Origin: Bacillus sp. FJAT-18017
GTDB lineage: Bacteria; Bacillota; Bacilli; Bacillales; Cytobacillaceae
NCBI RefSeq assembly: GCF_001278805.1
Contig: NZ_CP012602.1
Span: forward strand, 4,499,501-4,563,500
DNA: 64,000 nt
Reading direction: 5' to 3'
The notes below the pieces were generated by a model. It saw only the letters and a program-made list of their open reading frames with translations, did not search any database and was not told the DNA's origin. The translations under genes and the position numbers were made by a program. Each line of letters begins with the position of its first letter. Position 1 is the first letter of the stretch. Below, piece after piece: positions 1 through 64,000 of the stretch.

Positions 1-390
1 GGGAACCATTGGGTGATGAAGAATTGCACCCTTCAACGTCTTTCCATAATGAAATAGCAGACTGCCGGCAATATTGGCACCATTTGAATATCCCAAAGCG
101 ATAATATTATCTCTGTCAAACTGATATTTCTTTGCTGTTTCATCAAGAAAATCATTCAATTCCTTCGTACGGTGGACTAAATCTTCTTCATCAAAAACAC
201 CTTCTGCCAAGCGGCGGAAAAAGCGAGGCATACCATTTTCCAGCACATTGCCGCGAACGCTTAGTACAGAAGCGTTCGGGTCTACCATTTCAGCCAGAGG
301 CAATAAATCCTGTTCATTTCCACCAGTACCGTGAAGTAATAGCAGGACAGGAGCATCTGAGTCTGGGCCTTGTTTAAAAATATGTTTCAT
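1..390 (-). CDS. Alpha/beta-hydrolase carboxylesterase, MhqD-like (3' end cut by window edge)
   Basis: The first 130 residues of a serine esterase are visible; the C-terminus lies beyond the left edge. Seen: an oxyanion-type HGTGGNEQD stretch at residues 20-28 and the nucleophile elbow GYSNG with Ser102; the catalytic Asp and His would lie off the edge. The start is the ATG at 390, preceded by AAGGGTGG. This is the phospholipase/carboxylesterase family that contains B. subtilis MhqD, induced by quinones. A paralogous esterase is at 15150-15791. The upstream region carries a copy of the AATTAAAGATA motif found before other stress genes in this window. Substrate is unknown. Confidence 0.85.
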   Translation of the reverse strand, partial: MKHIFKQGPDSDAPVLLLLHGTGGNEQDLLPLAEMVDPNASVLSVRGNVLENGMPRFFRRLAEGVFDEEDLVHRTKELNDFLDETAKKYQFDRDNIIALGYSNGANIAGSLLFHYGKTLKGAILHHPMVP

Positions 391-425
391 AGGATTTCCA
401 CCCTTCTTTATTTTTAATTAAAATA

Positions 426-442
426 TTATCAATTAAAGATAA
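426..442. promoter_or_regulatory. Possible MarR-type operator before the MhqD-like esterase
   Basis: TTATCAATTAAAGATAA shares the half-site AATTAAAGATA with sites upstream of the azoreductase, Spx and SDR genes. Assignment to the MarR regulator at 11575-12012 is inference. Confidence 0.35.
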
Positions 443-544
443 CTATAAATTTATACATGTAAATTGTCAACCTAACAGCTTCAGGTTATTCTTTCTTACA
501 AAACTATATGTATTTAGAATAAACTATTTAGTTTAACTTTTGAT

Positions 545-580
545 TTCTACTTCGGGCGCTTCGCTTTCCGTACCAATCAT
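545..580. repeat. Fragment of the GC-rich intergenic palindromic repeat
   Basis: The stretch CTTCGCTTTCC with flanking sequence matches one end of the larger repeats at 31591-31709, 46495-46614 and 46968-47090. The rest of the gap between 391 and 687 shows only this fragment, the upstream motif near 430 and the czcD terminator. Confidence 0.45.
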
Positions 581-647
581 TAGATTTTTTAGTTCATTCT
601 ACTTAGAATTTAGATTTGTTTTCTAGATTTTCTCTCTGTTTTCCACA

Positions 648-679
648 AATAAACATGGACGATTCCGCCCATGTTTATT
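648..679 (-). terminator. Intrinsic terminator after czcD
   Basis: AATAAACATGG pairs with CCATGTTTATT around a short loop, just past the czcD stop codon in the minus direction. Confidence 0.75.
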
Positions 680-687
680 TTTTATAT

Positions 688-1614
688 TTAATTACAAACT
701 TCGTGTGGATTGGCACAGCCATTATCGGCCTTTTCAACCTGGATGGTGCTATGTTCAATTCCGAATTTGTCATGAAGCATGGATTGTGCTTGCCGGAGCA
801 CACTATCATGCACACCTTCTACTGAAATCGCGACATGGCAGCTTAGCATCGGCATCCCTGAGGTAACCGACCATATATGCAAGTCGTGGACATCCTTCAC
901 ACAAGGAATTTGCATCAATGCATTTCGAAGCGATTCAAAATCAATCTGTTCAGGTGCCCCTTCCATAAGGATATGGAAAGAGTCCTTTGTCACCCTCCAG
1001 CCAGAGATGATAATCAACACTGCGACAATCACACTTGCAATTGGGTCTGCGATGCCCCAGCCAAAGAACATCATCAATAAAGCAGCTACAATCGCTCCCG
1101 CAGAGCCAAGCATATCCCCCAATACATGGAGGAAAGCACTTCGAACGTTCAGATTTTCGTCCTTGTCACCCTTCATCAGAATAAAGGCGGCAGCTATATT
1201 GATTAGGAGTCCAAGAGTTGAAATAATCAGCATCCCCATGCTTTGAACTTCAGGAGGATTTGAAAACCTTTCAAAGGCTTCAATGAAAATAAAAATTGAA
1301 ATAGCAATTAATGTAAGGCCGTTGAGTGCTGCAGCAATAATTTCAAATCTTTTATATCCGTAAGTTTTTGCCTGAGTTGCGCTCCTCTCCCCAAGCTTAA
1401 TTGCAAAGAAGCTTAGCCCAAGTGCGGCAGCGTCGCTGAGCATATGCCCGGCATCAGACAAAAGAGCCAGGCTGTTTGTTAAAATGCCACCGATTACCTC
1501 TATAACCATGAAGGTTGCAATCAGAACGAATGACAATAGAAGTGCCTTCTTATTATCTGAATGGTGATGGTGGTGATGTCCATGTCCGTGATCATGTGAA
1601 TGGTGATGTCCCAT
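688..1614 (-). CDS. czcD: Cation diffusion facilitator zinc/cadmium efflux protein CzcD
   Basis: A membrane antiporter that exports divalent metals (Zn, Cd, Co) in exchange for protons or potassium. Seen: a histidine-rich N-terminus, six predicted membrane helices, the CDF metal site in helix II (SDAGHMLSD) and in helix V (HVLGDMLGSAG), and a C-terminal cytoplasmic domain containing HIWSVTSG. I use the ATG at 1614 rather than the upstream ATG at 1650: GGGGAG lies 9 nt before it, and the upstream start would overlap the preceding methyltransferase gene. It gives 308 residues, usual for CzcD. It is the last gene of the cadC-cadA-methyltransferase-czcD operon, so CadC probably controls it. Confidence 0.93.
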   Translation of the reverse strand: MGHHHSHDHGHGHHHHHHSDNKKALLLSFVLIATFMVIEVIGGILTNSLALLSDAGHMLSDAAALGLSFFAIKLGERSATQAKTYGYKRFEIIAAALNGLTLIAISIFIFIEAFERFSNPPEVQSMGMLIISTLGLLINIAAAFILMKGDKDENLNVRSAFLHVLGDMLGSAGAIVAALLMMFFGWGIADPIASVIVAVLIIISGWRVTKDSFHILMEGAPEQIDFESLRNALMQIPCVKDVHDLHIWSVTSGMPMLSCHVAISVEGVHDSVLRQAQSMLHDKFGIEHSTIQVEKADNGCANPHEVCN

Positions 1615-1636
1615 GATGTTGTTCTCCCCTGCCACT

Positions 1637-2266
1637 TTATTTTGATTCATCCCGTTCCTTTTCTAACAGGATAAATTTATACATTCCATTAAAGAGGATG
1701 TCTTCATTTTTCTTAATAATAATATCCCGCCGAACCCATTCGGCCAATCCCTCAAAGGAAACGCCTATATCCGTTCCTAACAGGCGGATAATCGGTCTTG
1801 CCATTTTCTTCAGCAGACTAAGGCTCCGTCCACTTGGTTTGAACTTGTCAAAAATAACGATTAGGCCGCCTCTTTTTGAGACCCTTACCATTTCGGCAAG
1901 TGCTTTTCCCCCGTCAGGTACGACGGTTAAAATTAAGCTTCCAATTACCCAATCAAACGTTTCATTCTGAAATTTCAAGTCCTGGGCATCCATCTGAAAA
2001 AATTGAATGCCAGAGCCCGGAAGCTTACTTTTTGCTTTTTCAAGCATTTCGTTTGAATAATCAATTGCGTTTATATCAAGATTGTCCGGCATGTGTACTA
2101 AATCCGCGCCTGTACCGACTCCGACCAACAGAACTTTATCGCCTTGTCGAAAGGAAAGCGAACCAAAAATTTCCTTTCGCGCCCTGAGAAAAGGACCTTT
2201 ATCAAATAATTGGTCATAAAACGGTGCCCAAAGTTTATAAATGAATGCATTCCATTTATTATTCAT
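1637..2266 (-). CDS. Class I SAM-dependent methyltransferase
   Basis: Seen: motif I VLLVGVGTGAD near residue 45, an acidic ribose-binding loop NAIDYSNEML near 68, and FDWVIGSLILTVVPDGG near 105, a typical small-molecule or phospholipid methyltransferase core of 209 residues. The substrate cannot be told. It lies 28 nt after cadA and 22 nt before czcD, so it is part of the metal-resistance operon. Methylation of a metal, metalloid or membrane lipid are possible roles but none is shown. Another methyltransferase of similar class is at 48256-48849. Confidence 0.85.
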   Translation of the reverse strand: MNNKWNAFIYKLWAPFYDQLFDKGPFLRARKEIFGSLSFRQGDKVLLVGVGTGADLVHMPDNLDINAIDYSNEMLEKAKSKLPGSGIQFFQMDAQDLKFQNETFDWVIGSLILTVVPDGGKALAEMVRVSKRGGLIVIFDKFKPSGRSLSLLKKMARPIIRLLGTDIGVSFEGLAEWVRRDIIIKKNEDILFNGMYKFILLEKERDESK

Positions 2267-2294
2267 TTCAATTCCGCCTTCGTCTGACCGGGTT

Positions 2295-4415
2295 TCAATC
2301 TTTTACTTTTAAAAGCCGCAGGCTATTGAGAGTCACAAGGAGTGTTGCCCCCATATCTGCAAAAATGGCAATCCATAATGTCAGCCAGCCCGGCACAACA
2401 AGAAGCAATGCCAAAAGCTTGACTGCAAGAGAAAACGTAATGTTTTGTTTGATAATGGTAAGGGCTTTCCGGCTCAGCTTGATCATGAAAGGGAGCTTGC
2501 GCAAATCATCGCCCATGAGAGCAACATCCGCCGTTTCAAGCGCAGTATCTGTCCCTGCTCCTCCCATTGCAATCCCGACAGTTGCTGCAGCAAGTGCCGG
2601 GGCATCGTTTATACCGTCTCCAACCATTGCCACCTTGCCATATTCCTGGCGCAATAGATTAATCTGTCTTAGCTTCTCCTCAGGCATGAGTTCTGCATGT
2701 ACATCCGTGACGCCAATCTGTTTACTGATAGCCCGAGCAGTTCCTTGATTATCACCAGTCAGCATAATTGTCTTCTTTATACCCGTTTCATGAAGCCTCG
2801 CAACTACTTCCCTGCTGCTGCCCCGGACTTCATCGGCAACCGCTATAAAAGCAAGGATATAAGCTTCAGTAAAGAGGGCCATTACTGTTTTCCCTTGCTC
2901 CTGAAGTGATGTTATACTATTTATTTGTTCTTTTTCTACCTTTTCACTGCAAACCTCTTCCATAAACTGAGGATTCCCAACATAATAGGTTTTTCCGTTA
3001 ATTATGCCTTTTAAGCCTTTGCCTGTAACCGAGGAAGCACTCTCTACCTCTATATCTCTATAATCTACCCCGATGCTGTCAGCCTTTTTAAGAATAGCCG
3101 AGGCAAGGGGATGCTGCGAACCATATTCAAGCGCCGCCACTAAGGAAAACGCTTCTTTTTCATCCATCGTACTGTGAGTTTTAATATCGGTTACCGCCGG
3201 GACACCCTTGGTCAAGGTTCCAGTTTTGTCAAAGGCTATGGCTGCAAGTGAACCCGCCTCTTCCAAGTGAATACCTCCCTTGATCAATACACCATTCCGG
3301 GCGGCATTCCCTATGGCGGTTACAATCGAAACTGGGGTTGAAATGACAAGGGCACAAGGACAGCCAACAACAAGAATGGAAAGTCCCTGGTAAACCCACG
3401 TACTCCAATCAGCCCCAAACAACATCGGCGGAACAATAGCAACGAGAGCCGCAACAAGCATGATGGCCGGGGTATAGTATTTTGCAAACCGATCGACAAA
3501 CGCCTGTGAGGGAGCCTTTTCTGCCTGCGCCTCTTCAACAAGGTGAATTATTTTTGCTATCGTTGTATCGTCGACAAGACGCGTTACCTTTACCTCAAGC
3601 AAGCCCTCGCCATTTAATGTCCCGGCAAAAACCTCATCCTCCCGCTTCTTTTCGACAGGGACAGATTCTCCAGTGATGGCGGCCTGATTGATGGATGAAT
3701 GGCCTTTGACTACTATTCCATCCATTGCCAGCTTTTGTCCCGGTTTGACAATCATAATGTCGCCAATTCTGATCTCTTCTACCTCAATCAGCCTATCGGT
3801 GCCATTCCGACGAACCAATGCTTCTTTTGGGGCAATATCCATCAGTGACCTGATTGAAGCACGTGCTTTATCCATTGAGTATTTCTCGAGCTCCTCACTA
3901 ATGGCAAACAGGATGACGACAATTGCCCCTTCGCTCCATTCACCTATCAATGCCGCGCCAATAATCGCGATTGTCATGAGAGTTCTCATATCAAATTCTA
4001 GCCTTGCCAGGTTTTTAAACCCTGTCCTGAACAACGGATAACCGCCTATTACAATTGCTACTGCAAAAAGAGTTATAGTAACGGGAGATTCCTCACCATT
4101 TATAAGTAGCGATACATATCCTCCGGCTATAATAAGCAAGGATAGTAAAACTCGCTTGTATTTAATCCAAAACGGGGCTGTCTGTTCAGGTTCCCGTTTA
4201 GCCTTTTCAGGTATAACCTGAAGATTGTCAAAAGCTCCTGCGCCTTCCAATTGCTGAATTGTGGCATCTCCGTAAACGGTAAGCTTGGAGGCACCAAAAT
4301 TAACTGCTGCTTCTGAAACACCATCCAGGTGTTTAACGTTCTTCTCGAACTTTGCGGCGCAGCTTGCTCAGGAAAGTCCTTCAATCCGGTATACTTGTTT
4401 CTGCGGTTCAGACAC
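2295..4415 (-). CDS. cadA: Cadmium/zinc P1B-type ATPase CadA with in-frame TGA (probable selenocysteine) in the N-terminal metal-binding motif
   Basis: An ATP-driven exporter of Cd(II), Zn(II) and Pb(II). From the GTG at 4415 (AGGAGGAGGTG before it; overlaps the cadC stop) the frame runs 706 residues with one TGA, codon 16 at 4370-4368. It reads [17 protein letters not shown], where CadA proteins have GxTCxxCA, so TGA replaces the first metal-binding Cys of the heavy-metal-associated (HMA) domain. The rest is intact: CPC metal site Cys352/Cys354, phosphorylation motif DKTGTLT with Asp396, GDGINDAP. No other stop, frameshift or decay is seen. Downstream of TGA, GTTC-GAGAA-GAAC can form a hairpin whose loop starts with G, 21 nt after TGA, matching the bacterial SECIS pattern. 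Alternatives are a nonsense mutation with internal start at the TTG near 4250, or readthrough. Confidence 0.88.
4328..4370 (-). promoter_or_regulatory. Candidate SECIS element in cadA
   Basis: After TGA (4370-4368) come 21 nt, then loop GAGAA closed by GTTC/GAAC; beyond one A-G mismatch two more A-T pairs extend the stem. Bacterial SECIS elements lie in the coding sequence 16-37 nt after UGA with G among the first two loop positions. The upper stem is short (4 bp), so on its own this is moderate evidence. Confidence 0.5.
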
Positions 4416-4776
4416 GGCTGGCCACCTCCTCCTGGTGGGCAAAGGCTATCTCTACCAGCTGCTTTACATGCTCATCATCAAGGGAGTAATAAACCATTTT
4501 CCCTTCTTTCCGATATTTCGCTATGCCTAAATTTTTCAGGGTGCGCAAATGATGGGAAGCTGTTGCGACCGAGGAACCGACAATGTTGGCTACATCGCAT
4601 ACGCAAAGCTCATCTTCTGAGGCCAGTGCATAGGTAATTTTCACTCTATTTTCATCAGATAACGCTTTGAATATTTTTGCCACATCGCCAGAACTTTTTT
4701 GTTCCAGGTCGTTTTTCACACGGCTGACCTTTGGCTCATCGACACAAGTCACTTCACAAACATCTTGTTCCTTCAT
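4408..4776 (-). CDS. cadC: ArsR/SmtB-family metal-sensing repressor CadC
   Basis: A winged-helix repressor released from DNA by Cd, Pb or Zn. Seen: N-terminal thiols (CEVTC, residues 7-11), the ELCVCD metal-site motif near residue 57 at the recognition helix region, and VGSSVATASHHLRTLKNLG as the DNA-recognition helix; 122 residues, typical of CadC. Its end overlaps the cadA start, giving translational coupling. Two 18-bp palindromes lie directly upstream and are the expected binding sites. It probably controls cadC, cadA, the methyltransferase and czcD. Confidence 0.93.
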   Translation of the reverse strand: MKEQDVCEVTCVDEPKVSRVKNDLEQKSSGDVAKIFKALSDENRVKITYALASEDELCVCDVANIVGSSVATASHHLRTLKNLGIAKYRKEGKMVYYSLDDEHVKQLVEIAFAHQEEVASRV

Positions 4777-4788
4777 TCGCCCACCTCA

Positions 4789-4833
4789 TTCAAATATACG
4801 TTTGATTATATGATATTCAAATACACGTTTGAT
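4789..4833. promoter_or_regulatory. Tandem CadC operators
   Basis: TTCAAATATACGTTTGAT (4789-4806) and TTCAAATACACGTTTGAT (4816-4833) are imperfect palindromes 27 bp apart, starting 13 bp upstream of cadC. TCAAAT-type dyads are typical of CadC/SmtB sites. Confidence 0.75.
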
Positions 4834-4882
4834 TGTCAAACAATTTAGTTATTCATTTTAAGGAATATACTCAGAAGTAAAA

Positions 4883-4911
4883 ATCCCTTCTCGACGGGCG
4901 AGAAGAGATTT
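4883..4911 (-). terminator. Terminator after the HesB-like gene
   Basis: CTTCTCG pairs with CGAGAAG around ACGGG, followed on the minus strand by GGATTTTTAC. It separates the HesB-like gene from the cad operon. Confidence 0.7.
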
Positions 4912-4920
4912 GTATCAAAT

Positions 4921-5196
4921 TTAACAACATCCTTGATTGCCTAAAAGGATAAACCTTCTTCCATTTTGGTCATAATCTATTGTTACCCCTGTGGTGTAGC
5001 TCTCGATTGAGGAATCAATTGCTACTCTAATGCCATTAATTGTAGTAATACTGTCTTCTCTTTCCGGCTCATCCAGAGCCAGTCCAAACCGCGGGCCGCC
5101 TCAACCAAGGCCTGCAAAGTAAATCCTGATTCCCGTTGCACCTTCATTGGTTAAAACTTCTCTAAGAAAATCACTGGCCTTATCAGTGATGTTCAT
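4921..5196 (-). CDS. HesB-like selenoprotein (in-frame TGA as selenocysteine)
   Basis: Missed by ordinary gene calling because of an in-frame TGA. From the ATG at 5196 (GAGGTG 6 nt before it) the frame gives 91 residues with one TGA at codon 32 (5103-5101). It reads FAGLG-TGA-GGPRFGLALDEP; Cys homologues of this HesB/IscA-like group have GxGCGGP. The chain then continues without decay to the usual C-terminus, ending LGNQGCC. A GLGUGGP HesB-like selenoprotein family is known in Sec-using bacteria. A hairpin CTGGCTC-TGGAT-GAGCCGG begins shortly after TGA (loop 25 nt away, G second in the loop), a good SECIS candidate. Likely role is iron-sulfur or metal/redox handling; the exact function is unknown. 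It sits just upstream of the cad operon with its own terminator. Confidence 0.85.
5059..5103 (-). promoter_or_regulatory. Candidate SECIS element in the HesB-like gene
   Basis: CTGGCTC and GAGCCGG form a 7-bp stem (one G-T pair) around loop TGGAT. The loop lies 25 nt after the TGA, inside the 16-37 nt window known for bacterial SECIS, and has G at position 2. Confidence 0.7.
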
Positions 5197-5408
5197 TTAA
5201 AACACCTCACTAGTAACTTTTCTATTAATATACCCATCAGGAAATTATGATAACTTTATGTGCTCCTGGCAGCTCAATTATTTCCCTCAGGAAAATTTCT
5301 TTCTTTCCACTTATAGAGTTCCTCAACCGCAAAAAGGTTGCCCTAGACCCACCCGATTATCAGGTGGTATTGTAGTAAAGGTTGGTTTTTAGGGAGGTTC
5401 AATTACAT

Positions 5409-6278
5409 ATGGATGAGCAAAAATACCAAAATCTTAAGCTTGGCGAACGCGGGGCTCTATTGAGCATCGTGGCCTACATACTCCTTTCTGCTTTAAAGCT
5501 TACAGTGGGATATATAAGTGATTCAGCTGCTTTAAAGGCGGATGGACTTAATAATACAACCGATATTATCGCCTCTGTTGCGGTTCTCATTGGTTTAAAG
5601 ATTTCCCAGCGACCTCCCGACAAGGACCATGGTTACGGGCATTGGAAAAGTGAAACGATTGCCTCTATGGTTGCATCGTTTGTGATGATTGCTGTTGGCA
5701 TACAAGTGTTGTCGGATGCTCTCGGATCAATCTTTCAGGAAGGAAAGCAGGCGCCAGACATGATTGCGGCTTATACAGGTCTTTTCTCTGCATTTGCCAT
5801 GTACCTTGTCTACCATTATAACAAAAGGTTAGCAAACAAAATCCAAAGCAAATCTGTAATGGCTGCTGCCAAGGATAATCGTTCCGATGCCTGGGTTAGT
5901 ATTGGAACCGCGATTGGAATATTCGGTTCCCAATTGAACATGCCATGGCTTGACACAGTGACTGCTTTTATCGTTGGTTTATTGATTTGCAAAACCGCCT
6001 GGGAAATTTTCAAGGAGGCTTCTCACGAACTTTCGGATGGCTTTGATGAAGAGAAAATTCAACTCTATAAAGATGTCATTTTAAAAGTGGATGGCGTCAA
6101 AGGCATAAAGGAAATTAAGGGAAGAAACTATGGAAATAATGAAGTCATTGATTGCGTCATCCTAGTCAACTCAAAGCTTAATATAAGAGCAGCTCATGAT
6201 ATTGCCACACACGTTGAGAAAATCATGATGGAGGAGCATGGTGTTTACGATGTCCATGTTCACGTAGAACCAAACTAG
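5409..6278 (+). CDS. Cation diffusion facilitator family transporter
   Basis: A second CDF efflux protein, 289 residues, without the histidine-rich N-terminus of CzcD. Seen: DSAALKADGLNNTTD in helix II (metal site D-xxx-D type), DNRSDAWVSIG in helix V, and a C-terminal domain ending in VHVHVEPN. The DxxxD arrangement in helix II differs from the HxxxD of Zn-specific members and is more common in Mn/Fe or broad-range CDFs; that assignment is inference. I chose the ATG at 5409, behind GGGAGG; the ATG at 5382 has no such site. A strong terminator follows at once, so it is monocistronic. Confidence 0.88.
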   Translation: MDEQKYQNLKLGERGALLSIVAYILLSALKLTVGYISDSAALKADGLNNTTDIIASVAVLIGLKISQRPPDKDHGYGHWKSETIASMVASFVMIAVGIQVLSDALGSIFQEGKQAPDMIAAYTGLFSAFAMYLVYHYNKRLANKIQSKSVMAAAKDNRSDAWVSIGTAIGIFGSQLNMPWLDTVTAFIVGLLICKTAWEIFKEASHELSDGFDEEKIQLYKDVILKVDGVKGIKEIKGRNYGNNEVIDCVILVNSKLNIRAAHDIATHVEKIMMEEHGVYDVHVHVEPN

Positions 6279-6280
6279 AG

Positions 6281-6319
6281 AAGAAGTTAACAGTTGTGTT
6301 AACTTCTTTTTTTTTTTGC
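6281..6319 (+). terminator. Terminator after the CDF gene
   Basis: AGAAGTTAACA pairs with TGTTAACTTCT, followed by a run of T. Confidence 0.9.
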
Positions 6320-6329
6320 ATCAGCATGC

Positions 6330-6479
6330 TTTCGATTTTGAATTTGCCGGCTGACCAATTTGCCTTTCTGTTGTCATTGGGCACATTTCGCATGCCTCCA
6401 CAACCTGAAATGTAGCCAATACGGCTCATTGGACATGTTTCGCATGTCTTCTCAACTTGAAATGTTGCCAATGCGACCT
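6330..6479. repeat. Short tandem repeat, unit about 51 bp, two full copies plus a worn one
   Basis: Two copies share CATTGG, the CATTTCGCATG / GTTTCGCATG block, CAAC-TTGAAATGT and GCCAAT. A third, more diverged copy seems to start near 6350. It fills most of the gap before the SulP gene. A minus-strand open frame of 82 codons crosses it but has no ribosome binding site. Confidence 0.7.
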
Positions 6480-6532
6480 AAGCATTCTATTACCCCCATA
6501 TAAATTTTCCGCAAAGAGTTTAAAGTAGTGTA

Positions 6533-6561
6533 TTGACATTTTGAACCGGCGGGAGTAAATT
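6533..6561 (+). promoter_or_regulatory. Sigma-A-type promoter of the SulP-ArsR operon
   Basis: TTGACA (6533-6538), 17 bp spacer, TAAATT (6556-6561). AT-rich TCAAATATACAAATATTCAA follows before the start codon and could be the ArsR site, but it is not a clean palindrome. Confidence 0.5.
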
Positions 6562-6617
6562 CATTATATTATATTCAGAAAATCAAATATACAAATATTC
6601 AAAAGAGGAGTGTTAAT

Positions 6618-8405
6618 GTGCGTCGGCAGGAATTATTTTTTTCAGGGAGATATAAAAACTACTCCCTTCAATCATTCCGGAAGGATCTTATTTCCGGGAT
6701 TGTAGTTGGTGTAATCGCCATACCTCTTGGGATGGCATTCGCAATCGCCTCTGGCGTAAAGCCGGAATACGGAATTTACACCACAATCATTGCCGGTATT
6801 CTTATCTCTCTTCTTGGCGGCTCCAAGTTTCAAATTGGCGGTCCGACCGGTGCTTTCATTCCGATTCTGTTTGGAATTGTCTCCGTCTATGGTTTCGAAA
6901 ACCTGCTGATTGCCGGCTTTATGGCTGGAATCATGCTATTCCTGATGGGTGCCTTCAAACTCGGTTCGTTAATTAAATTTATTCCTAAGCCAGTTACTAT
7001 CGGATTTACAGCAGGGATTGCGGTTATAATTTTCACTGGCCAAATTCCGAATTTCCTTGGCTTGAGCGGTGTGGAAAAGCATGAATACTTCTTTAGCAAT
7101 ATTAAAGAAATCTTTATCAATATCAATACATTGAATTTATTAAGCATATTGACAGCAGCCATCTGCCTTGGCACTGTGCTGCTCACACCGAAAGTTTTTC
7201 CGAAAATTCCCGGGCCGCTGATTGGATTAATTGTATCGACACTGGCTGCTACATTTTTCTTTCCTGGCCAGGTTGCAACAATCGGTTCGACATACGGTGA
7301 AATACCGAATTCCCTTCCGGAGTTTCAATTGCCTGAAATCACCATGGAAAAAATTCAATACCTTATCAAACCAGCATTCATTATTGCAATCCTTGGAGCA
7401 ATTGAATCACTGTTGTCAGCGGTTGTGGCAGATGGCATGTCGGGGACCAGGCATAATAGCAACCGGGAGTTGATGGGTCAGGGGATTGCCAACATGATTA
7501 CACCGTTTTTCGGGGGAATTCCAGCGACTGGTGCACTAGCTCGTACAGCTACCAATATTAAAAGCGGTGCTGTTTCTCCACTATCGGGAATTATCCATGG
7601 ATTTGTAGTATTGCTCGTCCTTGTTCTGTTTGCACCTTTTGCCTCAAAAATCCCGTTGGCAAGCATGGCGCCGATTCTGATGGTCGTTGCCTGGAATATG
7701 AGTGAAGGGCATGTATTCCAACATATAGTAAAAACAAAAACCCAGGACTCTCTAATTCTGATAGTAACATTCTTTTTAACAGTGTTTGTTAATTTGACCG
7801 TCGCCGTAGAGGTCGGTCTTGTACTTGCGGTTATTGCTTTTATTAAACAAATGAGCGAAGCCCTTATCACCGCAAAGGTCCTTCCCAATCCAAACCATAA
7901 ACATCATAAAGTAGACAGCCAGGTTGTTACGAATTCGCATGATTGTCCGCAAATAAGTATTTTCAGCGTTGAAGGCCCGCTTTTCTTTGGCGCAGCCCAG
8001 ACATTCGAACAAACCATTCTGAATACCATCAATTTAAGGCCAAAGGTACTGCTCTTAAGGCTAGGAAAAGTCCCTTATATGGATACTACTGGTGAAGCCC
8101 ATCTAGCGAGCATCGTGAAGGACTTTTCCAATCATGGTATTGTCCTTATTAGCGGAATCAGGCAAGAGCCAAAGGAATTGTTGATTAAAACCGGACTTTA
8201 TGATGTGATAGGTAAGGAACACTTTTTCGAACATACCGGGGATGCAATTGAATATGCAATGTCGCACCTGAACAAGAATGCTTGTCTTGGGTGCAGGCAT
8301 CTGGCCTTTAGGGAATGTGCATCCCTTTCTGGAATAAAAGAAACATCGGGGGCATTGGGCAAGTCACTGCCACTCCGCCCCGCAAGTAGGGAGGTTACCA
8401 GTTGA
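6618..8405 (+). CDS. SulP-family inorganic anion transporter with STAS domain
   Basis: A sodium- or proton-coupled anion carrier of the SLC26/SulP family (sulfate or bicarbonate), 595 residues. Seen: KDLISGIVVGVIAIPLGMAFA at the N-terminus, about 10-12 hydrophobic segments up to residue 415, and a STAS domain around residues 440-555 (ISIFSVEGPLFFGAAQTFE, KVPYMDTTGEAHL). Start is GTG 6618 behind GAGGAG. The end carries an unusual cysteine group, CLGCRHLAFREC, beyond the STAS domain. Its stop overlaps the start of an ArsR-family regulator, so the pair forms an operon in which the regulator probably controls the transporter. Confidence 0.9.
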   Translation: MRRQELFFSGRYKNYSLQSFRKDLISGIVVGVIAIPLGMAFAIASGVKPEYGIYTTIIAGILISLLGGSKFQIGGPTGAFIPILFGIVSVYGFENLLIAGFMAGIMLFLMGAFKLGSLIKFIPKPVTIGFTAGIAVIIFTGQIPNFLGLSGVEKHEYFFSNIKEIFININTLNLLSILTAAICLGTVLLTPKVFPKIPGPLIGLIVSTLAATFFFPGQVATIGSTYGEIPNSLPEFQLPEITMEKIQYLIKPAFIIAILGAIESLLSAVVADGMSGTRHNSNRELMGQGIANMITPFFGGIPATGALARTATNIKSGAVSPLSGIIHGFVVLLVLVLFAPFASKIPLASMAPILMVVAWNMSEGHVFQHIVKTKTQDSLILIVTFFLTVFVNLTVAVEVGLVLAVIAFIKQMSEALITAKVLPNPNHKHHKVDSQVVTNSHDCPQISIFSVEGPLFFGAAQTFEQTILNTINLRPKVLLLRLGKVPYMDTTGEAHLASIVKDFSNHGIVLISGIRQEPKELLIKTGLYDVIGKEHFFEHTGDAIEYAMSHLNKNACLGCRHLAFRECASLSGIKETSGALGKSLPLRPASREVTS

Positions 8406-8740
8406 ATCTTGAAATGCAGCAATTTAAGGCAGATTTCTTCAAAGCACTAGCCCATCCACTTAGAATAAGAGTCCTTGAACTTCTGGCAGACGGGGACAAA
8501 AGTGTCAATGAGCTCCAAAGCCTTTCTGGTACAGAAGGATCATCTATTTCCCAGCAGTTGATGATTCTTCGTGCTAAAAACATCGTCACTGGGACAAAGG
8601 ACGGCAACCGAGTCATTTATTCACTCCGCGATCCATTGATTGTTGACCTTCTGGCGGTTGCCCGGCAAATTTTCAACAACCACCTTGTGGATGCCAAAAA
8701 CCTGCTCGACAAGCTGAACGACATTAATGAGAATTCGTAA
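8402..8740 (+). CDS. ArsR-family winged-helix regulator
   Basis: 112 residues with the ArsR fold: FFKALAHPLRIRVLELLADG, then the recognition helix SSISQQLMILRAKNIVTG and wing KDGNRVIYSL. There is no CxC metal motif in the recognition helix, so it may sense something other than a soft metal. Start TTG 8402 lies 7 nt behind GGGAGG and overlaps the SulP stop by 4 nt, giving translational coupling. Homologues beside SulP genes are common in Bacillaceae as far as I recall. The effector is unknown. Confidence 0.85.
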   Translation: MNLEMQQFKADFFKALAHPLRIRVLELLADGDKSVNELQSLSGTEGSSISQQLMILRAKNIVTGTKDGNRVIYSLRDPLIVDLLAVARQIFNNHLVDAKNLLDKLNDINENS

Positions 8741-8752
8741 TACTGAAGCATT

Positions 8753-8782
8753 AAAAAAAGGCAGCTGATGCTGCCTTTTTTA
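8753..8782 (+). terminator. Terminator of the SulP-ArsR operon
   Basis: AAAAAAGGCAGC pairs with GCTGCCTTTTTT around a TGAT loop. Confidence 0.88.
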
Positions 8783-8817
8783 GTAGCCGTTTTCTCCTAA
8801 AGATTAAACATGCATGA

Positions 8818-9288
8818 TTATTCTCTTTCTCTTGCCCTATGTGTATCCCTTATATTCTTTTGTACCGTGATGGCCGCAAATAAACTGAGCACATACGCCA
8901 TACCGTAAAATCCCTTTTCGCTTAAAACAATACTTCCCGCATTGTATAAACCGATGGCCATTAAAGAAATAGCCACAATAACTGCGAACCAGCTAATACC
9001 ATAATATATGTTTGTGACAGGTATTCCCTCTTCTTTATCCCTTACAGCCTTTTGCAAGGATACGGCAGAATAAAGACCAAATACCAAAACAGCAAAGTAA
9101 TAACCTTTTTCGTTCAGTTCCATCCCTGCGTTATATAACCCTATGAGATAAGCCGTTACACCTACTAACAATGCCGCCCAGGAAGCACCTACGAAAGCTG
9201 AAGTTGGTTCTCCTTCTCTCCGTTCTGCTTTCCTTTTGGTGACAGGTTGTTTTTCTTTATCAAATAACACCTCTTGTTCATTAGCCAT
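8818..9288 (-). CDS. YiaA/YiaB-family inner membrane protein
   Basis: 156 residues built from two similar halves, each with two hydrophobic helices: [20 protein letters not shown] with [22 protein letters not shown], and [20 protein letters not shown] with [22 protein letters not shown]. This internal duplication is the hallmark of the YiaAB two-helix domain. A charged N-terminal tail of about 28 residues precedes it. Function of the family is not known. The RBS is weak (GGGGGAAACATTCG upstream on the minus strand). It stands alone between the SulP operon and the azoreductase. Confidence 0.8.
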
Positions 9289-9380
9289 CGAATGTTTCCC
9301 CCATCCTATTTTCTAAATCTTATTATATAGGAAATTTTTACAAAGGGTAGATGGTTTTTCCTCAAATTCCGAATAAATGA

Positions 9381-9419
9381 AAAAAGAGCTAACCGGAAAC
9401 TAGTTCTGATTAGCTCTTT
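9381..9419. terminator. Terminator after the azoreductase gene
   Basis: AAAAAGAGCTAA pairs with TTAGCTCTTT; it lies downstream of azoR on the minus strand and may work in both directions. Confidence 0.8.
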
Positions 9420-9434
9420 GAAACTCTTATATTA

Positions 9435-10067
9435 CTAAACTGCCACTGCAGATAGCTTTTTTGCAGTTTCTTTAACTTTTTCCAATCCTTCAGCAATGAT
9501 TTTCCCAGCTTGATCAGGTGCGGAAGCATGTCCTTCAATGACAACTTCATCTACGATTTGCATACCGAATACGCCGCCAGCAATATTCTTAATATAGTTA
9601 ACCGCCATTTCCATTCCAGCTGCAGGGCCTTCTGAATAGATGCCGCCGCGTGCGCTCAGGATAATTGCTTTTTTGTCAGTCAAAAGCTGGACTGCCTGAC
9701 CGTTTTCGTCATATTTGAAAGAATATCCAGCCTCGTACACATAATCAATGAACGTCTGAAGCTTGGCAGGAATAGTCATGTTCCATAATGGGAAAGCAAA
9801 AACAATGACATCTGCTGCTGTTAAGGCATCCTTTGCTTTTTGTTTTGCTGCCAAAATACGTTTTTCAATATCTGTAAGTTCCTCGCCAGATTGCAGCTTG
9901 CCAAATGCATTGAAAAGATCCTGGCCAAAGTACGGCATATCTTCAGCAAAAACATCAAATGTTGTTACGTTAACGCCTTCAAGGTTTTCCATGAAGGTTT
10001 CATACATTTTGCTTGATACTGCTTCAGAAGCTGGTCTGTTATTTGCTTTTACTACTAATACGTTCAT
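9435..10067 (-). CDS. azoR: FMN-dependent NADH-azoreductase / quinone reductase
   Basis: A flavodoxin-fold enzyme that reduces quinones and azo bonds by two electrons, protecting thiols from quinone stress. Seen: MNVLVVKANNRP at the N-terminus (phosphate-binding loop), FAFPLWNMTIPAKLQTFIDY around residue 95 (FMN-binding PxxN), and ARGGIYSEGPAAGME around residue 143. Length 210 matches AzoR2-type enzymes. The promoter region carries an unusually good dyad and a copy of the shared AT-rich motif, so induction by electrophiles through the nearby MarR regulator is likely. Confidence 0.92.
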   Translation of the reverse strand: MNVLVVKANNRPASEAVSSKMYETFMENLEGVNVTTFDVFAEDMPYFGQDLFNAFGKLQSGEELTDIEKRILAAKQKAKDALTAADVIVFAFPLWNMTIPAKLQTFIDYVYEAGYSFKYDENGQAVQLLTDKKAIILSARGGIYSEGPAAGMEMAVNYIKNIAGGVFGMQIVDEVVIEGHASAPDQAGKIIAEGLEKVKETAKKLSAVAV

Positions 10068-10102
10068 TTATTTTTTTATCTCCCTTTTTTTACAAGTAAT
10101 TA

Positions 10103-10138
10103 AGATATACTTAAGTAGTATATCTTTAATTAAAAATA
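10103..10138. promoter_or_regulatory. Operator region of azoR: 9-bp dyad plus MhqR-like motif
   Basis: AGATATACT and AGTATATCT are perfect inverted arms around TAAGT (10103-10125). Overlapping it, TATCTTTAATTAAAAATA (10121-10138) is one base from a perfect palindrome TATCTTTAATTAAAGATA. The half AGTATATCT recurs before the Spx gene at 12458. Confidence 0.6.
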
Positions 10139-10176
10139 TACTAATGTAATGATAAAGTCAACGTTCTTATCTTTCC

Positions 10177-10310
10177 TTATAATTCCTTTTCATAGTAAAG
10201 GAACCATTTATTTGTTCGGCCCACTGTTTTAAATCCAAATAAAGTTTTAACTACTTCTTCTATACTGTGTCTGGAAAATACTTTGATAGAACTTTGCAGC
10301 TGCCATAACC
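10177..10310 (-). pseudogene. Possible C-terminal remnant of an unidentified gene
   Basis: On the minus strand an open stretch reads WQLQSSIKVF...TVGRTNKWFLYYEKEL before a TAA at 10177, with no start codon or RBS upstream that fits. It looks like a protein end rather than random sequence, but I do not recognise the family. Confidence 0.25.
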
Positions 10311-10365
10311 TTCTGTTATTTATGCTATGGCCCTTGTCTTCTCACTGAAGTTTCCTAGGGTCTCA

Positions 10366-11310
10366 TCATTTGTCTTGTTCCAGAATCCGAACCTCCACAG
10401 GAGGCAGCATTCCCTTCAACTGTTCTCTTTTTGATTCAAACCATGGTGGAAGCATTAATTTTTCTCCAAGTTCATCAAATGGTTCATCGACCGCAAAACC
10501 GGGTTGGTCGGTAGCTATTTCAAAAAGAATCCCGCCTTCATCATGGAAATAGATCGCTTTAAAGTAATTGCGATCCCTAATTTCTGTTGGATTATATCCC
10601 TTTTCCTTAAGGAGTGATCTCCAGCGGTTATGATCTGCTTCATTACTTGCCCTCCAGGCAATATGGTGTACAGTTCCTGCCCCCATAAGCCCTCGAACAG
10701 ATGGAGCCAACTTAATATCAATTGTATTACCAATGTCCGAATCAGCCTTGAACCGAAGGAATGAATCCTCTTGGCCCACTAATTCGAGTCCAAGTATATG
10801 TTCAAGTACATTAGCAGTTTTATTCGGCTGTGCTGATATTAATGTTGCACCACCAAATCCTTTAATCGCAATGTCAGGACGAATTTCGCCAAAACTCCAA
10901 TTATTGACTGGTCCTTCGGTTCTTTCTACTAATTCAATTTCAAGCCCATCGGGATCCTGAAAGCTTAAATATTTTTCGCCAAATCGAATAGACGTATATG
11001 TCTTTATCCTAAATTTCTTGATGCGAGCTTCCCAAAAGGATAGTGAATCTTTTGGGATGACATAAATTGTTGAGCCCACTTGCCCAGTACCAATACGGCC
11101 CTTTAACTGTTTTTCCCACGGAAAGAAAGTGATAACAGTACCCGGTGCACCTGATTCATTACCAAAGTAAAGATGATACACTTCTGGACGGTCAAAGTTG
11201 ATGGTCTTTTTTATAAGCCTTAGTCCAAGTACGCCAGAGTAAAAATCAATTGTTCTTTGTGCATCATTCACCATCGCGGTTATATGATGAATACCAGCAG
11301 TTTTTTGCAT
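10366..11310 (-). CDS. Ring-cleaving dioxygenase, glyoxalase/VOC superfamily (MhqO/MhqA type)
   Basis: A two-domain VOC protein of 314 residues thought to cleave hydroquinone or catechol rings. Seen: GIHHITAMVNDAQRTIDFYS at residues 6-25 (first metal His), FQDPDGLEIELVER near 117, a second VOC half starting near 150, AGTVHHIAWR near 211 (metal His), and GGILFEIATDQPGFAVDEP near 255 (metal Glu). Start ATG 11310 has GGAGGG upstream. The end of a second, truncated paralogue lies just upstream (11344-11527). Context with azoR, MarR and Spx genes fits quinone detoxification. Confidence 0.88.
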   Translation of the reverse strand: MQKTAGIHHITAMVNDAQRTIDFYSGVLGLRLIKKTINFDRPEVYHLYFGNESGAPGTVITFFPWEKQLKGRIGTGQVGSTIYVIPKDSLSFWEARIKKFRIKTYTSIRFGEKYLSFQDPDGLEIELVERTEGPVNNWSFGEIRPDIAIKGFGGATLISAQPNKTANVLEHILGLELVGQEDSFLRFKADSDIGNTIDIKLAPSVRGLMGAGTVHHIAWRASNEADHNRWRSLLKEKGYNPTEIRDRNYFKAIYFHDEGGILFEIATDQPGFAVDEPFDELGEKLMLPPWFESKREQLKGMLPPVEVRILEQDK

Positions 11311-11343
11311 AACTGCTCCCTCCGTAACGTAATTTAGTCCTGC

Positions 11344-11527
11344 TTATTTTGTAGCATTGGCAAGTATACTTTCATCTATTTTCTTAATTTCGATAGGAAG
11401 CACGGATTTTTCTATTTTATCCCGGAATGACTCATATTGTTCTGGCAGCATCAATTTCTGCCCCATCGTCTCATAAGATTCGTCATGGGCAAATCCTGGA
11501 GGGTCGGTGGCAATTTCAAACACACCC
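11344..11527 (-). pseudogene. C-terminal fragment of a second ring-cleaving dioxygenase
   Basis: The minus strand reads FEIATDPPGFAHDESYETMG and on to ILANATK before TAA. It matches the last 60 or so residues of the intact neighbour (FEIATDQPGFAVDEPFDELG) but the N-terminal 250 residues are missing; upstream sequence goes straight into the MarR gene spacer. This is a deletion remnant of a paralogous tandem copy. Confidence 0.8.
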
Positions 11528-11542
11528 GTTACACTATTTTAA

Positions 11543-11565
11543 AGATTCTAGAAATCGAGATATTT
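11543..11565. promoter_or_regulatory. MhqR-box-like dyad
   Basis: ATTCTAGAAATCGAGATAT resembles the B. subtilis MhqR box (TATCTCGAA/TCGAGATA halves). It lies just downstream of the MarR gene, in front of the dioxygenase remnant, so it may be the surviving promoter of the deleted gene. Confidence 0.4.
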
Positions 11566-11574
11566 ATGAAAAAA

Positions 11575-12012
11575 TTATATTTCAACCTTATTATTAACTT
11601 TCTTTAATAACTGTAAGAATATCTCTGAGTCTTTAGGATCCAAAGTGCCAAATAAGTCATCAACCATTTCCAGATAGTTTGGCATAATCGTATCCATAAG
11701 GGAAAGCCCATCATCCGTTAATGAAACATGTATTGCTCTGCGGTCATTAGGACAATCACTTCTTGCTAACAACCCTCGGTTTTCTAATTTGTCTATAACA
11801 TATGTCATCGAACCACTGGAGATTAAGACATTCTGACAAATTTGCTGGATTGTCAGAGTACCTTTTTGGTAAAGCACTTCCATAACTGAAAACTCTGTAA
11901 CAGTTAACTTGTTCTTCAGCATTTTCTCCCTAATTTTTTCATGAATCCCTTTTGCCGTTTTCATTAAAACAATGAACGGTTGATTAGGAAATCTTCTTTC
12001 CACTTTACTCAC
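11575..12012 (-). CDS. MarR-family regulator, MhqR-like
   Basis: A winged-helix repressor of about 145 residues. Seen: NKLTVTEFSVMEVLYQKGTL, recognition helix CQNVLISSGSMTYVIDKLE, wing SDCPNDRRAIHVSLTDDG. The open frame extends to 12066, but that would overlap the Spx gene; I prefer GTG 12012 (GTG 12003 is also possible, behind GGTGGTGA). It directly follows the Spx gene in the same direction, 10 nt away, so they are co-transcribed. MhqR in B. subtilis represses azoR2, mhqNOP and mhqED, the same gene types found around it here, so it is the best candidate regulator of the cluster. Confidence 0.85.
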   Translation of the reverse strand: MSKVERRFPNQPFIVLMKTAKGIHEKIREKMLKNKLTVTEFSVMEVLYQKGTLTIQQICQNVLISSGSMTYVIDKLENRGLLARSDCPNDRRAIHVSLTDDGLSLMDTIMPNYLEMVDDLFGTLDPKDSEIFLQLLKKVNNKVEI

Positions 12013-12022
12013 CACCAATCTT

Positions 12023-12436
12023 TTAGTAGTTTTGATGCATTTGATCAGCAATTTGTTGAGGCGCATCAGAAATAAAAGCCCTGAGCTTCCGGGGCAGGAA
12101 ACTGCGGATTTCTTCTTCGTTAAAGCCTATATTCAACCTTTTTTCATCCTTGATTATGGGCCGTTTTAACAAAGATGGATTCTCTTTTATAATCTCAAAT
12201 AGATCCTGCAGTCTTAGGGATTCCAAATCTATGTTAAGCATTTTAAATGTTTTGGAGTTGACCGAAATAATTTCATCTGTTCCTTCTTCTGTTAAGTGAA
12301 GGATATCTTTTATTTCTTCAACTGTCAGCGGCTGCTTAATAATGTTTCTTTCGACATAATCAATATGATGCTCTTCCAGCCATGCTTTTGCTCTGCGACA
12401 GGAAGTACAACTTGTAGAAGTATATAAGTTCACCAT
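12023..12436 (-). CDS. Spx/ArsC-family protein with CTSC redox motif
   Basis: 137 residues of the arsenate reductase-like Spx/MgsR family. Seen: [24 protein letters not shown] with Cys10 and Cys13 (the Spx disulfide switch), and the basic region [26 protein letters not shown] typical of Spx, which binds the RNA polymerase alpha subunit. Spx activates thiol-stress genes; MgsR does so for a subset. It heads an operon with the MarR regulator and has the shared AT-rich operator upstream, so electrophile control of a redox switch is likely. Confidence 0.88.
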
Positions 12437-12457
12437 CTATACCACACTCCTAAATAA

Positions 12458-12490
12458 AGTATATCTCAAAATAAAATATCTTTAATTAAG
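12458..12490. promoter_or_regulatory. Operator-like region before the Spx gene
   Basis: AGTATATCT (12458-12466) is the same half-site as in the azoR dyad, and TATCTTTAATTAAG (12477-12490) matches the shared motif. Between this and 12799 I see only the tRNA-like fragment and the terminator. Confidence 0.45.
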
Positions 12491-12602
12491 TGTAATTATA
12501 TGGCTTCTTTGAAATGAAGTCAACCTTTTAAGTTGAATTTTTAGAGCTGTTAAATCTTCCTACTGATTGATACTCCAAACCTACATAAAATCTACTTAGG
12601 AA

Positions 12603-12640
12603 TATCCGAGGAGATTCGAACCTCCCATACTTACAATAGT
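12603..12640 (-). other. tRNA 3'-end-like fragment
   Basis: On the minus strand GGAGGTTCGAATCTCC resembles a T-arm, followed by TCGGATATTCC. The rest of a tRNA cannot be folded upstream and the T-stem does not pair properly, so it is at most a worn remnant, possibly an old integration scar. Confidence 0.2.
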
Positions 12641-12695
12641 AAAACCATACTATCTTGCTAAAATATATAGGTGAGTAATATTAGTGGCAATATAA

Positions 12696-12743
12696 AAAGA
12701 GACTGTCGCAAGTTGATTTTACCAACCTTAAACCAGTCTCTTT
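12696..12743. terminator. Terminator after the SDR gene
   Basis: AAAGAGACTG pairs with CAGTCTCTTT around a 28-nt loop. It is downstream of the SDR gene on the minus strand. Confidence 0.65.
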
Positions 12744-12799
12744 CTTCTAAATCGATATTAGTGCGGAATTTTGCCCATCATCAAGTAAAAGCTAGAAAT

Positions 12800-13585
12800 T
12801 TAATATTTAAAAGATTGCCCACCATCAATTGGCACAACAGCCGCATTAACAAATCCTGCTTGATCAGACAAAAGAAAGGCAGTTAGGTAACCTACTTCCT
12901 CCGGTTTACCAAAACGTTTCATTGGGTTTGGCTCAACAAATGATTTCCCTACTTCTTCCCAGCCTTCTTCACCGCCAATTTGTTTTAACGACCCTTCAAC
13001 CATAGGTGTCATAATTGCCCCTGGTGCTATTGCATTAATTGTAATACCGTATTGACCGTATTCAATTGCAGAGTTACGGGTTAATCCTACTACACCATGC
13101 TTACTTGCCGCATAGCCTGATTGGTTGCCCACGCCTCGAATACCACCAACTGAAGCAGTATTGACAATGTGGCCACTCCCATTTTCTTTCATCACTTTAA
13201 GAACATATTTCAACCCATAAAATACGCCATTCAAGTTAATATCAACAACTTTACGGAATTCATCAGACCCGAAATCTTCTGTTAGATTTTGTTTCCCTTC
13301 AATCCCTGCATTATTAAAGAAACCATCAATAGTACCAAATGCTTTAACTGTTTCATCTACATAGTTTTTTACCTCTTCTTCGTGAGCCACGTTTGCAGCC
13401 ACTAGAAGAATCTCTGCATTCGGTGCTACTTTCTGAACCTCGTTTTTTGTTTCCTCTAATCCTTTTTCATTTAAATCAACCAAAGATAGCTTTGCCCCTT
13501 CTTTAGCTACCTGTAAAGCAACAGCACGACCTAAACCAGATCCTGCTCCAGTAATAAGTACAACTTTCCCTTCAAATCTTTCCAT
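12800..13585 (-). CDS. Short-chain dehydrogenase/reductase (SDR)
   Basis: A classical NAD(P)-dependent SDR of 261 residues. Seen: VVLITGAGSGLGRAVA (TGxxxGxG cofactor loop) at the N-terminus, NNAGIEG near residue 90, catalytic Ser near 144 (TASVGGIRG), YAASKHG (YxxxK), and the C-terminal VVPIDGGQSFKY. Asp at the end of strand 2 (SLVDLNEKG) suggests preference for NAD over NADP. Start ATG 13585 sits behind GAGAGGG; the ORF's earlier ATG has no RBS. Substrate is unknown. A shared AT-rich motif upstream suggests membership in the same stress regulon. Confidence 0.9.
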   Translation of the reverse strand: MERFEGKVVLITGAGSGLGRAVALQVAKEGAKLSLVDLNEKGLEETKNEVQKVAPNAEILLVAANVAHEEEVKNYVDETVKAFGTIDGFFNNAGIEGKQNLTEDFGSDEFRKVVDINLNGVFYGLKYVLKVMKENGSGHIVNTASVGGIRGVGNQSGYAASKHGVVGLTRNSAIEYGQYGITINAIAPGAIMTPMVEGSLKQIGGEEGWEEVGKSFVEPNPMKRFGKPEEVGYLTAFLLSDQAGFVNAAVVPIDGGQSFKY

Positions 13586-13620
13586 GTATGTCATCCCTCT
13601 CTGCTGTATTTTTGAATCCA

Positions 13621-13642
13621 TATACCTTTAATTAAATTATAA
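13621..13642. promoter_or_regulatory. Shared AT-rich motif upstream of the SDR gene
   Basis: TATACCTTTAATTAAATTATAA is a diverged copy of the TATCTTTAATTAAAGATA-like site. A half of an MhqR-type box (TCGAGATAAA) follows at 13662. Confidence 0.35.
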
Positions 13643-13811
13643 TTAATTGATATATAATTAATTCGAGATAAATATAACTTATTACAGTCTCTCAATCAAC
13701 TTAATTGCTTGTTCAAATGCGAAAATTAATTAAAACCCCTTGTTATAGTTGCTTTAATCTGGTCTCTTTTCAAACCAATATTCTAAAACATAGCATACCC
13801 TTATCAATAAA

Positions 13812-13838
13812 AAAGAACCGCAAAAAGCGGTCCTGTTT
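13812..13838. terminator. Terminator after the DoxX gene
   Basis: AAGAACCGC pairs with GCGGTCCTG around AAAAA, downstream of the DoxX-LigB-esterase genes on the minus strand. Confidence 0.7.
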
Positions 13839-13886
13839 GGATGAAAGAAGCAGATTATAAATGCACTTCAATTTTTTTAAATTTAA

Positions 13887-14315
13887 TTATGCAGCAGCCT
13901 TATTGCTAGTCTTTTCAGGCTTTCTTGAGAATATCTGATCAATCGATAGAAGACTGCTTCCGTTGATTGCAAGGAATATCGCCATTGCAAGGAAAGCCAA
14001 ATCCAATTCATATCCAGCCATTTGCCCGTTCCCTAAAAATCCAACCGCAAATTTAACTTTGACTATTGCACCAACCATGATCAGAGACAACAGGGCAGAT
14101 ACAATTTTGGTTCCCAATCCAATTACCAACAGAATTCCACCAACCAACTCGATTGTTGCGACTGCATATGCAACAAATCCTGGAATTCCAATGCTGTCAA
14201 ACCAGCCAACAGTGTTTTCAATTCCTCCCTGAAACTTTGATAGCCCGTGTATAAAGAAGCTTATCCCAAGAACCACTCGTAATATCAATGTACCTACTTC
14301 AATTCGATTTTCCAT
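13887..14315 (-). CDS. DoxX-family membrane protein (MhqP/CatD-like)
   Basis: 142 residues with four hydrophobic helices: LILRVVLGISFFIHGLSKF (with the DoxX FxxHGxxK pattern), a GFVAYAVATIELVGGILLVIG helix with conserved Glu, and two more. DoxX proteins such as MhqP and CatD accompany quinone and catechol dioxygenases in Bacillus and probably act on membrane quinones or redox damage. RBS GGGGGAAAAGAAA precedes the ATG. It follows the LigB-type dioxygenase by 30 nt, forming an operon. Confidence 0.87.
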   Translation of the reverse strand: MENRIEVGTLILRVVLGISFFIHGLSKFQGGIENTVGWFDSIGIPGFVAYAVATIELVGGILLVIGLGTKIVSALLSLIMVGAIVKVKFAVGFLGNGQMAGYELDLAFLAMAIFLAINGSSLLSIDQIFSRKPEKTSNKAAA

Positions 14316-14345
14316 TTTCTTTTCCCCCTACTATTTTTTCTTTAT

Positions 14346-15128
14346 TTATCCAAATTGCCAGACGCTATGGCTCAAGTTCCCATAACGGTAGCTGCGGTGT
14401 AACAATTTTGCGGTTTGATGATTGTCCGCTGCTCCCATTGCATAAAAAATTGGGATAAAATGTTCATTCCCATAAGGTGGTACTGCTAGGTTAGCCGCCG
14501 GTGCAAGTGTTTCGTATTGGAACAAGGATTCCAGGTCCCAATTCTCGATGTGATTGGCAAGCCACTGATCAAAGGCATAAGCCCACTCATCTTCTTCCCC
14601 ATGGTCCTGGGCCCAGTTTAACGCTCTAAGGTTGTGGACTGTCCCTCCGCTTGCAATGATGAGGATGTCTTTCTCCCGCAAATGTGCCAAAGACTTTCCG
14701 ATCTTATATTGTTCCTCGGGCGAAAGATGCCTATTGACAGACATTGAAATGACAGGAACATCTGCGTTTGGATAAAGCATTCTTAGAACCACCCAAGCGC
14801 CATGGTCAAGCCCGCGCTTCGAATCTATATGAAAAGGAATTCCCTCTTTTAGGAACAGAGCTTCAATCTGGCCTGAAACATCGCTGTTTCCCTTTGCAGG
14901 ATACTGAATGCGATAGAGCTCTTCAGAAAATCCGCCGAAATCATAAATGGTACTATACTCTTTCACATTGCTTACTTCCTGCACATTGGACTCCCAATGG
15001 GCGGAAAACAATACAATTGCTTTTGGACGCGGCAAGGCTTGGCCAAGGGTTTTCAGGAACTGGGTATATTCATTATTTTCAATTGCCAGCATCGGTGAAC
15101 CATGAGCTATAAACAATGACGGAAGCAT
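14346..15128 (-). CDS. LigB-type extradiol dioxygenase family protein (DODA-like)
   Basis: 260 residues of the class III extradiol dioxygenase family, which opens catecholic rings using a metal bound by His residues. Seen: LFIAHGSPMLAIE (His ligand) at residues 5-17, FSAHWES near 42, LDHGAWVVLRMLYP near 108, IIASGGTVHNLRALNW near 155. No conserved Cys insert. The family also includes proteins with zinc. It lies between an esterase (20 nt upstream) and a DoxX gene, a combination consistent with breakdown of hydroxylated aromatics or quinols. Confidence 0.88.
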   Translation of the reverse strand: MLPSLFIAHGSPMLAIENNEYTQFLKTLGQALPRPKAIVLFSAHWESNVQEVSNVKEYSTIYDFGGFSEELYRIQYPAKGNSDVSGQIEALFLKEGIPFHIDSKRGLDHGAWVVLRMLYPNADVPVISMSVNRHLSPEEQYKIGKSLAHLREKDILIIASGGTVHNLRALNWAQDHGEEDEWAYAFDQWLANHIENWDLESLFQYETLAPAANLAVPPYGNEHFIPIFYAMGAADNHQTAKLLHRSYRYGNLSHSVWQFG

Positions 15129-15149
15129 AGGGTCATCTCCTCAATATGT

Positions 15150-15791
15150 TTAATCTATCGATTCTAGAATCCACTTAACATAATCGTGGTAATTTGCCTT
15201 GGATACAGTATGGCCCTCGGGATAAACCTTAAAGGTTACGTTTGCTCCCATATTCTCCAAGTATTCTTTGTTGGCAACTCCCCATTCCAGTGGAAAAACA
15301 CGATCATGTTCCCCGTGAGAAATAAACGCGGATAATTGACTTACAGACTGAACAGAATACTCTTCCTTCACAAATTGAGGGATATATCCATTTAACGCCA
15401 CAATTCCCTTTATCCGGCTTCCCAGAGTCAGGGCAAGAGTCATTGAGAGAATTGCCCCCTGGCTAAAACCAAGCAAATACAGGCGGCTTTCATCAATTGG
15501 GTATTGGCTGCTAGCATAATCAATAAAGTCCGAAAGTCTGGCTACTGCTTCATCAAATACAGGTCTATGCGGTTTCCCGTAGCCTTCAATGGTGAAGTAG
15601 GCAAAACCTGGCGGCTGCTCCAAATGACCACGAATGCTGAAAATAATAAAGTTCTGTTTTAATCCCTCTACTAGGGACAACATATTTTGTTCATTCGACC
15701 CAATCCCATGCATTAAAAAAAGAGCAGGGTACGACTTATTGGGATCAACCTCTTTAGGTCGTTGAACGTTATATATCATTGAAGAGTTCAT
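15150..15791 (-). CDS. Alpha/beta-hydrolase carboxylesterase, second MhqD-like paralogue
   Basis: 213 residues with a complete catalytic set: MHGIGSNEQN (oxyanion loop), LGFSQGA nucleophile Ser near residue 109, SHGEHDRVFPLEWG with the acid Asp near 158, and EGHTVSKANYHD with the His near 195. It resembles the partial esterase at 1-390 in plan. Start ATG 15791 has AAGGAAGG upstream. First gene of the esterase-LigB-DoxX operon; divergent from a cupin-XRE regulator that may control it. Confidence 0.87.
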   Translation of the reverse strand: MNSSMIYNVQRPKEVDPNKSYPALFLMHGIGSNEQNMLSLVEGLKQNFIIFSIRGHLEQPPGFAYFTIEGYGKPHRPVFDEAVARLSDFIDYASSQYPIDESRLYLLGFSQGAILSMTLALTLGSRIKGIVALNGYIPQFVKEEYSVQSVSQLSAFISHGEHDRVFPLEWGVANKEYLENMGANVTFKVYPEGHTVSKANYHDYVKWILESID

Positions 15792-15885
15792 GGCTTCCTT
15801 CCTTTCACAATGCCTTGAATTGTGTCTTTATCTTTTCCCTATGCAGCATAAATATGAAAATCCTCATAGAAATAAATTGTTCATA

Positions 15886-15952
15886 TTTGAAAACGAGTAT
15901 CCAAAAATAAAACCCCAGGCCCGGGATAAGTTTTTAAATATGAATAAATTTC
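15886..15952. promoter_or_regulatory. Divergent control region with inverted half-sites
   Basis: TTCATATTT (near 15890) and AAATATGAA (near 15938) are inverted about 48 bp apart between the esterase operon and the XRE-cupin regulator, which makes them candidate sites for that regulator. Confidence 0.3.
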
Positions 15953-16047
15953 TTCTATAAGATAACAAGCGTACAGTAGATTGTCAATATATTTTTTGCT
16001 AATATAGAATTAAGTATTTTATTATGAAACCTTTTGAGGTGAATTAT

Positions 16048-16587
16048 TTGGATTTAGGAACAAAAATACGTTCGATTCGGAATAGAAAAAAAATAACTAT
16101 TGCCCAAATGAGTGAGGGAACAGGATTATCCAAGGGGTTTATCAGCAATGTGGAAAACAACAATACATCTCCGTCCATTAATACGCTGCAGGCCATCTCC
16201 AACTTTCTTGATGTACCGATGCCTTACCTATTGTTAGAGAAGGAACAGCATATGCGGGTGGTTAGAAAAAATGAGAGAACGCATTCCACCTTTAACAACC
16301 TGAAAATTGAGCATTTGACGACCAAAGGCGGTATGAGGATGATGATCGTTGAATTTCCCCCAGGTGGCTCTATGGGAGAAGCAAATGCTCATGAGGGAGA
16401 GGAATGCCATTTAGTCTTAAAGGGGAAAATTCTTGCTGAACAAGGAGAAGACTCCTTTGTTCTTGAGAAAGGTGACTCTTTTAGCTGGAACGCGAGTGTA
16501 CCTCATTTTGTTAAAAACATAACCGATGAGACAGCGATTGTTCTGATATCACTTCATTCGGATACCGGACTTGCCGATATTTTTTAA
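16048..16587 (+). CDS. XRE-family regulator with C-terminal cupin domain
   Basis: 179 residues. Residues about 3-60 form a helix-turn-helix (IAQMSEGTGLSKGFISNVEN), and residues 100-175 a cupin ligand-binding barrel (FPPGGSMGEANAHEGEECHLVLKGK, KGDSFSWNASVPHFVKN). I use TTG 16048, 6 nt behind GAGGTG, which gives the family's usual N-terminus (LDLGTKIRSIRNRKK); ATG 16024 has no RBS. Such proteins sense small molecules through the cupin. Divergent orientation suggests it regulates the esterase-dioxygenase-DoxX operon. Confidence 0.88.
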   Translation: MDLGTKIRSIRNRKKITIAQMSEGTGLSKGFISNVENNNTSPSINTLQAISNFLDVPMPYLLLEKEQHMRVVRKNERTHSTFNNLKIEHLTTKGGMRMMIVEFPPGGSMGEANAHEGEECHLVLKGKILAEQGEDSFVLEKGDSFSWNASVPHFVKNITDETAIVLISLHSDTGLADIF

Positions 16588-16604
16588 TTTAATCTATGTT
16601 AAAC

Positions 16605-16632
16605 AAGCCAACCTTCTAAAAGGTTGGCTTTT
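16605..16632. terminator. Bidirectional terminator between the XRE gene and spoVR
   Basis: AAGCCAACCTT pairs with AAGGTTGGCTT around CTAA. Confidence 0.9.
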
Positions 16633-16648
16633 GTCCATTTTTTACTAT

Positions 16649-18055
16649 CTACAAATACTTCCTATGCACAGCTTTCCCGTCATAGCTGAACAGCATGGCC
16701 CTATCCTCAATCATCGTCTCTATGTGGACCGTTCTTCCCCATAACTGGCGGACGTATGGCAGCACCTTCTCGAGGTATTTCACATCAAGCTCAATTCCTT
16801 CATACCAGTGCTTCAGGTAAAGCTCGCCATTTCTAAGATAATCGCCGTCGTTGACTGTTATATAGGGAAAACCGCCATTGACGCGCATGCCGACAAGCCT
16901 GTCACGGACATGCTCCCATTCTTTGTCAACAATCTTATAATCCTTGCCCTGTTTCTGGAACAGGTACATGTCTTCCCTCATCACCAGCTCCTTGGTTAAG
17001 TAGTTCCTCAGGAAAGAGATATCGGAATCTATCTCCCGAACCTCAAACATTTTCTCTCGACCAGACCCTGGCTTGACCCCGCGGCGCTTCATGTCCTCGG
17101 TTGGGTTGTTGTACCGTTCCTCAATATCCTCAAAAATTTTGATGCCCAGGTAGTAAGGATTAATCCCAGTTTTTGACGGCTGGACAACACCTGCATTCAG
17201 TTTGGCAAACTCAATGGCTTCCCCGCTTGTCAAGTCCATTTCCCGTATAATTCGCTGGTGCCAGTACGAAGCCCAGCCTTCGTTCATTATTTTTGTTTCC
17301 AGCTGGGGCCAGAAATAGAGCATTTCTTCTCTCATCATTGTTAGGATATCTCTTTGCCACGGCTCTAGCTCCCGGCTGTAGGATTCAATGAATAGCAGTA
17401 TGTCTTTTTCAGGCTGAGGCGGGAACTTTTTCGTCCTTTCCTTTTTAGGCTTCGGCTTCTCATCGAGCTTCCATAAGTCATCATATGGCGATGGAGCCGG
17501 GCCCGGGCTTTCTTCCTCATAGGCATCCTCCATTGACCAAGAAAGCTTCGGACGCATCAGTGAAGGATCAATGTGTTCATCAATGGCCAAAACAGCATCT
17601 AGGAAGGTCTCGACTTCCTTTTTTCCGTACTTGATTTCATAGCTACGCACCCGATCTGCTGTCGCAGCCATACTTTCTACCATATCTCGTTTTGTATTTT
17701 GGAAACGAACGTTATTTTTGAAAAAATCGCAGTGGGCAAGGACATGGGCCACAATAAGTTTGTTCTGGATCAAGCTATTGCTATCGAGCAGGAATGCATA
17801 ACAAGGATTGGAGTTAATGACGAGTTCATAAATCTTGCTCAGTCCTAGATCATATTGAAGTTTCATTTTGTAAAATTGCTTCCCAAAGCTCCAATGTGAA
17901 AAACGGGTCGGCATCCCGTAAGCACCAAATGTATAAATGATGTCGGCAGGGCAGATTTCATACCGCATCGGATAAAAATCAAGGCCAAAGCCGCTTGCAA
18001 TTTCGGTAATTTCGCCGATTGCGCGCTCAAGCTCCTTCCTGTCTTCCAGGTTCAT
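16649..18055 (-). CDS. spoVR: Stage V sporulation protein R (SpoVR)
   Basis: 468 residues, the usual SpoVR length. Seen: [30 protein letters not shown] near the N-terminus, HVLAHCDFF near residue 98, and [12 protein letters not shown] with [21 protein letters not shown] around 265-300. In B. subtilis SpoVR is needed for normal spore cortex formation and is made in the mother cell under sigma-E. The downstream neighbours here (DUF3889, YhdB) are also near spoVR in B. subtilis. Start ATG 18055 has GGGGGAAT upstream. Confidence 0.95.
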
Positions 18056-18167
18056 GGCTATTCCCCCTTTTCCTCTTACAACAATGTATGAGGAAAACGG
18101 GGGAATGATGAAAGACCTTCATACGTTTTATACCCCTTTGTGTATTTAAAAGGTTAAAAAAGTATTT

Positions 18168-18186
18168 ATTACCCCCATGGGTATAA
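18168..18186. promoter_or_regulatory. CstR/CsoR-type operator without an obvious target
   Basis: TTACCCCCATGGGTATAAT contains a C/G-run dyad flanked by TA, the style of CsoR/CstR sites. It lies after the cstR terminator and upstream of spoVR in the minus direction; a second weak match (ATACCCCTTTGTGTAT) is near 18129. Confidence 0.45.
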
Positions 18187-18199
18187 TAATGTGAAAAAT

Positions 18200-18225
18200 A
18201 AAAGAGGGTCTCAACCCTTTTATTT
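18200..18225 (-). terminator. Terminator after cstR
   Basis: AAAAGGGT and ACCCTCTTTT pair around TGAG on the minus strand, then TATTTTT. Confidence 0.8.
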
Positions 18226-18489
18226 TTATCTGCTCTTCACCAATAGATTTACAGCATCCTGGATTAATTCCTCAGTGCTTCTTTCTTTTTGTTCATCAGC
18301 TTTCTGAACACAATTCACTAAGTTGGAGCTAACGATAACCCCAATGGTACGGTCGATGGCGGTCCGAGTCGCGGTTAATTGAGTGACAACATCCCTGCAG
18401 TCCTTGTTTTCTTCCATCATTTTCAATATACCTCTTAATTGGCCTTCAATACGTTTTACCCTATTTTTCATTTGATCATTATAATCCAT
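18226..18489 (-). CDS. cstR: Persulfide-sensing repressor CstR (CsoR/FrmR family)
   Basis: 87 residues of the all-helical DUF156 repressor family. Seen: MKNRVKRIEGQLRGILKMME at the N-terminus, Cys31 in NKDCRDVV and Cys60 in NLVNCVQ. The Cys31/Cys60 pair without the His of copper-type CsoR is the signature of CstR, which forms di- and trisulfide links with persulfides and releases sulfide-detoxification genes. RBS GGAGG lies before ATG 18489. A broken rhodanese gene with a matching operator lies upstream, so the original operon was rhodanese-cstR. Confidence 0.87.
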   Translation of the reverse strand: MDYNDQMKNRVKRIEGQLRGILKMMEENKDCRDVVTQLTATRTAIDRTIGVIVSSNLVNCVQKADEQKERSTEELIQDAVNLLVKSR

Positions 18490-18514
18490 GATTCATAACC
18501 TCCATAACAAACCC

Positions 18515-18863
18515 TTAATTTTTCTCCTTTAATATTACATTATCTGGATTAAAATTTACATACCCCAACTATTCGGTAAATACCTTGTTCCAATATTCTT
18601 ATCAGGCCGACTTGATACAATAAATATTAAATCTCTATCACCAGGAATTTCGGTGCTATACCTTTTTAGATAGGCAAACGGAATGTTTATTAACCTTTAA
18701 CAGATCTTTCATTATGTGATTCATTAAAATGTCTAATATCTAGTACAGCTATTCTACTCAAAATGAGAGCTATGGGATTGACACATGAAACACAGGAAAC
18801 TGGAAAATATCGTTTATGCAAAGCCAATGAAACACTCAGTAAGAGTATAATTAAGGGAACCAT
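18515..18863 (-). pseudogene. Membrane-anchored rhodanese-like gene, frameshifted
   Basis: From ATG 18863 (behind GGAGGG) it reads a membrane anchor (MVPLIILLLSVSLALHKRYF) and IAVLDIRHFNESHNERSVKG, then TAA. In the next frame the sequence continues INIPFAYLKRY and DRDLIFIVSSRPDKNIG, the normal follow-on of this rhodanese family, so one base was lost near 18695. A second disruption comes near 18570. It is a recent-looking pseudogene. The TAA-type stop shows this is not a selenocysteine case. Confidence 0.8.
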
Positions 18864-18898
18864 TAGAGCCCTCCAAATATGAATCACAACCCCTATAT

Positions 18899-18917
18899 TA
18901 TACCCTATTGGGTATTT
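18899..18917. promoter_or_regulatory. CstR operator before the rhodanese pseudogene
   Basis: ATACCC-TATT-GGGTAT is a perfect dyad, typical of CstR/CsoR binding sites, about 35 bp upstream of the pseudogene start. Confidence 0.7.
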
Positions 18918-19116
18918 CATCAAATATTAAATAAGAATTGAAAAGACCGCAAAAACAATGCGGCCAATTTAGTTATATTCCTTTTTCATATAAGCTATTA
19001 TCGTTCTTCTTTACTTATCCTTTATCCTTTGCAAATCTCTGCATCATTTCATCGTCGTTCTAGGCATACCAACTTTGTATCCCTTTGGTCTTCATTAACA
19101 ACTATTTTACACAGCA

Positions 19117-19205
19117 ACAAATATCCTGCCCATTGAGTTTTCATTAAGTGCCCTAAAGATGGATTGCACTTCAAGGAATTTAATCTCCGTTGGAAATCAA
19201 ACACT
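19117..19205 (-). pseudogene. Possible C-terminal remnant of a zinc-type alcohol dehydrogenase
   Basis: The minus strand reads FPTEIKFLEVQSIFRALNEN and SMGRIFVAV before a stop, similar in pattern to the LxxVNxAxxxLxxGxxxGRxVV end of medium-chain dehydrogenases. No upstream body is present. The remaining part of the 18924-19243 gap shows nothing I can name. Confidence 0.3.
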
Positions 19206-19243
19206 TATCACAATGCATGGAGAGGGGGGGAAATAAATGAACC

Positions 19244-19585
19244 TTACTGGTTTTCAGGTACGACCTTTAGTGTGACGGCCTTTCCTTCAGTTAAATTATG
19301 CTGGACAATAACTTGAACATTATACGTATTGCCATTTTCCTCGACTTGGAACCGGAACGTATCAGCTACATCTGTTTCATTGACATTTTTCCTGCCCATA
19401 TATTCATATTCCCTGATAGGATCATCCGGATAATCCAAAGCCACGATTTGAACAGCCATTTTCCCGTACTTTTCATAATCCGGTTTCTGTCTTTCCGCCT
19501 CGGTTTCATGCCCCTGGAATGCCAGCAAAACAAATGCCGCAACAGCTATAAGCCGCTTTTTCAATGATGGAGCCTCCCTTTTCAT
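19244..19585 (-). CDS. DUF3889 domain secreted protein (YhdC-like)
   Basis: 113 residues: a signal peptide (basic start, hydrophobic LIAVAAFVLLAFQGHETEA) then a small domain DYEKYGKMAVQIVALDYPDD and FRFQVEENGNTYNVQVIVQHN. This is the pattern of DUF3889 proteins of Bacillus, small exported proteins of unknown function. RBS GGGAGG precedes ATG 19585. Lies near spoVR and yhdB as in other Bacillus genomes. Confidence 0.75.
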   Translation of the reverse strand: MKREAPSLKKRLIAVAAFVLLAFQGHETEAERQKPDYEKYGKMAVQIVALDYPDDPIREYEYMGRKNVNETDVADTFRFQVEENGNTYNVQVIVQHNLTEGKAVTLKVVPENQ

Positions 19586-19761
19586 AAAGAAACACGGTTA
19601 GTTTTTCACTTGTTCCCATTCTTATGCATTGCACCAAGTGATGCATGATTATACTGCCATATGTTTGAAAGCCCTTTGTACAAGCATCTCCAACATTTTC
19701 AGCGAAACTTTATCGGTGAACTCCACAAACTAATTTCAACTCCTGACAGGGAGGTAACAAA

Positions 19762-20013
19762 ATGAATAAAATGGATTACGACAGGGCGCTTTACTATACG
19801 TACCGCTCTCAATGGGATAATCTGCTGATCCTGATGGTCCGGACCCGTGACCAATTTTTAGCGAAGAAAATTGAACATTTTCTTCACGCATATCATTACG
19901 AGCATGATTATGCGGTAGTTGAGAAAAAACTATACTCCCTTTTGCGTTACATCGACCATGTGCAAGAGAACCCTGAATTTGCAAGTGACGATATTCCAGC
20001 TTACCTTTTATGA
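19762..20013 (+). CDS. yhdB: YhdB-like protein
   Basis: 83 residues, highly charged and helical (DYDRALYYTYRSQWDNLLIL, RDQFLAKKIEHFLHAYHYEH), matching my memory of the B. subtilis YhdB family. Function unknown. Start ATG 19762 behind GGGAGG; a strong terminator follows. Its position near spoVR and DUF3889 agrees with conserved gene order. Confidence 0.78.
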   Translation: MNKMDYDRALYYTYRSQWDNLLILMVRTRDQFLAKKIEHFLHAYHYEHDYAVVEKKLYSLLRYIDHVQENPEFASDDIPAYLL

Positions 20014-20033
20014 ATTCCACCACCAAAAATTTA

Positions 20034-20062
20034 AGCACAGCCAATACTGGCTGTGCTCTTTT
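20034..20062 (+). terminator. Terminator after yhdB
   Basis: AGCACAGCCA pairs with TGGCTGTGCT, then CTTTTTG. Confidence 0.88.
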
Positions 20063-20079
20063 TGATTATTCTTCTAGGT

Positions 20080-20163
20080 TATTTTAACAGCATTCAGTGC
20101 TGCCTGGGTTCTATCGGCTAGCCCTAGCTTTGCAAGGATATTTGAACATGTGTCTTCACCATT
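20080..20163 (-). pseudogene. Remnant of a LuxR/NarL-type response regulator
   Basis: The minus strand reads VKTHV, then after a frame change NILAKLGLADRTQAALNAVK, the end of the DNA-binding domain of NarL-family regulators (HVxNILxKLxxxDRTQAA). Only this C-terminal piece remains. Confidence 0.65.
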
Positions 20164-20217
20164 TTTACGGTAATAAAAAGAACCGAAGAGAACTTAAGCA
20201 TTACCTAGAGAAAAAAA

Positions 20218-20243
20218 CCGGCAGCCATTTGGCTGCCGGGCGA
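20218..20243 (-). terminator. Terminator after pgcA
   Basis: CCCGGCAGCC pairs with GGCTGCCGG around AAAT, then TTTTTTT on the minus strand. Confidence 0.9.
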
Positions 20244-20246
20244 TTA

Positions 20247-21980
20247 TTAGGCGTTCCCAACTTTCGTATTAACCACATTCATAAAGGCTGATTCAATTTC
20301 AGACAGCTTTTTCTTGCTCTCGTCGTAAGTCTCACCATTGACACCAAAATAAAACTTGATCTTCGGTTCTGTCCCTGATGGACGCAGGCAAACCCAAGAG
20401 CCATCCTCCAGGTAAAACTTGAGGACATTTGATTTTGGTAAATCGATTGCTTCTTTTCCGTCAGCAGAGGAACGTAAGCTTTCAAGATAATCCTCGGATG
20501 ACGTTATCGAAAATCCGGCCAACGATGCAGGAGGATCATTGCGGAAGCTTGACATTATGTTTGAGATTGCTTCTGCTCCGTCCTTTCCTTTCATTGTCAT
20601 AGAACGAAGTCCCTCAAGAAAGTACCCATATTTTTTGAAAACCTGCATTAAGCCTTCATATAAGCTCATGCCTTTTTTCTTATAATAAGCACAGACTTCA
20701 GCAGCCAAAAGCGCGGCCTGGACCGCATCCTTGTCACGGGCAAAATCTCCGATCAGGTATCCATAGCTTTCCTCGTATCCAAATAGGAATGTATGCGCAC
20801 CAGTATTTTCGTATTGCTTCATTTTTTCAGCAATAAATTTAAAGCCTGTGAGGACATCAATCGTTTCCAACCCGTAGGCTTCTGCAATTTTCCTGCCAAG
20901 CTCGGACGTTACGATCGTTTTCAGGACAACGCCATTTTCAGGCAGCGTCCCTTTTTCTTTTTTCTGGCCCAAGATATAATCAAGCAACAATGCACCGGTC
21001 TGGTTACCAGTCAGTACAACGTATTCACCTTCGGGGTTTTTCACTGCAATGCCAAGCCTGTCCGCATCAGGATCTGTTGCAATAAGGATATCCGCATCAA
21101 CTTTCCTGCCGTACCGAATTGCCAGCTCAAATGCTGCATGCTCCTCTGGGTTCGGGCTTTTGACTGTCGAGAAATTCGCATCCGGCAGCTCCTGTTCGCT
21201 GACAACATGCACTTTCTCGTACCCGAGCTCGGCAAGTGCTGCCCTTACTGGTTTATTGGCAGTACCATGCAATGGTGTAAACACGATTTCAATTGGGGAT
21301 TCGGTAGCAATGGATGGATTTTCTGAAATGGTTGCAAGCTTATCGGTATAAGCGGCGTCAATTTCAGAACCAATTGTTTCAATAAGACCTGCAGACCTTA
21401 ATACATCCTCACTGTCTACCTCAATCCGCAATTCACTTTCAATTTCATTTACTTTATCGATAACCAGATCGGCTTCCTTCGGCGGCAATTGCGCTCCATC
21501 ATTTCCATATACCTTGAATCCGTTATACTCAGGGGGATTATGGCTTGCAGTAATAACAATCCCGGCAGCGGCATTCAAATATCGTACAGCAAATGACAAT
21601 TCGGGAGTCGGCCTTAATTCATCGAATACATAAGCCTTGATTCCCCTTGTCGCCAAAGTTTTTGCGGCTTCCATTGCAAACTCGGGAGATTTGTGCCTGG
21701 AATCATATGCAATTGCCACGCCTGCCTTCTTTGCTTCTTCACCTTGCTCTTCAATAAAAGAAGCTAAACCGGCTGATGCTTTGCGAATGGTATACATGTT
21801 CATCCGATTTGTCCCCGGGCCAATCTCACCTCTCATGCCACCCGTGCCAAATTCAAGGTCCTTATAAAATGAGTCCTCAAGCAGCTTTTCGTTTCCTTTC
21901 AGCTTGTCCAGCTCTGCACGCAATTCGTTGTCGAGTTGTTCGAATTGTATCCATTTTTCTGCTTTTAATCTCCAGCCCAT
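20247..21980 (-). CDS. pgcA: Alpha-phosphoglucomutase / phosphomannomutase
   Basis: Interconverts glucose 1-phosphate and glucose 6-phosphate, feeding UDP-glucose for teichoic acid and glycolipid anchors. Seen: [18 protein letters not shown] near residue 45, active-site [13 protein letters not shown] near 145, magnesium loop DPDADRLG near 310, sugar-binding [12 protein letters not shown] near 400, and phosphate-binding [14 protein letters not shown] near the end. 577 residues, usual for PgcA. Start ATG 21980, 8 nt behind GGAGGT. Confidence 0.95.
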
Positions 21981-22135
21981 AGTCAATTACCTCCGATATA
22001 AAAATAAGCTCGCCATATGTCCCTTTTATTTTATCGGTTTGCCGGTATTTTTTCCACATCCATCCCATAAGTGGCCATACCAATTTATTGTGCAAAAAAA
22101 CGTTTTCCCTTAAGATATGAAAAAGGGGTGATATT

Positions 22136-22570
22136 TTGAAAAAGGATAGCAGGGAGAACATTTTATTTTTTGCCTGGGCAGCTTCTGTTCTAGCCATGTT
22201 CGGAAGCCTTTATTTCTCAGAAATCCGAAAGTATGAGCCATGTGAGCTTTGCTGGTACCAGCGAATCCTCATGTATCCAATGGTCCTTTTGCTTGGAATT
22301 GCGATCGTCAAGAAGGATTACCGCATCTCTTTATACAGCCTATGGCTGTCGGCAATCGGCATTCTAATCTCGGCCTATCATTATTCTTTGCAAAAAATTT
22401 CGTTTATGGCTGATGCGGCCCCTGCATGCGGACGGATACCTTGTACCGGGCAATACATAAACTGGCTTGGCTTTATCACCATTCCATTCCTGGCATTGAC
22501 GGCTTTTGCTATTATCTTTATATGTAGCCTAATTCTTGTAAGGAAAAACAAGGGGGAACAAATTTCGTGA
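22136..22570 (+). CDS. bdbC: DsbB/BdbC-type disulfide oxidoreductase
   Basis: A four-helix membrane protein, 144 residues, which reoxidises an extracellular thiol oxidase using quinone. Seen: CELCWYQRI near residue 35 (first Cys pair) and CGRIPCTGQYINW near 100 (second pair), the two pairs needed for electron flow. Start TTG 22136 behind AAGGGGTG. Its last codons overlap the start of the thioredoxin-like gene, forming a two-gene operon. Confidence 0.92.
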   Translation: MKKDSRENILFFAWAASVLAMFGSLYFSEIRKYEPCELCWYQRILMYPMVLLLGIAIVKKDYRISLYSLWLSAIGILISAYHYSLQKISFMADAAPACGRIPCTGQYINWLGFITIPFLALTAFAIIFICSLILVRKNKGEQIS

Positions 22571-23037
22571 AGAAAGTACTTATTTTTCTTGGAATCATTA
22601 TTATTTTATTTGCAGGAACAGCGTATCTTACAAATATGAGCAACAAAGAAAAGGTTGATGCTAAAAATCCTTACGGCAAAGATAGCCTTCATCCTGAAAC
22701 AGTAGCCCAGCTGAAGGATCCAAATTACCAAAATATCATCACACTAGATAACTTACAGGATAAACTGGAAAGCGGTGAAGATGCCACCGTATATTTTTAT
22801 AGTCCGACTTGCCCGCATTGCAAAGTTGCCACACCTATTTTAATGCCGCTGGCCGATGACATGGATATAAACATTGATCAGTTGAATGTCCTGGAGTATG
22901 AAAGTGCCTGGGATGAATTTGCAATCGAGGGAACCCCGACATTGATTCGTTTTGAAGACGGCAAAGAAGTCGCCAGGGTCACAGGCGGACAGGATAAAGA
23001 GCAATACCAGCAATGGCTGGAGGACAATGTAAAATAA
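22567..23037 (+). CDS. Membrane-anchored thioredoxin-like thiol oxidoreductase
   Basis: 156 residues: an N-terminal membrane anchor (VLIFLGIIIILFAGTAYLTN) and a thioredoxin fold with the active site SPTCPHCKVATP near residue 80 and cis-Pro in EGTPTLIRFE near 122. It faces the outside. Coupled to the BdbC-like gene (4-nt overlap), it probably receives oxidising equivalents from it. The CPHC motif is the DsbA-like version, more oxidising than CGPC, consistent with a disulfide-forming role. Confidence 0.9.
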   Translation: MKKVLIFLGIIIILFAGTAYLTNMSNKEKVDAKNPYGKDSLHPETVAQLKDPNYQNIITLDNLQDKLESGEDATVYFYSPTCPHCKVATPILMPLADDMDINIDQLNVLEYESAWDEFAIEGTPTLIRFEDGKEVARVTGGQDKEQYQQWLEDNVK

Positions 23038-23097
23038 ATACAAAAGCGCAAGGGCCCGGGTTTAATAAAGTATATATATTAACAATCAATAAAAAAC

Positions 23098-23130
23098 AAA
23101 AACGCCCGCAATTTCATGCAGGCGTTTTTG
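23098..23130. terminator. Bidirectional terminator
   Basis: AAAAACGCC...GGCGTTTTT hairpin between the thioredoxin gene and the convergent YhcU-like gene. Confidence 0.9.
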
Positions 23131-23132
23131 TT

Positions 23133-23522
23133 TCACACGGGCAACTGATTGGCAGCAGGTGAATACAGGCTAAAATATGTATCAGTTTCCTTACTGCCAG
23201 GAAGGAAGGAATCATAATCAAAAGGAAAATAAAGGCCATATTGACGCAAATTCTCAGCATTCCTTTGAAAAAGTGACCGATGGTAATCTCCAGGGACAGG
23301 GGCCTCAAGGATAAAAATGAGAGTCTGGAGGCTAGCCATTACATAGAAGGCATCCTTCAATGTCTCGTATGAAGCGCTTTCCAAATGAAGGACAGACAGC
23401 CGTTCAAACTCCAAAATTTCCTTGTCAGTAAAATACATGGGTAAAATGCCTGAATAAAAATAATGAATGAGTCCGCTGATTTCTTCTTCCTGACCGGGTG
23501 TCGATGCGAAAACAATCCTCAC
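23133..23522 (-). CDS. YhcU-like protein (DUF5365)
   Basis: 129 residues, no membrane segments or signal peptide. Starts MRIVFASTPGQEEEISGLIHYFYSG and contains DAFYVMASLQTLIFILEAP. It resembles B. subtilis YhcU, which lies beside the pseudouridine synthase gene yhcT, the same arrangement as here. Function unknown. Confidence 0.7.
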   Translation of the reverse strand: MRIVFASTPGQEEEISGLIHYFYSGILPMYFTDKEILEFERLSVLHLESASYETLKDAFYVMASLQTLIFILEAPVPGDYHRSLFQRNAENLRQYGLYFPFDYDSFLPGSKETDTYFSLYSPAANQLPV

Positions 23523-23643
23523 TAAAAGCCCACCTTTGTTACATTTGTAATCTTAGCGTAATATACAAATAGAATAGCATATTCTGAACTGTAAAAATCC
23601 TGGTAATTTAAACCACGGTTGTTCAGGAGGAAAGGAAGCCCCA

Positions 23644-24564
23644 ATGCTGACTACAAAAATGCGTGGAAATACAATGGAAATAATAATACCTTATGCTTGG
23701 GAAGGGATTTCAATCTCACAACTTTTCAAGGAGAAATGGAAGGCACCAAAAAAACAAGCTCACTACTTCCGTATGGACGGAAAAGTAACCTTACAGGGAG
23801 AAAAAATAGGATGGGATATTCCGTTAGCAGCTGGAACCAGACTTCACCTCGACCTTTCTGATGTTCCTTCCTCAGAAATAATACCCTATTACCTGGACCT
23901 ATCCATCTTGTATGAGGATGAACATGTATTGGTCATCAATAAACCAGCGTTCATAAATACTCATCCTAATACACCTGACGATACGACCACACTGCTTAAC
24001 GCTGTTGCATGCCACCTCCAATCAGCAGGAGAGGGGGCTTCCGCTCAGCAAATCCATCGGCTTGACCGTGACACAACTGGAGCCATTCTTTTTGCCAAAC
24101 ATCCACTGGCAGGCGGGATACTCGATGGTATGCTGGAACGCCGATTGATTAAAAGAACATATGTCGCTGCTGTTTGCGGTACCGGTTTAAAGAAAAAGGA
24201 TAGTATCAACCTGCCAATCGGGCGAGATAGACATCATCCGGTAAGAAGAAGGGTTTCGGATACCGGGCAGCCTGCAGTGACTCATTACAAAGTACTAAAT
24301 GTTGATCGTGCAAAAAAACTGACCTTTGTGGCGTGCTGGCTAGAAACAGGCCGGACACATCAAATACGTGTTCACTTTAGCCACCTCGGCTATCCGCTGG
24401 CAGGTGATGAACTTTATGGCGGCCAACCGCTTTTCAATAGGCAAGCGCTGCATTCGGCAAAGCTTGAATTTATACATCCCATCAGCCTTGAACCAATCAC
24501 AGTCCTTGCGCCATTTATAGACAATACTCAAATTTTCCAGGATATTAACCTTGATAGCCTATAA
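23644..24564 (+). CDS. RluA-family pseudouridine synthase (YhcT-like)
   Basis: Converts specific uridines in RNA to pseudouridine. 306 residues. Seen: an S4-like N-terminal part, YEDEHVLVINKPAF near residue 92, the catalytic motif HRLDRDTTGAILFAK near 140 (Asp nucleophile), and ETGRTHQIRVHFSHLGYPLAGDELYGG near 235. Start ATG 23644 has GGAGGAAAGG upstream. RNA target (rRNA or tRNA) cannot be told. Confidence 0.92.
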   Translation: MLTTKMRGNTMEIIIPYAWEGISISQLFKEKWKAPKKQAHYFRMDGKVTLQGEKIGWDIPLAAGTRLHLDLSDVPSSEIIPYYLDLSILYEDEHVLVINKPAFINTHPNTPDDTTTLLNAVACHLQSAGEGASAQQIHRLDRDTTGAILFAKHPLAGGILDGMLERRLIKRTYVAAVCGTGLKKKDSINLPIGRDRHHPVRRRVSDTGQPAVTHYKVLNVDRAKKLTFVACWLETGRTHQIRVHFSHLGYPLAGDELYGGQPLFNRQALHSAKLEFIHPISLEPITVLAPFIDNTQIFQDINLDSL

Positions 24565-24600
24565 GCATTATTTGAAAAAGCCAGGCAAAGTCCACACGAA

Positions 24601-24624
24601 AAGGCCTCCCAATTGGGAGGCCTT
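24601..24624. terminator. Bidirectional terminator
   Basis: AAGGCCTCCCAATTGGGAGGCCTT is a perfect 12-bp palindrome between two convergent genes. Confidence 0.85.
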
Positions 24625-24633
24625 CAGTTTGCG

Positions 24634-24891
24634 TTAGTGATTTGATTTTCTGAATGCTTTCATAATCATGCTAAGCAGGAATACTAGGATAACTGCTCCA
24701 ATAATCGCAGGGATTATTGCAAATCCACCGACTACAGGACCCCAATCACCTAAGATTGCTGTACCTAACCATGCACCAACAAAACCTGCAATAATATTAC
24801 CAATAATTCCGCCCGGGATATCTCTTCCAACGACCATACCTGCTAACCAACCAATAATACCACCTACTATTAATGCCCATAGAAATTCCAT
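24634..24891 (-). CDS. GlsB/YeaQ/YmgE-family stress membrane protein
   Basis: 85 residues, three glycine-rich hydrophobic helices (MEFLWALIVGGIIGWLAGMV, GIIGNIIAGFVGAWLGTAIL, VGGFAIIPAIIGAVILVFLL). This is the transglycosylase-associated small membrane protein family, often under general stress control. RBS AAGGAGTG precedes the ATG. Confidence 0.9.
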   Translation of the reverse strand: MEFLWALIVGGIIGWLAGMVVGRDIPGGIIGNIIAGFVGAWLGTAILGDWGPVVGGFAIIPAIIGAVILVFLLSMIMKAFRKSNH

Positions 24892-25227
24892 GTGGTTTTC
24901 ACTCCTTGTAATATGTTTGTTTTATCTTCTGCTGCAGCAGTAAACAGTTATGAAACTTGAGCCGGAAGCTTTGTTCCTTCTTGGTTTTCCTAACTGCTTG
25001 TACCTTTAAATTACCCGCATTCATTTAAAATAAACACGAAAAAAATCTAGCACCAACCTTTTCTTATTATTACCATATTGTTGATTTCTTATTAAAAAAA
25101 CTATCTTAGGGACACAGTTGATTTCTTTTATACTAAATAAGTAAGGTAACTTCAAAGTGTGCCGCTTCATCCAAAAACCCTAATTGCTTTGAAAGAATCG
25201 CCTTACTCATCATTGAAGCAATAAAAT
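24892..25227. other. Gap without a recognised gene
   Basis: AT-rich. A short minus-strand open stretch near 25140-25215 reads SMMSKAILSKQLGFLDEAAH and ends LLI before a stop, perhaps a gene remnant, but there is no start or RBS and I do not recognise it. Confidence 0.3.
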
Positions 25228-25262
25228 AAGAAGCTTTCCAAATCAGGATAGCTTCTTTGTAC
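25228..25262 (-). terminator. Terminator after the aldo-keto reductase
   Basis: AAGAAGCTATCC pairs with GGAAAGCTTCTT on the minus strand. Confidence 0.75.
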
Positions 25263-25285
25263 GCTTCTCATAAGTTTTTCATAGA

Positions 25286-26110
25286 TTAAAAGTCAACATT
25301 GTCGGGATCAGGCCCAAAGCGGGTATTTGCATCCAATCCATCAATAAGGTTCATTTCTTCAGCAGATAATTCAAAATCAAAAATAGCCGTATTTTCCTGA
25401 AGCCTTGCCGGGGTGACCGATTTAGGAATAACCGCTACCCTATTTTGCAAATGCCATCTAAGGACAATTTGCGCCGGTGTTTTCCCATGTTTTCCTGCTA
25501 GCGATGTCAAGAGTGGATCTGCCAATATTCTACCTCGGGCTAGCGGAGACCAGGCTTGGACTAGAATCCCATGTTCAGCGCAAAATTCTCGAAGTTCTTT
25601 TTGTACTAAAACGGGGTGAAGTTCGACTTGGTTGGCCATGGGCTTTATACTGCTTTGGGCCATTAAATCTTTGAGGTGATCGATAGTAAAATTACTAACA
25701 CCAATAGCCCGTACTTTCCCACTTGCATAAAGTTCCTCTAAGGCTTTCCATGTTTCATTATATTTCCCTTTTACAGGCCAATGAATTAGATAAAGGTCAA
25801 TATAGCCGAGACCAAGCTTTTGCAAGCTAGTTTCAAAAGCCTTTAGGGTGTTTTCATATCCCTGTTCACTGTTCCAGACTTTCGTTGTAATAAAAATATC
25901 TTCGCGTGGAATACCGCTGTTTCGTACAGCACGTCCGACACCCTCTTCATTTTGATAGAGTGCTGCAGTGTCAATCAAACGATACCCCAACCGAAGCGCC
26001 TCGGCAATAGTTGCCTCTACCTCTTGTCCATCCTCCACCTTATAAACACCTAGCCCAAAATAAGGTATTTCGACACCATTATGAAAGAGAAATGTATCTT
26101 TAAGTGACAA
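25286..26110 (-). CDS. Aldo/keto reductase
   Basis: A TIM-barrel NADPH-dependent carbonyl reductase, 274 residues. Catalytic tetrad seen: Asp and Tyr in RLIDTAALYQNEEGVG, Lys in FITTKVWNSEQG, His in LYLIHWPVKGKYNETW. The cofactor end motif VIPKSVTPARLQENTAIFDF is present. I choose TTG 26110 (SLKDT follows), behind GGAGGG; the open frame extends 51 codons further upstream but that part looks noncoding. Close to YtbE/YvgN-type methylglyoxal reductases in layout; substrate unproven. Confidence 0.9.
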   Translation of the reverse strand: MSLKDTFLFHNGVEIPYFGLGVYKVEDGQEVEATIAEALRLGYRLIDTAALYQNEEGVGRAVRNSGIPREDIFITTKVWNSEQGYENTLKAFETSLQKLGLGYIDLYLIHWPVKGKYNETWKALEELYASGKVRAIGVSNFTIDHLKDLMAQSSIKPMANQVELHPVLVQKELREFCAEHGILVQAWSPLARGRILADPLLTSLAGKHGKTPAQIVLRWHLQNRVAVIPKSVTPARLQENTAIFDFELSAEEMNLIDGLDANTRFGPDPDNVDF

Positions 26111-26250
26111 CAAGAATAAACCCTCCTTTTTCTTCTTCCATTTAATTCTACATGTTTCCACTACTGCATGCACAAAATATAATTCAAGATTTTTTTGAAT
26201 ACTGGTTTCATGTCGGCAGAATAAAGGAATTGTAAAAACTAAATGAATTC

Positions 26251-26319
26251 TTTGTAAATTCAATAATGCAAAATCATGTTATTTCAGCACTTTTAATGTT
26301 AAGTTTTTGTAAATTCAAT
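26251..26319 (+). promoter_or_regulatory. Direct repeats upstream of the phosphate transporter operon
   Basis: TTTGTAAATTCAAT occurs at 26251-26264 and again at 26306-26319, with further TGTAAA words between and after. They could be PhoP-type repeats, but spacing is not the canonical 11 bp. Confidence 0.35.
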
Positions 26320-26404
26320 GTAAACCACTTTTCAATTTCGACATTTTTCTTATACAATTAGAAAGCTTATGCAACCATTATGGAAAATAAACGGAGGTTT
26401 TCTC

Positions 26405-27022
26405 ATGGCTTTCAAAAAAAATGAAAAGTTCACTACCTTACTTGCGGAAATTGCTGCAAATCTAAAGGAAAGTGCTAACTATTTTACAGACTATAAGCTG
26501 AAGAATGTCAGTGATTTAAAAATCTTTTCAGAGAGCATGAAGGATTTTGAATCGAAAGGAGATACATATGTTCATTCGGTCATAAAGGAATTGAACGATG
26601 CTTTTATTACTCCAATTGAAAGAGAAGATATTCTTCATCTTTCAAACAGTATGGACGATGTCCTCGACGGGCTCGAACATTGTGCTGCCCTATTCGAAAT
26701 GTATTCGATTACAGAGGCTGATGATTATATGAAGCAATTCACAGTTGCCATTCAGAGCAGTGTTCTTGAAATCGAGAAAGCCGTTACTCTGCTAGCAACG
26801 AAAAAACTTTTACAAATCCGTCAGCATGCAATCTTGATAAAGGATTTCGAATCCAAATGTGATGGTATCCTAAGACAGTCCATCAAAAATCTTTTCAGTG
26901 TCGAAAAGGATCCAATTCGAATCATCCAGTACAAGGAAATTTATGAAACACTCGAGGATATTGCAGATAGCTGCCAGGGTGTTGCCAATACACTTGAAAC
27001 AATCATTATGAAAAACGCATAA
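26405..27022 (+). CDS. DUF47 family (PhoU-like) phosphate transport accessory protein
   Basis: 205 residues, almost wholly helical, a PhoU-like bundle. Acidic metal-binding repeats ExxxD are visible (FESKGDTYVHSVIKELND near 50 and FESKCDGILRQSIKNLFS near 155). DUF47 proteins accompany Pit phosphate carriers and are thought to regulate them. Start ATG 26405 sits behind GGAGG. The Pit gene follows 11 nt later. Confidence 0.92.
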   Translation: MAFKKNEKFTTLLAEIAANLKESANYFTDYKLKNVSDLKIFSESMKDFESKGDTYVHSVIKELNDAFITPIEREDILHLSNSMDDVLDGLEHCAALFEMYSITEADDYMKQFTVAIQSSVLEIEKAVTLLATKKLLQIRQHAILIKDFESKCDGILRQSIKNLFSVEKDPIRIIQYKEIYETLEDIADSCQGVANTLETIIMKNA

Positions 27023-27033
27023 GGAGCGGACAT

Positions 27034-28032
27034 ATGGATTCAGTATTTATTCTGACAGTTGCAATTGTCATCTTCGCTCTTGCGTTCGACTTTATTAACG
27101 GATTTCATGATACGGCGAATGCAATTGCAACTGCAGTTTCAACAAAAGCTCTAAGGCCAAGGCATGCCATCCTTTTGGCTGCTGTAATGAACTTTGTCGG
27201 CGCCATGACCTTTACTGGAGTTGCCAAAACAATTACAAAAGACATTGTAGATCCTTTTACACTGACTAACGGTTCTATCGTCATCCTTGCAGCTCTTTGT
27301 TCTGCAATTACCTGGAACTTGCTTACCTGGTATTATGGAATTCCGAGCAGTTCATCCCATACATTGATTGGATCGATTGCAGGTGCGGCGATTGCTGCCT
27401 CAGGGTTCGCTGCTTTGAATTACACTGGTTTCCTTAAGATTCTTCAAGCATTGATTTTTTCGCCAGTCTTGGCCTTCGTGGTCGGTTTTATTGTTTACGG
27501 AATTTTTAAATTCGTATTTAGGGATGCAAATCTGACCAAAACAAATCGTAATTTTAGGTTTATCCAAATCGGTACTGCGGCGCTACAGTCCTATACACAT
27601 GGAACAAACGATGCCCAAAAAGCAATGGGTATTATCACGATGGCACTTATCGCCAACAACTATGTTGATTCGACTGATATCCCATTCTGGGTCCAATTCT
27701 CCTGTGCGGTTGCAATGGGGCTTGGTACTTCTGTTGGCGGCTGGAAAATCATTAAAACAGTTGGCGGTAAAATCATGAAAATCCGTCCAATCAATGGCGT
27801 TGCCGCTGATTTGACTGGTGCTATGATCATCTTTGGCGCTACCTATATCCATTTACCGGTCAGTACAACTCATGTTATTTCTTCCGGTATTCTTGGTGTC
27901 GGTGCTTCCCACCGCCTAAAGGGCGTAAAATGGGGAACAGCGAAAACCATGCTAATTACCTGGCTGATTACTCTACCAATTTCAGCCACAATTGCTGCAC
28001 TTTTCTATTACTTTTTGAATTTGTTCTTTTAA
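27034..28032 (+). CDS. pit: PiT-family inorganic phosphate transporter
   Basis: A low-affinity phosphate or metal-phosphate symporter, 332 residues, about ten membrane helices. Seen: the duplicated family signature, FDFINGFHDTANAIATAVST near residue 15 and YTHGTNDAQKAMGIITMAL near 190, and GIPSSSSHTLIGSIAG and VSTTHVISSGILGVG. RBS AAGGAGCGG. Operon with the DUF47 gene; strong terminator follows. Confidence 0.94.
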   Translation: MDSVFILTVAIVIFALAFDFINGFHDTANAIATAVSTKALRPRHAILLAAVMNFVGAMTFTGVAKTITKDIVDPFTLTNGSIVILAALCSAITWNLLTWYYGIPSSSSHTLIGSIAGAAIAASGFAALNYTGFLKILQALIFSPVLAFVVGFIVYGIFKFVFRDANLTKTNRNFRFIQIGTAALQSYTHGTNDAQKAMGIITMALIANNYVDSTDIPFWVQFSCAVAMGLGTSVGGWKIIKTVGGKIMKIRPINGVAADLTGAMIIFGATYIHLPVSTTHVISSGILGVGASHRLKGVKWGTAKTMLITWLITLPISATIAALFYYFLNLFF

Positions 28033-28040
28033 CGATAAAG

Positions 28041-28087
28041 AAGCTGCCCCAAAAGGTCATTGAACTTTTTGGGGCAGCTTTTTTTAC
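28041..28087 (+). terminator. Terminator of the DUF47-pit operon
   Basis: AAGCTGCCCCAAAAG pairs with CTTTTTGGGGCAGCTT, then a T run. Confidence 0.92.
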
Positions 28088-28252
28088 TTGGAAATCTGTA
28101 GTTTTTGGGGAGGCGGGCTCTATGGGAGCCTTAAGATGGTTATGATGACCGGAACAGACGAAAAAATCACTTCCACCCGTCCTTCATCGAGCTTATGAAG
28201 ACGGGAACAAACTGCACAAAAAGCTCTCTGCAATCATAGTTCCAGTAAAAAA

Positions 28253-28282
28253 GGTTGTCCCAAGGCTTAATTTGGGACAACC
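28253..28282. terminator. Terminator after aspA
   Basis: GGTTGTCCCAA pairs with TTGGGACAACC. The 28088-28252 stretch shows no gene. Confidence 0.85.
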
Positions 28283-28293
28283 ACATGTAATTG

Positions 28294-29736
28294 TTATGCC
28301 TCGATTAGGTTTCTTTTTGTAAGAAGTTCCTTTCCGGATATGCCAGGGTCTGTCATCTCATATGGATGAAGAATAATATCCAGCTCCTCTTCAGTCAGTG
28401 CTCCCCTCTCAATACAAAGTTCGCGAACTGATTTACCTGTCTCAATCGCTTCCTTAGCTATAGCAGCTGCAGTTTCGTAGCCAACATGGGGATTTATTGC
28501 TGTAATAATTCCGACACTGTTGTTTACATATTCTTCAAGCCGGTCCCGATTGGCTTCAATGCCTTCCAGGCAATACTTGCGGAACACATCAAACACATTC
28601 GTCATGACTTTAATCGATTGAAGCAAATTGAAAACGAGAACCGGCTCCATGACGTTTAATTCAAATTGGCCAGCCTCGGCTGCAAGGCAAATTGTATGGT
28701 CATTGCCAATAACCTGGAATGCTACCTGATTTAGTACCTCCACCATGACCGGGTTCACTTTTCCTGGCATAATTGAAGACCCCGGCTGACGGGGAGGAAG
28801 CTTAATTTCTCCCAAGCCGGCTCTCGGGCCTGATGCCATCATACGCAAGTCATTAGCGACCTTGGACATATTCATCATACAGACCTTTAGGGCTGCGGAA
28901 ACCTCAAGGTAGCAATCAGTATTTTGGGTTGCATCAACTAGATGGTCCGCCTTTTCTAAAGGAAGTTTGCTATTTTCAGCTAAATAGCACACAACCTTTT
29001 CAATATAGACAGGATCCGCATTAAGCCCTGTACCTACGGCTGTTGCGCCCATATTTACTACATAAAGATGCTGCCTGGATGTTTGGATTCTGCCTATATC
29101 GCGGCCTAGCACCCGGGCATAAGCCATAAATTCCTGCCCAAGCCTGATTGGAACGGCATCCTGAAGATGGGTCCGTCCCATCTTAATAACATCATCAAAC
29201 TCATTTGCTTTTGCAAAAAATGCCTGCTGGAGTTCCTCCATTGTGCCAAGCAGCCCTTCCAGGGAATCAAGGACAGCAATATGTATCGCTGTCGGAAAAG
29301 CATCGTTCGTGGATTGCGCCATATTTACATGGGTATTTGGACTGATAATGGTGTAACTGCCTTTCAGTTTCCCGACTAACTCAAGGGCCCGATTGGCAAT
29401 GACTTCGTTTGTATTCATATTGATAGAGGTTCCGGCTCCGCCTTGAATTGGATCAACAATGAATTGATCATGCCAGTTACCATCGATGATTTCATCTGCC
29501 GCAGTGATAATAGCATCGGCAATTTCAGCCGACAGCTGTTTTGTTGCCTTATTTGCCATTGCGGCAGACTTTTTCACAACAGCCATCGCCTTTATCAGGC
29601 TGGGATCCAGACGATAGCCGGTAATTGGAAAGTTTTCAACCGCGCGCAATGTCTGGACCCCATAATACGCATCTTCTGGGACTTCTTTTTCTCCAAGGAA
29701 ATCTTTCTCAATTCTATATGTTATATTTGCGCTCAT
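28294..29736 (-). CDS. aspA: Aspartate ammonia-lyase
   Basis: Splits aspartate to fumarate and ammonia. 480 residues of the fumarase/aspartase superfamily. Seen: the signature GSSIMPGKVNPVMVE near residue 325, TNEVIANRALE and STNDAFPTAIH near 110-145, and GRTHLQDAVPIRLGQEF near 195. The N-terminal YRIEKDFLGEKEVPEDAYYG is typical of aspartase rather than fumarase. No asparaginase gene lies next to it. RBS AAGGGGGC before ATG 29736. Confidence 0.95.
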   Translation of the reverse strand: MSANITYRIEKDFLGEKEVPEDAYYGVQTLRAVENFPITGYRLDPSLIKAMAVVKKSAAMANKATKQLSAEIADAIITAADEIIDGNWHDQFIVDPIQGGAGTSINMNTNEVIANRALELVGKLKGSYTIISPNTHVNMAQSTNDAFPTAIHIAVLDSLEGLLGTMEELQQAFFAKANEFDDVIKMGRTHLQDAVPIRLGQEFMAYARVLGRDIGRIQTSRQHLYVVNMGATAVGTGLNADPVYIEKVVCYLAENSKLPLEKADHLVDATQNTDCYLEVSAALKVCMMNMSKVANDLRMMASGPRAGLGEIKLPPRQPGSSIMPGKVNPVMVEVLNQVAFQVIGNDHTICLAAEAGQFELNVMEPVLVFNLLQSIKVMTNVFDVFRKYCLEGIEANRDRLEEYVNNSVGIITAINPHVGYETAAAIAKEAIETGKSVRELCIERGALTEEELDIILHPYEMTDPGISGKELLTKRNLIEA

Positions 29737-30398
29737 CGTTTCTGCCCCCTTGTTTATCCCTTTTCCCCTAAAAGCGTGATTTGTAAAGGAAAACTATTCT
29801 CTTTTCTTGGTGAATCAGCCTTTCAAAAACTACAATAGGCGCGGGATAAAGTCCTTCGACCATTAAAGTTTCACTTACTAGTATACCTTATCAAAGAGGA
29901 ACCATGTTCTCGCTGTAATCGTTTCGTAAAAACTGTCAATGAAAAATTATAAGGAAGAATAAGTACATTTCTTCGTACTGATTGGGGATGCATTATCCCT
30001 TTCCCAAACGATGATCCTCAACACAAAATTGAAAGGACTTATCGCAGAAGGATGCCCGAATCGGCCATTTATTTTAAAAAATGATTAATCGAACCAGTCA
30101 GCCACTTGATTCTTTTTTCAAAAATTAGTTTTTCATATTTTATCCATTAGACTAATTCAGACAATTACATATAAAAAGCAAAATCGAATAATGTTTATTT
30201 ATAGATTACACTATCTACATATTAGTTTATGTGTTGCACAATGGTTAAACAATATCAAGCTTTCATTAAAGGAAGCTAAAGTTTGAAGAATTAGTGAACA
30301 AGTTTTATTGCCCTTCCAAGGAGAGGAATAGTCTTAAACGCAATTGGTGAGTTAAGATTAATTTTACCTCTTAAAGGGAACGTTTAAATAGGAAGTTA
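29737..30398. other. Gap of about 660 bp before the DNA glycosylase gene
   Basis: AT-rich. A plus-strand open stretch near 29965-30082 encodes LKGLIAEGCPNRPFILKND before TAA but lacks a start and RBS; it may be a gene remnant. Otherwise I see only presumed promoters of the two divergent genes. Confidence 0.3.
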
Positions 30399-30416
30399 AT
30401 GAATAGGAGATACTGG

Positions 30417-31022
30417 ATGAATCATTTCGATTTTGAGCTTGAACCACTACCTGTTGAATTTTTCAACCAGCCAACCCTTGAATTGGCACCTAATTTACTA
30501 GGGTGCATACTTGCATATCATTCTCCTGAAGGGCTAGCTGCCGGGTATATTGTCGAAACGGAAGCATACATTGGCCCCGGTGATCAGGCTGCGCATAGCT
30601 ACATGAATCGGAGGACAAAGCGAACGGAAGTAATGTTTGCCGAATCCGGAAGGGCATACACATATGTAATGCATACACATTGCCTCGTCAATGTTGTGAG
30701 CGGGGGTGCGGGTAACCCGGAAGCAGTCTTAATAAGAGCAATCGAACCGTGTTATGGAGAGGACTTAATGCGAAGCAGGCGTTCCGTGGAGGACAGGCGG
30801 AATTTGACGAATGGACCTGGAAAGCTCACAAAAGCTATGGGTATTACAATGAAGGATTACGGAAGAAAGCTGACCGAACCTCCACTTTTAATTGCAAGAG
30901 GCTATATTCCTGTTTCCATATCACAAGGCAAGAGGGTTGGAATCGAAAATTCAGGAGATGCACGCGATTACCCATGGCGATTCTGGATAACGGATAACCG
31001 TTTTGTATCAAGGAAAGGGTAA
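30417..31022 (+). CDS. 3-methyladenine DNA glycosylase (AAG/MPG family)
   Basis: Removes alkylated purines from DNA. 201 residues. Seen: LAPNLLGCILAYHSPEGLAA, GYIVETEAYIGPGDQAAHSY with the catalytic Glu, TYVMHTHCLVNVV (the family has a YGMHxCxNVV pattern), VLIRAIEPCYG, and NGPGKLTKAMGI. I use ATG 30417, 7 nt after AGGAG, rather than ATG 30399. Standing alone; B. subtilis has an Aag homologue of this size. Confidence 0.92.
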   Translation: MNHFDFELEPLPVEFFNQPTLELAPNLLGCILAYHSPEGLAAGYIVETEAYIGPGDQAAHSYMNRRTKRTEVMFAESGRAYTYVMHTHCLVNVVSGGAGNPEAVLIRAIEPCYGEDLMRSRRSVEDRRNLTNGPGKLTKAMGITMKDYGRKLTEPPLLIARGYIPVSISQGKRVGIENSGDARDYPWRFWITDNRFVSRKG

Positions 31023-31194
31023 GCCTTTTTAAAAGGCCCTTATAAACTGATGTTTCCACACTACGTGACTAAGAAGGGAAATTAAAATGAAAAATAGGAA
31101 TGATTAGTCATACATTCAAAGCTTCCCTTAGAAGTCTGTTTGTAAATGATGTATGATATAAGGCATGTACAAACTTATACCAGGAGGAGAAGTT

Positions 31195-31482
31195 ATGTTT
31201 AACGAAGAATATGAACAGCTATTAAAGAAATCTATTGAAGTTGCACCAGACTGGTTAAAGAATGATATCGAAAGTATTGTGAGCAAGGAACCTAGTGCTG
31301 GTATTAGCTATGTGATTTCAGAATTGCACCACACCTATACATTCAGTATCAGACATATCATTTCGGCGAGTCATCTATCCAGTGAATGGTCACAAATTTC
31401 TAGAGAACGATTGAACATTATTGATAATAACATTGATGTTATTGTGGCTCTTTACAATGAGGCAAAGAAAAATAACAAATGA
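31195..31482 (+). CDS. Small conserved-looking hypothetical protein
   Basis: 95 residues, acidic, helical, no signal or membrane segment. Contains FNEEYEQLLKKSIEVAPDWL and SYVISELHHTYTFSIRHIIS. Start ATG 31195 behind AGGAGG (the upstream ATG 31165 has no RBS). A clean promoter-to-terminator unit suggests a real gene. Family not recognised. Confidence 0.7.
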   Translation: MFNEEYEQLLKKSIEVAPDWLKNDIESIVSKEPSAGISYVISELHHTYTFSIRHIISASHLSSEWSQISRERLNIIDNNIDVIVALYNEAKKNNK

Positions 31483-31496
31483 ATTTTTCAACACTA

Positions 31497-31530
31497 AAAA
31501 CGCAAGGTTAAAACAACCTTGCGTTTTATT
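31497..31530 (+). terminator. Terminator after the small hypothetical gene
   Basis: AAAACGCAAGGTT pairs with AACCTTGCGTTTT. Confidence 0.88.
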
Positions 31531-31590
31531 ATGTCAATTATATATAACTAATATAAGCTTATAGTTTAGTCCTAATTTTTCTGTGATTTC

Positions 31591-31709
31591 CGCTACAGGC
31601 ACTTCGCTTTCCACGGGCGGCCTGGAAGCCTCCTCGTCGCTTCGCTCCTGCGGGGTCTCCCACTGACCTTTTCTCCCGTTGGAGTCTTCGTGCCTTCCGC
31701 TCCAATCAA
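31591..31709. repeat. GC-rich palindromic intergenic repeat
   Basis: About 120 bp: GCACTTCGCTTTCC at one end, CTCCTGCGGGGTCTCCCACT in the middle, GACTCC / CTTCGTGCCTTCCGCTCC at the other. The ends pair with each other. Further copies are at 46495-46614 (same orientation) and 46968-47090 (opposite), with shortened ones at 43768-43822 and 545-580. Such repeats are widespread between genes in Bacillaceae. Confidence 0.8.
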
Positions 31710-31766
31710 TAAGTGACTATGCTTCATAAACTCTTTTGTTTTTTAGTTTAGAGAAATTTTCTGCTA

Positions 31767-32353
<587 letters not shown>

Positions 32354-32374
32354 ATTATTCCCTCAAATCGTTTG

Positions 32375-33049
32375 TTAGTATGACCCAGATGCTGTTTCTC
32401 CTTTTACAATTGCAACACCAGAGCTGGCACCAATCCTTGTCGCGCCTGCTTCGACTACTGCAAGAGCATCTTCACGGCTGCGTACTCCGCCTGAAGCTTT
32501 GACACCTATTTCTGGTCCCACGGTTTCACGCATTAAGCGTACATCCTCGACTGTGGCACCACCTGTAGAAAAACCGGTAGAAGTCTTAACGTAATCTGCT
32601 CCTGCTTTTACGGACAGTTTGGAAGCCCTCACTTTTTCTTCATCAGAAAGAAGAGACGTTTCGATGATAACCTTAGTTAATGCTTTTCCCTTCGCGGCAT
32701 CAACAACAGCACGGATATCGCGTTCAACAAGCTCATCGTTTCCATCTTTTAACGCGCCAATGTTAATGACCATATCCACTTCGGTGGCACCATTTTCAAT
32801 AGCATTCTTTGTTTCAAACGCTTTTGTTTCTGGGGTGCTTGCTCCTAGAGGAAAACCAATGACGGTACATACCTTAACTTCGGGAGTATCCTCCAGCAAG
32901 TCTGCTGCCATCTTCACCCATGTTGGATTGACGCAGACTGAGGCGAATTTATACTCACGGGCTTCCTCAGCCAATTTTGTAATTTCCGCTTTTGTAGCAT
33001 TTGCTTTTAATAATGTATGATCAATCATTGCTGCAATATTTTGAACCAC
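32375..33049 (-). CDS. deoC: Deoxyribose-phosphate aldolase
   Basis: Cleaves deoxyribose 5-phosphate to glyceraldehyde 3-phosphate and acetaldehyde. 224 residues. Seen: [12 protein letters not shown] near the N-terminus, [29 protein letters not shown], and the Schiff-base Lys in [14 protein letters not shown]. Start GTG 33049 behind AGGAGG gives the usual length; the longer open frame has an N-terminal extension not in the family. Control by the DeoR gene upstream is likely. Confidence 0.95.
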
Positions 33050-33093
33050 GTTAATTCCTCCTTTTACTTGCACTATTACTATAGCAAAAAACC

Positions 33094-33127
33094 TGAACAA
33101 ATGTAACCTCAAGATTGAACAAATGTA
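33094..33127. promoter_or_regulatory. DeoR operator repeats before deoC
   Basis: TGAACAAATGTA occurs at 33094-33105 and 33116-33127 (22-bp period). The reverse word TACATTTGTTTAAA and TTGAACATATTTA recur upstream of the regulator gene at 34149-34182. Confidence 0.6.
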
Positions 33128-33131
33128 CGTA

Positions 33132-34088
33132 TTATTTTTGAACTTTTTTATCCAGCAGGAATTGGGCTGTAAACTGGTCTGTAATTAATACATTGGCAAA
33201 GCCGCCGTTTAACGCGCCAAAGATGCCTTCCACTTTATTCTGCCCGCCTGCAACGAGGATTGAATATTCCTTCTTTTTTAAATCCACCAGGTTGATGCCA
33301 AGTGTTCTTTCGTTCAAGCTTTCATTGACAATATTCCCCTCAATGTCAAAGAATCGGGAACATATATCACCGACCGCCTTCCCGTAAAGGGAATTCAAAT
33401 CATCCTCTGAAAAATAGCCTAACTGAAATAACAGTGATTCTTCTTTCACTGGTCCAATCGTAAACAGAGCTATATTCGTCTTCCTGCCAAAGTCCAAAAT
33501 CCTTTTAATATGCCGGTCTGCTTCCATTGCCTGCTTTACGACGGGATGGTCAACAATTGCCGGAAGAGGCAAGTAATGGGGTGCAGTATTAAATGCTTTT
33601 CCAAAAAGATATAGTATTTCGGAGGCATACGTGTTGGTTTCAGAGTGGCTGACACCACCCTTCAGCTGGACAACCTTAACATTGTTTAAAGCCTTTTGCC
33701 TTAGTTCAACCGCCACATGATAGATGGTTGTTCCCCAAGTCACACCGATAATATCTCCATCTTTTACAATTTCATACAGATAGCCAGCAGCCTTTTCACC
33801 CAGGAACGTTTTTATTACCGTTCCCTCATACTGTGGAATAGAAACGACCACGGCCTTTTTCAAACCGAATTTTTCCTCTAGAGCCGCGGCCAGATTTTCA
33901 ATATTCTCCACGGGATCCTTAATCGTTATCTGGACAATGCCCTCATCTTTTGCCAGCTGAAGGAGCCGTGAAACAGTGGGACGCGATACACCTAGCACCT
34001 TAGATATTTCGTTTTGGTTATAATCCAGTAGATAATATAGCTTTGCTGCCTCTATCGCTTTGGTTATCTTATCTTTTTCCACATCCAT
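33132..34088 (-). CDS. deoR: Deoxyribonucleoside regulator DeoR (SorC family)
   Basis: 318 residues. N-terminal helix-turn-helix ([20 protein letters not shown]) and a SorC-type sugar-phosphate-binding domain ([46 protein letters not shown]). B. subtilis DeoR binds deoxyribose 5-phosphate and controls dra(deoC)-nupC-pdp. I choose ATG 34088; the frame is open to 34142 but AAAGAGG lies properly only before the later ATG. Operators shared with deoC support autoregulation. Confidence 0.9.
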
Positions 34089-34148
34089 CACCTGCATCCT
34101 CTTTATGGTTATATAGTACCAAAATACTTCCCAATCAACCATGTTTTT

Positions 34149-34182
34149 TACATTTGTTTAAATGATATTGAACATATTTAAA
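34149..34182. promoter_or_regulatory. Putative DeoR half-sites before deoR
   Basis: TACATTTGTTTAAA and TTGAACATATTTAAA resemble the repeated words before deoC. Confidence 0.45.
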
Positions 34183-34268
34183 GATTTAGGATTTACTGAA
34201 GGGGTAAAGAGAATATAAAAATTTGTCAAATTCAAAGTCTCCTTTCACCGGCAACTATGACAAAATAT

Positions 34269-34618
34269 AAAGTGAATCTTCCATCTGTGGTGATCTTCCA
34301 CGGATGGTTAGATGAATCAATCGGACCTTTAGGGGGAGTTGAAATCCCACTTATCTTCTTTAGGTTTTTCAGAAGTCTAATGTGGGAGTTTACTGCCCGT
34401 TAAGAGTGGGATAAAGTGAATCTTCCATCCGTGGTGAGTTTCCACGGATGGTTAGTCGCGCAAAGCCCGATTGATTTTTCTAAGGGCTGAAGCCCCAAGA
34501 AAAATCTTATTTCACCAATCGGAACTTTAGGGGGAGTTGATCTCCCACTTATCTTCTTTAGGTTTTTCAGAAGCCTAAAGTGGGAGGCTTACTGCCCGTT
34601 AAGAGTGGGATAAAGCCA
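34269..34618. repeat. Two tandem copies of a highly structured palindromic repeat
   Basis: Copies begin at 34269 and 34413 with AAAGTGAATCTTCCATC and end AAGAGTGGGATAAAG. Each holds hairpin CCATCCGTGG/CCACGGATGG and a second hairpin CCCACTT..TTTAGG / CCTAAAGTGGG. The second copy carries an extra 55 bp with hairpin GGGCT/AGCCC. It fills the space before the MMPL gene. It may be a MITE derived from an IS200/IS605-like element or a structured RNA; this is inference. Confidence 0.75.
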
Positions 34619-34646
34619 AAAAGGCTAGATTAGAGGAGGTTTGACT

Positions 34647-36824
34647 ATGGAGCGGCTGGGGAGATTGACGGGCAAGTATAAACTTGCAATTCTAACCGTT
34701 TGGATTATTGCTATTATCATATTTGCCATATTTGCAATTAAGCTGCCTACAGTACTAAGCGGCAACGGTTTTGAATTTGATGGGGAATATAATGAAACGA
34801 GAGCTATACTTGAACAGGATTTTGCCCATCCCGAGTCCACAATCCTGCTCCTTTTTGAAAAAGAGCCAGGGGTGGAACAGACTGAATGGAAAAATTACAT
34901 AAATGATACATTTTCCCGTCTCGAAAACTATGGCGCTGCCTCATCCTTGACTTCACCTTTTGAAGGACAAGGAATGATAAAGGACAATTATGCTTATGGA
35001 GTGATTTCCTTTGATGCCGATGCAGGCAGCCTTTCAGATGAAATAAATGAACTGGAAACAAGACTCAAGGACCATGATGGCATGACCGTTAAGCTAACTG
35101 GAGAACCGGTCATTGTTAAAGATTTGAATGAAGCCAGCCAGAAAGACCTTGCCAAAGCAGAAATGATCGGGCTCCCAATCGCCCTGATTGTACTAATCCT
35201 CGCATTTGGCAGCCTGGTCGCTGCTTCAATCCCCCTAATCATCGGAATTGTTTCAATCTTAACAGCAATGGGGATAATGTATTTTTTCAGCTATACTGCA
35301 GATTTGTCCATTTTTATTTTAAATATAGTCCCTATGATAGGCCTTGCATTAAGTATTGATTTTGCCTTGCTAATGATAAATCGTTACAAAGAAGAGTTAA
35401 AAAAACATTCAGTCGAGGATAGTATTGCAATAACGGTGGCAACCGCAGGAAGGTCAATTATATTTTCTGCTTTATGTGTATTCATTGGCCTCTCCGGCCT
35501 ATTATTCATTCAGATCGATATTTTTCAAAACGTTGCTCTTGGTGGTATGGCCGTGGTGTTCGTCTCTGCTTTATGTGCGATTACATTCTTGCCTGCCTTC
35601 CTTTCATTATTGGGAGAGAGAATCAATCGGTTTACAATCCTTAAGCCGGGTAGGAATCAAGGAGGCGGCTGGTATAAATTTGCGCGGTTTGTAATGAAAC
35701 ACCCTGTCATAATGATGCTCGCGGCGTTTACAATCTTATTGCTGTTCCTTTTCCCGGCTCGCGAAATGAAACTCGTTATACCTGGGACAGATTCACTTCC
35801 AGCTAACTATGGGTCAAGGGTTGCTTATGAGACCTTCAGGAAACAGTTCCAACCCGAAGGTAGGCGCGATTATCAAAAAGTTACCATTGTTCTTGAATCA
35901 GATGGAAATATGAATGAAACAGATAATCTTAATAAAGCGTTGTCTATCATTTCAGAGCTGGAGAATGACTCCCTCGTTGACTCAGTTGAATCATTCTTTA
36001 GTGCTGCGGGCTTCTCAAGTGCAAAAGAGTATAATCAGTTCCAGTTTTCCTCTTCAGGGACTGGTGAACAGAAACACCAGTTGCAGGCACTGGAGGATTA
36101 CTATATTAGTGGCGATAAAATGATGATTGATGTTTTCCTTAAGGCTGACGAGCATTCAGGGAAGGCGCGGGAGTGGGTTAGTGAATGGGCAGAAAAAGAC
36201 TTTGAGTTGGAAACCAGCTTTGGCGGCCATATCAAATTCGAGCAAGAAATTTTTGATGAAATATACGAAAAGGCACCGTATGGTCTTTTGCTAATTTTCA
36301 TTTCAACTTTTATTATTCTCATGTTTGCCTTCCGTTCCCTTCTAATTCCGATAAAGGCTATCCTGATGAATATATTGAGCCTAAGCTCGACATTTGGGAT
36401 TGTCGTTTATATTTTCCAGCAGGGCCATTTTGGAATGGAACCTGTTGACATCGCATTAATTTTGCCGGTGTTCGTCTTTTCCCTCGTATTCGGTCTGTCG
36501 ATGGACTATGAAGTATTTTTGATATCAAGAATCCAGGAATACTATCTTGAGACAAAAGATAACAGTAAGGCAACAATATTGGGATTAACGACAACGAGCA
36601 AAATCATAACATCAGCCGCCGCGATTATGATCGTGGTAACAGGGGCCTTTGCTTTCACTGGGGTCATGCCGGTCAAACAACTTGGCGTCGGGATTGCAAT
36701 TGCCATCTTCATTGATGCAACCATAATCCGGATGGTGCTGGTACCATCACTGATGAAGCTGCTCGGTGACTGGAACTGGTGGTTTTTTGGAAAAGGAAAG
36801 ACGACAGTACAAAACGAATCTTAA
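34647..36824 (+). CDS. MMPL-family (RND-like) membrane transporter
   Basis: 725 residues with the 2x(1+5 helix) RND plan: first helix LAILTVWIIAIIIFAIFAI, an extracellular domain to about residue 175, five helices with IDFALLMINRYKEEL near 235, a second half starting near 355 and SMDYEVFLISRIQEYY near 620. The family exports lipids or small hydrophobic molecules by proton motive force. ATG 34647 is 6 nt behind GGAGGT. Monocistronic; substrate unknown. Confidence 0.9.
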   Translation: MERLGRLTGKYKLAILTVWIIAIIIFAIFAIKLPTVLSGNGFEFDGEYNETRAILEQDFAHPESTILLLFEKEPGVEQTEWKNYINDTFSRLENYGAASSLTSPFEGQGMIKDNYAYGVISFDADAGSLSDEINELETRLKDHDGMTVKLTGEPVIVKDLNEASQKDLAKAEMIGLPIALIVLILAFGSLVAASIPLIIGIVSILTAMGIMYFFSYTADLSIFILNIVPMIGLALSIDFALLMINRYKEELKKHSVEDSIAITVATAGRSIIFSALCVFIGLSGLLFIQIDIFQNVALGGMAVVFVSALCAITFLPAFLSLLGERINRFTILKPGRNQGGGWYKFARFVMKHPVIMMLAAFTILLLFLFPAREMKLVIPGTDSLPANYGSRVAYETFRKQFQPEGRRDYQKVTIVLESDGNMNETDNLNKALSIISELENDSLVDSVESFFSAAGFSSAKEYNQFQFSSSGTGEQKHQLQALEDYYISGDKMMIDVFLKADEHSGKAREWVSEWAEKDFELETSFGGHIKFEQEIFDEIYEKAPYGLLLIFISTFIILMFAFRSLLIPIKAILMNILSLSSTFGIVVYIFQQGHFGMEPVDIALILPVFVFSLVFGLSMDYEVFLISRIQEYYLETKDNSKATILGLTTTSKIITSAAAIMIVVTGAFAFTGVMPVKQLGVGIAIAIFIDATIIRMVLVPSLMKLLGDWNWWFFGKGKTTVQNES

Positions 36825-36838
36825 TGGGAAAGACGAAA

Positions 36839-36868
36839 ATGCCAGCCCTAAGTATAAAGGGCTGGCAT
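36839..36868 (+). terminator. Terminator after the MMPL gene
   Basis: ATGCCAGCCCT pairs with AGGGCTGGCAT, then GTTTG. Confidence 0.85.
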
Positions 36869-36920
36869 GTTTGATCTTCAACCTGCTGGATAGGTGTCAA
36901 TCTTGGGATAAAACAAAGGC

Positions 36921-37262
36921 TCAAATGTTTTTCGCGTACTCTGGTGAAGGTACTTTGCTGAGAATGACATAAAGGCTGACCGGCTCATTACCATTGTTAT
37001 TGAATGCCATCATTTCATCGCCGCCGCAATGAATCACGTCGTTAGCCGATACTTCCTGCTCAACTCCATCAATGATGAATGTTCCGTTTCCAGAAACCAC
37101 AAACAGAAATACTTCCGTTCCTGGATGCTTATGGGGAGGAAGCTGCTGGCCGGGATTGAAGTTCAGGACAAACGCAGTGCTTTCCCCTTTTTTAAAAATG
37201 ATTCTTTTCGTAAACTTCTCTTCGCTGTATTCAATGTAAGATGACAGTGATTGTTTTTCCAT
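36921..37262 (-). CDS. Small cupin-domain protein
   Basis: 113 residues forming a single cupin barrel: FNPGQQLPPHKHPGTEVFLFVVSGN (motif 1 with two His and Glu) and VSANDVIHCGGDEMMAFNNNG (motif 2). A metal-dependent enzyme or sensor is possible; substrate unknown. RBS GGAGGCG before ATG 37262. Convergent with the MMPL gene. Confidence 0.85.
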   Translation of the reverse strand: MEKQSLSSYIEYSEEKFTKRIIFKKGESTAFVLNFNPGQQLPPHKHPGTEVFLFVVSGNGTFIIDGVEQEVSANDVIHCGGDEMMAFNNNGNEPVSLYVILSKVPSPEYAKNI

Positions 37263-37383
37263 TATAACGCCTCCGTTTTCAAGAATTTTTTCTTACTCTC
37301 ATACTAATTCATTACCGCGGAAAAATTAGTGAGGTAAATCACGGTTGTACTGTGCTTCTTTTTCCTTCTTATAAAAAAATAAT

Positions 37384-37407
37384 GCCAGAGCAGTTGATTG
37401 CCCTGGC
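37384..37407 (-). terminator. Terminator after the oxidoreductase gamma gene
   Basis: GCCAGGGC pairs with GCTCTGGC on the minus strand, then ATTATTTTTTT. Confidence 0.8.
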
Positions 37408-37416
37408 TGAATGGAA

Positions 37417-37971
37417 CTATATGTTCATATATTTTTCTTGCGCAATAAGGGCTCCTTTGTCCAGCGCACACTTATTTACTGGGATAAGTGAGTGTTTTTC
37501 TTCAGATAGTACCTTTTTTAAAGAAGCAATCACCGCTTCTTCCGGGACAATCCCAGTCCATTCAACAAAAGCCCCCACCAAAACCATGTTGGCAACCTTT
37601 GCATTGCCAAGTTCATTGGCAATGGCGGTCGCATCGATTTCAATATTGGTGAGATCGTTTCTGGTTGATTTTAGTCCAACTAATGAACTATTAACAATCA
37701 GCAAACCGCCTGGCCTTACTTTGGGCTCAAACTTTTTGAAGGATGGAATATTCAGTACAATAGCCGCTGACGGAGCACTGACAAGTGGAGATCCTACAGG
37801 CTCATCACTCACAACAACGGCGCAGTTTGCCGTGCCGCCTCTTTGCTCTGGTCCATAGGAAGGCAGCCAGGAAACATTCTTGCCTTCATGCATTCCGGCA
37901 TAGGCAATTAATTGGCCCATGGACATGACACCCTGCCCACCGAAACCAGCAATGATAATTTCCTCAAGCAT
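37417..37971 (-). CDS. 2-oxoacid:acceptor oxidoreductase gamma subunit (orphan)
   Basis: 184 residues of the pyruvate/ketoisovalerate ferredoxin oxidoreductase gamma family: IIIAGFGGQGVMSMGQLIAYAG at the N-terminus, YGPEQRGGTANCAVVVSD near 42, MVLVGAFVEWTGIVP near 140. The catalytic alpha and beta subunits are absent; only the last 18 codons of a beta-like gene remain upstream (37971-38026). RBS AAGGGGTG lies within that remnant. Without partners the protein has no evident electron-transfer role, so it may be on its way to decay. Confidence 0.85.
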   Translation of the reverse strand: MLEEIIIAGFGGQGVMSMGQLIAYAGMHEGKNVSWLPSYGPEQRGGTANCAVVVSDEPVGSPLVSAPSAAIVLNIPSFKKFEPKVRPGGLLIVNSSLVGLKSTRNDLTNIEIDATAIANELGNAKVANMVLVGAFVEWTGIVPEEAVIASLKKVLSEEKHSLIPVNKCALDKGALIAQEKYMNI

Positions 37972-38026
37972 CAGATTTTCACCCCTTCAGCCTGCTTGTA
38001 AATACCAAGAGGATACACTGGAACCA
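37971..38026 (-). pseudogene. C-terminal scrap of an oxidoreductase beta subunit gene
   Basis: The minus strand reads MVPVYPLGIYKQAEGVKI followed by TGA that overlaps the gamma start codon (TGATG), the usual end and coupling of the beta subunit in such operons. The rest of beta and all of alpha are missing, consistent with an internal deletion. Confidence 0.65.
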
Positions 38027-38042
38027 TCTTTCACAGCAATTC

Positions 38043-38360
38043 TTAGCTCATATAAGTCAATATTACCTTTTGGGGAATGTCGTAACTTGATTCAGCTTTT
38101 TTCAACTGTCCGCATGACGGCATTTCAAATGAAAAGTCCTCAACCTCAGAAGGAATGACCCCAACGTCCTTCAGGTGGTCAAACACCCTTTGCATTGCAT
38201 CCTCCGTTGAGATCTCTTCGTTTGTATCTTCTGATTCAAAACACTCGACACATGTTTCTACTATATTCTCATTAATTTGTTCCTGGGCAAATACCAATCT
38301 TCCACGTGCCATATCTTCAACTTCACGGTTTTCCAATTCAATGATTGTGGTGATGTTCAT
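38043..38360 (-). CDS. Small acidic hypothetical protein
   Basis: 105 residues, starting MNITTIIELENREVEDMARG, with VETCVECFESEDTNEEIS and EMPSCGQLKKAE. Four... three Cys in view (CVEC and SCG) could bind a metal but no known motif is complete. Start ATG 38360 is 6 nt behind GGAGGTG. It lies upstream of the damaged oxidoreductase genes. Family not recognised. Confidence 0.65.
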   Translation of the reverse strand: MNITTIIELENREVEDMARGRLVFAQEQINENIVETCVECFESEDTNEEISTEDAMQRVFDHLKDVGVIPSEVEDFSFEMPSCGQLKKAESSYDIPQKVILTYMS

Positions 38361-38577
38361 CCATTCCACCTCCGTATTTGATATGTCCATTATAAAAAAC
38401 TTCCACGATGTTGGACCTATAAAACGCAGGTTTTCGTATTTTCTTCATATGTTTTTGGCAAATTTATGTCATTTTCAAATTTATGAAAAAAAAGATGGGG
38501 TTCAGTTACTAATTCCACTATTATTAGAGTATTAAAGGTGAAAACTAATTCAGGTTTGGAAACGGAGGCAGAGAGTC

Positions 38578-39837
38578 GTGGCAATCCTTGAAGACTTGCT
38601 TCTTAATATATTTTTCATCACTTTTTTACCATTATTGTTTGTAAGTACGCTTGGGGAAAAATTGACTAGGTTAACCCCCCGGAACAGGACCATCATTGGA
38701 AACCTTGTTGTTGCATTTTCTGCGATTCTTTGTATGATGTTCCCTGTGCATTTAGTTAGCGGTTTTATTTTTGACCTTAGACAAATTCCAATCATTCTAG
38801 GTTGTCTTTATCTGGGGTATAAAAATAGCATAATCCTTATTATACTTCCACTGCTCTTTCGTTTTACTCTAGGCGGCGAAGGCTTCCAATCATATCTGCT
38901 AGTCTCACTGTCCATTTACCTTGTCGTCCCCTGGTTCCATCATTTGTTTTTTAAGTTAGGCCTAACCATGAAAGTGATTACTATTACGGGGCTATCAGTA
39001 TTCTTTTCGGCCATGGCCTTAGCGCTTGCGAAAAGTATAGCAACGGTCCCTCTCATTTATGGGGATTTTGTATATACGTTTATGGGAATACAGCTTTCCG
39101 GCATGCTGCTCGTTTCATTAATCTTTGAATATATAATAAAAAACATGCAATTAAGGGAGGAATTGATTAAAGCAGCTAAACTTCAAACAATGGCTGAAAT
39201 GTCTGCCAGCGTGTCACATGAAATCCGGAATCCACTTGCTGTTTCGAGAGGTTTTTTACAATTACTTCAGGAATCCGGTTTTGATTCGGAAGACCGTGAA
39301 AGGTATATAAAAATTGCCATTAAAGAAATTGACCGTGCTACGGAAATCATAGACGATTATTTAGTGCTGGCAAATCCATACCCCGAACAAAAAGAGAGTG
39401 TTAATTTAACAGAGGAGCTTCACTGGCTCGAAGAAATACTTCAGCCATATTCTAATATGCACAGTGTATTAATACGTACCGAGGCACACGATTCAATCCT
39501 GCTGGATTGTGAGCGGAGAAAAATCCGCCAGGTTTTTGTGAATCTAGGAAAGAATGCTATCGAATCAATGCCAGATGGGGGTACAGTTTTTATAGGTCTA
39601 ACGAGGAAGGGCAATACCATTGAAATAACTTTTCAAGATAATGGCTGTGGAATGGATCAAAACCAGTTAGCCAGACTGGGGGAACCATACTTTACTACTA
39701 AAACAGAGGGTACTGGCCTCGGCATGATGGTTGTCTGGCGGATTGTCCAGTCCATGGGAGGAAAAGTCCAGGCAACAAGTCAACTTGGCAAGGGCACTGA
39801 TATTACAGTTATCTTGCCGTCTCAAAGTGTTGTTTAA
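38578..39837 (+). CDS. Sporulation-type sensor histidine kinase with 5TMR-LYT sensor (KinB-like)
   Basis: 419 residues. Residues 1-195 form five or six membrane helices of the 5TM receptor LytS-YhcK type (DLRQIPIILGCLYLGYKNS). Then HisKA with EMSASVSHEIRNPLAVSRGFLQ (phospho-His near residue 217), and HATPase with NLGKNAIESMPDGG (N box), DNGCGMD (G1), GTGLGMMVVWRIV (G2). No response regulator gene is adjacent, as is usual for orphan kinases feeding Spo0F. Start GTG 38578 behind GGAGG. Confidence 0.88.
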   Translation: MAILEDLLLNIFFITFLPLLFVSTLGEKLTRLTPRNRTIIGNLVVAFSAILCMMFPVHLVSGFIFDLRQIPIILGCLYLGYKNSIILIILPLLFRFTLGGEGFQSYLLVSLSIYLVVPWFHHLFFKLGLTMKVITITGLSVFFSAMALALAKSIATVPLIYGDFVYTFMGIQLSGMLLVSLIFEYIIKNMQLREELIKAAKLQTMAEMSASVSHEIRNPLAVSRGFLQLLQESGFDSEDRERYIKIAIKEIDRATEIIDDYLVLANPYPEQKESVNLTEELHWLEEILQPYSNMHSVLIRTEAHDSILLDCERRKIRQVFVNLGKNAIESMPDGGTVFIGLTRKGNTIEITFQDNGCGMDQNQLARLGEPYFTTKTEGTGLGMMVVWRIVQSMGGKVQATSQLGKGTDITVILPSQSVV

Positions 39838-39852
39838 GTATTTCATTTTTTC

Positions 39853-39878
39853 GGCATCCTTTTGGATGCCTTTTTTGG
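39853..39878 (+). terminator. Terminator after the kinase gene
   Basis: GGCATCC pairs with GGATGCC around TTTT, then TTTTTT. Confidence 0.92.
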
Positions 39879-39879
39879 G

Positions 39880-40276
39880 ATATCCACAGATTAGCCATAT
39901 GTCTCGTACGATATGGTGAATTATTTTAAAACCTCTTTCATGATAAGTATGTGGGGTACAATTTTTTGGTAAATATTCCTTTACTTGCAGGGGGATGGGA
40001 AAGTGGGAAAAACTCCAATGGTACTAAATATCAAGACGGCTATACGCTCGCTGCCCTGCCTCGCTTTTAGTTTCGATATTTGGAATAATTCCTTATCGTA
40101 TGTAGCAACCTTCGTTCATACTCAAAAACCATAAATTGCTATACTCATATTTTATAATGGGACAATAAACAAAAACTGCAGATTCTTTACAAATTAATGA
40201 AAAGAGACAATATCTTTTGCCCTTCCCGCACCTGCACTCCTGCAATTTTTTACTTTTATAGTTCTATCAATATTAA
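39880..40276. other. Gap without a recognised gene
   Basis: About 400 bp of AT-rich sequence between the kinase and htrA ends. I see no RBS-linked open frame, tRNA or strong repeat. Confidence 0.5.
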
Positions 40277-40277
40277 A

Positions 40278-40302
40278 AGCCAGGGCTTGTCCGGCCCTGG
40301 CT
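40278..40302. terminator. Terminator after the HtrA-like gene
   Basis: AGCCAGGGC pairs with GCCCTGGCT around TTGTCCG. Confidence 0.88.
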
Positions 40303-40324
40303 AACTAATCTCCTGTTCTTAACC

Positions 40325-41479
40325 CTAGTTTCCATTCTCCAGTGTAACTTTAACTTCCTGCTTGTCTCCGCCCCTGTAAAATGTAATATCAATCGTATCA
40401 CCCGATTTTGCGTCTTTATAAAGAAAACTTCGTAAATCCGGAACAGTTTTTATCTTTTTTCCTTCAATTTCAACGATAACGTCCAGTTTTTGAAGACCTG
40501 CTTCAGCCGCTGGGGATCCTGGACTTACTTCCATGATGATAACTCCCTCTGTGACATTGCCCGGAAGCTTAAGGGTTTCTTCCCAATATTGTGATGGTAT
40601 ATCTTGAAGTGAGACTGGTCCAACACCTAGATACGGCCTTCTGACTTCACCGTGTTGTTCCAAATCCTCCAATACCGGTAATGCAACATGGATAGGGATG
40701 GCAAAACCAATTCCCTCTACAGCATCCTGAGCAATTTTTGAAGAATTGATTCCGATTAGCTCACCATTAATATCAATTAACGCCCCGCCGCTATTTCCCG
40801 GATTAATGGAAGCGTCAGTTTGAATAACCTCAGTCTGCCAATCAACCGCTCCATTTTGATCGATATCGACAGGCATTGTTCGCTCAGATGCACTGATAAC
40901 CCCTTTTGTTACAGTACCTTCAAGGAAGCCCAGAGGATTTCCAATCGCAATTGCCGAAGCACCTGGCAGAAGGTTTTCTGAATCGCCCAATTCTATCACA
41001 TCTTCAATTTCACTCGCATCGACAGAAAGGACGGCCAGATCTGTTAGAGGGTCAGACCCCAGCAATTCGGCAGGTAATTTATTGCCGTTGTTTAAGGTGA
41101 TTTCAAGCTGGGATGCTCCTTCAATAACATGATGATTGGTTACAACCAAGGCTTTGGAACCATCCTTCTTATAAATGACCCCAGAACCAGAACCTGCTTT
41201 GGCCACTGTATTTCCTTCCCATATGTTGCCTCCTTGGAAATTCGCTACACTGACGACTGAATCCTTTGCCTTCTTTACAGCTGCTGTTACCTCTGATTCA
41301 CGATTATCATCATCTGCCTTTGCAGATTCCGCAAGTTGTAAAGGCGGTGCGGCCTTGTCCGCTTCTGTTCCAAAAAACTTCCCATTTAATGATAATATTA
41401 GCAAAATGCCGAGAGCCATCCCTATTAACCCCGGCCATAGCCAGCTCTTTTTTTTGTCGTTCCTTTCTCTATCCTTCAT
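40325..41479 (-). CDS. HtrA-like serine protease with PDZ domain
   Basis: A membrane-anchored quality-control protease, 384 residues. Seen: cytoplasmic basic start, membrane anchor WPGLIGMALGILLILSLNG at residues 14-32, catalytic His in VVTNHHVIEGAS, Asp in DPLTDLAVLSVD, Ser in SINPGNSGGALIDI, and a PDZ domain from about residue 285 (VIIMEVSPGSPAAEAGLQKLD). Same plan as HtrA, HtrB and YyxA of B. subtilis. It is not next to walK/walR genes, so which paralogue is unclear. Confidence 0.93.
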   Translation of the reverse strand: MKDRERNDKKKSWLWPGLIGMALGILLILSLNGKFFGTEADKAAPPLQLAESAKADDDNRESEVTAAVKKAKDSVVSVANFQGGNIWEGNTVAKAGSGSGVIYKKDGSKALVVTNHHVIEGASQLEITLNNGNKLPAELLGSDPLTDLAVLSVDASEIEDVIELGDSENLLPGASAIAIGNPLGFLEGTVTKGVISASERTMPVDIDQNGAVDWQTEVIQTDASINPGNSGGALIDINGELIGINSSKIAQDAVEGIGFAIPIHVALPVLEDLEQHGEVRRPYLGVGPVSLQDIPSQYWEETLKLPGNVTEGVIIMEVSPGSPAAEAGLQKLDVIVEIEGKKIKTVPDLRSFLYKDAKSGDTIDITFYRGGDKQEVKVTLENGN

Positions 41480-41523
41480 TTCCTCGACTCCTTCCGTAAT
41501 TTTGCTTTAATAGACGATTAGTT

Positions 41524-41575
41524 GCAGCAGGCAGTACTCAACTTTTAAAAAGTGGTATACTACCTGCTGCAAAAA
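41524..41575. other. Long imperfect hairpin between htrA-like and transporter genes
   Basis: TTGCAGCAGGCAGTA and TACTACCTGCTGCAA are inverted around about 20 nt. It may be a regulatory hairpin; no T run follows. The rest of the 41480-41747 gap is AT-rich promoter-like sequence. Confidence 0.45.
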
Positions 41576-41747
41576 GGAACAGTCTATTGAAGCGGCCAAT
41601 TCGTTACATTATCTCTTCCCTATTAATCGTTGGACCAAAACTAATATATTCTTCCATAGTAAAATAGCCGATTGTATTTTCAAAAATAGTAAATTATAAT
41701 TTTTATATAATATTTTAAAAATTTGAATATTTCAGGAGATGTGTATT

Positions 41748-43028
41748 TTGGAAGGTCAGACTATACTGGCAATCGGGATTTTTCTGATTGCATACGCGTT
41801 TATCGTGACGGAGAAGATTCATAGAACAATCGTTGCGATGGCGGGTGGGATTCTTATGATTCTCCTGGGCATACTTGACCAGGAAACAGCCCTGCATCAT
41901 ATTGATTTCAATACCCTCGGACTTTTAACAGGAATGATGCTTATTGTTGCGATCACTGCCGAGACCGGGCTGTTCCGCTACCTCGCCATTTGGTCAGCAA
42001 AGAAAGTAAAAGGAGATCCTCTAAAATTATTAGTTGTATTGGGATTCATCACTGCTGGTGCATCTGCCTTTCTTGACAATGTCACGACTGTCCTCTTAAT
42101 TGTTCCAGTCACTTTCAGCATCACTAGGCAATTGAAGGTTAATCCTATGCCATACCTTATTACCCAAATTGTTGCCTCAAATATTGGCGGGACCGCAACC
42201 TTAATCGGTGACCCGCCAAATATCATGCTTGGCAGCGCGGTCGAGGAACTTACCTTTTCAGCATTCATATTTAACTTGGCTCCAATAGCTATTATTGTTC
42301 TTATCGTGAATATTGCCATACTCGCATTTCTTTACCGAAATTCACTAACCACAACGGATGAACTAAAGTCTGGAATTATGAATTTAAACGAGAAGGCCGA
42401 AATAACCGATAGCCGTTTGTTAAAAAAATCGCTGGTTGTTCTTGCCTTGACTATCGTCGGTTTCTTCCTCCATCAGGTCATTCATGTGGAGAATGCAACC
42501 ATTGCTCTGGCGGGTGCTTTCCTGCTGCTACTTTTGACGGGAGAAGAATATCTTGAAGATTCCATGAAAAAAGTAGAATGGCTGACACTTTTCTTCTTTA
42601 TCGGTCTATTCGTCCTTGTTGGCGGCCTAATGGAAACAGGTGTCATTTCTCTTATAGCTGAAAGGCTGGTCAACTGGACTGGCGGTGATGTAACAGTCGC
42701 TTCTCTTTTAATACTCTGGGTTAGTGCGATCGCCTCTGCCTTCATTGATAACATTCCGTTCGTTGCGACGATGATCCCAATGATAAAGGATATGGGCTCA
42801 ATGGGAATATCCAATCTTGAACCGCTTTGGTGGAGCCTTGCTTTAGGCGCCTGCCTAGGTGGCAATGGAACGTTGATTGGCGCTAGTGCGAATGTCATTG
42901 TGGCGGGAATGGCCGCAAAAGAAAAGCATCCTATTTCTTTTGTTAAGTTCATGATTGTTGCTTTTCCGCTAATGATTCTTTCAATTGTGATTTGTACGAT
43001 TTATGTTTATCTCAGGTATCTGGTTTAG
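41748..43028 (+). CDS. ArsB/NhaD-family membrane transporter
   Basis: 426 residues, about eleven membrane helices of the ion transporter superfamily. Seen: two half-repeats with SAFLDNVTTVLLIVPVTF near residue 105 and ASAFIDNIPFVATMIPMI near 325, and GGTATLIGDPPNIMLG and LGGNGTLIGASANVIVAG. These motifs are shared by arsenite carriers (ArsB) and Na+/H+ antiporters (NhaD); no ars genes are adjacent. TTG 41748 is 9 nt behind AGGAG; ATG 41739 overlaps the RBS. The next gene starts 13 nt downstream. Confidence 0.85.
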   Translation: MEGQTILAIGIFLIAYAFIVTEKIHRTIVAMAGGILMILLGILDQETALHHIDFNTLGLLTGMMLIVAITAETGLFRYLAIWSAKKVKGDPLKLLVVLGFITAGASAFLDNVTTVLLIVPVTFSITRQLKVNPMPYLITQIVASNIGGTATLIGDPPNIMLGSAVEELTFSAFIFNLAPIAIIVLIVNIAILAFLYRNSLTTTDELKSGIMNLNEKAEITDSRLLKKSLVVLALTIVGFFLHQVIHVENATIALAGAFLLLLLTGEEYLEDSMKKVEWLTLFFFIGLFVLVGGLMETGVISLIAERLVNWTGGDVTVASLLILWVSAIASAFIDNIPFVATMIPMIKDMGSMGISNLEPLWWSLALGACLGGNGTLIGASANVIVAGMAAKEKHPISFVKFMIVAFPLMILSIVICTIYVYLRYLV

Positions 43029-43041
43029 AGGGGGAAAATAC

Positions 43042-43320
43042 GTGAAGGTACAATATGAATTCGAAAAAGATCTGTTACTAATAAATGAGGAACAGGATGG
43101 GGAGGATGTTGTTTTTACAATTGAAACTTGGGATTCAGCCGTTTTAGGAAAAATTGATCAGGTACGTGATTTCTTTTATCACAACGATGACCTATTGGAT
43201 GCCTTTTTTCATACAAGCCTGGATGGGAAAATCATGGTTGCTCTTAAGCAGGAGTATTATATAGATTTCTTATTTCAAATGTTTAAACACAAGCTTATTA
43301 ATTCAATTAGGTGGCAATAA
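43042..43320 (+). CDS. Small hypothetical protein downstream of the ArsB/NhaD gene
   Basis: 92 residues, acidic: VKVQYEFEKDLLLINEEQDG, VRDFFYHNDDLLDAFFHTSL, QEYYIDFLFQMFKHKLINSI. No membrane segment or motif recognised. Start GTG 43042 behind GAGGGGG. Probably co-transcribed with the transporter; a terminator follows. Confidence 0.7.
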   Translation: MKVQYEFEKDLLLINEEQDGEDVVFTIETWDSAVLGKIDQVRDFFYHNDDLLDAFFHTSLDGKIMVALKQEYYIDFLFQMFKHKLINSIRWQ

Positions 43321-43325
43321 TATCA

Positions 43326-43353
43326 CCGGGCAGCAGTAGTCTATGCTGCCCGG
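43326..43353. terminator. Bidirectional terminator
   Basis: CCGGGCAGCA pairs with TGCTGCCCGG between two convergent genes. Confidence 0.85.
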
Positions 43354-43521
43354 TTATTGACTTTCCTCCCTTTTCAAAACAAGCTTGTATTCATACTCCA
43401 ATGTTTTTAAAGGTGCGTCGTATAAGTGCTGGTGATCCGATGTTTTATAGACATTCCTGAGAATGAGTGCCTCAATCAATTCCTCCTTTCGCTCCTCCAC
43501 AAGTTTGGACAACTTTACCAT
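43354..43521 (-). CDS. FbpA-like small basic protein (Fur-regulated type)
   Basis: 55 residues: VKLSKLVEERKEELIEALIL, NVYKTSDHQHLYDAPLKTLE, YEYKLVLKREE. This pattern (EERKxxLIxxLI, then YKxxDxxLY) is that of the FbpA family, small Bacillus proteins assisting the iron-sparing response with FsrA RNA. ATG 43521 sits behind GGAGGAG. No Fur box is obvious; instead two SAM riboswitches lie upstream on the same strand. Confidence 0.75.
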   Translation of the reverse strand: MVKLSKLVEERKEELIEALILRNVYKTSDHQHLYDAPLKTLEYEYKLVLKREESQ

Positions 43522-43563
43522 CTGACTCTCCTCCACTTCTTAAAGTATTACAAAATATATATT

Positions 43564-43712
43564 TAAATAGCCCTCATCCTAAAGGAAGAGGGCAACAGTT
43601 TTAAAGTATGCTTATCTTCCAGGAAATATGTCCTGCTGGACTTGGCACAGTACCCTTTCCAGGCCTGTTGCCGAGGCTTCACAGGGCCATTCCCTCCACC
43701 TCTCTTGATAAA
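43564..43712 (-). ncRNA. SAM riboswitch (S-box) with terminator, copy 1
   Basis: On the minus strand: TTATCAAGAGAGGTGGAGGG, CCTCGGCAACAGGCC, GTACTGTGCCAAGTCCAGCA and CTGGAAGATAAG give all S-box core elements (kink-turn, GCAA, P1 closure). Aptamer about 43605-43712; terminator GCCCTC/GAGGGC at 43570-43593 followed by a T-rich tail. The next gene is the FbpA-like gene 43 bp on, not a methionine gene. Confidence 0.92.
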
Positions 43713-43767
43713 ATTTATTTAATTTTTGGCTTTGTTAGTTGATAATGTTGATTTTATAGCAGTGTTG

Positions 43768-43822
43768 ATTGGAGCGAAAGGCGCGAAGACTCCACGGAAA
43801 GCGAAGCCCATGGAGCGAAATT
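43768..43822. repeat. Shortened copy of the GC-rich palindromic repeat
   Basis: GGAGCGAAAGGCGCGAAGAC and TCCACGGAAAGCGAAG match the ends of the larger repeat, with the middle deleted. It lies between the two minus-strand SAM riboswitches. Confidence 0.65.
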
Positions 43823-43854
43823 CACATACCTTTTCAACAAAGCTAAATAAAAAT

Positions 43855-43998
43855 AAAAACCCTTTCTGAAATAGAAGAGGGTTTGTTTAATCTCTTCTTA
43901 TCTCTCAGGCTTCGCCTGCTGGATTTAGCACAGTACCTTTTTAGGCCTGTTGCCGAGGTTTCTTAGGGCCATTCCCTCCACCTCTCTTGATAAGAACG
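43855..43998 (-). ncRNA. SAM riboswitch (S-box) with terminator, copy 2
   Basis: Minus strand: TTATCAAGAGAGGTGGAGGG, ACCTCGGCAACAGGCC, GTACTGTGCTAAATCCAGCA, GAGAGATAAGAAG. Aptamer about 43886-43998; terminator AAACCCTCTTC/GAAAGGGTTT at 43855-43886, then T-rich. No gene follows before copy 1, so the controlled gene seems lost. Confidence 0.9.
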
Positions 43999-44111
43999 CT
44001 ATGTAATTATTAAATTCCAATTTACCGTGAAACGGAAAATAAGTCAACACTAGGATTGACATTTCCGAAAATCAATCTATACTATTCCTATAGGAATTAA
44101 ACAAAATAACA

Positions 44112-44263
44112 TTATCAAGAGTGAACGAGAGATCTGGCTCAATGACTTCACAGCAACCTGCTCAGCAAGGTGCTCCTACCAGCAAGGCTGCTGCCTTGAC
44201 TGATGAAAACAGTCATTACCTCTTTCTGCAGCCAGGCAAAAAGAGGCTTTTATTTTTTTAGCA
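44112..44263 (+). ncRNA. SAM riboswitch (S-box) with terminator, copy 3 (plus strand)
   Basis: TTATCAAGAGTGAACGAGAG, ATCTGGCTCAATGACTTCAC, AGCAACCTG, AAGGTGCTCCTACCAGCA and CTTGACTGATGA form the S-box core; P1 is TTATCA with TGATGA. The terminator CCTCTTT/AAAGAGG at 44219-44247 is followed by TTTTATTTTTTT. It precedes an esterase gene by 48 bp. Confidence 0.88.
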
Positions 44264-44310
44264 CAATTGTTTAAGTTGGATAGATGAATACCTTGCTGGA
44301 GGGACATGCA

Positions 44311-45093
44311 ATGGACTATAAAGTAATCGAAGGTGCCGAGGCTTTTTATATGGAGAGTGGTGAAATTGGAATAGTCCTTTGCCATGGCTTCAATGGTACT
44401 CCTCAAAGCGTACGGGAAGTCGGAGAGATGTTGCGGCAAAAAGGATTTACAGTATATGCCCCGCGGCTCAATGGGCACGGGACTCATTACCTGGATATGG
44501 AGCAGTACGATTACAAAGACTGGCTAACTTCTGTTAAAGAGGCTATATCCTTTTTACAAAAAAACTGTACCCAAGTTTACGTGGCCGGCCAATCCATGGG
44601 CGGATCCATTGCATTGCATTGCGCCGCCTCCTTACCCGCAATAGACGGCATCATCACGATTAATGCGGCACTTGACATTCCTTGTTATGAAGCAGAAGGG
44701 AACAGCAAACAGCGGTTTATTCCTGAAGGGAAACCCGATATAAAAGCGCAGGATGTTTATGAAATTGCTTATGATCGAGTCCCACGTTCCGCTATTAAAA
44801 ACCTGCTTGCCCTTTCAAAGGAAACCAAATCAAAACTCGGCATGGTAACATGCCCCGCGCTAATCATTAAATCGAAAATTGACAATGTCGTCCCTCCTCG
44901 CAGTTCTGATATTGCTTTTACCAGGATTGCCTCAAAGCCCAAAAAGCTGATAACACTCAAAAATTCCTATCATGTCGCTACGATGGACAATGACAAGGGG
45001 GTTATCGCTAATGAAATTGCCAAGTTTATTACGGCAAACAGCAGAGGAAGGGCTATGAACAACCAGAATCCAGGCAAAGAGCATGTCAGGTGA
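44311..45093 (+). CDS. Carboxylesterase (Est30/monoglyceride lipase type) behind a SAM riboswitch
   Basis: 260 residues, alpha/beta hydrolase. Seen: GIVLCHGFNGTPQSVREVG (HG oxyanion loop), YVAGQSMGGSIALHCA (nucleophile Ser near residue 93), IIKSKIDNVVPPRS (acid Asp), NSYHVATMDND (catalytic His). Layout matches the short-chain carboxylesterases of thermophilic Bacillus. Start ATG 44311 follows GGAGGG. Placement behind an S-box with terminator implies SAM-controlled expression, unusual for an esterase; a role in sulfur metabolism is possible but unproven. Confidence 0.87.
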   Translation: MDYKVIEGAEAFYMESGEIGIVLCHGFNGTPQSVREVGEMLRQKGFTVYAPRLNGHGTHYLDMEQYDYKDWLTSVKEAISFLQKNCTQVYVAGQSMGGSIALHCAASLPAIDGIITINAALDIPCYEAEGNSKQRFIPEGKPDIKAQDVYEIAYDRVPRSAIKNLLALSKETKSKLGMVTCPALIIKSKIDNVVPPRSSDIAFTRIASKPKKLITLKNSYHVATMDNDKGVIANEIAKFITANSRGRAMNNQNPGKEHVR

Positions 45094-45183
45094 AGAAGAA
45101 AGAACTAGCAATACTCCGCCTCGTCCTAAATGCTCAAGCTAAAATAACGGGATGGTATTTAATACAGTTATAACAAATACAAA

Positions 45184-45208
45184 GACGCCAGGTTTCCCTG
45201 GCGCCTAA
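45184..45208. terminator. Bidirectional terminator
   Basis: GACGCCAGG pairs with CCTGGCGCC around TTTC, between convergent genes. Confidence 0.8.
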
Positions 45209-45210
45209 GT

Positions 45211-45522
45211 TTAATGGTGATGGTGATGGCCGTGGCCTTCTTTGCTTGGGTTGGTAATAACAAATTCCTCTTTCGGTACGTAGAAGTACTGGATCCAAAC
45301 ACCATCTAGGAATTTTTCACGCTTATCAACGATGATATCGATATCTTTATCGGTTTTCACTACTTCATCATGCTCGGTAGGTGAATCAATGACCAGATCA
45401 TAGTGAGCATGGTCGCCATGCATATGAGTAATAATAACGCGGAACATTTTTCCTTCTTCCGCCTGATCTTTCAGCATTTGTTTAAGAACCTTCGCGGCAT
45501 TTCGGTTAATTTTAACTTTCAT
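45211..45522 (-). CDS. HesB/IscA-fold protein without cysteines, histidine-rich tail
   Basis: 103 residues: MKVKINRNAAKVLKQMLKDQ, FRVIITHMHGDHAHYDLVID, DIDIIVDKREKFLDGVWIQY, then a tail GHGHHHHH. The beginning and the strand order fit the Fe-S biosynthesis (HesB-like) fold, but there is no Cys at all, while His residues are abundant (HMHGDHAHY and the tail). A metal-binding role through His is plausible. RBS GGAGAA before the ATG. Contrast with the Sec-containing HesB-like protein at 4921-5196. Confidence 0.72.
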   Translation of the reverse strand: MKVKINRNAAKVLKQMLKDQAEEGKMFRVIITHMHGDHAHYDLVIDSPTEHDEVVKTDKDIDIIVDKREKFLDGVWIQYFYVPKEEFVITNPSKEGHGHHHHH

Positions 45523-45594
45523 TCCTATTTCTCCTTCCGGGGTCTCTTCACCCCATTATCTCATTTCTTTTTGAAAAAGAAAATTGGCGTGCTT

Positions 45595-46338
45595 TCATGC
45601 TTTTCTATCTAAAGACTCGGACACAAATAAAGATGAGTTGAAATGACAGTTCAAGGCTTGCTTCGATGCCCACAGATTACCGAGAAGCCTCGGCACCATT
45701 TGTTTGGATGGAACGATTCGATAATTGGTGAAATAAACAAAGTAAAGAAGATAGAGGAAGGCATTCGAGTTTAAGTGTACATCTTTAAAGTACTCCTCAT
45801 TTTCAGTTACCGTCGCAAACGAATAGGTTTCCGCCCCGGCAACGTACCTTGTCTCCAATCCTTTAAACAAATTCTTGATGAAATGGATGTTTGTAACGAC
45901 TGTCGGGTCATCCTCACCATCAACATTAGCCAATCTTGCCTGAATATGGGCTCCGACATCTGAAATCCTGCTGGTGAACGCACCAACATGCGCAAATGCT
46001 TTATCAAACCCGCTATTGGCAGCTTTAAGCCCCTCTTCCCTGAGCAATTCGACAAGCGGCAGTTTAACATCCTTTTCCACATAGGATGGGGTTGCCGATT
46101 GCCTTGCCCACTTCAGGCCAGTAAGCTTGCTTGACGTAAAATAGCTCATAAAATACCATTGACCATGATCGTCCCTTGCCAAAAATACCTCTGGCCCCTC
46201 TTTTATCCTTTCAAACAAAGTGAACCTTTCTGGCTGATCAAACATGAAGGATTCCGCATCCTTCTCTTTGAAATTTTTGATATAGTTTTCGAATGGCTTT
46301 TGAATAGGAACCGCTATATGGATAAATATTTCAGTCAA
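45595..46338 (-). CDS. Hypothetical protein, 247 residues
   Basis: No signal peptide or membrane segment. Starts MTEIFIHIAVPIQKPFENYI and contains QWYFMSYFTSSKLTGLKWAR, GFDKAFAHVGAFTSRISDVG and NAFLYLLYFVYFTNYRIVPS. The composition is that of a genuine protein and it stands alone in its transcript, but no family is recognised. RBS AGGAGTG before the ATG. Confidence 0.65.
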   Translation of the reverse strand: MTEIFIHIAVPIQKPFENYIKNFKEKDAESFMFDQPERFTLFERIKEGPEVFLARDDHGQWYFMSYFTSSKLTGLKWARQSATPSYVEKDVKLPLVELLREEGLKAANSGFDKAFAHVGAFTSRISDVGAHIQARLANVDGEDDPTVVTNIHFIKNLFKGLETRYVAGAETYSFATVTENEEYFKDVHLNSNAFLYLLYFVYFTNYRIVPSKQMVPRLLGNLWASKQALNCHFNSSLFVSESLDRKA

Positions 46339-46494
46339 AGATCATACACTCCTAACATCGGAATCTTCTTATCCATTCCCAAATAGGGTTGTTTCCAACA
46401 CATAATCCTTTATTTAGAAAAAACGTAACTACTTAGGTACGAAAAAAGGCTTATAACCTAAACATGGTTTAAGCCTTTAAAAAAGAGGTTGATC

Positions 46495-46614
46495 TCCGCT
46501 CCAGGATGCTCGCTTTCCGTGGGGCGGGCGGTGAGCCTCCTCGGCGTGAACGCCTGTGGGGTCTCACCTGTCCCGCTGCTCCCACAGGAGTCTCGCACCT
46601 TCCGCTCCGATCAA
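46495..46614. repeat. GC-rich palindromic repeat, left of the IS66 remnant
   Basis: Contains GCTCGCTTTCCGTGGGGCGG, GAGCCTCCTCGGCG, GGGGTCTCACCTG, and GCACCTTCCGCTCCGATCAA; same family and orientation as 31591-31709. Confidence 0.8.
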
Positions 46615-46671
46615 CGGTGTTGAATCATTAGAAACTATAAATTTTGATGAGCTATAAAGAAAACACTTGCC

Positions 46672-46935
46672 TTGATTCACTAAAATAATGGATTCAAGCA
46701 GATTTTTTCCCTTGTTTTCTCATCGTGGAAATAAATCCACGGATCCTGGCAAATCGAATGGCACCCTGCCGTCCGGAACAGGCCTGAAACCTTCATCTTA
46801 ACCCGAATCATTGGATATCCTGTTTCGTCTGATTGTTGTCAAACGGGATGTGCTCATCCCTGAGAAACTGGAGGATATTGGCTTTGTAAAGGCAGAACCT
46901 ATTTGCCAGTTTGTCGCTTTTGGTTTTTATTTTCC
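46672..46935 (-). pseudogene. IS66-family transposase C-terminal remnant
   Basis: Minus strand: ANILQFLRDEHIPFDNNQTK then, after frame changes, MIRVKMKVSGLFRTAG and FARIRGFISTMRKQGK. This is the IS66 transposase end (VPFDNNQAERDIRMIKVKQK, CRIRGYISTxRK). At least two frameshifts; the N-terminal part and any inverted repeats are gone. It sits exactly between two oppositely oriented GC-rich repeats. Confidence 0.85.
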
Positions 46936-46967
46936 CTATATAAGATGACCTAAAGAACCTTAATTTA

Positions 46968-47090
46968 ATTGGAGCGGAAGGCACGAAGACTCCTGCGGGA
47001 TAAAAGGTCAGTGGGAGACCCCGCAGGCGCGCGCGCCGAGGAGGCTCCCAGGCCGCCCGCGGAAAGCGAAGTGCCTGGAGCGGAAATCAA
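46968..47090. repeat. GC-rich palindromic repeat, right of the IS66 remnant
   Basis: Begins TTGGAGCGGAAGGCACGAAG, has GACCCCGCAGG and GAGGAGGCTCCCAGGCCGCC, ends GCGAAGTGCCTGGAGCGGAA; opposite orientation to the copy at 46495. Confidence 0.85.
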
Positions 47091-47225
47091 AGGTAAAACC
47101 CGTAAATTCATCATAACTAGCTAAATAATGCGACTACGTAAGTAGTTACGAAAAAACTTTCTATTTCTCGAAAACTGAAATGGTATACTGAAGGAAATGA
47201 CAGATATATACAGGGGGAGCAATCA

Positions 47226-48254
47226 ATGCTTGTCTGGAGGAGATTATTTTCACAGGTTGTGAAACGGAAATATTGGGCACTATTGTTCGGGACAATTGCC
47301 TACATACTCATTAACGCTCTAATCATACAACTGATTGAGCCAGAAACATTTACTACTCCCTTGCATGCAGCATGGTACATCATGACAACAATGACCACTG
47401 TCGGCTATGGGGATGTTTCTGTGCAGACAGCTGCAGGCAGGCTCTGGGTCATGTTAGTTGTTTTCACACTGGGGATTGGCCTTTTCGGACTCGTTATTGG
47501 AGTCATTGCCGACTCGTTCGGCCAATACAGGTTATTGAAGGAGGAAGGAAAGTTGGCTTTCAAGGAAAAAAATCACTATGTCGTTATGGGCTGGACATCA
47601 AAATCAAAGGAAGCTATCAAGGAAATCCTAGCGGCAAATTCCCAACAGGCTATTGTTTTGATAGATGAATTAGACAAATCTCCGATAGACCACGAGATGG
47701 TCCATTATATCCAGGGCAGCCCTACAGATTTTGAGACATTCAAAAAGGCGAATTTGGAGTCCGCCGCTTCGGTGATGATTTTTGCCCCTAACGGAATTGA
47801 ACAGGCTGACCTTGCGGATGGAAAAACACTGTTGATTGCTTCAAGTATCGAAAACTATGATGAGGGAATTTCTGAAAACATCTACACCATTGCCGAAGTA
47901 CTCAATGATAAGCATGTCCGTAATTTTCAACATGTAAAGGTAGATGAATTCATCCTCTCTCACACCTTCGTATCCCATCTTATGGCAAAAACCGCACAGA
48001 CCCGCGGAACAAGTAAGATTATTACCAAGCTGATAAGCCAACAGGATGGCGAGGGCGGAAATGATTTATGGGAAGTCCAGGCAAGACCCGGCTGGCTGAC
48101 ATATGGTGATGCTTATGAAGAACTTAAGTCAAAAGGAGCGCATTTAATAGCCGATGGCTCAAACTTAAATGTTCTTGACCGGCTCAACAAATCGCTTCCT
48201 GCGAATGAAAAGCTTTATGTTATCTGTGACAGCAAAACATATAAAGCACTATAG
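47226..48254 (+). CDS. yugO: Potassium channel with RCK domain (YugO-like)
   Basis: 342 residues. Two membrane helices (WALLFGTIAYILINALIIQL and LWVMLVVFTLGIGLFGLVIG) flank a pore loop with selectivity filter TMTTVGYGD near residue 60. The cytoplasmic part is a TrkA-N/RCK domain (KNHYVVMGWTSKSKEAIKEI, YIQGSPTDFETFKKANLESA). YugO of B. subtilis passes K+ in membrane signalling within biofilms. ATG 47226 follows GGGGGAGC. No MistR-like regulator genes are adjacent. Confidence 0.9.
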   Translation: MLVWRRLFSQVVKRKYWALLFGTIAYILINALIIQLIEPETFTTPLHAAWYIMTTMTTVGYGDVSVQTAAGRLWVMLVVFTLGIGLFGLVIGVIADSFGQYRLLKEEGKLAFKEKNHYVVMGWTSKSKEAIKEILAANSQQAIVLIDELDKSPIDHEMVHYIQGSPTDFETFKKANLESAASVMIFAPNGIEQADLADGKTLLIASSIENYDEGISENIYTIAEVLNDKHVRNFQHVKVDEFILSHTFVSHLMAKTAQTRGTSKIITKLISQQDGEGGNDLWEVQARPGWLTYGDAYEELKSKGAHLIADGSNLNVLDRLNKSLPANEKLYVICDSKTYKAL

Positions 48255-48255
48255 A

Positions 48256-48849
48256 TCATTTGATTATAGTACCTTCCACTGTCAGAAACAATCCTTTGTA
48301 ATATGAGTGAACATGATCAATATGGATCTCGTGTTCTTTTAGTAGTGAAAGCGTATCCCTATCCAAGTGGCAGCCGTCGCAAATTCTTTTCCATACTGGA
48401 TTCAGCAATTCCTGTGCCTTTGCCATCCCTGGGTGGTTCATCCTAACATGCTCGAAGACTAGAAACCTGGCACCGGGCTTTGCAACTCTCTTAATTTCAT
48501 CAAGCGCACGATTGGGCTCAGGTATTGTACAAAAGACTAAAGTTGCCACCACCGTATCAAAGCTGTTATCCGGAAAAGAAAGTTTCTCCGCGCCAAGCAT
48601 ATGGGATTGGATGGGTACCTTCGCTTTTTCAAGCCGGCTTTTCGTCCTTTTTATCATATACGGGTTTGGTTCTATTGCATCCACACTTTCTGCTCTCGTA
48701 TAGAGGGGAAAGTTGATTCCGGAACCAGACCCGATTTCAATCACTTTCCCTGTCGCTTTTTGTATTAGGTCATTTCGGATAACCTTAAAAGCATTTTCTT
48801 CGAATCCCTTCATTGCTGCATCATATATTGCTGGAAATAATTTTCCCAT
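48256..48849 (-). CDS. Class I SAM-dependent methyltransferase
   Basis: 197 residues with a complete Rossmann core: GKVIEIGSGSGINFPLYTRA (motif I), VDAIEPNPYMIKRTKSRLEK, DNSFDTVVATLVFCTIPEPN, KPGARFLVFEHVRMNHPG. A CDGCHLDRDT stretch near 155 resembles the methyltransferase-like phospholipid family (METTL7-like). Substrate unknown. RBS GGAGAA. Convergent with the potassium channel, stop codons 2 bp apart. Confidence 0.88.
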   Translation of the reverse strand: MGKLFPAIYDAAMKGFEENAFKVIRNDLIQKATGKVIEIGSGSGINFPLYTRAESVDAIEPNPYMIKRTKSRLEKAKVPIQSHMLGAEKLSFPDNSFDTVVATLVFCTIPEPNRALDEIKRVAKPGARFLVFEHVRMNHPGMAKAQELLNPVWKRICDGCHLDRDTLSLLKEHEIHIDHVHSYYKGLFLTVEGTIIK

Positions 48850-48894
48850 ACCAATTTCTCCTCATTAAAAAAGGCGGCGGTTACGCCCTCAAAA

Positions 48895-49272
48895 TTATTT
48901 TAAGACGTAAGCTGCCAGGACGCTCTGGAGCTCGTATATATTCAAGCTTTTATTAAATTGCTTTTGTAACGGCAGCTGGCTTCCTGAAATCCAGATTTTC
49001 AACTCGGCATCCAGATCAAAGCTTCCGGCTGTTTCAATACTGAAATGTGTAATGTTTCGGTAAGGAATTGAATGATACTCGGTCTTTTTTCCGGTTATCC
49101 CTTGCTTGTCTACAAGAATCAAACGGCGGTTCGTAAATATGAACATATCACGGAGCAGCTTATAAGCTTTTTCAATCGACTCTCCAGGTGCCAGGACTTT
49201 TGCATATTCCTTCTGGACCTCGGGCAGGCTTACTTCTGACGCATTCCCCATCAATCCATCTAAAAATCCCAT
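48895..49272 (-). CDS. Bacterial PH-domain protein
   Basis: 125 residues: EYAKVLAPGESIEKAYKLLR, DMFIFTNRRLILVDKQGITG, KKTEYHSIPYRNITHFSIET, GSFDLDAELKIWISGS. This is the bacterial pleckstrin-homology fold (helicase/YyaB-type). Function in Bacillus is unknown. RBS AGGAGG before ATG 49272. Confidence 0.9.
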   Translation of the reverse strand: MGFLDGLMGNASEVSLPEVQKEYAKVLAPGESIEKAYKLLRDMFIFTNRRLILVDKQGITGKKTEYHSIPYRNITHFSIETAGSFDLDAELKIWISGSQLPLQKQFNKSLNIYELQSVLAAYVLK

Positions 49273-49317
49273 CTATATGCCTCCTTTTCGCAGCTTCTTT
49301 TTTTATATCATTCCCTA

Positions 49318-50076
49318 TTAAAAGTTTATTGAAAAGTCCTTTTCTGTATTACCTTTAGGATTATATATCCGTTCTGTATAAGAAAGTCTTTCTCCCTCCA
49401 TCAACAGGATCGTCGAGCACCTCGTCCCGTAGCCTTCACTCCTAATAAACATCGGGGAAAGAATCCTTTCAAGCTCAAGGCCTACACCTGTATCCGGAAG
49501 GTCGGCATCTTCAGCGGGGTCGGTATTTTTTAGTAGTTGAAATAAAGCCATTTTTAGTGCGGCACCCTCTTTGTCCAAGATGGATTCCAACCCCTTTTTC
49601 CCTCCTTCCACCTTCGGCCACGGTGTATTCAGCAGATGATTGCTGACACCATGTATGCCAGGTGGAACCTCGCGAACGACACCTTCAATATTTGAATAAT
49701 AATAAAGGTTCGATTGATCTCCGGCAAGCAAATTAAAACCAGGATAAAGGCTTCCCTTTTGTGCGGCAGCCTTCAGATAATTCTCAGGACTAGCTTTTCC
49801 CCGCAAGAAGTCCGCAACAAGCTCTCCTCTTGACAGCTTGCCAGTCGCCTTCATCTCTTTAGGGTCTCGAAAGTTAGTCAGGGCGGCAAATCTCCCGGAC
49901 TTCGTCACTCCCATCCAAGTACCCAGCTTTTCCAGATCCCTGCCGGCAAGGAGGTGTGGTTGATCCTCCCAAAAGTGAGCAGCAGCGGTGGGCCGTTCGT
50001 AGCTTTCATCCCGATTGGATGCGACAATCAACGGATATCTGGGATGAACTTTATAGGCAAATAATATTAAGCACAT
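49318..50076 (-). CDS. NRDE-family (TANGO2-like) protein
   Basis: 252 residues. The mature N-terminus MCLILFAYKVHPRYPLIVAS followed by NRDESYERPT is the family's NRDE motif with an N-terminal Cys that could act as nucleophile. Further: LLAGRDLEKLGTWMGVTKSG and NFRDPKE. Homologues include eukaryotic TANGO2, linked to lipid or haem handling. I start at ATG 50076 so that Cys2 is next to Met. RBS is weak. Confidence 0.9.
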   Translation of the reverse strand: MCLILFAYKVHPRYPLIVASNRDESYERPTAAAHFWEDQPHLLAGRDLEKLGTWMGVTKSGRFAALTNFRDPKEMKATGKLSRGELVADFLRGKASPENYLKAAAQKGSLYPGFNLLAGDQSNLYYYSNIEGVVREVPPGIHGVSNHLLNTPWPKVEGGKKGLESILDKEGAALKMALFQLLKNTDPAEDADLPDTGVGLELERILSPMFIRSEGYGTRCSTILLMEGERLSYTERIYNPKGNTEKDFSINF

Positions 50077-50200
50077 CGTTATCACAGCTTTCTCTAACAG
50101 TCTTTACACCAATAGTATCCCAATTGGGAAGGCATTGTCTCATTATTTTACTCATTATGGTGATACTAACAACAATATTCGTTCTAGAGGTGATTAGAAA

Positions 50201-50767
50201 ATGAAACGAAAGGTAATTATCTGTCTTTCAACGATTTTTTGTTTAGCTGCATTATGTTTATTCATATACTATCTAAACAAAGGAGATTCATCACGGTGGC
50301 AGGTTGCTGCCGGAGGATTTGGAGTAAGTGCTCTACCGCTTCTCCTTCTTTTCACAAAAAGAAATCCCTTTAATATCCCAATCATAATCGGCTACTATAT
50401 AGCGATTCTTTGCACGACGTTTCTGGGTTCTATCGCCACATTTTATTTAAAATATAAATGGTGGGACTCTACCATCCATCTTTACAAAGGAATGTTGGTT
50501 GTATTCATAGGCATTGCCTTATACAAATTGCTTGTTCCTGAAGGTTCTCGCCCTGGTGTTTCCAAGCTCCTGCTTGGTTTGTTCACCATTTCTCTTGCCG
50601 TAACCTCAAGTGTACTGTGGGAAATTTACGAATATGTGGGAGATTTGTTCTTTACACATACAATGCAGCTTGGCGGAAACAAAGATACCATGCTCGATTT
50701 ACTTGCCGGTACCTCTGGAGGTCTGGCTGCCAGCCTGTATTCATTTATTAGGAAGGAAAAGCTATAA
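50201..50767 (+). CDS. Membrane protein, tandem paralogue 1
   Basis: 188 residues with five predicted helices. Motifs shared with the next gene: AAGGFGVSALPLLLLFTKR, YLKYKWWDSTIHLYKGMLVV, VTSSVLWEIYEYVGDLFF, LGGNKDTMLDLLAGTSGGLA. The conserved W-D-H, W-E-I-Y-E and D-T-M-D residues suggest a metal or active site in the membrane (DUF2238/YjdF-like layout). ATG 50201 behind GAGGTG. Function unknown. Confidence 0.75.
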   Translation: MKRKVIICLSTIFCLAALCLFIYYLNKGDSSRWQVAAGGFGVSALPLLLLFTKRNPFNIPIIIGYYIAILCTTFLGSIATFYLKYKWWDSTIHLYKGMLVVFIGIALYKLLVPEGSRPGVSKLLLGLFTISLAVTSSVLWEIYEYVGDLFFTHTMQLGGNKDTMLDLLAGTSGGLAASLYSFIRKEKL

Positions 50768-50779
50768 AGGGGTGGTGAA

Positions 50780-51346
50780 ATGGGACGCAAGTTTATTATT
50801 ATAATTTGTTTATTATATTGTGTATTTATGGCATTTCTTGCTTTTAACTTTCACGAGCAAGGAGAATCATTTAAGTTTTCTGTCGCCGCTGCCGGAATTG
50901 GCTGTGGGGCCGTACCTCTCATTCTTGGCATTTTCACAAAATGGCAATTTAACGTTCCTCTGGTAATGGCTTATCTTGTTTTTTTACTTTGCTCTCAATA
51001 CCTCGGTTCAATATTAGGCTGGTATGGGCTTGGCTGGTGGGATACGTTTCTTCATCTTTTAAGCGGGGCACTTCTCGGCTTCACTGGAATAGCCATTTAT
51101 GAGAGGCTAATCCACCGGGAGGCAGGGAGACAAATTTCGGCATGGTTTGTATTCCTCTTTGTGTTTCCCTTTGCTGTTTTTGGCGGGGTAGTTTGGGAGA
51201 TATATGAATTTACATCGGATGAACTTTTCGGAATGACCCTGCAAGGTGGAGGAAATAAGGACACAATGATTGACCTGATTGCTGATTCACTTGGTGGATT
51301 AGCGATTGCAATAATGGCCGGATTAAGGACTTCTTTAAGAAAATAA
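50780..51346 (+). CDS. Membrane protein, tandem paralogue 2
   Basis: 188 residues, clearly homologous to the gene 12 nt upstream: AAAGIGCGAVPLILGIFTKW, GWWDTFLHLLSGALLGFTGI, VFGGVVWEIYEFTSDELFGM, GGGNKDTMIDLIADSLGGLA. Same length and helix plan. RBS AGGGGTGG before ATG 50780. A tandem duplication that has since diverged. Confidence 0.75.
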   Translation: MGRKFIIIICLLYCVFMAFLAFNFHEQGESFKFSVAAAGIGCGAVPLILGIFTKWQFNVPLVMAYLVFLLCSQYLGSILGWYGLGWWDTFLHLLSGALLGFTGIAIYERLIHREAGRQISAWFVFLFVFPFAVFGGVVWEIYEFTSDELFGMTLQGGGNKDTMIDLIADSLGGLAIAIMAGLRTSLRK

Positions 51347-51435
51347 GGCATTCTGTTGTGTGGTCATCTAAATAGTTTAACTCACCTTCAATAAAGGAAT
51401 AGTTGTCATAACGACAATATAGGGATAGTGATTAC

Positions 51436-52149
51436 GTGATTTTGTGGAGCTTGGTTTTTGCTATTGGGCTAACTGCTGTCCATCTTGGATCAAAGTATAT
51501 GGGATTTCTCGGATTCATGCCAAGGAGCAAGCTATTATCAATAGGCGGCGGGGTATCTGTGGCATATGTATTCATCCACATACTCCCCGAATTGAACAAA
51601 CATCAGTCTGAGCTTAGGGAATCCGGACTGGAATCGGAACTAAGCTTTCTTGAGCACCATGTTTACCTTGTATCAATGATTGGACTTGCTTCGTTCTATG
51701 GACTCGAACGAATGGCCCGCCTTTCAAAAAAAGAAACGAGTGCAAGTAAACGGATATTTTGGACTCATGTCCTTTCTTTCGCGCTATACAATGGACTGAT
51801 CGGTTATTTATTAATTAGAGGCGAAAGCAGCAAACTATCGGAGTTATTCACATTTTTCCTGGCATTGGCGGTCCATTTTATCGCGAATGATCACAGCATG
51901 CGCGAGTCTCATAAGCGAACATACGATAAATATGGCCGATGGCTTCTTTCAGTTTCTATATTGGCAGGCTGGGTTATTGGCTATTTTAGCAGCATCGATA
52001 AAGATACAATTGCCGTACTCTTTGCCTTGCTGGCAGGGGCTATCGTATTAAATGTATTGAAAGAGGAATTGCCGGAGCAGCGGCAAAGCAACTTTTGGGC
52101 ATTTTTTGGAGGAATGATTGCCTACACAATCCTGCTGCTGGCTCTTTGA
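51436..52149 (+). CDS. ZIP-like integral membrane protein
   Basis: 237 residues, seven or eight helices. SIGGGVSVAYVFIHILPELN near residue 36 resembles the ZIP helix with His, and FLALAVHFIANDHSMRES near 140 a second His-rich helix (HxxxNDH). Divalent-metal transport is possible but the canonical ZIP motif (HSxxEG) is not intact. Start GTG 51436 behind AGGGATAG. Function uncertain. Confidence 0.7.
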   Translation: MILWSLVFAIGLTAVHLGSKYMGFLGFMPRSKLLSIGGGVSVAYVFIHILPELNKHQSELRESGLESELSFLEHHVYLVSMIGLASFYGLERMARLSKKETSASKRIFWTHVLSFALYNGLIGYLLIRGESSKLSELFTFFLALAVHFIANDHSMRESHKRTYDKYGRWLLSVSILAGWVIGYFSSIDKDTIAVLFALLAGAIVLNVLKEELPEQRQSNFWAFFGGMIAYTILLLAL

Positions 52150-52255
52150 TGCAACTATTTTTGTTGGGCGTGCGTTCATTTTTATGTCTCTTAAAAGAGA
52201 TCAGTTCTCCACCGAGAAGTGTACCAAACTGCACTTTTTTTCGGGATAAAGTTTT

Positions 52256-52279
52256 GAGCCAGCCCTCTCCGGCTGGCTC
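52256..52279 (+). terminator. Terminator near the chromosome/prophage junction
   Basis: GAGCCAGCC pairs with GGCTGGCTC around CTCTCC. Confidence 0.85.
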
Positions 52280-52289
52280 ATTGGTTATG

Positions 52290-52445
52290 CGTATTTCCGT
52301 TCCTCATTTGTGAAAAAGCTCTTCATGGCGTTAAATACATCAGCCTTTTGTTTAAGGATATAATACCTAAAATCTTCATTCTTAATATTCTTGTAGGCTG
52401 ACATCAGGGTCGAATGCCTATTGTACTGATTTAAATATAAACGCT
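52290..52445 (-). pseudogene. C-terminal piece of an unknown gene at the prophage end
   Basis: The minus strand reads [20 protein letters not shown] then [20 protein letters not shown] and KYA before a TAA; no start or RBS fits and the frame stops upstream near 52445. It may be the broken end of a host gene at the attachment site or of a prophage gene. Confidence 0.4.
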
Positions 52446-52479
52446 ACACACGGTATCCAAATTACTCCCTTGGGTTATT

Positions 52480-53133
52480 TCATCCCACATTTATCTTTAC
52501 TTTAACATGCTTAATAGTCGGCATCGCTTTCTTCGGTTGTTCTGGCTGCCTCAGGCTATTCACAAATTTAGTAAACGATTCAGCCTGGAAAACCTTGAAT
52601 GGATAATCTCCGTCTAGCGCATACCGCTGGTCACTCAATATAAGAATATGTGGAAATGGATCCCTTGCAATTATGCCTGAGCCATATAATGCGACATACC
52701 TCTTTAACTTCTCGTTCATCAGCTTCTCGCTATATACCGTTCTTTGGACCTCCACAAAGAAACTCGTATTTCGATATTGGCAAAATATATCGGGCTCGGC
52801 ACAATCACCTTTTCTTCCATACTTAGGTTCAACTAAGAATGTTCCTAATTCGCCCAGGTGCGTTAATTCTTTATATACATTCAGGATAGAAAGGAAATGA
52901 ATGATTTTCTGGCTATCCTTTTTTATTTGAACTTCAGGTCCAAAGTAAAGGAATGGCACATAAGCCTGGCTCCGCTGTATCTGGCCATCCCGAAATAAGC
53001 GAAGCAAAACATTATTGGCAGCATACTTAGGATTTTTCTTACCTAGGAAGTGCAACTCCGCAATACTGTCCCGATCCATCACCCGGAACTTATTTAAATC
53101 CTTTATGATTGCTTTATCCCTATCTGTCAGCAT
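52480..53133 (-). CDS. Replication-relaxation family protein
   Basis: 217 residues: an N-terminal winged helix (LTDRDKAIIKDLNKFRVMDR, NNVLLRLFRDGQIQRSQ) and a C-terminal nuclease-like part (GDCAEPDIFCQYRNTSFFVEVQRT, with D-x-E-V-Q). This is the replication-relaxation family found on Gram-positive plasmids and phages. Its start overlaps the FtsK-like stop (ATGA), so the two are coupled. Together they may handle DNA replication or transfer of the element. Confidence 0.82.
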   Translation of the reverse strand: MLTDRDKAIIKDLNKFRVMDRDSIAELHFLGKKNPKYAANNVLLRLFRDGQIQRSQAYVPFLYFGPEVQIKKDSQKIIHFLSILNVYKELTHLGELGTFLVEPKYGRKGDCAEPDIFCQYRNTSFFVEVQRTVYSEKLMNEKLKRYVALYGSGIIARDPFPHILILSDQRYALDGDYPFKVFQAESFTKFVNSLRQPEQPKKAMPTIKHVKVKINVG

Positions 53134-54293
53134 CAGCCAAACACATCCTCTTCGGTTAGTTGTTTAGGTTCCACAGACTCTTCCGCAACCTTCTTCACCT
53201 TATAGCCTCTTGCGAACATATCCTTCCAGTCAGGAACACGATAATTCATCAGTATTTTTTCTGCTTCTTCTTCCGTAAGGTATGGGGCTTGCAGCTCTGT
53301 GAGTTCATCTCGCTTAATCAGGAATCGGCCCGGGGTTTCTTTGCTAATCTTCTCACTTCCAGGTGTACCTATAATCTTAGAGTTCATAAAATCCGTGGTA
53401 CGAAAGCCCATTCTCACAGTTAATAATCCACGGACTTTTGTATCTAAAATATCATGGGAAGGCCGTTGTAATGAGAGTATGCAATAAATCCCCAGGGCCC
53501 TGCCTAAAGCTACGATTTGAACAAGCTGTTTCTTCATATCCCTGTCATCCATTATCATGACAATTTCATCGATACATAACAGGATAAACGGCTGCTTTTC
53601 GGTTACCGGCAGCTTGGTAATATGAGTGACGTTAAATTTATTTAGCAGTTCCCCACGCCGTTCAAGTTCCTTGTGGATGTATTCCAACATCCTAGCCATA
53701 TCATCCGGATAAACACAAACACTTTTAACATGCCGCACCCTTTTAAACAGAAAGAATTCACTCATCTTTAAATCGCCTAAATAAATGTGTAAGTCCTCAG
53801 GCGACTTGTGTTGGATTAGTGTTGTAATGATCTGCCTTACTTGCGTACTCTTACCGGCTCCTGGCTCACCAGAAACAAGGCAATTCGGTTCCGTTATAGC
53901 ATTGTAGACCATCCACTCTCCAGCACTGTCTTTACCGCACACAATTGGCATTTCTAGCCCATCAAGAGCAGGAGTAATATCTTTATAGCTGTAGGTTAAT
54001 TCCTTCGGCAGACTGTCATTATTGACGGTTAAAACATATTTCTTAACTTCACCATCAACGATGACATTCTTGCCAAATATTTGTTGGAAAGCAAACAGGT
54101 TCTTTTGCACAGTTTTGGGATTCAAACCAGTTGGAAGGGTAAATACATATTCGGTGGAGTGGTCGGTGCTACGGATAGAGTGGATTTTGGGATATATCTT
54201 GCGTTCGTCACTTCCTACAGTCAGGTGAATACCTCCGGCGCGGAATGCCTTAATTAGCCTCTTACGTGCCATTAAATTTGCCCAGAAACTCAT
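53133..54293 (-). CDS. FtsK/SpoIIIE-type DNA translocase
   Basis: 386 residues. Walker A in VSGEPGAGKSTQVRQIITTL near residue 145, Walker B in PFILLCIDEIVMIMDDRD near 235, and AILSLQRPSHDILDTKVRG-like sensor region. No membrane domain of its own; the 63-residue two-helix protein encoded just upstream could anchor it. Start ATG 54293 with AAGGTGG; overlaps the upstream stop (ATGA). Family members on phages and ICEs move DNA in packaging or conjugation. Confidence 0.85.
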   Translation of the reverse strand: MSFWANLMARKRLIKAFRAGGIHLTVGSDERKIYPKIHSIRSTDHSTEYVFTLPTGLNPKTVQKNLFAFQQIFGKNVIVDGEVKKYVLTVNNDSLPKELTYSYKDITPALDGLEMPIVCGKDSAGEWMVYNAITEPNCLVSGEPGAGKSTQVRQIITTLIQHKSPEDLHIYLGDLKMSEFFLFKRVRHVKSVCVYPDDMARMLEYIHKELERRGELLNKFNVTHITKLPVTEKQPFILLCIDEIVMIMDDRDMKKQLVQIVALGRALGIYCILSLQRPSHDILDTKVRGLLTVRMGFRTTDFMNSKIIGTPGSEKISKETPGRFLIKRDELTELQAPYLTEEEAEKILMNYRVPDWKDMFARGYKVKKVAEESVEPKQLTEEDVFG

Positions 54294-54481
54294 GGTAACC
54301 ACCTTAAAGTTATTGGGTTCATTTCGAGAAAATACACTCCGCAGGCTAGCCCGGCAAGTGGAATAGCAAACTTTAATACGTTGCCTATCCAGTGATATCC
54401 AAATGAATCTGCCATGCTATCAGTCAATGCAACTACAAGCACCCCTCCAGCTGCTAATAAAATTCCAGGTCCAAATAACAT
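54290..54481 (-). CDS. Small two-helix membrane protein
   Basis: 63 residues: GPGILLAAGGVLVVALTDSM and FAIPLAGLACGVYFLEMNPI are hydrophobic helices. RBS AGGAGG before ATG 54481, and its stop overlaps the FtsK-like start. Likely partner of the translocase; no family recognised. Confidence 0.65.
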   Translation of the reverse strand: MLFGPGILLAAGGVLVVALTDSMADSFGYHWIGNVLKFAIPLAGLACGVYFLEMNPITLRWLP

Positions 54482-54864
54482 ATTGATAGCCTCCTAGTTT
54501 CATATTGTTTAACAATTGAGTTTTCTAATTGTTTGAAAATTCGCGCTCCCCCTTCAGGCCTTCCGCTTCGCTTCCTCTTTAACAAATTTTTATTTTGTTG
54601 ATATGGCAGGCTTTCTTCTTGTACATGTGCACTTATAATACATAGTTGAAAATCTTTTTAAAAACACTTGCGTAACAGTTAACCTCCTTCCGCAACTTAT
54701 TTGCTACCGTTTTGCAACTGTGTGGCTTTCGTGTTAATAGCCTATGCCTAGGCGTGGTCCCGTTTGCCTGTCCATTCAAAATTTCTTTAATTTTTATTCA
54801 AGCTAATCTGAAAGGAATTTAAAGACAACTTGCAGAAATGGTTATAATGGAGTGTGGATGACAT
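54482..54864. promoter_or_regulatory. Divergent promoter region of the prophage cargo genes
   Basis: About 380 bp between divergent operons. Candidate -10 boxes TATAAT at 54633-54638 and 54843-54848, the latter shortly upstream of the XRE gene. Part near 54545-54585 is GC-rich and resembles a scrap of the GC-rich repeat (CTTCCGCTTCGCTTCC). Confidence 0.4.
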
Positions 54865-55071
54865 ATGTTTGAAAATAGAATCGACTACTGGATGAATGAA
54901 AAAGGTCTAAAGAATAAGCATCTTGCTAAACTCTGTAAGGTGTCGGAGCAAACGTACTCCAGCTGGCGGCAAAATAAGTCACAGCCAAAGCTAGATCAGG
55001 CAGTCGTTATTGCTCAGGCCTTACATATCCAGCTAGATCAGTTAGTCAAAAGGAAGGAAAATGAGAAGTGA
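54865..55071 (+). CDS. XRE-family helix-turn-helix regulator
   Basis: 68 residues, a single Cro/C1-type HTH: NRIDYWMNEKGLKNKHLAKL, CKVSEQTYSSWRQNKSQPKL, QAVVIAQALHIQLDQLVKRK. ATG 54865 follows GGAGTG. It heads a plus-strand operon with a lipoprotein gene (4-nt overlap) and is divergent from the FtsK-like operon, so it may be the switch between them. Confidence 0.85.
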   Translation: MFENRIDYWMNEKGLKNKHLAKLCKVSEQTYSSWRQNKSQPKLDQAVVIAQALHIQLDQLVKRKENEK

Positions 55072-55616
55072 GTAAAAAACTAATGGTTACTGGTATTATT
55101 TTATCGTCACTAATTTTTGCAGGATGTTCGAAGGAAAATCCAGAGCAAGCTGCAGCTGAAGAAAAGCCGAAAGCCGGCCAAGAACAAACTGAAGGTAAAA
55201 GTCAAGATTTCAACCCAGAGGAATTTGTGAAAGAGGCTGGAAAGCATGGTATGGAATGGTACATTGCGGAAGTTGCAAAGTTAAAACCAGAAGAAATATC
55301 GCAACTTGAAGAATATCAGAAGGAGTTAGAAGCTAAAAAATTGGCAACCTATGAGGAAATTTTAAAAGGTGCCGAAACCAAAGAGGCAACCAATGATGAA
55401 GGGCAAAAGGTAATTGAGTATAAAATGGTGAACAAGTTTGACCACGATTTTCAGTTTTTCCAACTAGCTTGGACGGAAGGCGACGGCGAAAATTATTCGC
55501 AAACTGCTGACAATGTGAGGGCAGGTCAACCGTTCACCTTAATTGTTGACCCTGCCTTTGATAAAACACTGAATGACATTGACTTAAGCACACTCAGTTT
55601 AACTGGAAGTGAATAA
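55068..55616 (+). CDS. Prophage-encoded lipoprotein
   Basis: 182 residues. Signal peptide with lipobox SLIFAGC, Cys20 as the modified residue, followed by a charged linker. The mature domain reads FNPEEFVKEAGKHGMEWYIA, ELEAKKLATYEEILKGAETK and QPFTLIVDPAFDKTLNDIDL. No family recognised. A surface lipoprotein on a prophage is a classic place for superinfection exclusion. Start GTG 55068 overlaps the HTH gene stop. Confidence 0.75.
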   Translation: MSKKLMVTGIILSSLIFAGCSKENPEQAAAEEKPKAGQEQTEGKSQDFNPEEFVKEAGKHGMEWYIAEVAKLKPEEISQLEEYQKELEAKKLATYEEILKGAETKEATNDEGQKVIEYKMVNKFDHDFQFFQLAWTEGDGENYSQTADNVRAGQPFTLIVDPAFDKTLNDIDLSTLSLTGSE

Positions 55617-55636
55617 AGATTTGGGAGTACAACACC

Positions 55637-55897
55637 ATGAGTAACTACAGAAACGTACTCATAAAAATTGATTATATATCCAATCCAGGCTCGGTGTGGG
55701 AACAAAATGCGGAAAGAAAAGGTAACTTCCCGCTTAGAGGCCGTAAGCCTGAACAAGTGGCCCATGAGTGGATCCGCAAGCTTCGGAAAGAGATATCAAA
55801 CTTTACCGTGGTAAGAGTGACCGTTGATGGTGAACACCATATTACAAAGGCCGTTCTCCAGCTGGATGTAATCCCAACTGATAATTTGCCTTTTTAG
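55637..55897 (+). CDS. Small hypothetical protein
   Basis: 86 residues, basic, beta-rich: SNYRNVLIKIDYISNPGSVW, PEQVAHEWIRKLRKEISNFT, EHHITKAVLQLDVIPTDN. Third gene of the plus-strand prophage operon. Family not recognised. Confidence 0.65.
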   Translation: MSNYRNVLIKIDYISNPGSVWEQNAERKGNFPLRGRKPEQVAHEWIRKLRKEISNFTVVRVTVDGEHHITKAVLQLDVIPTDNLPF

Positions 55898-55917
55898 GGA
55901 AAAATGAAGCTCATAAT

Positions 55918-55953
55918 GTTTAAAGTCCCTCAGGTATTAGAGGGACTTTAAAC
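55918..55953. terminator. Bidirectional terminator
   Basis: GTTTAAAGTCCCTC pairs with GAGGGACTTTAAAC between convergent operons. Confidence 0.88.
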
Positions 55954-56580
55954 ATCCTCATCATTATAATCTGCAATAAAAATAACATATCTATATAACA
56001 AAGTGGCATTCCGGATTGAAATCATTATGGTAAACAACACAGCCCCAAGCCAGACAGCACCAAAAATCGAAAGGGGTATTTTAACAACAAAGCCAGTTAG
56101 AAATGGAAACATCATGCTAATCTCACTTAGGCTTTTAGAAACAAGAGATATGACAATTCCAATAATTAAAACAATAAGTTGAATTATTATTGCAAAAGAA
56201 AAAAATGATATTAATTGTTTTAAGACATTATCATTTTCATTGCTACCGGTGTGCTTCTTTAAAAAGCTCAGCACTCTATTATTGCTCGCTGCAATAATAG
56301 ATAAACTAGTGGTATTAAAACCTGCAAGTATTGCAATAACTGATAGTGTGTCTTTATTCATATCCATTATATAGTTCATTAAATCTTTATTGGATTTCTC
56401 AAATATAAAGAAATACACAAATATCGCGCACGCCACGATTATTGGTATCAGAAGGAATAGATTAAATTCTGTCCTGGTTGTGTATTTCTTATAATTATTT
56501 ATAACTTCCCTAATATCTCTACCTGGTTTATTGTAGTCATCCTCTTCCTTAAATGATCCTTTCCTCCTTTTCATCTCCAT
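55948..56580 (-). CDS. Four-helix membrane protein, partner of the upstream 338-residue protein
   Basis: 210 residues. A charged N-terminus (about 38 residues), then helices FNLFLLIPIIVACAIFVYFF, LSVIAILAGFNTTSLSIIAA, FFSFAIIIQLIVLIIGIVIS and GAVWLGAVLFTIMISIRNAT. The start (ATG 56580) overlaps the end of the upstream gene by 32 bp, so they are translated together. Four-helix membrane partners of a soluble sensor occur in RexAB and Kiwa systems; I see the architecture, not proven homology. Function unknown. Confidence 0.75.
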   Translation of the reverse strand: MEMKRRKGSFKEEDDYNKPGRDIREVINNYKKYTTRTEFNLFLLIPIIVACAIFVYFFIFEKSNKDLMNYIMDMNKDTLSVIAILAGFNTTSLSIIAASNNRVLSFLKKHTGSNENDNVLKQLISFFSFAIIIQLIVLIIGIVISLVSKSLSEISMMFPFLTGFVVKIPLSIFGAVWLGAVLFTIMISIRNATLLYRYVIFIADYNDEDV

Positions 56581-57565
56581 CTATTTCCACTCCTTCAAAT
56601 TGATCAATTTTTCTTTTATATGCCACAGGATTATCCTTTAAAATTATTTCAGCCATACCTTCTGTTAAGTCCTTTAACGAAGGCATACCATTTTCATTGT
56701 GATTAACTTTAATGTCAAACACTCTTTGTATATTTTCAAGTTCAATCGTGCGACTTCTCCCCGAGTGGGTTTTCCCCTGAATGCCAATACCATCAAAATG
56801 TTGCTCTTCGAATAATTTTTTAAAATACTGCTCTACTCCTATGACAGAATCTTTTGGAATTGTATTTTCGAAAGAAACTTTTACTCTAGAAATACCTTTC
56901 ATGCCATTTTGTTTCGCATTATTATACAAATACAATACGTTAGCTGCTTCATTACTCTTAGACTCAAGTTGGTCAGTATCAAGATAATAATATGCGTCAT
57001 TTATAACTGAAAACTGTTTTAGCTCCTCAAAAAATGTTTTTGATGGTAAACTACTTATTTTCAAAAAATTAGTCCTATGCATTTTGACAGGATCATATTT
57101 CTTATTAAATGCTACCAAGTAATCATCGATTAGCCCTCTGTGATATCTAAAGAATTTTTTGATAAAGGTTTTCCTTGCAACATTTTCTGAATCTTTCTCA
57201 AGTAGTAATAAACCCGTTCTTTTATCTACAACAAAATTGATTTCATTTTTCACTCCGTGATTTTTTGGTTTAATACCTGCTTCAACTTGCTCGAAGATAT
57301 CAATGATTTCTTGTTCCTTCCCATACCTTGCAGTGATAAAAACACCCTCGTATATATTGGCGTCTTCAGATTGTTTAAATGATATTAAGTTTATCATTTT
57401 ATTATCTTCTTTAAATGCACGCTCTTTTAAAGGAATATCTTGTATTATCCTTTTAAAGAAGAATTCTAGGCACTCAAAGTCAAATCTGTCTAAATCATAC
57501 GATTTCCCTGTAAATTTTGGAGTGGTTAATTCATATCCGAAGATTGCCACAGGTTTAGTTTCCAT
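56549..57565 (-). CDS. Soluble protein of a two-gene prophage cassette, candidate defence sensor
   Basis: 338 residues from ATG 57565 (AAGGAGA 8 nt before it), mixed alpha/beta, no membrane segment: METKPVAIFGYELTTPKFTG, INFVVDKRTGLLLLEKDSEN, VARKTFIKKFFRYHRGLIDD, QHFDGIGIQGKTHSGRSRTI. I do not recognise the family; the layout loosely recalls RexA or KwaB, both cytosolic partners of small multi-helix membrane proteins. It sits downstream of the endolysin, a usual place for lysogenic-conversion genes, and is more AT-rich than the flanking phage genes. Confidence 0.75.
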   Translation of the reverse strand: METKPVAIFGYELTTPKFTGKSYDLDRFDFECLEFFFKRIIQDIPLKERAFKEDNKMINLISFKQSEDANIYEGVFITARYGKEQEIIDIFEQVEAGIKPKNHGVKNEINFVVDKRTGLLLLEKDSENVARKTFIKKFFRYHRGLIDDYLVAFNKKYDPVKMHRTNFLKISSLPSKTFFEELKQFSVINDAYYYLDTDQLESKSNEAANVLYLYNNAKQNGMKGISRVKVSFENTIPKDSVIGVEQYFKKLFEEQHFDGIGIQGKTHSGRSRTIELENIQRVFDIKVNHNENGMPSLKDLTEGMAEIILKDNPVAYKRKIDQFEGVEIDGDEKEERII

Positions 57566-57584
57566 GAGAGTCTCCTTCCCAGGA

Positions 57585-57664
57585 AGACCCGCAGGTGTAA
57601 TATATATTATTGGATTTAACAATAATATATGTTACACTAAATTTGACGATTGACGTGCGGGTCT
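57585..57664. promoter_or_regulatory. Nested inverted repeat before the two-gene cassette
   Basis: Inner arms of 18 bp (57595-57612 and 57620-57637, one mismatch) read GTGTAATATATATTATTG and its complement around GATTTAA. Outer arms AGACCCGCA (57585-57593) and TGCGGGTCT (57656-57664) are perfect. It lies just upstream of the RBS of the 338-residue gene, so it can act as an operator or as a 5' RNA structure. Confidence 0.8.
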
Positions 57665-57744
57665 AACTGCATGTCCTTTTTTTATCTTAATGTTACTAGT
57701 TTTGTAGAATATTGTAAATTACGGAATTATATATCACATAAATT

Positions 57745-57782
57745 ACACAATAACCCTTCCTTCCCGGGAAGGGTTATTGTGT
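57745..57782 (-). terminator. Terminator after the endolysin gene
   Basis: ACACAATAACCCTTCC pairs with GGAAGGGTTATTGTGT, a 16-bp stem. Confidence 0.9.
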
Positions 57783-57785
57783 TGG

Positions 57786-58496
57786 TTATTTCACCCTTAA
57801 TTTTTGCCCAGGGTAAATCAAATCTATATTCTTAAGTTTGTTCAGGACCTTGATTCTTTGAATGGTTGTTTTATACTTCAGCGCAATTCCCGAAACCGTT
57901 TCGCCTTTTTTGACAACATGGTATACAGCCTTGATTGTTGGCTTTGGAGTCGAAGCAACCTTAACATCCTTCTTGAACTGCTCGAACAAGTCAGGTCTTG
58001 CTACCCATGGAGCCGGGCAGTTTTTTCCAGTAATGTCATAGTGCCTGTAAATATCAGCTGAAGGATCCAGCTTAAACCTCTTGCACAGCTCAGCTACCAC
58101 CTTAACGGTCCTCGCCACCGTATCCTTATGAATAGTTCCATCCTTCTCAACGCACATTTCCACTCCGATTGTATTAAGGTTTGCATTCCCGCCCCTATAA
58201 GTTGGAACCGAAGCAAGCAGCCTCTTGACCTTGGAAGGTTTTTCATTTGCTTGATAGGCCACTTCATTTAGTGGGACGATTAGGGATGCGCTGTCGCGAT
58301 CAACAAATAGATGAGCAGATGCAGCCCTGCCACCGCCGCCGTCTTCCCCATCAAAGTAATTGGCGTGTGCCTCGTCACTTCCCCCGGGATTAGCTGTCCA
58401 ATGGACTACAATGGCCATCACAGACAATAACGATATACCTGGTCTAGAAAACCTATTCTTTTGAACAATATCCTCTTTCCAAAGTGCAGTTGCCAT
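57786..58496 (-). CDS. Phage endolysin: N-acetylmuramoyl-L-alanine amidase with LysM domain
   Basis: 236 residues. Amidase_2 domain to about residue 170: zinc His in VVHWTANPGGSDEAHANYF and in YRHYDITGKNCPAPWV, with NTIGVEMCVEKDG between. C-terminal LysM (YHVVKKGETVSGIALKYKTT, LIYPGQKLRVK) binds the cell wall. No signal peptide; the upstream holin would release it. The start overlaps the holin stop by one base (TAATG), coupling lysis genes. Confidence 0.93.
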   Translation of the reverse strand: MATALWKEDIVQKNRFSRPGISLLSVMAIVVHWTANPGGSDEAHANYFDGEDGGGGRAASAHLFVDRDSASLIVPLNEVAYQANEKPSKVKRLLASVPTYRGGNANLNTIGVEMCVEKDGTIHKDTVARTVKVVAELCKRFKLDPSADIYRHYDITGKNCPAPWVARPDLFEQFKKDVKVASTPKPTIKAVYHVVKKGETVSGIALKYKTTIQRIKVLNKLKNIDLIYPGQKLRVK

Positions 58497-59029
58497 TACT
58501 CATCCACTCCCTTTTCTACTGTGGCCGCCTGTTCTTCGGCAGCTGGCATTACTGACCTTTCCTCAGACCGTCTAATCTTTGCCTCAATCTCACTGGCCAC
58601 CCACTGGATAGCCCAATTCGGAATCCACTTATCCCAACCTGCCCTTGTAAAGTTGGCAGTCATAGATGTTAGAGTATGGAACAGGATGCCACCCCAGAAA
58701 GCGTAGAAGAACGCTGGGGCAGGAGTGTGGAAGATGATATCGAGCATGCTTCCCCAGGCTGGTAAAACGAGCATGACAGCCGTTCGCAAGACACCTTGGA
58801 GACCATAAGCGCTGGCATAAGAACCATCCTTCTTAGATGCTGTGATACCGCCTGCCCAATCAAATAGGATTGCTAGTATTAGCGCCAGAATAAAGTAAAT
58901 GTGCAGCTCCCCTCCGTACAACTTACCGACGACAGAACCTGCAAATCCTGCAACCGTGCCGGCTGCCATGTTCTTCAGTGTCAGCAGGCTGCTCAAGTCA
59001 AAAGCATCATAGTAATTTCTCATTCTCAT
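58496..59029 (-). CDS. Phage holin family protein
   Basis: 177 residues with three or four helices (MAAGTVAGFAGSVVGKLYGG, IYFILALILAILFDWAGGIT, YGLQGVLRTAVMLVLPAWGS, FFYAFWGGILFHTLTSMTAN) and a charged C-terminus. This is the phage lysis/toxin-secretion holin family (Cph1-like). RBS GGGAGAAATG. Adjacent to the endolysin. Confidence 0.87.
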   Translation of the reverse strand: MRMRNYYDAFDLSSLLTLKNMAAGTVAGFAGSVVGKLYGGELHIYFILALILAILFDWAGGITASKKDGSYASAYGLQGVLRTAVMLVLPAWGSMLDIIFHTPAPAFFYAFWGGILFHTLTSMTANFTRAGWDKWIPNWAIQWVASEIEAKIRRSEERSVMPAAEEQAATVEKGVDE

Positions 59030-59050
59030 TTCTCCCTTTTTGGAAAATAA

Positions 59051-59075
59051 AAAGAGCCCTCAGATGAGAGCTCTT
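59051..59075 (-). terminator. Terminator after the 262-residue gene
   Basis: AAGAGC..CTC pairs with GAG..GCTCTT around AGAT. Confidence 0.65.
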
Positions 59076-59078
59076 CCG

Positions 59079-59867
59079 CTATTTGTTATTTGTAAAAAAT
59101 TGAATAAAATCGTTCCCTAAGTCACTTATATATAATGAATCACTTTCCCATACCTTAGAATGAAAACCGATAGATCTCCTTGGAAGGTACCTACGACGCT
59201 GATCTTCAAGCGCATTTACATAGTCAACCAAATCATTTACTGTCTTTACTAATTTGTTATAATCCTCATCCAAGCTGCTAACCAGTAATCCTTGTCGCTG
59301 TAGTTTCTCATTAGTCCTGTGATAAATATCCTCGGAAATGCCTTCTTTCAAAAGATATTCTTTTAATTCAAGGTGAGTAAAATGCGGCCGGTGAAGCTTG
59401 TGAAAGAGAAGTCTGAGATCTATTTTGCGAAGATTTTTTAGAATATCTAAGTAAATTATTATCGTTGTTGGCTCTGGGTTCTCAGTTGCTGTCAAATTTA
59501 CAAATCCATTAGCAATATACTCTATTTTATCTGCTTCCTGTTCGTCAATTACGTAATCGCAAATAAGTCCAGCAAAGAAATCCTTAATTGTCCTTTTCTG
59601 CCGTTCCCCTAAAGCTCGGTAATTTCGTTCAATTTCTTCGATTCGTAAACTCAATTCATAAAATAAGCGAAGCAAGTTCGCTTCCATCCTTTGTTGTTTA
59701 TAATTTAAAACAAAACTTGTGAAGCCAGGAACAACTGCCCCTACTACTCCTTCAAGAAAAATTTCCGATACAACAGAAACCCCTCCGTCTACACTGCACT
59801 CAAGAATGTCTTTAGCCTTTTGAATAAAAGGCTTACCTCCATTGTTATCCAAATAAACCCCCTCCAA
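59079..59867 (-). CDS. Unknown prophage protein, 262 residues
   Basis: A hydrophobic stretch (VVSEIFLEGVVGAVVPGFTS) near residue 35, a coiled-coil-like section (LRLFYELSLRIEEIERNYRA), and near 170 a winged-helix-like section (HLELKEYLLKEGISEDIYHR). It lies between tail genes and holin but has its own terminator and an AT-rich base usage, suggesting a cargo gene. Family not recognised; a membrane-associated defence or toxin protein is possible but unproven. Confidence 0.65.
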   Translation of the reverse strand: MEGVYLDNNGGKPFIQKAKDILECSVDGGVSVVSEIFLEGVVGAVVPGFTSFVLNYKQQRMEANLLRLFYELSLRIEEIERNYRALGERQKRTIKDFFAGLICDYVIDEQEADKIEYIANGFVNLTATENPEPTTIIIYLDILKNLRKIDLRLLFHKLHRPHFTHLELKEYLLKEGISEDIYHRTNEKLQRQGLLVSSLDEDYNKLVKTVNDLVDYVNALEDQRRRYLPRRSIGFHSKVWESDSLYISDLGNDFIQFFTNNK

Positions 59868-59999
59868 TGATTCTATTATATCAAATCACAGGAGGAAGTA
59901 TTATCCAAATTTACTAGTAATAAGTTACTTTACATACAACGCCCGTCTGGGAGATTTAACCTTTAATCAAAAGAACGAACTCCGAAAGTAAAATTAAGT

Positions 60000-60572
60000 T
60001 TAAAATCGCTCGCGATTGTTCTTAATGACCATTTGACTCATCCCATCAACCCAGTTAAGCACTTCTTGCAAATCAACAGTGTTGTTCCAAAATTTTAATG
60101 TTGTCCCTTCTAGCTGCCGAAAAGTCTCCTGGTTTTGGGACTGTGGAATCAACATGCTGCCTACATTTAAATCAATAAACATATTGGGATTTTCAGAAGT
60201 AGCCCATTGGTCAAGACGTGCTTCAAAATGCTCGTAATCATTTCTGATAGCTCTTAATGACTCAGGTGGTTCTGGAAACTCAGGGTTTCTTTCCCTAAGA
60301 ATCTTGGCCCTTTCTACCGCCTTTGCATGTTCGTTATTTCGTTGCCTTGCTCCAATTGCCTCTTCATCGACGAGTCGAAGAACAAGCATGGCATGATTGA
60401 TGATAGACATAGCATAGCTAATAACAATAGAAGCTGATTTTGTTTTGGATGCCTCGACTAGCTGAATAGCATTTTCCTTAATCCAGTCATTTCGGTTGTT
60501 TATTTCTTCCTCATAAATCCTCATTACAAAACTAAGTTTTCCTTCATCATTTGGGAAAAATTGATTGTCCAT
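60000..60572 (-). CDS. Unknown prophage protein, 190 residues
   Basis: Soluble, helical: FFPNDEGKLSFVMRIYEEEI, ASIVISYAMSIINHAMLVLR, PEPPESLRAIRNDYEHFEAR. The pattern RAIRNDYEHFEARLDQW looks like HEPN/Abi-type helical proteins (R-x4-6-H-like: RNDYEH), but the match is weak. RBS AGGAGGAC before ATG 60572. It stands alone with its own promoter-like AT-rich leader. Confidence 0.6.
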   Translation of the reverse strand: MDNQFFPNDEGKLSFVMRIYEEEINNRNDWIKENAIQLVEASKTKSASIVISYAMSIINHAMLVLRLVDEEAIGARQRNNEHAKAVERAKILRERNPEFPEPPESLRAIRNDYEHFEARLDQWATSENPNMFIDLNVGSMLIPQSQNQETFRQLEGTTLKFWNNTVDLQEVLNWVDGMSQMVIKNNRERF

Positions 60573-60646
60573 AATGTCCTCCTAGATTGATATATTTTAA
60601 TATCAATCTATTTATTGGAGATTTGTCAACCTTTTTACGAACTCCG

Positions 60647-60784
60647 TTAAATGACTTCTTCTTCCGATACTTGTTCAGATACAATTGTATTTCCATCTAC
60701 AGATATTACTCTCATTTTCAACGTCATTGGACTCTCTGTTAATGGGTTCCACATTTCAACTGTATAGAAGTCGCCCACTTGCAT
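60647..60784 (-). CDS. Small prophage protein (45 residues)
   Basis: Short gene: MQVGDFYTVEMWNPLTESPM and SVDGNTIVSEQVSEEEVI. Its ATG at 60784 overlaps the stop of the upstream gene (TAATG), which decides the start. Similar small genes follow tail-fibre genes in many Gram-positive siphophages. Function unknown. Confidence 0.65.
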   Translation of the reverse strand: MQVGDFYTVEMWNPLTESPMTLKMRVISVDGNTIVSEQVSEEEVI

Positions 60785-61302
60785 TAGATAATCGCCTCCT
60801 CTTCATATATGACTGTATACATTCTGGCTGTAACTCCATCGGTATTTAAGTTTGTGAAATTTTGAAAAACAATCAACAATGGATTCGCAGAATCGAATAT
60901 AATACCTCCGGGTGACTCATATTTTAATGTCAAAGCTGTTGTTCCACCTGCTGTAGTGAAAGCTAGTTGTTCCGCTCCATAGGTAACAGCCCCTATACCA
61001 ACAACAATAAAATGAGAACCTGTTGAACCTGCAATAGGTGGGGAATAAGCACCAATATACTTGAGCCGTCCTAAATACCCCGGCGTAGGGGATATAGTAA
61101 CTGATGCAGCGGAATTAGAATTAATAACCGCTGTCATTGTTGCTCTTGCCTTTTGAAGTCTTACTTTCCTCCCTGTTAGCGCGACATTCATCGCGCCGTT
61201 TGCGCCTTCTACAGGTTCGTAGTCGTCAGCTGTCTTGTTGAAATACTGGGGGACTGCAATGCCTTCGGTGTTACGTTTTACGAACTTATCAAAAAAGCCC
61301 AT
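60784..61302 (-). CDS. Phage structural protein, tail appendage type
   Basis: 172 residues, rich in Ala, Gly, Thr and Ser beta-structure: AVINSNSAASVTISPTPGYL, AGSTGSHFIVVGIGAVTYGA, GGTTALTLKYESPGGIIFDS. No family recognised; composition and position after the tail-fibre gene suggest a virion surface or receptor-binding part. RBS AGGAGG before ATG 61302. Confidence 0.65.
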   Translation of the reverse strand: MGFFDKFVKRNTEGIAVPQYFNKTADDYEPVEGANGAMNVALTGRKVRLQKARATMTAVINSNSAASVTISPTPGYLGRLKYIGAYSPPIAGSTGSHFIVVGIGAVTYGAEQLAFTTAGGTTALTLKYESPGGIIFDSANPLLIVFQNFTNLNTDGVTARMYTVIYEEEAII

Positions 61303-61326
61303 TCATCTAACCTCCTAATCTATTAA

Positions 61327-62136
61327 TTACTTGTAGCAATATCTTAAGCCTGCGAGATCAAGCTCGTTGTCTGTGGCCCCTGTCGCTGTTGTGATAACAG
61401 AGATTTTTCCATCATCAAACAAGTAAACTCGAGCCCAATGGTTGTTAATGTATCCAGCGATTAATAAGGCATGACTTGTTGTAGGCTTAACGATGGATGG
61501 CATCGTAAAGGCTGGTAGGTAACTGGCCCCACCGAATTGCCCGTTCTTTATCCGCCCGCGAAAAACAACCTCATTGCCAATTATTGAGTATTGTGGAGTT
61601 GTAAGGCCTGCAACCCACCCGTTTTGCAATGATAGGTTTGTCCAAATCAGGGGAGAGTCCGTAACAACCTCATACCACCCTCTAAAAACATTGTCGGAAT
61701 GAACAGTCCCGATCCACGTCCGGCCGTCGGCATTCCTCTGTAATCTGAACTGCTTCATGCCCTGCTCTGACTGAGTTACATCAATGTTGTACCAAGCTGT
61801 ACTACCTGGAATCGGGTGCGAAGGTATATTTAGACTTGCACCGTAATAAAAACCGACACCAAGCGTTAATATGTCAAAGCCTGCAGCTAATTTTGTTCTC
61901 AGTCCGGTGTCTGCAGACAGCTTGACCATTTGAGCATTCTCTCTTACCCATGCCAAAACCTCTTCGTACTGCTTCTCCAAATTGTTCAAGTTAACCGCAG
62001 TTAGTGGAGTACCAACTTCAAGGATTTGGCCCTCAGCTGGGACCAGGGTGATCGTACCATCGGCATTAGTCCGCATAGTATAGGTCATAGGTTTTTCAAC
62101 AACTCTGTCTTTCCAGAGTGTTTTATTATAAGGCAC
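61327..62136 (-). CDS. Phage tail fibre / baseplate appendage protein
   Basis: 269 residues. The beginning (MPYNKTLWKDRVVEKPMTYT, TVNLNNLEKQYEEV-like VGTPLTAVNLNNLE) is typical of Bacillus phage tail-fibre proteins. The middle has the pyocin-knob-like QLRNADGRTW... stretch FRLQRNADGRTWIGTVHSDN, FRGWYEVV, and the end a beta domain (VVFRGRIKNGQFGG). Starts on the stop codon of the upstream gene. Confidence 0.75.
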   Translation of the reverse strand: MPYNKTLWKDRVVEKPMTYTMRTNADGTITLVPAEGQILEVGTPLTAVNLNNLEKQYEEVLAWVRENAQMVKLSADTGLRTKLAAGFDILTLGVGFYYGASLNIPSHPIPGSTAWYNIDVTQSEQGMKQFRLQRNADGRTWIGTVHSDNVFRGWYEVVTDSPLIWTNLSLQNGWVAGLTTPQYSIIGNEVVFRGRIKNGQFGGASYLPAFTMPSIVKPTTSHALLIAGYINNHWARVYLFDDGKISVITTATGATDNELDLAGLRYCYK

Positions 62137-63308
62137 TAAATTCCACCTCGGCTTTCTGTTACGCCATTCAAGTAGCCCTCATACGAGAATTCCTGTCTAA
62201 ATATCCGTGTCTGTTTCTTAGCTTCGAAGCTATCCTCAACCAGAATGACATCAGCGCATTCTAATATAGGATTTTGCCGCCAGATTGTTTTGTAGATGGC
62301 GTTGTAATTACTTTCGGTTATAATCCAATTTGCCACATCCCTTGCATGGGACTCTGTGGTGATTAACGGGTTAGCGATAGCAAACGAATCGCCATTGGTT
62401 CCTTTAATACTTGTATTTACGACTACAACTTCGCGCTCGCCGGTAGATTCATACACCTTTACTACAACCTCATAGATGGACTTATCTAAACTGATTTCGG
62501 GTTCTTCGAACATTTGATCATATTCAATGTTCTTCATTCCAAAACCGTTTGTAACCAATGGATATGCCCCACCAAAATAATAGGATTGCCCACAGTAATT
62601 CAGATAGTTGCTACTCGCGTCCAGGGCTGTAAATGGCTTAATAATTACTGTTCCCGTCCTGTCCTGGTATACGGCTGCTTTCCCCGCAATCCCGATGTGT
62701 TGCAAGGCCTCCCTCGAGTTGAGTCTTCCTTTAAATCCCGGTGACGATATTCTTTTTAGGCTGTCATCCACTGAAAACTTGGTAATGCCTGCTTTCTGGA
62801 GGACATCAACTGCTAAATTATAAAGATTACTTGCGGCTGTATTGTTATAGCTGATTTGCGCTAACATGTTGAAGCAATCTTGGCCAATTAAAGAAATGCT
62901 CATTGCTGCAGTCTCGTTTTTCCACTCGGAAAGATAATAAATTCCCATCGGCACCCATTCTATAAAGGAATGCTGTTCTATTGGAAAGCCTATGAAAATT
63001 GGATCTGATATTTCTTCCATAACTAAACCAAGTTCCAATCTAATTTCTGGCCGGCTTGCGATAATTTCGTTCATTTTGGCAAGAGTTAAGATGTCAAACT
63101 CTGCACCAGTATTATCAAGGGTGACCCGCAATTCATTTGTGGGTAATGTCTCATTGATGGTGCTCATTTCTTCAAGAAGGTTGAAGCTTATGATAGTTTC
63201 ATCACTATACTCTTTTGTGACTCCATAAAGAGTGAAGAATATCCTGGCGTTTATTTGGCGAACAGGCGCATAGACAGAGTCCTTAAATTTCTTACTAACG
63301 TTCAACAA
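62136..63308 (-). CDS. Phage baseplate / tail hub protein
   Basis: 390 residues. FSVDDSLKRISSPGFKGRLN, SREALQHIGIAGKAAVYQDR and GTVIIKPFTALDASSNYLNY fit the tail-hub (gp27/XkdQ-like) proteins, in which a module resembling HxREALQxIA appears. Upstream part reads KKFKDSVYAPVRQINARIFF. Position after the 116-residue tail gene and tape measure fits. RBS is modest. Confidence 0.75.
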   Translation of the reverse strand: MLNVSKKFKDSVYAPVRQINARIFFTLYGVTKEYSDETIISFNLLEEMSTINETLPTNELRVTLDNTGAEFDILTLAKMNEIIASRPEIRLELGLVMEEISDPIFIGFPIEQHSFIEWVPMGIYYLSEWKNETAAMSISLIGQDCFNMLAQISYNNTAASNLYNLAVDVLQKAGITKFSVDDSLKRISSPGFKGRLNSREALQHIGIAGKAAVYQDRTGTVIIKPFTALDASSNYLNYCGQSYYFGGAYPLVTNGFGMKNIEYDQMFEEPEISLDKSIYEVVVKVYESTGEREVVVVNTSIKGTNGDSFAIANPLITTESHARDVANWIITESNYNAIYKTIWRQNPILECADVILVEDSFEAKKQTRIFRQEFSYEGYLNGVTESRGGI

Positions 63309-63318
63309 GTCTATGCAC

Positions 63319-63669
63319 CTACTTTTCTATCAAGCTGAATTTGATATCTTTCCATTCAGCCTGTCCGTTTTTAAAAATTAACATCGGTGCCTGGCGATCC
63401 CCAGAATAAAAAGTTCCTGTTTTCATTCCGTTTGCTTTAGGGTCGAAGTAGGTAACAGAAAAGAATACGGGGTCCACCAAGTTAAGGATTCTGCTATACT
63501 CTGCCCCCGTTAAAAAAGCCCATCCAACCTCAAGCTTTCTTTTAGTGGCAATCCGTTCAATAATCATCGTTCCCTTGGCATTTCGCTCTGCTTTACTTAA
63601 ATCAATAATGCCCACGTCATATTCAGATGGAGTGGGTAAAGCCACCCCGCTGATGCTGATCAGTGCCAT
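63319..63669 (-). CDS. Phage tail protein (DUF6711-like)
   Basis: 116 residues: MALISISGVALPTPSEYDVG, IERIATKRKLEVGWAFLTGA, DPVFFSVTYFDPKANGMKTG. Matches the small tail protein placed between tape measure and hub in Gram-positive siphophages. RBS GGGGGGCGG before ATG 63669. Confidence 0.72.
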   Translation of the reverse strand: MALISISGVALPTPSEYDVGIIDLSKAERNAKGTMIIERIATKRKLEVGWAFLTGAEYSRILNLVDPVFFSVTYFDPKANGMKTGTFYSGDRQAPMLIFKNGQAEWKDIKFSLIEK

Positions 63670-63681
63670 TTACCCGCCCCC

Positions 63682-64000
63682 CTAAATCGGTTTCAACCTT
63701 ACATTCGTTCCAACCCGTTGGTTTTCTTTGTCAATATACGGCTTGATAATGCGTCCGAATGTCCTGCCATCAAGTTGCAAAATAATATCACCACCAGTGC
63801 CGCTGGATCTGCTACCCTGGTTGGCTTGAATAACAGCGTTACCGACCGCCCCTGCAATGATATCCTGCAGCTTATCGAGTGGCGATACGACCTCTTTACC
63901 GCCTGGGTTATCACCGATTAGAGCAAGTGTCGGGCCGTTTGTGATGCCGCCTTTAGCAAGCTTCGGAATTTCAGGGAGATTGCTAAATGGTTGGCCAAAT
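63682..64000 (-). CDS. Phage tail tape measure protein (C-terminal end only)
   Basis: The last 105 residues are visible; the gene continues past the right edge. KLAKGGITNGPTLALIGDNP and GGKEVVSPLDKLQDIIAGAV are the characteristic tape-measure end (GGIxxxPTxAxIGExGxEaVxPLxKL). The final stop is TAG at 63684-63682. Identifies a siphovirus-type prophage. Confidence 0.88.
   Translation of the reverse strand, partial: FGQPFSNLPEIPKLAKGGITNGPTLALIGDNPGGKEVVSPLDKLQDIIAGAVGNAVIQANQGSRSSGTGGDIILQLDGRTFGRIIKPYIDKENQRVGTNVRLKPI

Follow-up and report, generated by a model that had tools for sequence, protein, structure and literature searches.

The cadA locus

The window, by which we mean the whole stretch of DNA analysed, is 64,000 nucleotides from Bacillus sp. 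FJAT-18017. Within it lies a gene for a heavy-metal pump whose reading frame is crossed by a TGA codon. The features of the locus, all on the minus strand, are as follows.

688..1650, minus strand: CDF-family cation efflux gene (NCBIfam/Pfam)
1637..2266, minus strand: SAM-dependent methyltransferase gene, downstream of cadA (NCBIfam/Pfam)
2295..4415, minus strand: cadA, heavy-metal P1B-type ATPase, GTG start, one in-frame TGA (frame and Pfam/NCBIfam)
4316..4334, minus strand: hairpin 2, proposed to bind SelB; its UGGAU loop begins 40 nt past the TGA (folding, covariation, RNAalifold)
4336..4352, minus strand: hairpin 1, loop GAGAA starting 21 nt after the TGA (folding, covariation, RNAalifold)
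4359..4361, minus strand: second Cys codon, kept, residue 19 (reading of the sequence)
4368..4370, minus strand: TGA at the first Cys of the HMA CxxC, codon 16, predicted to encode selenocysteine (Sec) (frame and 2aj0 alignment)
4408..4776, minus strand: cadC, ArsR/SmtB-family metalloregulator, its end overlapping the cadA start (frame and NCBIfam/Pfam)
4422..4430, minus strand: likely ribosome-binding site of cadA, AGGAGGTGG (reading of the sequence)
4921..5196, minus strand: HesB-like gene with its own in-frame TGA at 5103-5101 (reading of the sequence; PF01521 over cut-off)
5064..5082, minus strand: hairpin 3' of the HesB-like TGA, loop UGGAU starting 25 nt after the TGA (folding)

The gene at 4921-5196 is called HesB-like by its motif and PF01521 only, because TIGR01911, its best match, falls below the cut-off (56.5 against 66.35 bits). 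It is probably a second selenoprotein gene adjoining cadA. For 102 named loci more than 700 bases of upstream sequence are available; cadC lies upstream of Sec-cadA in 84 of them, two of these being distant 32% matches more than 1 kb away. A HesB-like gene is present in only three of the 102, and we rejected it as a general neighbour. Downstream, the methyltransferase gene accompanies 14 of the 70 named loci with enough sequence (by eye it is also in locus L227) and the CDF gene 14 of 59. Rfam, run over the whole window, returned three matches, all SAM riboswitches distant from cadA. They sit within about 600 bases of one another (43609-44209), two on the minus strand and one on the plus. Between 4200 and 5250 Rfam gave only sub-threshold hits to PyrR and RsaJ (E=1.4 each), which we judge to be chance.

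A UGA in the metal-binding domain

Read from 4415 to 2295, cadA has 707 codons with a single internal TGA and a normal stop, and its product has 706 residues. The protein carries the Pfam domains HMA, E1-E2_ATPase and Hydrolase, and its translation contains the CPC motif as GCPCAL and the DKTGT motif as DKTGTLT. It scores above the NCBIfam cut-offs for TIGR01525 (a match that spans the ATPase body, residues 143-701, outside the HMA domain) and TIGR01512 (534 bits against 313.5), just over that for TIGR01511 (copper) and below that of the ZntA model NF033775. CPC, DKTGT, an HMA domain and a match to the Cd-subfamily model together are the marks of a Zn/Cd/Pb P1B-ATPase of the CadA/ZntA kind, and from its family and the adjoining cadC we predict that CadA is a Zn/Cd/Pb-type efflux pump.

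The closest solved HMA domain to that of CadA is 2aj0, labelled a probable cadmium-transporting ATPase. In it the position of the TGA (4370-4368) is GLSCTNCAAKFERNV, the first Cys (alignment, E=3.6e-28), so that the in-frame UGA of cadA aligns with a Cys of homologues, as in selenoprotein genes. An initial annotation of this DNA, made from its letters, had described a frame open but for one TGA on the first HMA cysteine, with the second kept, and the 707 codons and the alignment bear this out. Its contention that translation starts ahead of the TGA, coupled to cadC, is also supported: the GTG start (4415-4413) lies within the final codons of cadC, whose stop is at 4410-4408, and AGGAGGTGG lies upstream. 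The protein N-terminal of the TGA is conserved, with Arg at position -6 in 125 of 125 Sec-cadA copies. Homologues have Sec or Cys at the TGA position. In every Sec copy whose sequence was read the TGA occupies the identical codon, and it is therefore not there by chance.

The UGA might instead be a conserved true stop that ends a 15-residue leader, with a pump lacking the HMA domain made from an internal start. A TTG at 4250 on the minus strand does open a frame of 651 residues, the longest start-codon-based frame within cadA, but we saw no ribosome-binding site there in the window sequence. Among the Sec-cadA copies the HMA pattern is kept by residues on both sides of the TGA. TGA copies are also linked with selA and followed by SECIS-like hairpins, and Cys stands in place of the TGA in copies such as L226, whose genome has neither selA over the cut-off nor tRNA-Sec. 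We consider a true stop very unlikely. An annotation based on start codons would take the 651-residue frame and remove the HMA domain, which may therefore be missing from many Bacillus-like records. In a protein search limited to the 7997 candidates with the most words in common with the query, the best 120 had 785-882 residues and the names shown were without a selenium label, which does not imply that databases lack Sec forms.

A genome that can decode selenocysteine

The initial annotation had proposed a search for selA, selB, selD and tRNA-Sec, and all four are present in this genome, the full set expected of a host of selenoprotein genes. SelA scores 573 bits (cut-off 268), SelB 363 (cut-off 242) and tRNA-Sec 65 (cut-off 47), the last with ARAGORN in agreement. 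A selD frame, recognized by reading the frame and its motif, adjoins selA and has its own TGA in AGUGCK. Two fdhA-like frames contain one TGA each. Sequence alone would be compatible with readthrough of the cadA UGA as Cys, Trp or another amino acid without SelB. With selA, selB and tRNA-Sec all present, and a constraint on the RNA (described below) that is specific to the Sec copies, such readthrough seems to us slightly less probable still than a true stop. We regard decoding of this TGA as Sec as close to certain, and cadA is very probably a true selenoprotein gene.

Distribution of the TGA copies

We searched for the HMA region in 193 genomes of the window's family, repeating the search for the 59 genomes absent from the first listing and for 13 more whose first match had no TGA, and counted by hand. 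A TGA copy of cadA, its position read directly in the fetched copies and elsewhere taken from the '1 TGA' flag of the match, is present in 157 of the 193. It occurs in 154 of the 172 genomes with selA over the cut-off (18 have selA and no TGA copy) against 3 of the 21 without. Of these 21, only G179 and G183, which are 81% and about 80% complete, gave a tRNA-Sec match (E<=1e-9); none was found in the other 19. A strict rule that the TGA copy occurs only with selA is broken by G169, G171 and G179; of these, only G179 has tRNA-Sec, and G169 and G171 have neither it nor selA over the cut-off. The Sec-cadA locus of G169 (L227) is 100% identical over 4745 bases to that of G007 (L207), a member of another genus that, unlike G169, has selA and tRNA-Sec; the identity is the result of recent transfer or contamination. 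In the copy from G171 (L228, from position 10511) the hairpin 2 loop is UGUAU, not UGGAU. The TGA copies of G169 and G171 appear to be newcomers that their hosts cannot decode.

The family is not the limit of the gene. In a sample of 397 genomes from the order, a TGA copy is carried by at least 39 that lie outside the window's family and are spread over 14 other family labels, and all 39 copies fetched from these other families have the TGA in UxxC. In a sample of 398 genomes from the phylum, 14 gave a match at E<=1e-14, seven of them with TGA, including three family members. A pattern scan of named genomes gave at least 120 matches; the 120 listed comprise 112 Sec-CadA and eight chance matches. 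Among the matches listed, the hosts of the Bacillus type are Neobacillus, Mesobacillus (including M. selenatarsenatis SF-1), Peribacillus, Cytobacillus and Rossellomorea, with Bacillus methanolicus PB1, Salirhabdus, Salinibacillus and Thalassobacillus also hosting Sec-cadA; those of the clostridial type, again among the matches listed, are Pelotomaculum, Desulfotomaculaceae, Thermosediminibacteraceae, Alicyclobacillus and actinobacterial MAGs. In Cytobacillus oceanisediminis 2691 a Sec-cadA is carried on plasmid pBO1 (L107) besides a chromosomal copy (L123). One copy, L225 from G124, has a second in-frame TGA about 12 codons 5' of the Sec TGA; its start codon probably lies between the two.

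A lone TGA in an otherwise intact frame resembles a nonsense change, as in a sequencing error or a dying gene. The closest relative, G019:C1:2624429-2624779 (L030, L224), has a short frame of 513 or 487 codons, which is a frameshift or an assembly error. The TGA, however, is shared by 112 of the 120 matches listed and by 39 of 39 copies from other families of the order. Its recurrence contradicts error or decay for the family as a whole, and we give this explanation a negligible chance for cadA. The initial annotation had looked to decayed frames upstream of a TGA shared by all close strains as evidence against a selenoprotein; in relatives with the TGA most frames are intact, that of G019 being shortened.

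Constraint on the RNA

Our RNA set holds 140 distinct Sec copies (125 of Bacillus type, 14 of clostridial type and L149) and 31 distinct Cys copies. L149 is left out of the Bacillus-type counts because hairpin 2 is absent from its usual place. The scan pattern put no restriction on the third positions of the constrained codons.

Bacillus-type copies hardly vary in the third positions of codons 6-10 after the UGA and are clearly constrained in those of codons 13-17, with variation around both blocks. All 125 copies have TTC for Phe7, whereas Phe24 of the same genes is TTC in 33; Asn10 is AAC in 122 of 125 against 36 of 125 for Asn23; and Leu14 is CTG in all 125. The Cys copies have TTC at Phe7 in 9 of 31, AAC at Asn10 in 8 and CTG at codon 14 in 4. 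Constraint is weaker in the clostridial type (Phe7 TTC 10/14, Asn10 AAC 12/14).

Without a structure being supplied, RNAalifold drew both hairpins in 88 Bacillus-type and in 16 clostridial-type sequences. Across the 88, 91.4% of cells pair, compared with 36.5-47.1% in slid controls; 34 cells are changed on both sides, compared with a shuffled mean of 13.6; and the covariation score is 0.111, compared with 0.068. For the last two measures none of 500 shuffles, which leave the relatedness among sequences in place, was as high. The pairing is not perfect. In 71 of the 88 sequences pair 20/34 of hairpin 1 does not form, and of the two outer pairs of hairpin 2 one is lost in 19 sequences and the other in 8. 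In the clostridial set (14 distinct sequences), three measures exceed all 500 shuffles, namely the paired cells, those changed on both sides and the score, while pairs changed on both sides (138/500 as high) and pair types (469/500) do not rise above them. Two of the 19 pairs tested are absent from every sequence. The 26 distinct Cys copies that remain once relics are left out have no excess of covariation (0.092 against 0.099; 375/500 as high). Folding of single sequences gives no such signal: the window's cadA region is not distinct from its shuffles (z -0.52; 61 of 200 fold as well), and neither is the HesB-like element.

We also collected 40 TGA copies as an out-of-sample set, 39 from other families of the order and one, G574, from elsewhere in the phylum; 33 of them were new. 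The core pairs are complete for hairpin 1 in 32 of the 33, for hairpin 2 in 31 and for both in 30. Hairpin 1 has paired changes from GC to AU (3) and from CG to UA (4), and Phe7 is TTT in seven copies. Sec machinery, the TGA in 157 of 193 family genomes and the hairpins all favour the initial annotation's candidate selenoprotein P-type ATPase. The TGA, the machinery, the conservation and both hairpins can be taken as established at the level of sequence.

Which hairpin is the SECIS?

In the published bSECIS model the apical loop has 3-9 nt with a G in its first two positions (mostly as G[G/U]), the stem has 4-16 bp, the minimum free energy (MFE) is -7.5 kcal/mol or lower, and the UGA-to-loop distance is 16-37 nt (PMC13188914, in its description of the model). 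Neither hairpin of the window fits throughout. The initial annotation had noted a SECIS-like hairpin 21 nt after the TGA, and hairpin 1 exists there (4352-4336), but alone it folds at only -3.5 kcal/mol, and the annotation overlooked a further hairpin at 4334-4316. That one, hairpin 2, combines a 5-nt UGGAU loop with G[G/U], 7 bp and an energy of -7.5 kcal/mol, within the loop, stem and MFE values of the model, though the energy is just at the limit. Its loop starts 40 nt after the UGA in the Bacillus type and 47 nt in the clostridial type, beyond the model's 16-37 nt. A SECIS outside the published spacing may escape tools built on that model, and more selenoproteins may be hidden in this way.

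Hairpin 1 could be the element that binds SelB, with hairpin 2 an accessory and Sec still inserted. Its loop starts 21 nt after the UGA, inside the published range, with G first; the clostridial version folds at -18.2 kcal/mol, again with G first at 21 nt, and is within the formal bSECIS limits on its own; and its core pairs are complete in all but one of the 33 new copies. On the other hand, its loop consensus is GARNA, without the usual G[G/U], and the window's fold is far from the -7.5 kcal/mol limit. The UGGAU loop of the HesB hairpin, in the window genome, two close relatives and Peribacillus kribbensis, is shared by hairpin 2 and not by hairpin 1 (in most clostridial-type copies the hairpin 2 loop is UGUNA). 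Two copies, L263 (G615) and L279 (G754), lack hairpin 2, and in the place of hairpin 1 they have a hairpin with a GGUUC loop 16-17 nt after the UGA (-7.9 to -11.0 kcal/mol). This is a canonical single SECIS, so one gene family has two architectures. On balance we think it rather unlikely, though worth keeping in mind, that hairpin 1 binds SelB; the hairpin that the initial annotation placed in 4330-4370 is probably not the SelB-binding element alone, and hairpin 2 fits the loop rule better.

The spacing of the other elements in this genome, counted by hand, is instructive. The loop starts 17 nt after the UGA in selD, 18 nt in both fdhA genes and 25 nt in the HesB-like gene. If hairpin 1 is excised (13-17 nt in the Bacillus type, 25 nt in the clostridial consensus), the distance from the UGA to the loop of hairpin 2 becomes 23-27 and 22 nt, respectively. 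From the loop type, the spacing of these other elements and what remains after excision of hairpin 1, we propose hairpin 2 as the SelB site and hairpin 1 as the spacer that sets its distance, a division of labour that we consider likely. L238 and L241 have a shortened or shifted inner helix in hairpin 1, and an outer stem closes the spot. L149, from an Atopococcus tabaci MAG, has no strong hairpin, only a weak one (-4.2 kcal/mol, loop CGGGA) 43 nt after the UGA.

Selenocysteine and cysteine in one family

A quick tree, built from 126 proteins (22 Cys and, after thinning, 104 Sec), needs eight changes of the Sec/Cys label, at least five of them forced by starred branches. The eight changes reject one clean Sec clade; the tree does not separate gains from losses. 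Cys copies L226, L189, L197 and one of L127 are nested among Sec copies. The first three still carry relics of the hairpins: those of L189 are intact, L197 has a mismatch in hairpin 2, and in L226 hairpin 1 contains a C/A mismatch and hairpin 2 a wobble pair. The host of L226, G108, has no selA over the cut-off and no tRNA-Sec, and this copy is best read as an exchange of Sec for Cys following loss of Sec decoding. The hosts of L189 (G124) and L197 (G190) still have selA. Some genomes, for example G047, G048, G055 and G186, have both forms. In CadA the Sec would belong to a metal-binding site, not to a redox enzyme of the classic kind, and some of these genomes encode Cys paralogues as well, which makes it directly testable what is gained by Sec over Cys.

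How the element may work

We picture a ribosome, coupled from cadC, that would reach the UGA after 15 codons. Hairpin 1 would fold between the UGA and hairpin 2 and so restore the usual spacing of about 22-27 nt, and SelB with Sec-tRNA would bind hairpin 2 through its G[G/U] apical loop. Without selenium, translation would stop at 15 residues, and synthesis of the complete pump would depend on a supply of Sec. In the HMA domain the Sec-Cys pair would probably coordinate a soft metal or close reversibly into an Se-S bond. The roles of Sec as ligand or redox switch, and the gating by selenium, would follow from chemistry and from the UGA itself. The reading as a whole, a Sec CadA in which hairpin 2 is the SelB site and hairpin 1 a spacer, strikes us as likely. 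A broader idea, on which we are evenly divided, is that this is a second bacterial SECIS architecture, an extruded spacer hairpin plus a distant SelB hairpin, that guides a ligand or redox Sec into a selenium-dependent pump over much of a Bacillus-like order.

Comparison with known systems

The initial annotation thought a Sec CadA HMA domain rarely or not described. This did not stand, since a UxxC heavy-metal P-type ATPase is already listed as a predicted selenoprotein family, "cation-transporting ATPase, E1-E2" (PMC13188914, PMC9312934, PMC2398784), and a table in PMC2398784 includes one metagenome selenoprotein of this kind. Like CadA, these proteins, ABB15669.1 among them, are heavy-metal P-type ATPases with Sec first in UxxC, and CadA has the UxxC in a TIGR01525 protein that marks the family. 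The passages on E1-E2 selenoproteins in these papers do not mention a spread through the Bacillaceae, the linkage to cadC or a two-hairpin element. The portions of PMC2147054 and PMC12013277 consulted contain nothing on a Sec-CadA or a two-hairpin SECIS. A literature search by titles and abstract beginnings, with most subscription papers out of reach, found no Sec-CadA in Bacillaceae and no two-hairpin bacterial SECIS, and no paper joining Neobacillus with a selenoprotein.

Cys P1B-ATPases of the CadA/ZntA type resemble the window's CadA in domains and HMA sequence, 2aj0 being the closest solved, but have Cys where cadA has TGA. Two or three HMA domains occur in several of the Cys paralogues; in the named Sec copies the frame upstream of the TGA is open for 75 codons at most. 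There are parallels for a Sec at a soft-metal site in the NF041115 UxxU metal-binding (seleno)protein and in the putative mercuric transport selenoproteins (a family listed in PMC13188914). These belong to other families and are not the pump, and NF041115 matches the CadA HMA domain only weakly (29 bits, cut-off 95). HesB-like selenoproteins (TIGR01911), treated in PMC1794560, have in common with cadA a TGA, a neighbouring gene and the UGGAU hairpin loop; the HesB-like product differs in being another protein, below the TIGR01911 cut-off, with a single hairpin 25 nt after the UGA. Canonical bSECIS elements, as the model describes them, are like hairpin 2 in the 5-nt G[G/U] loop and the energy of -7.5 kcal/mol, and unlike it in that the loop of hairpin 2 lies at 40 or 47 nt with another hairpin between. 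A selenocysteine heavy-metal ATPase family was thus already predicted. What is new, as judged from sequence, is the two-hairpin element, with its covariation and its constraint on synonymous codons, both missing from the Cys paralogues.
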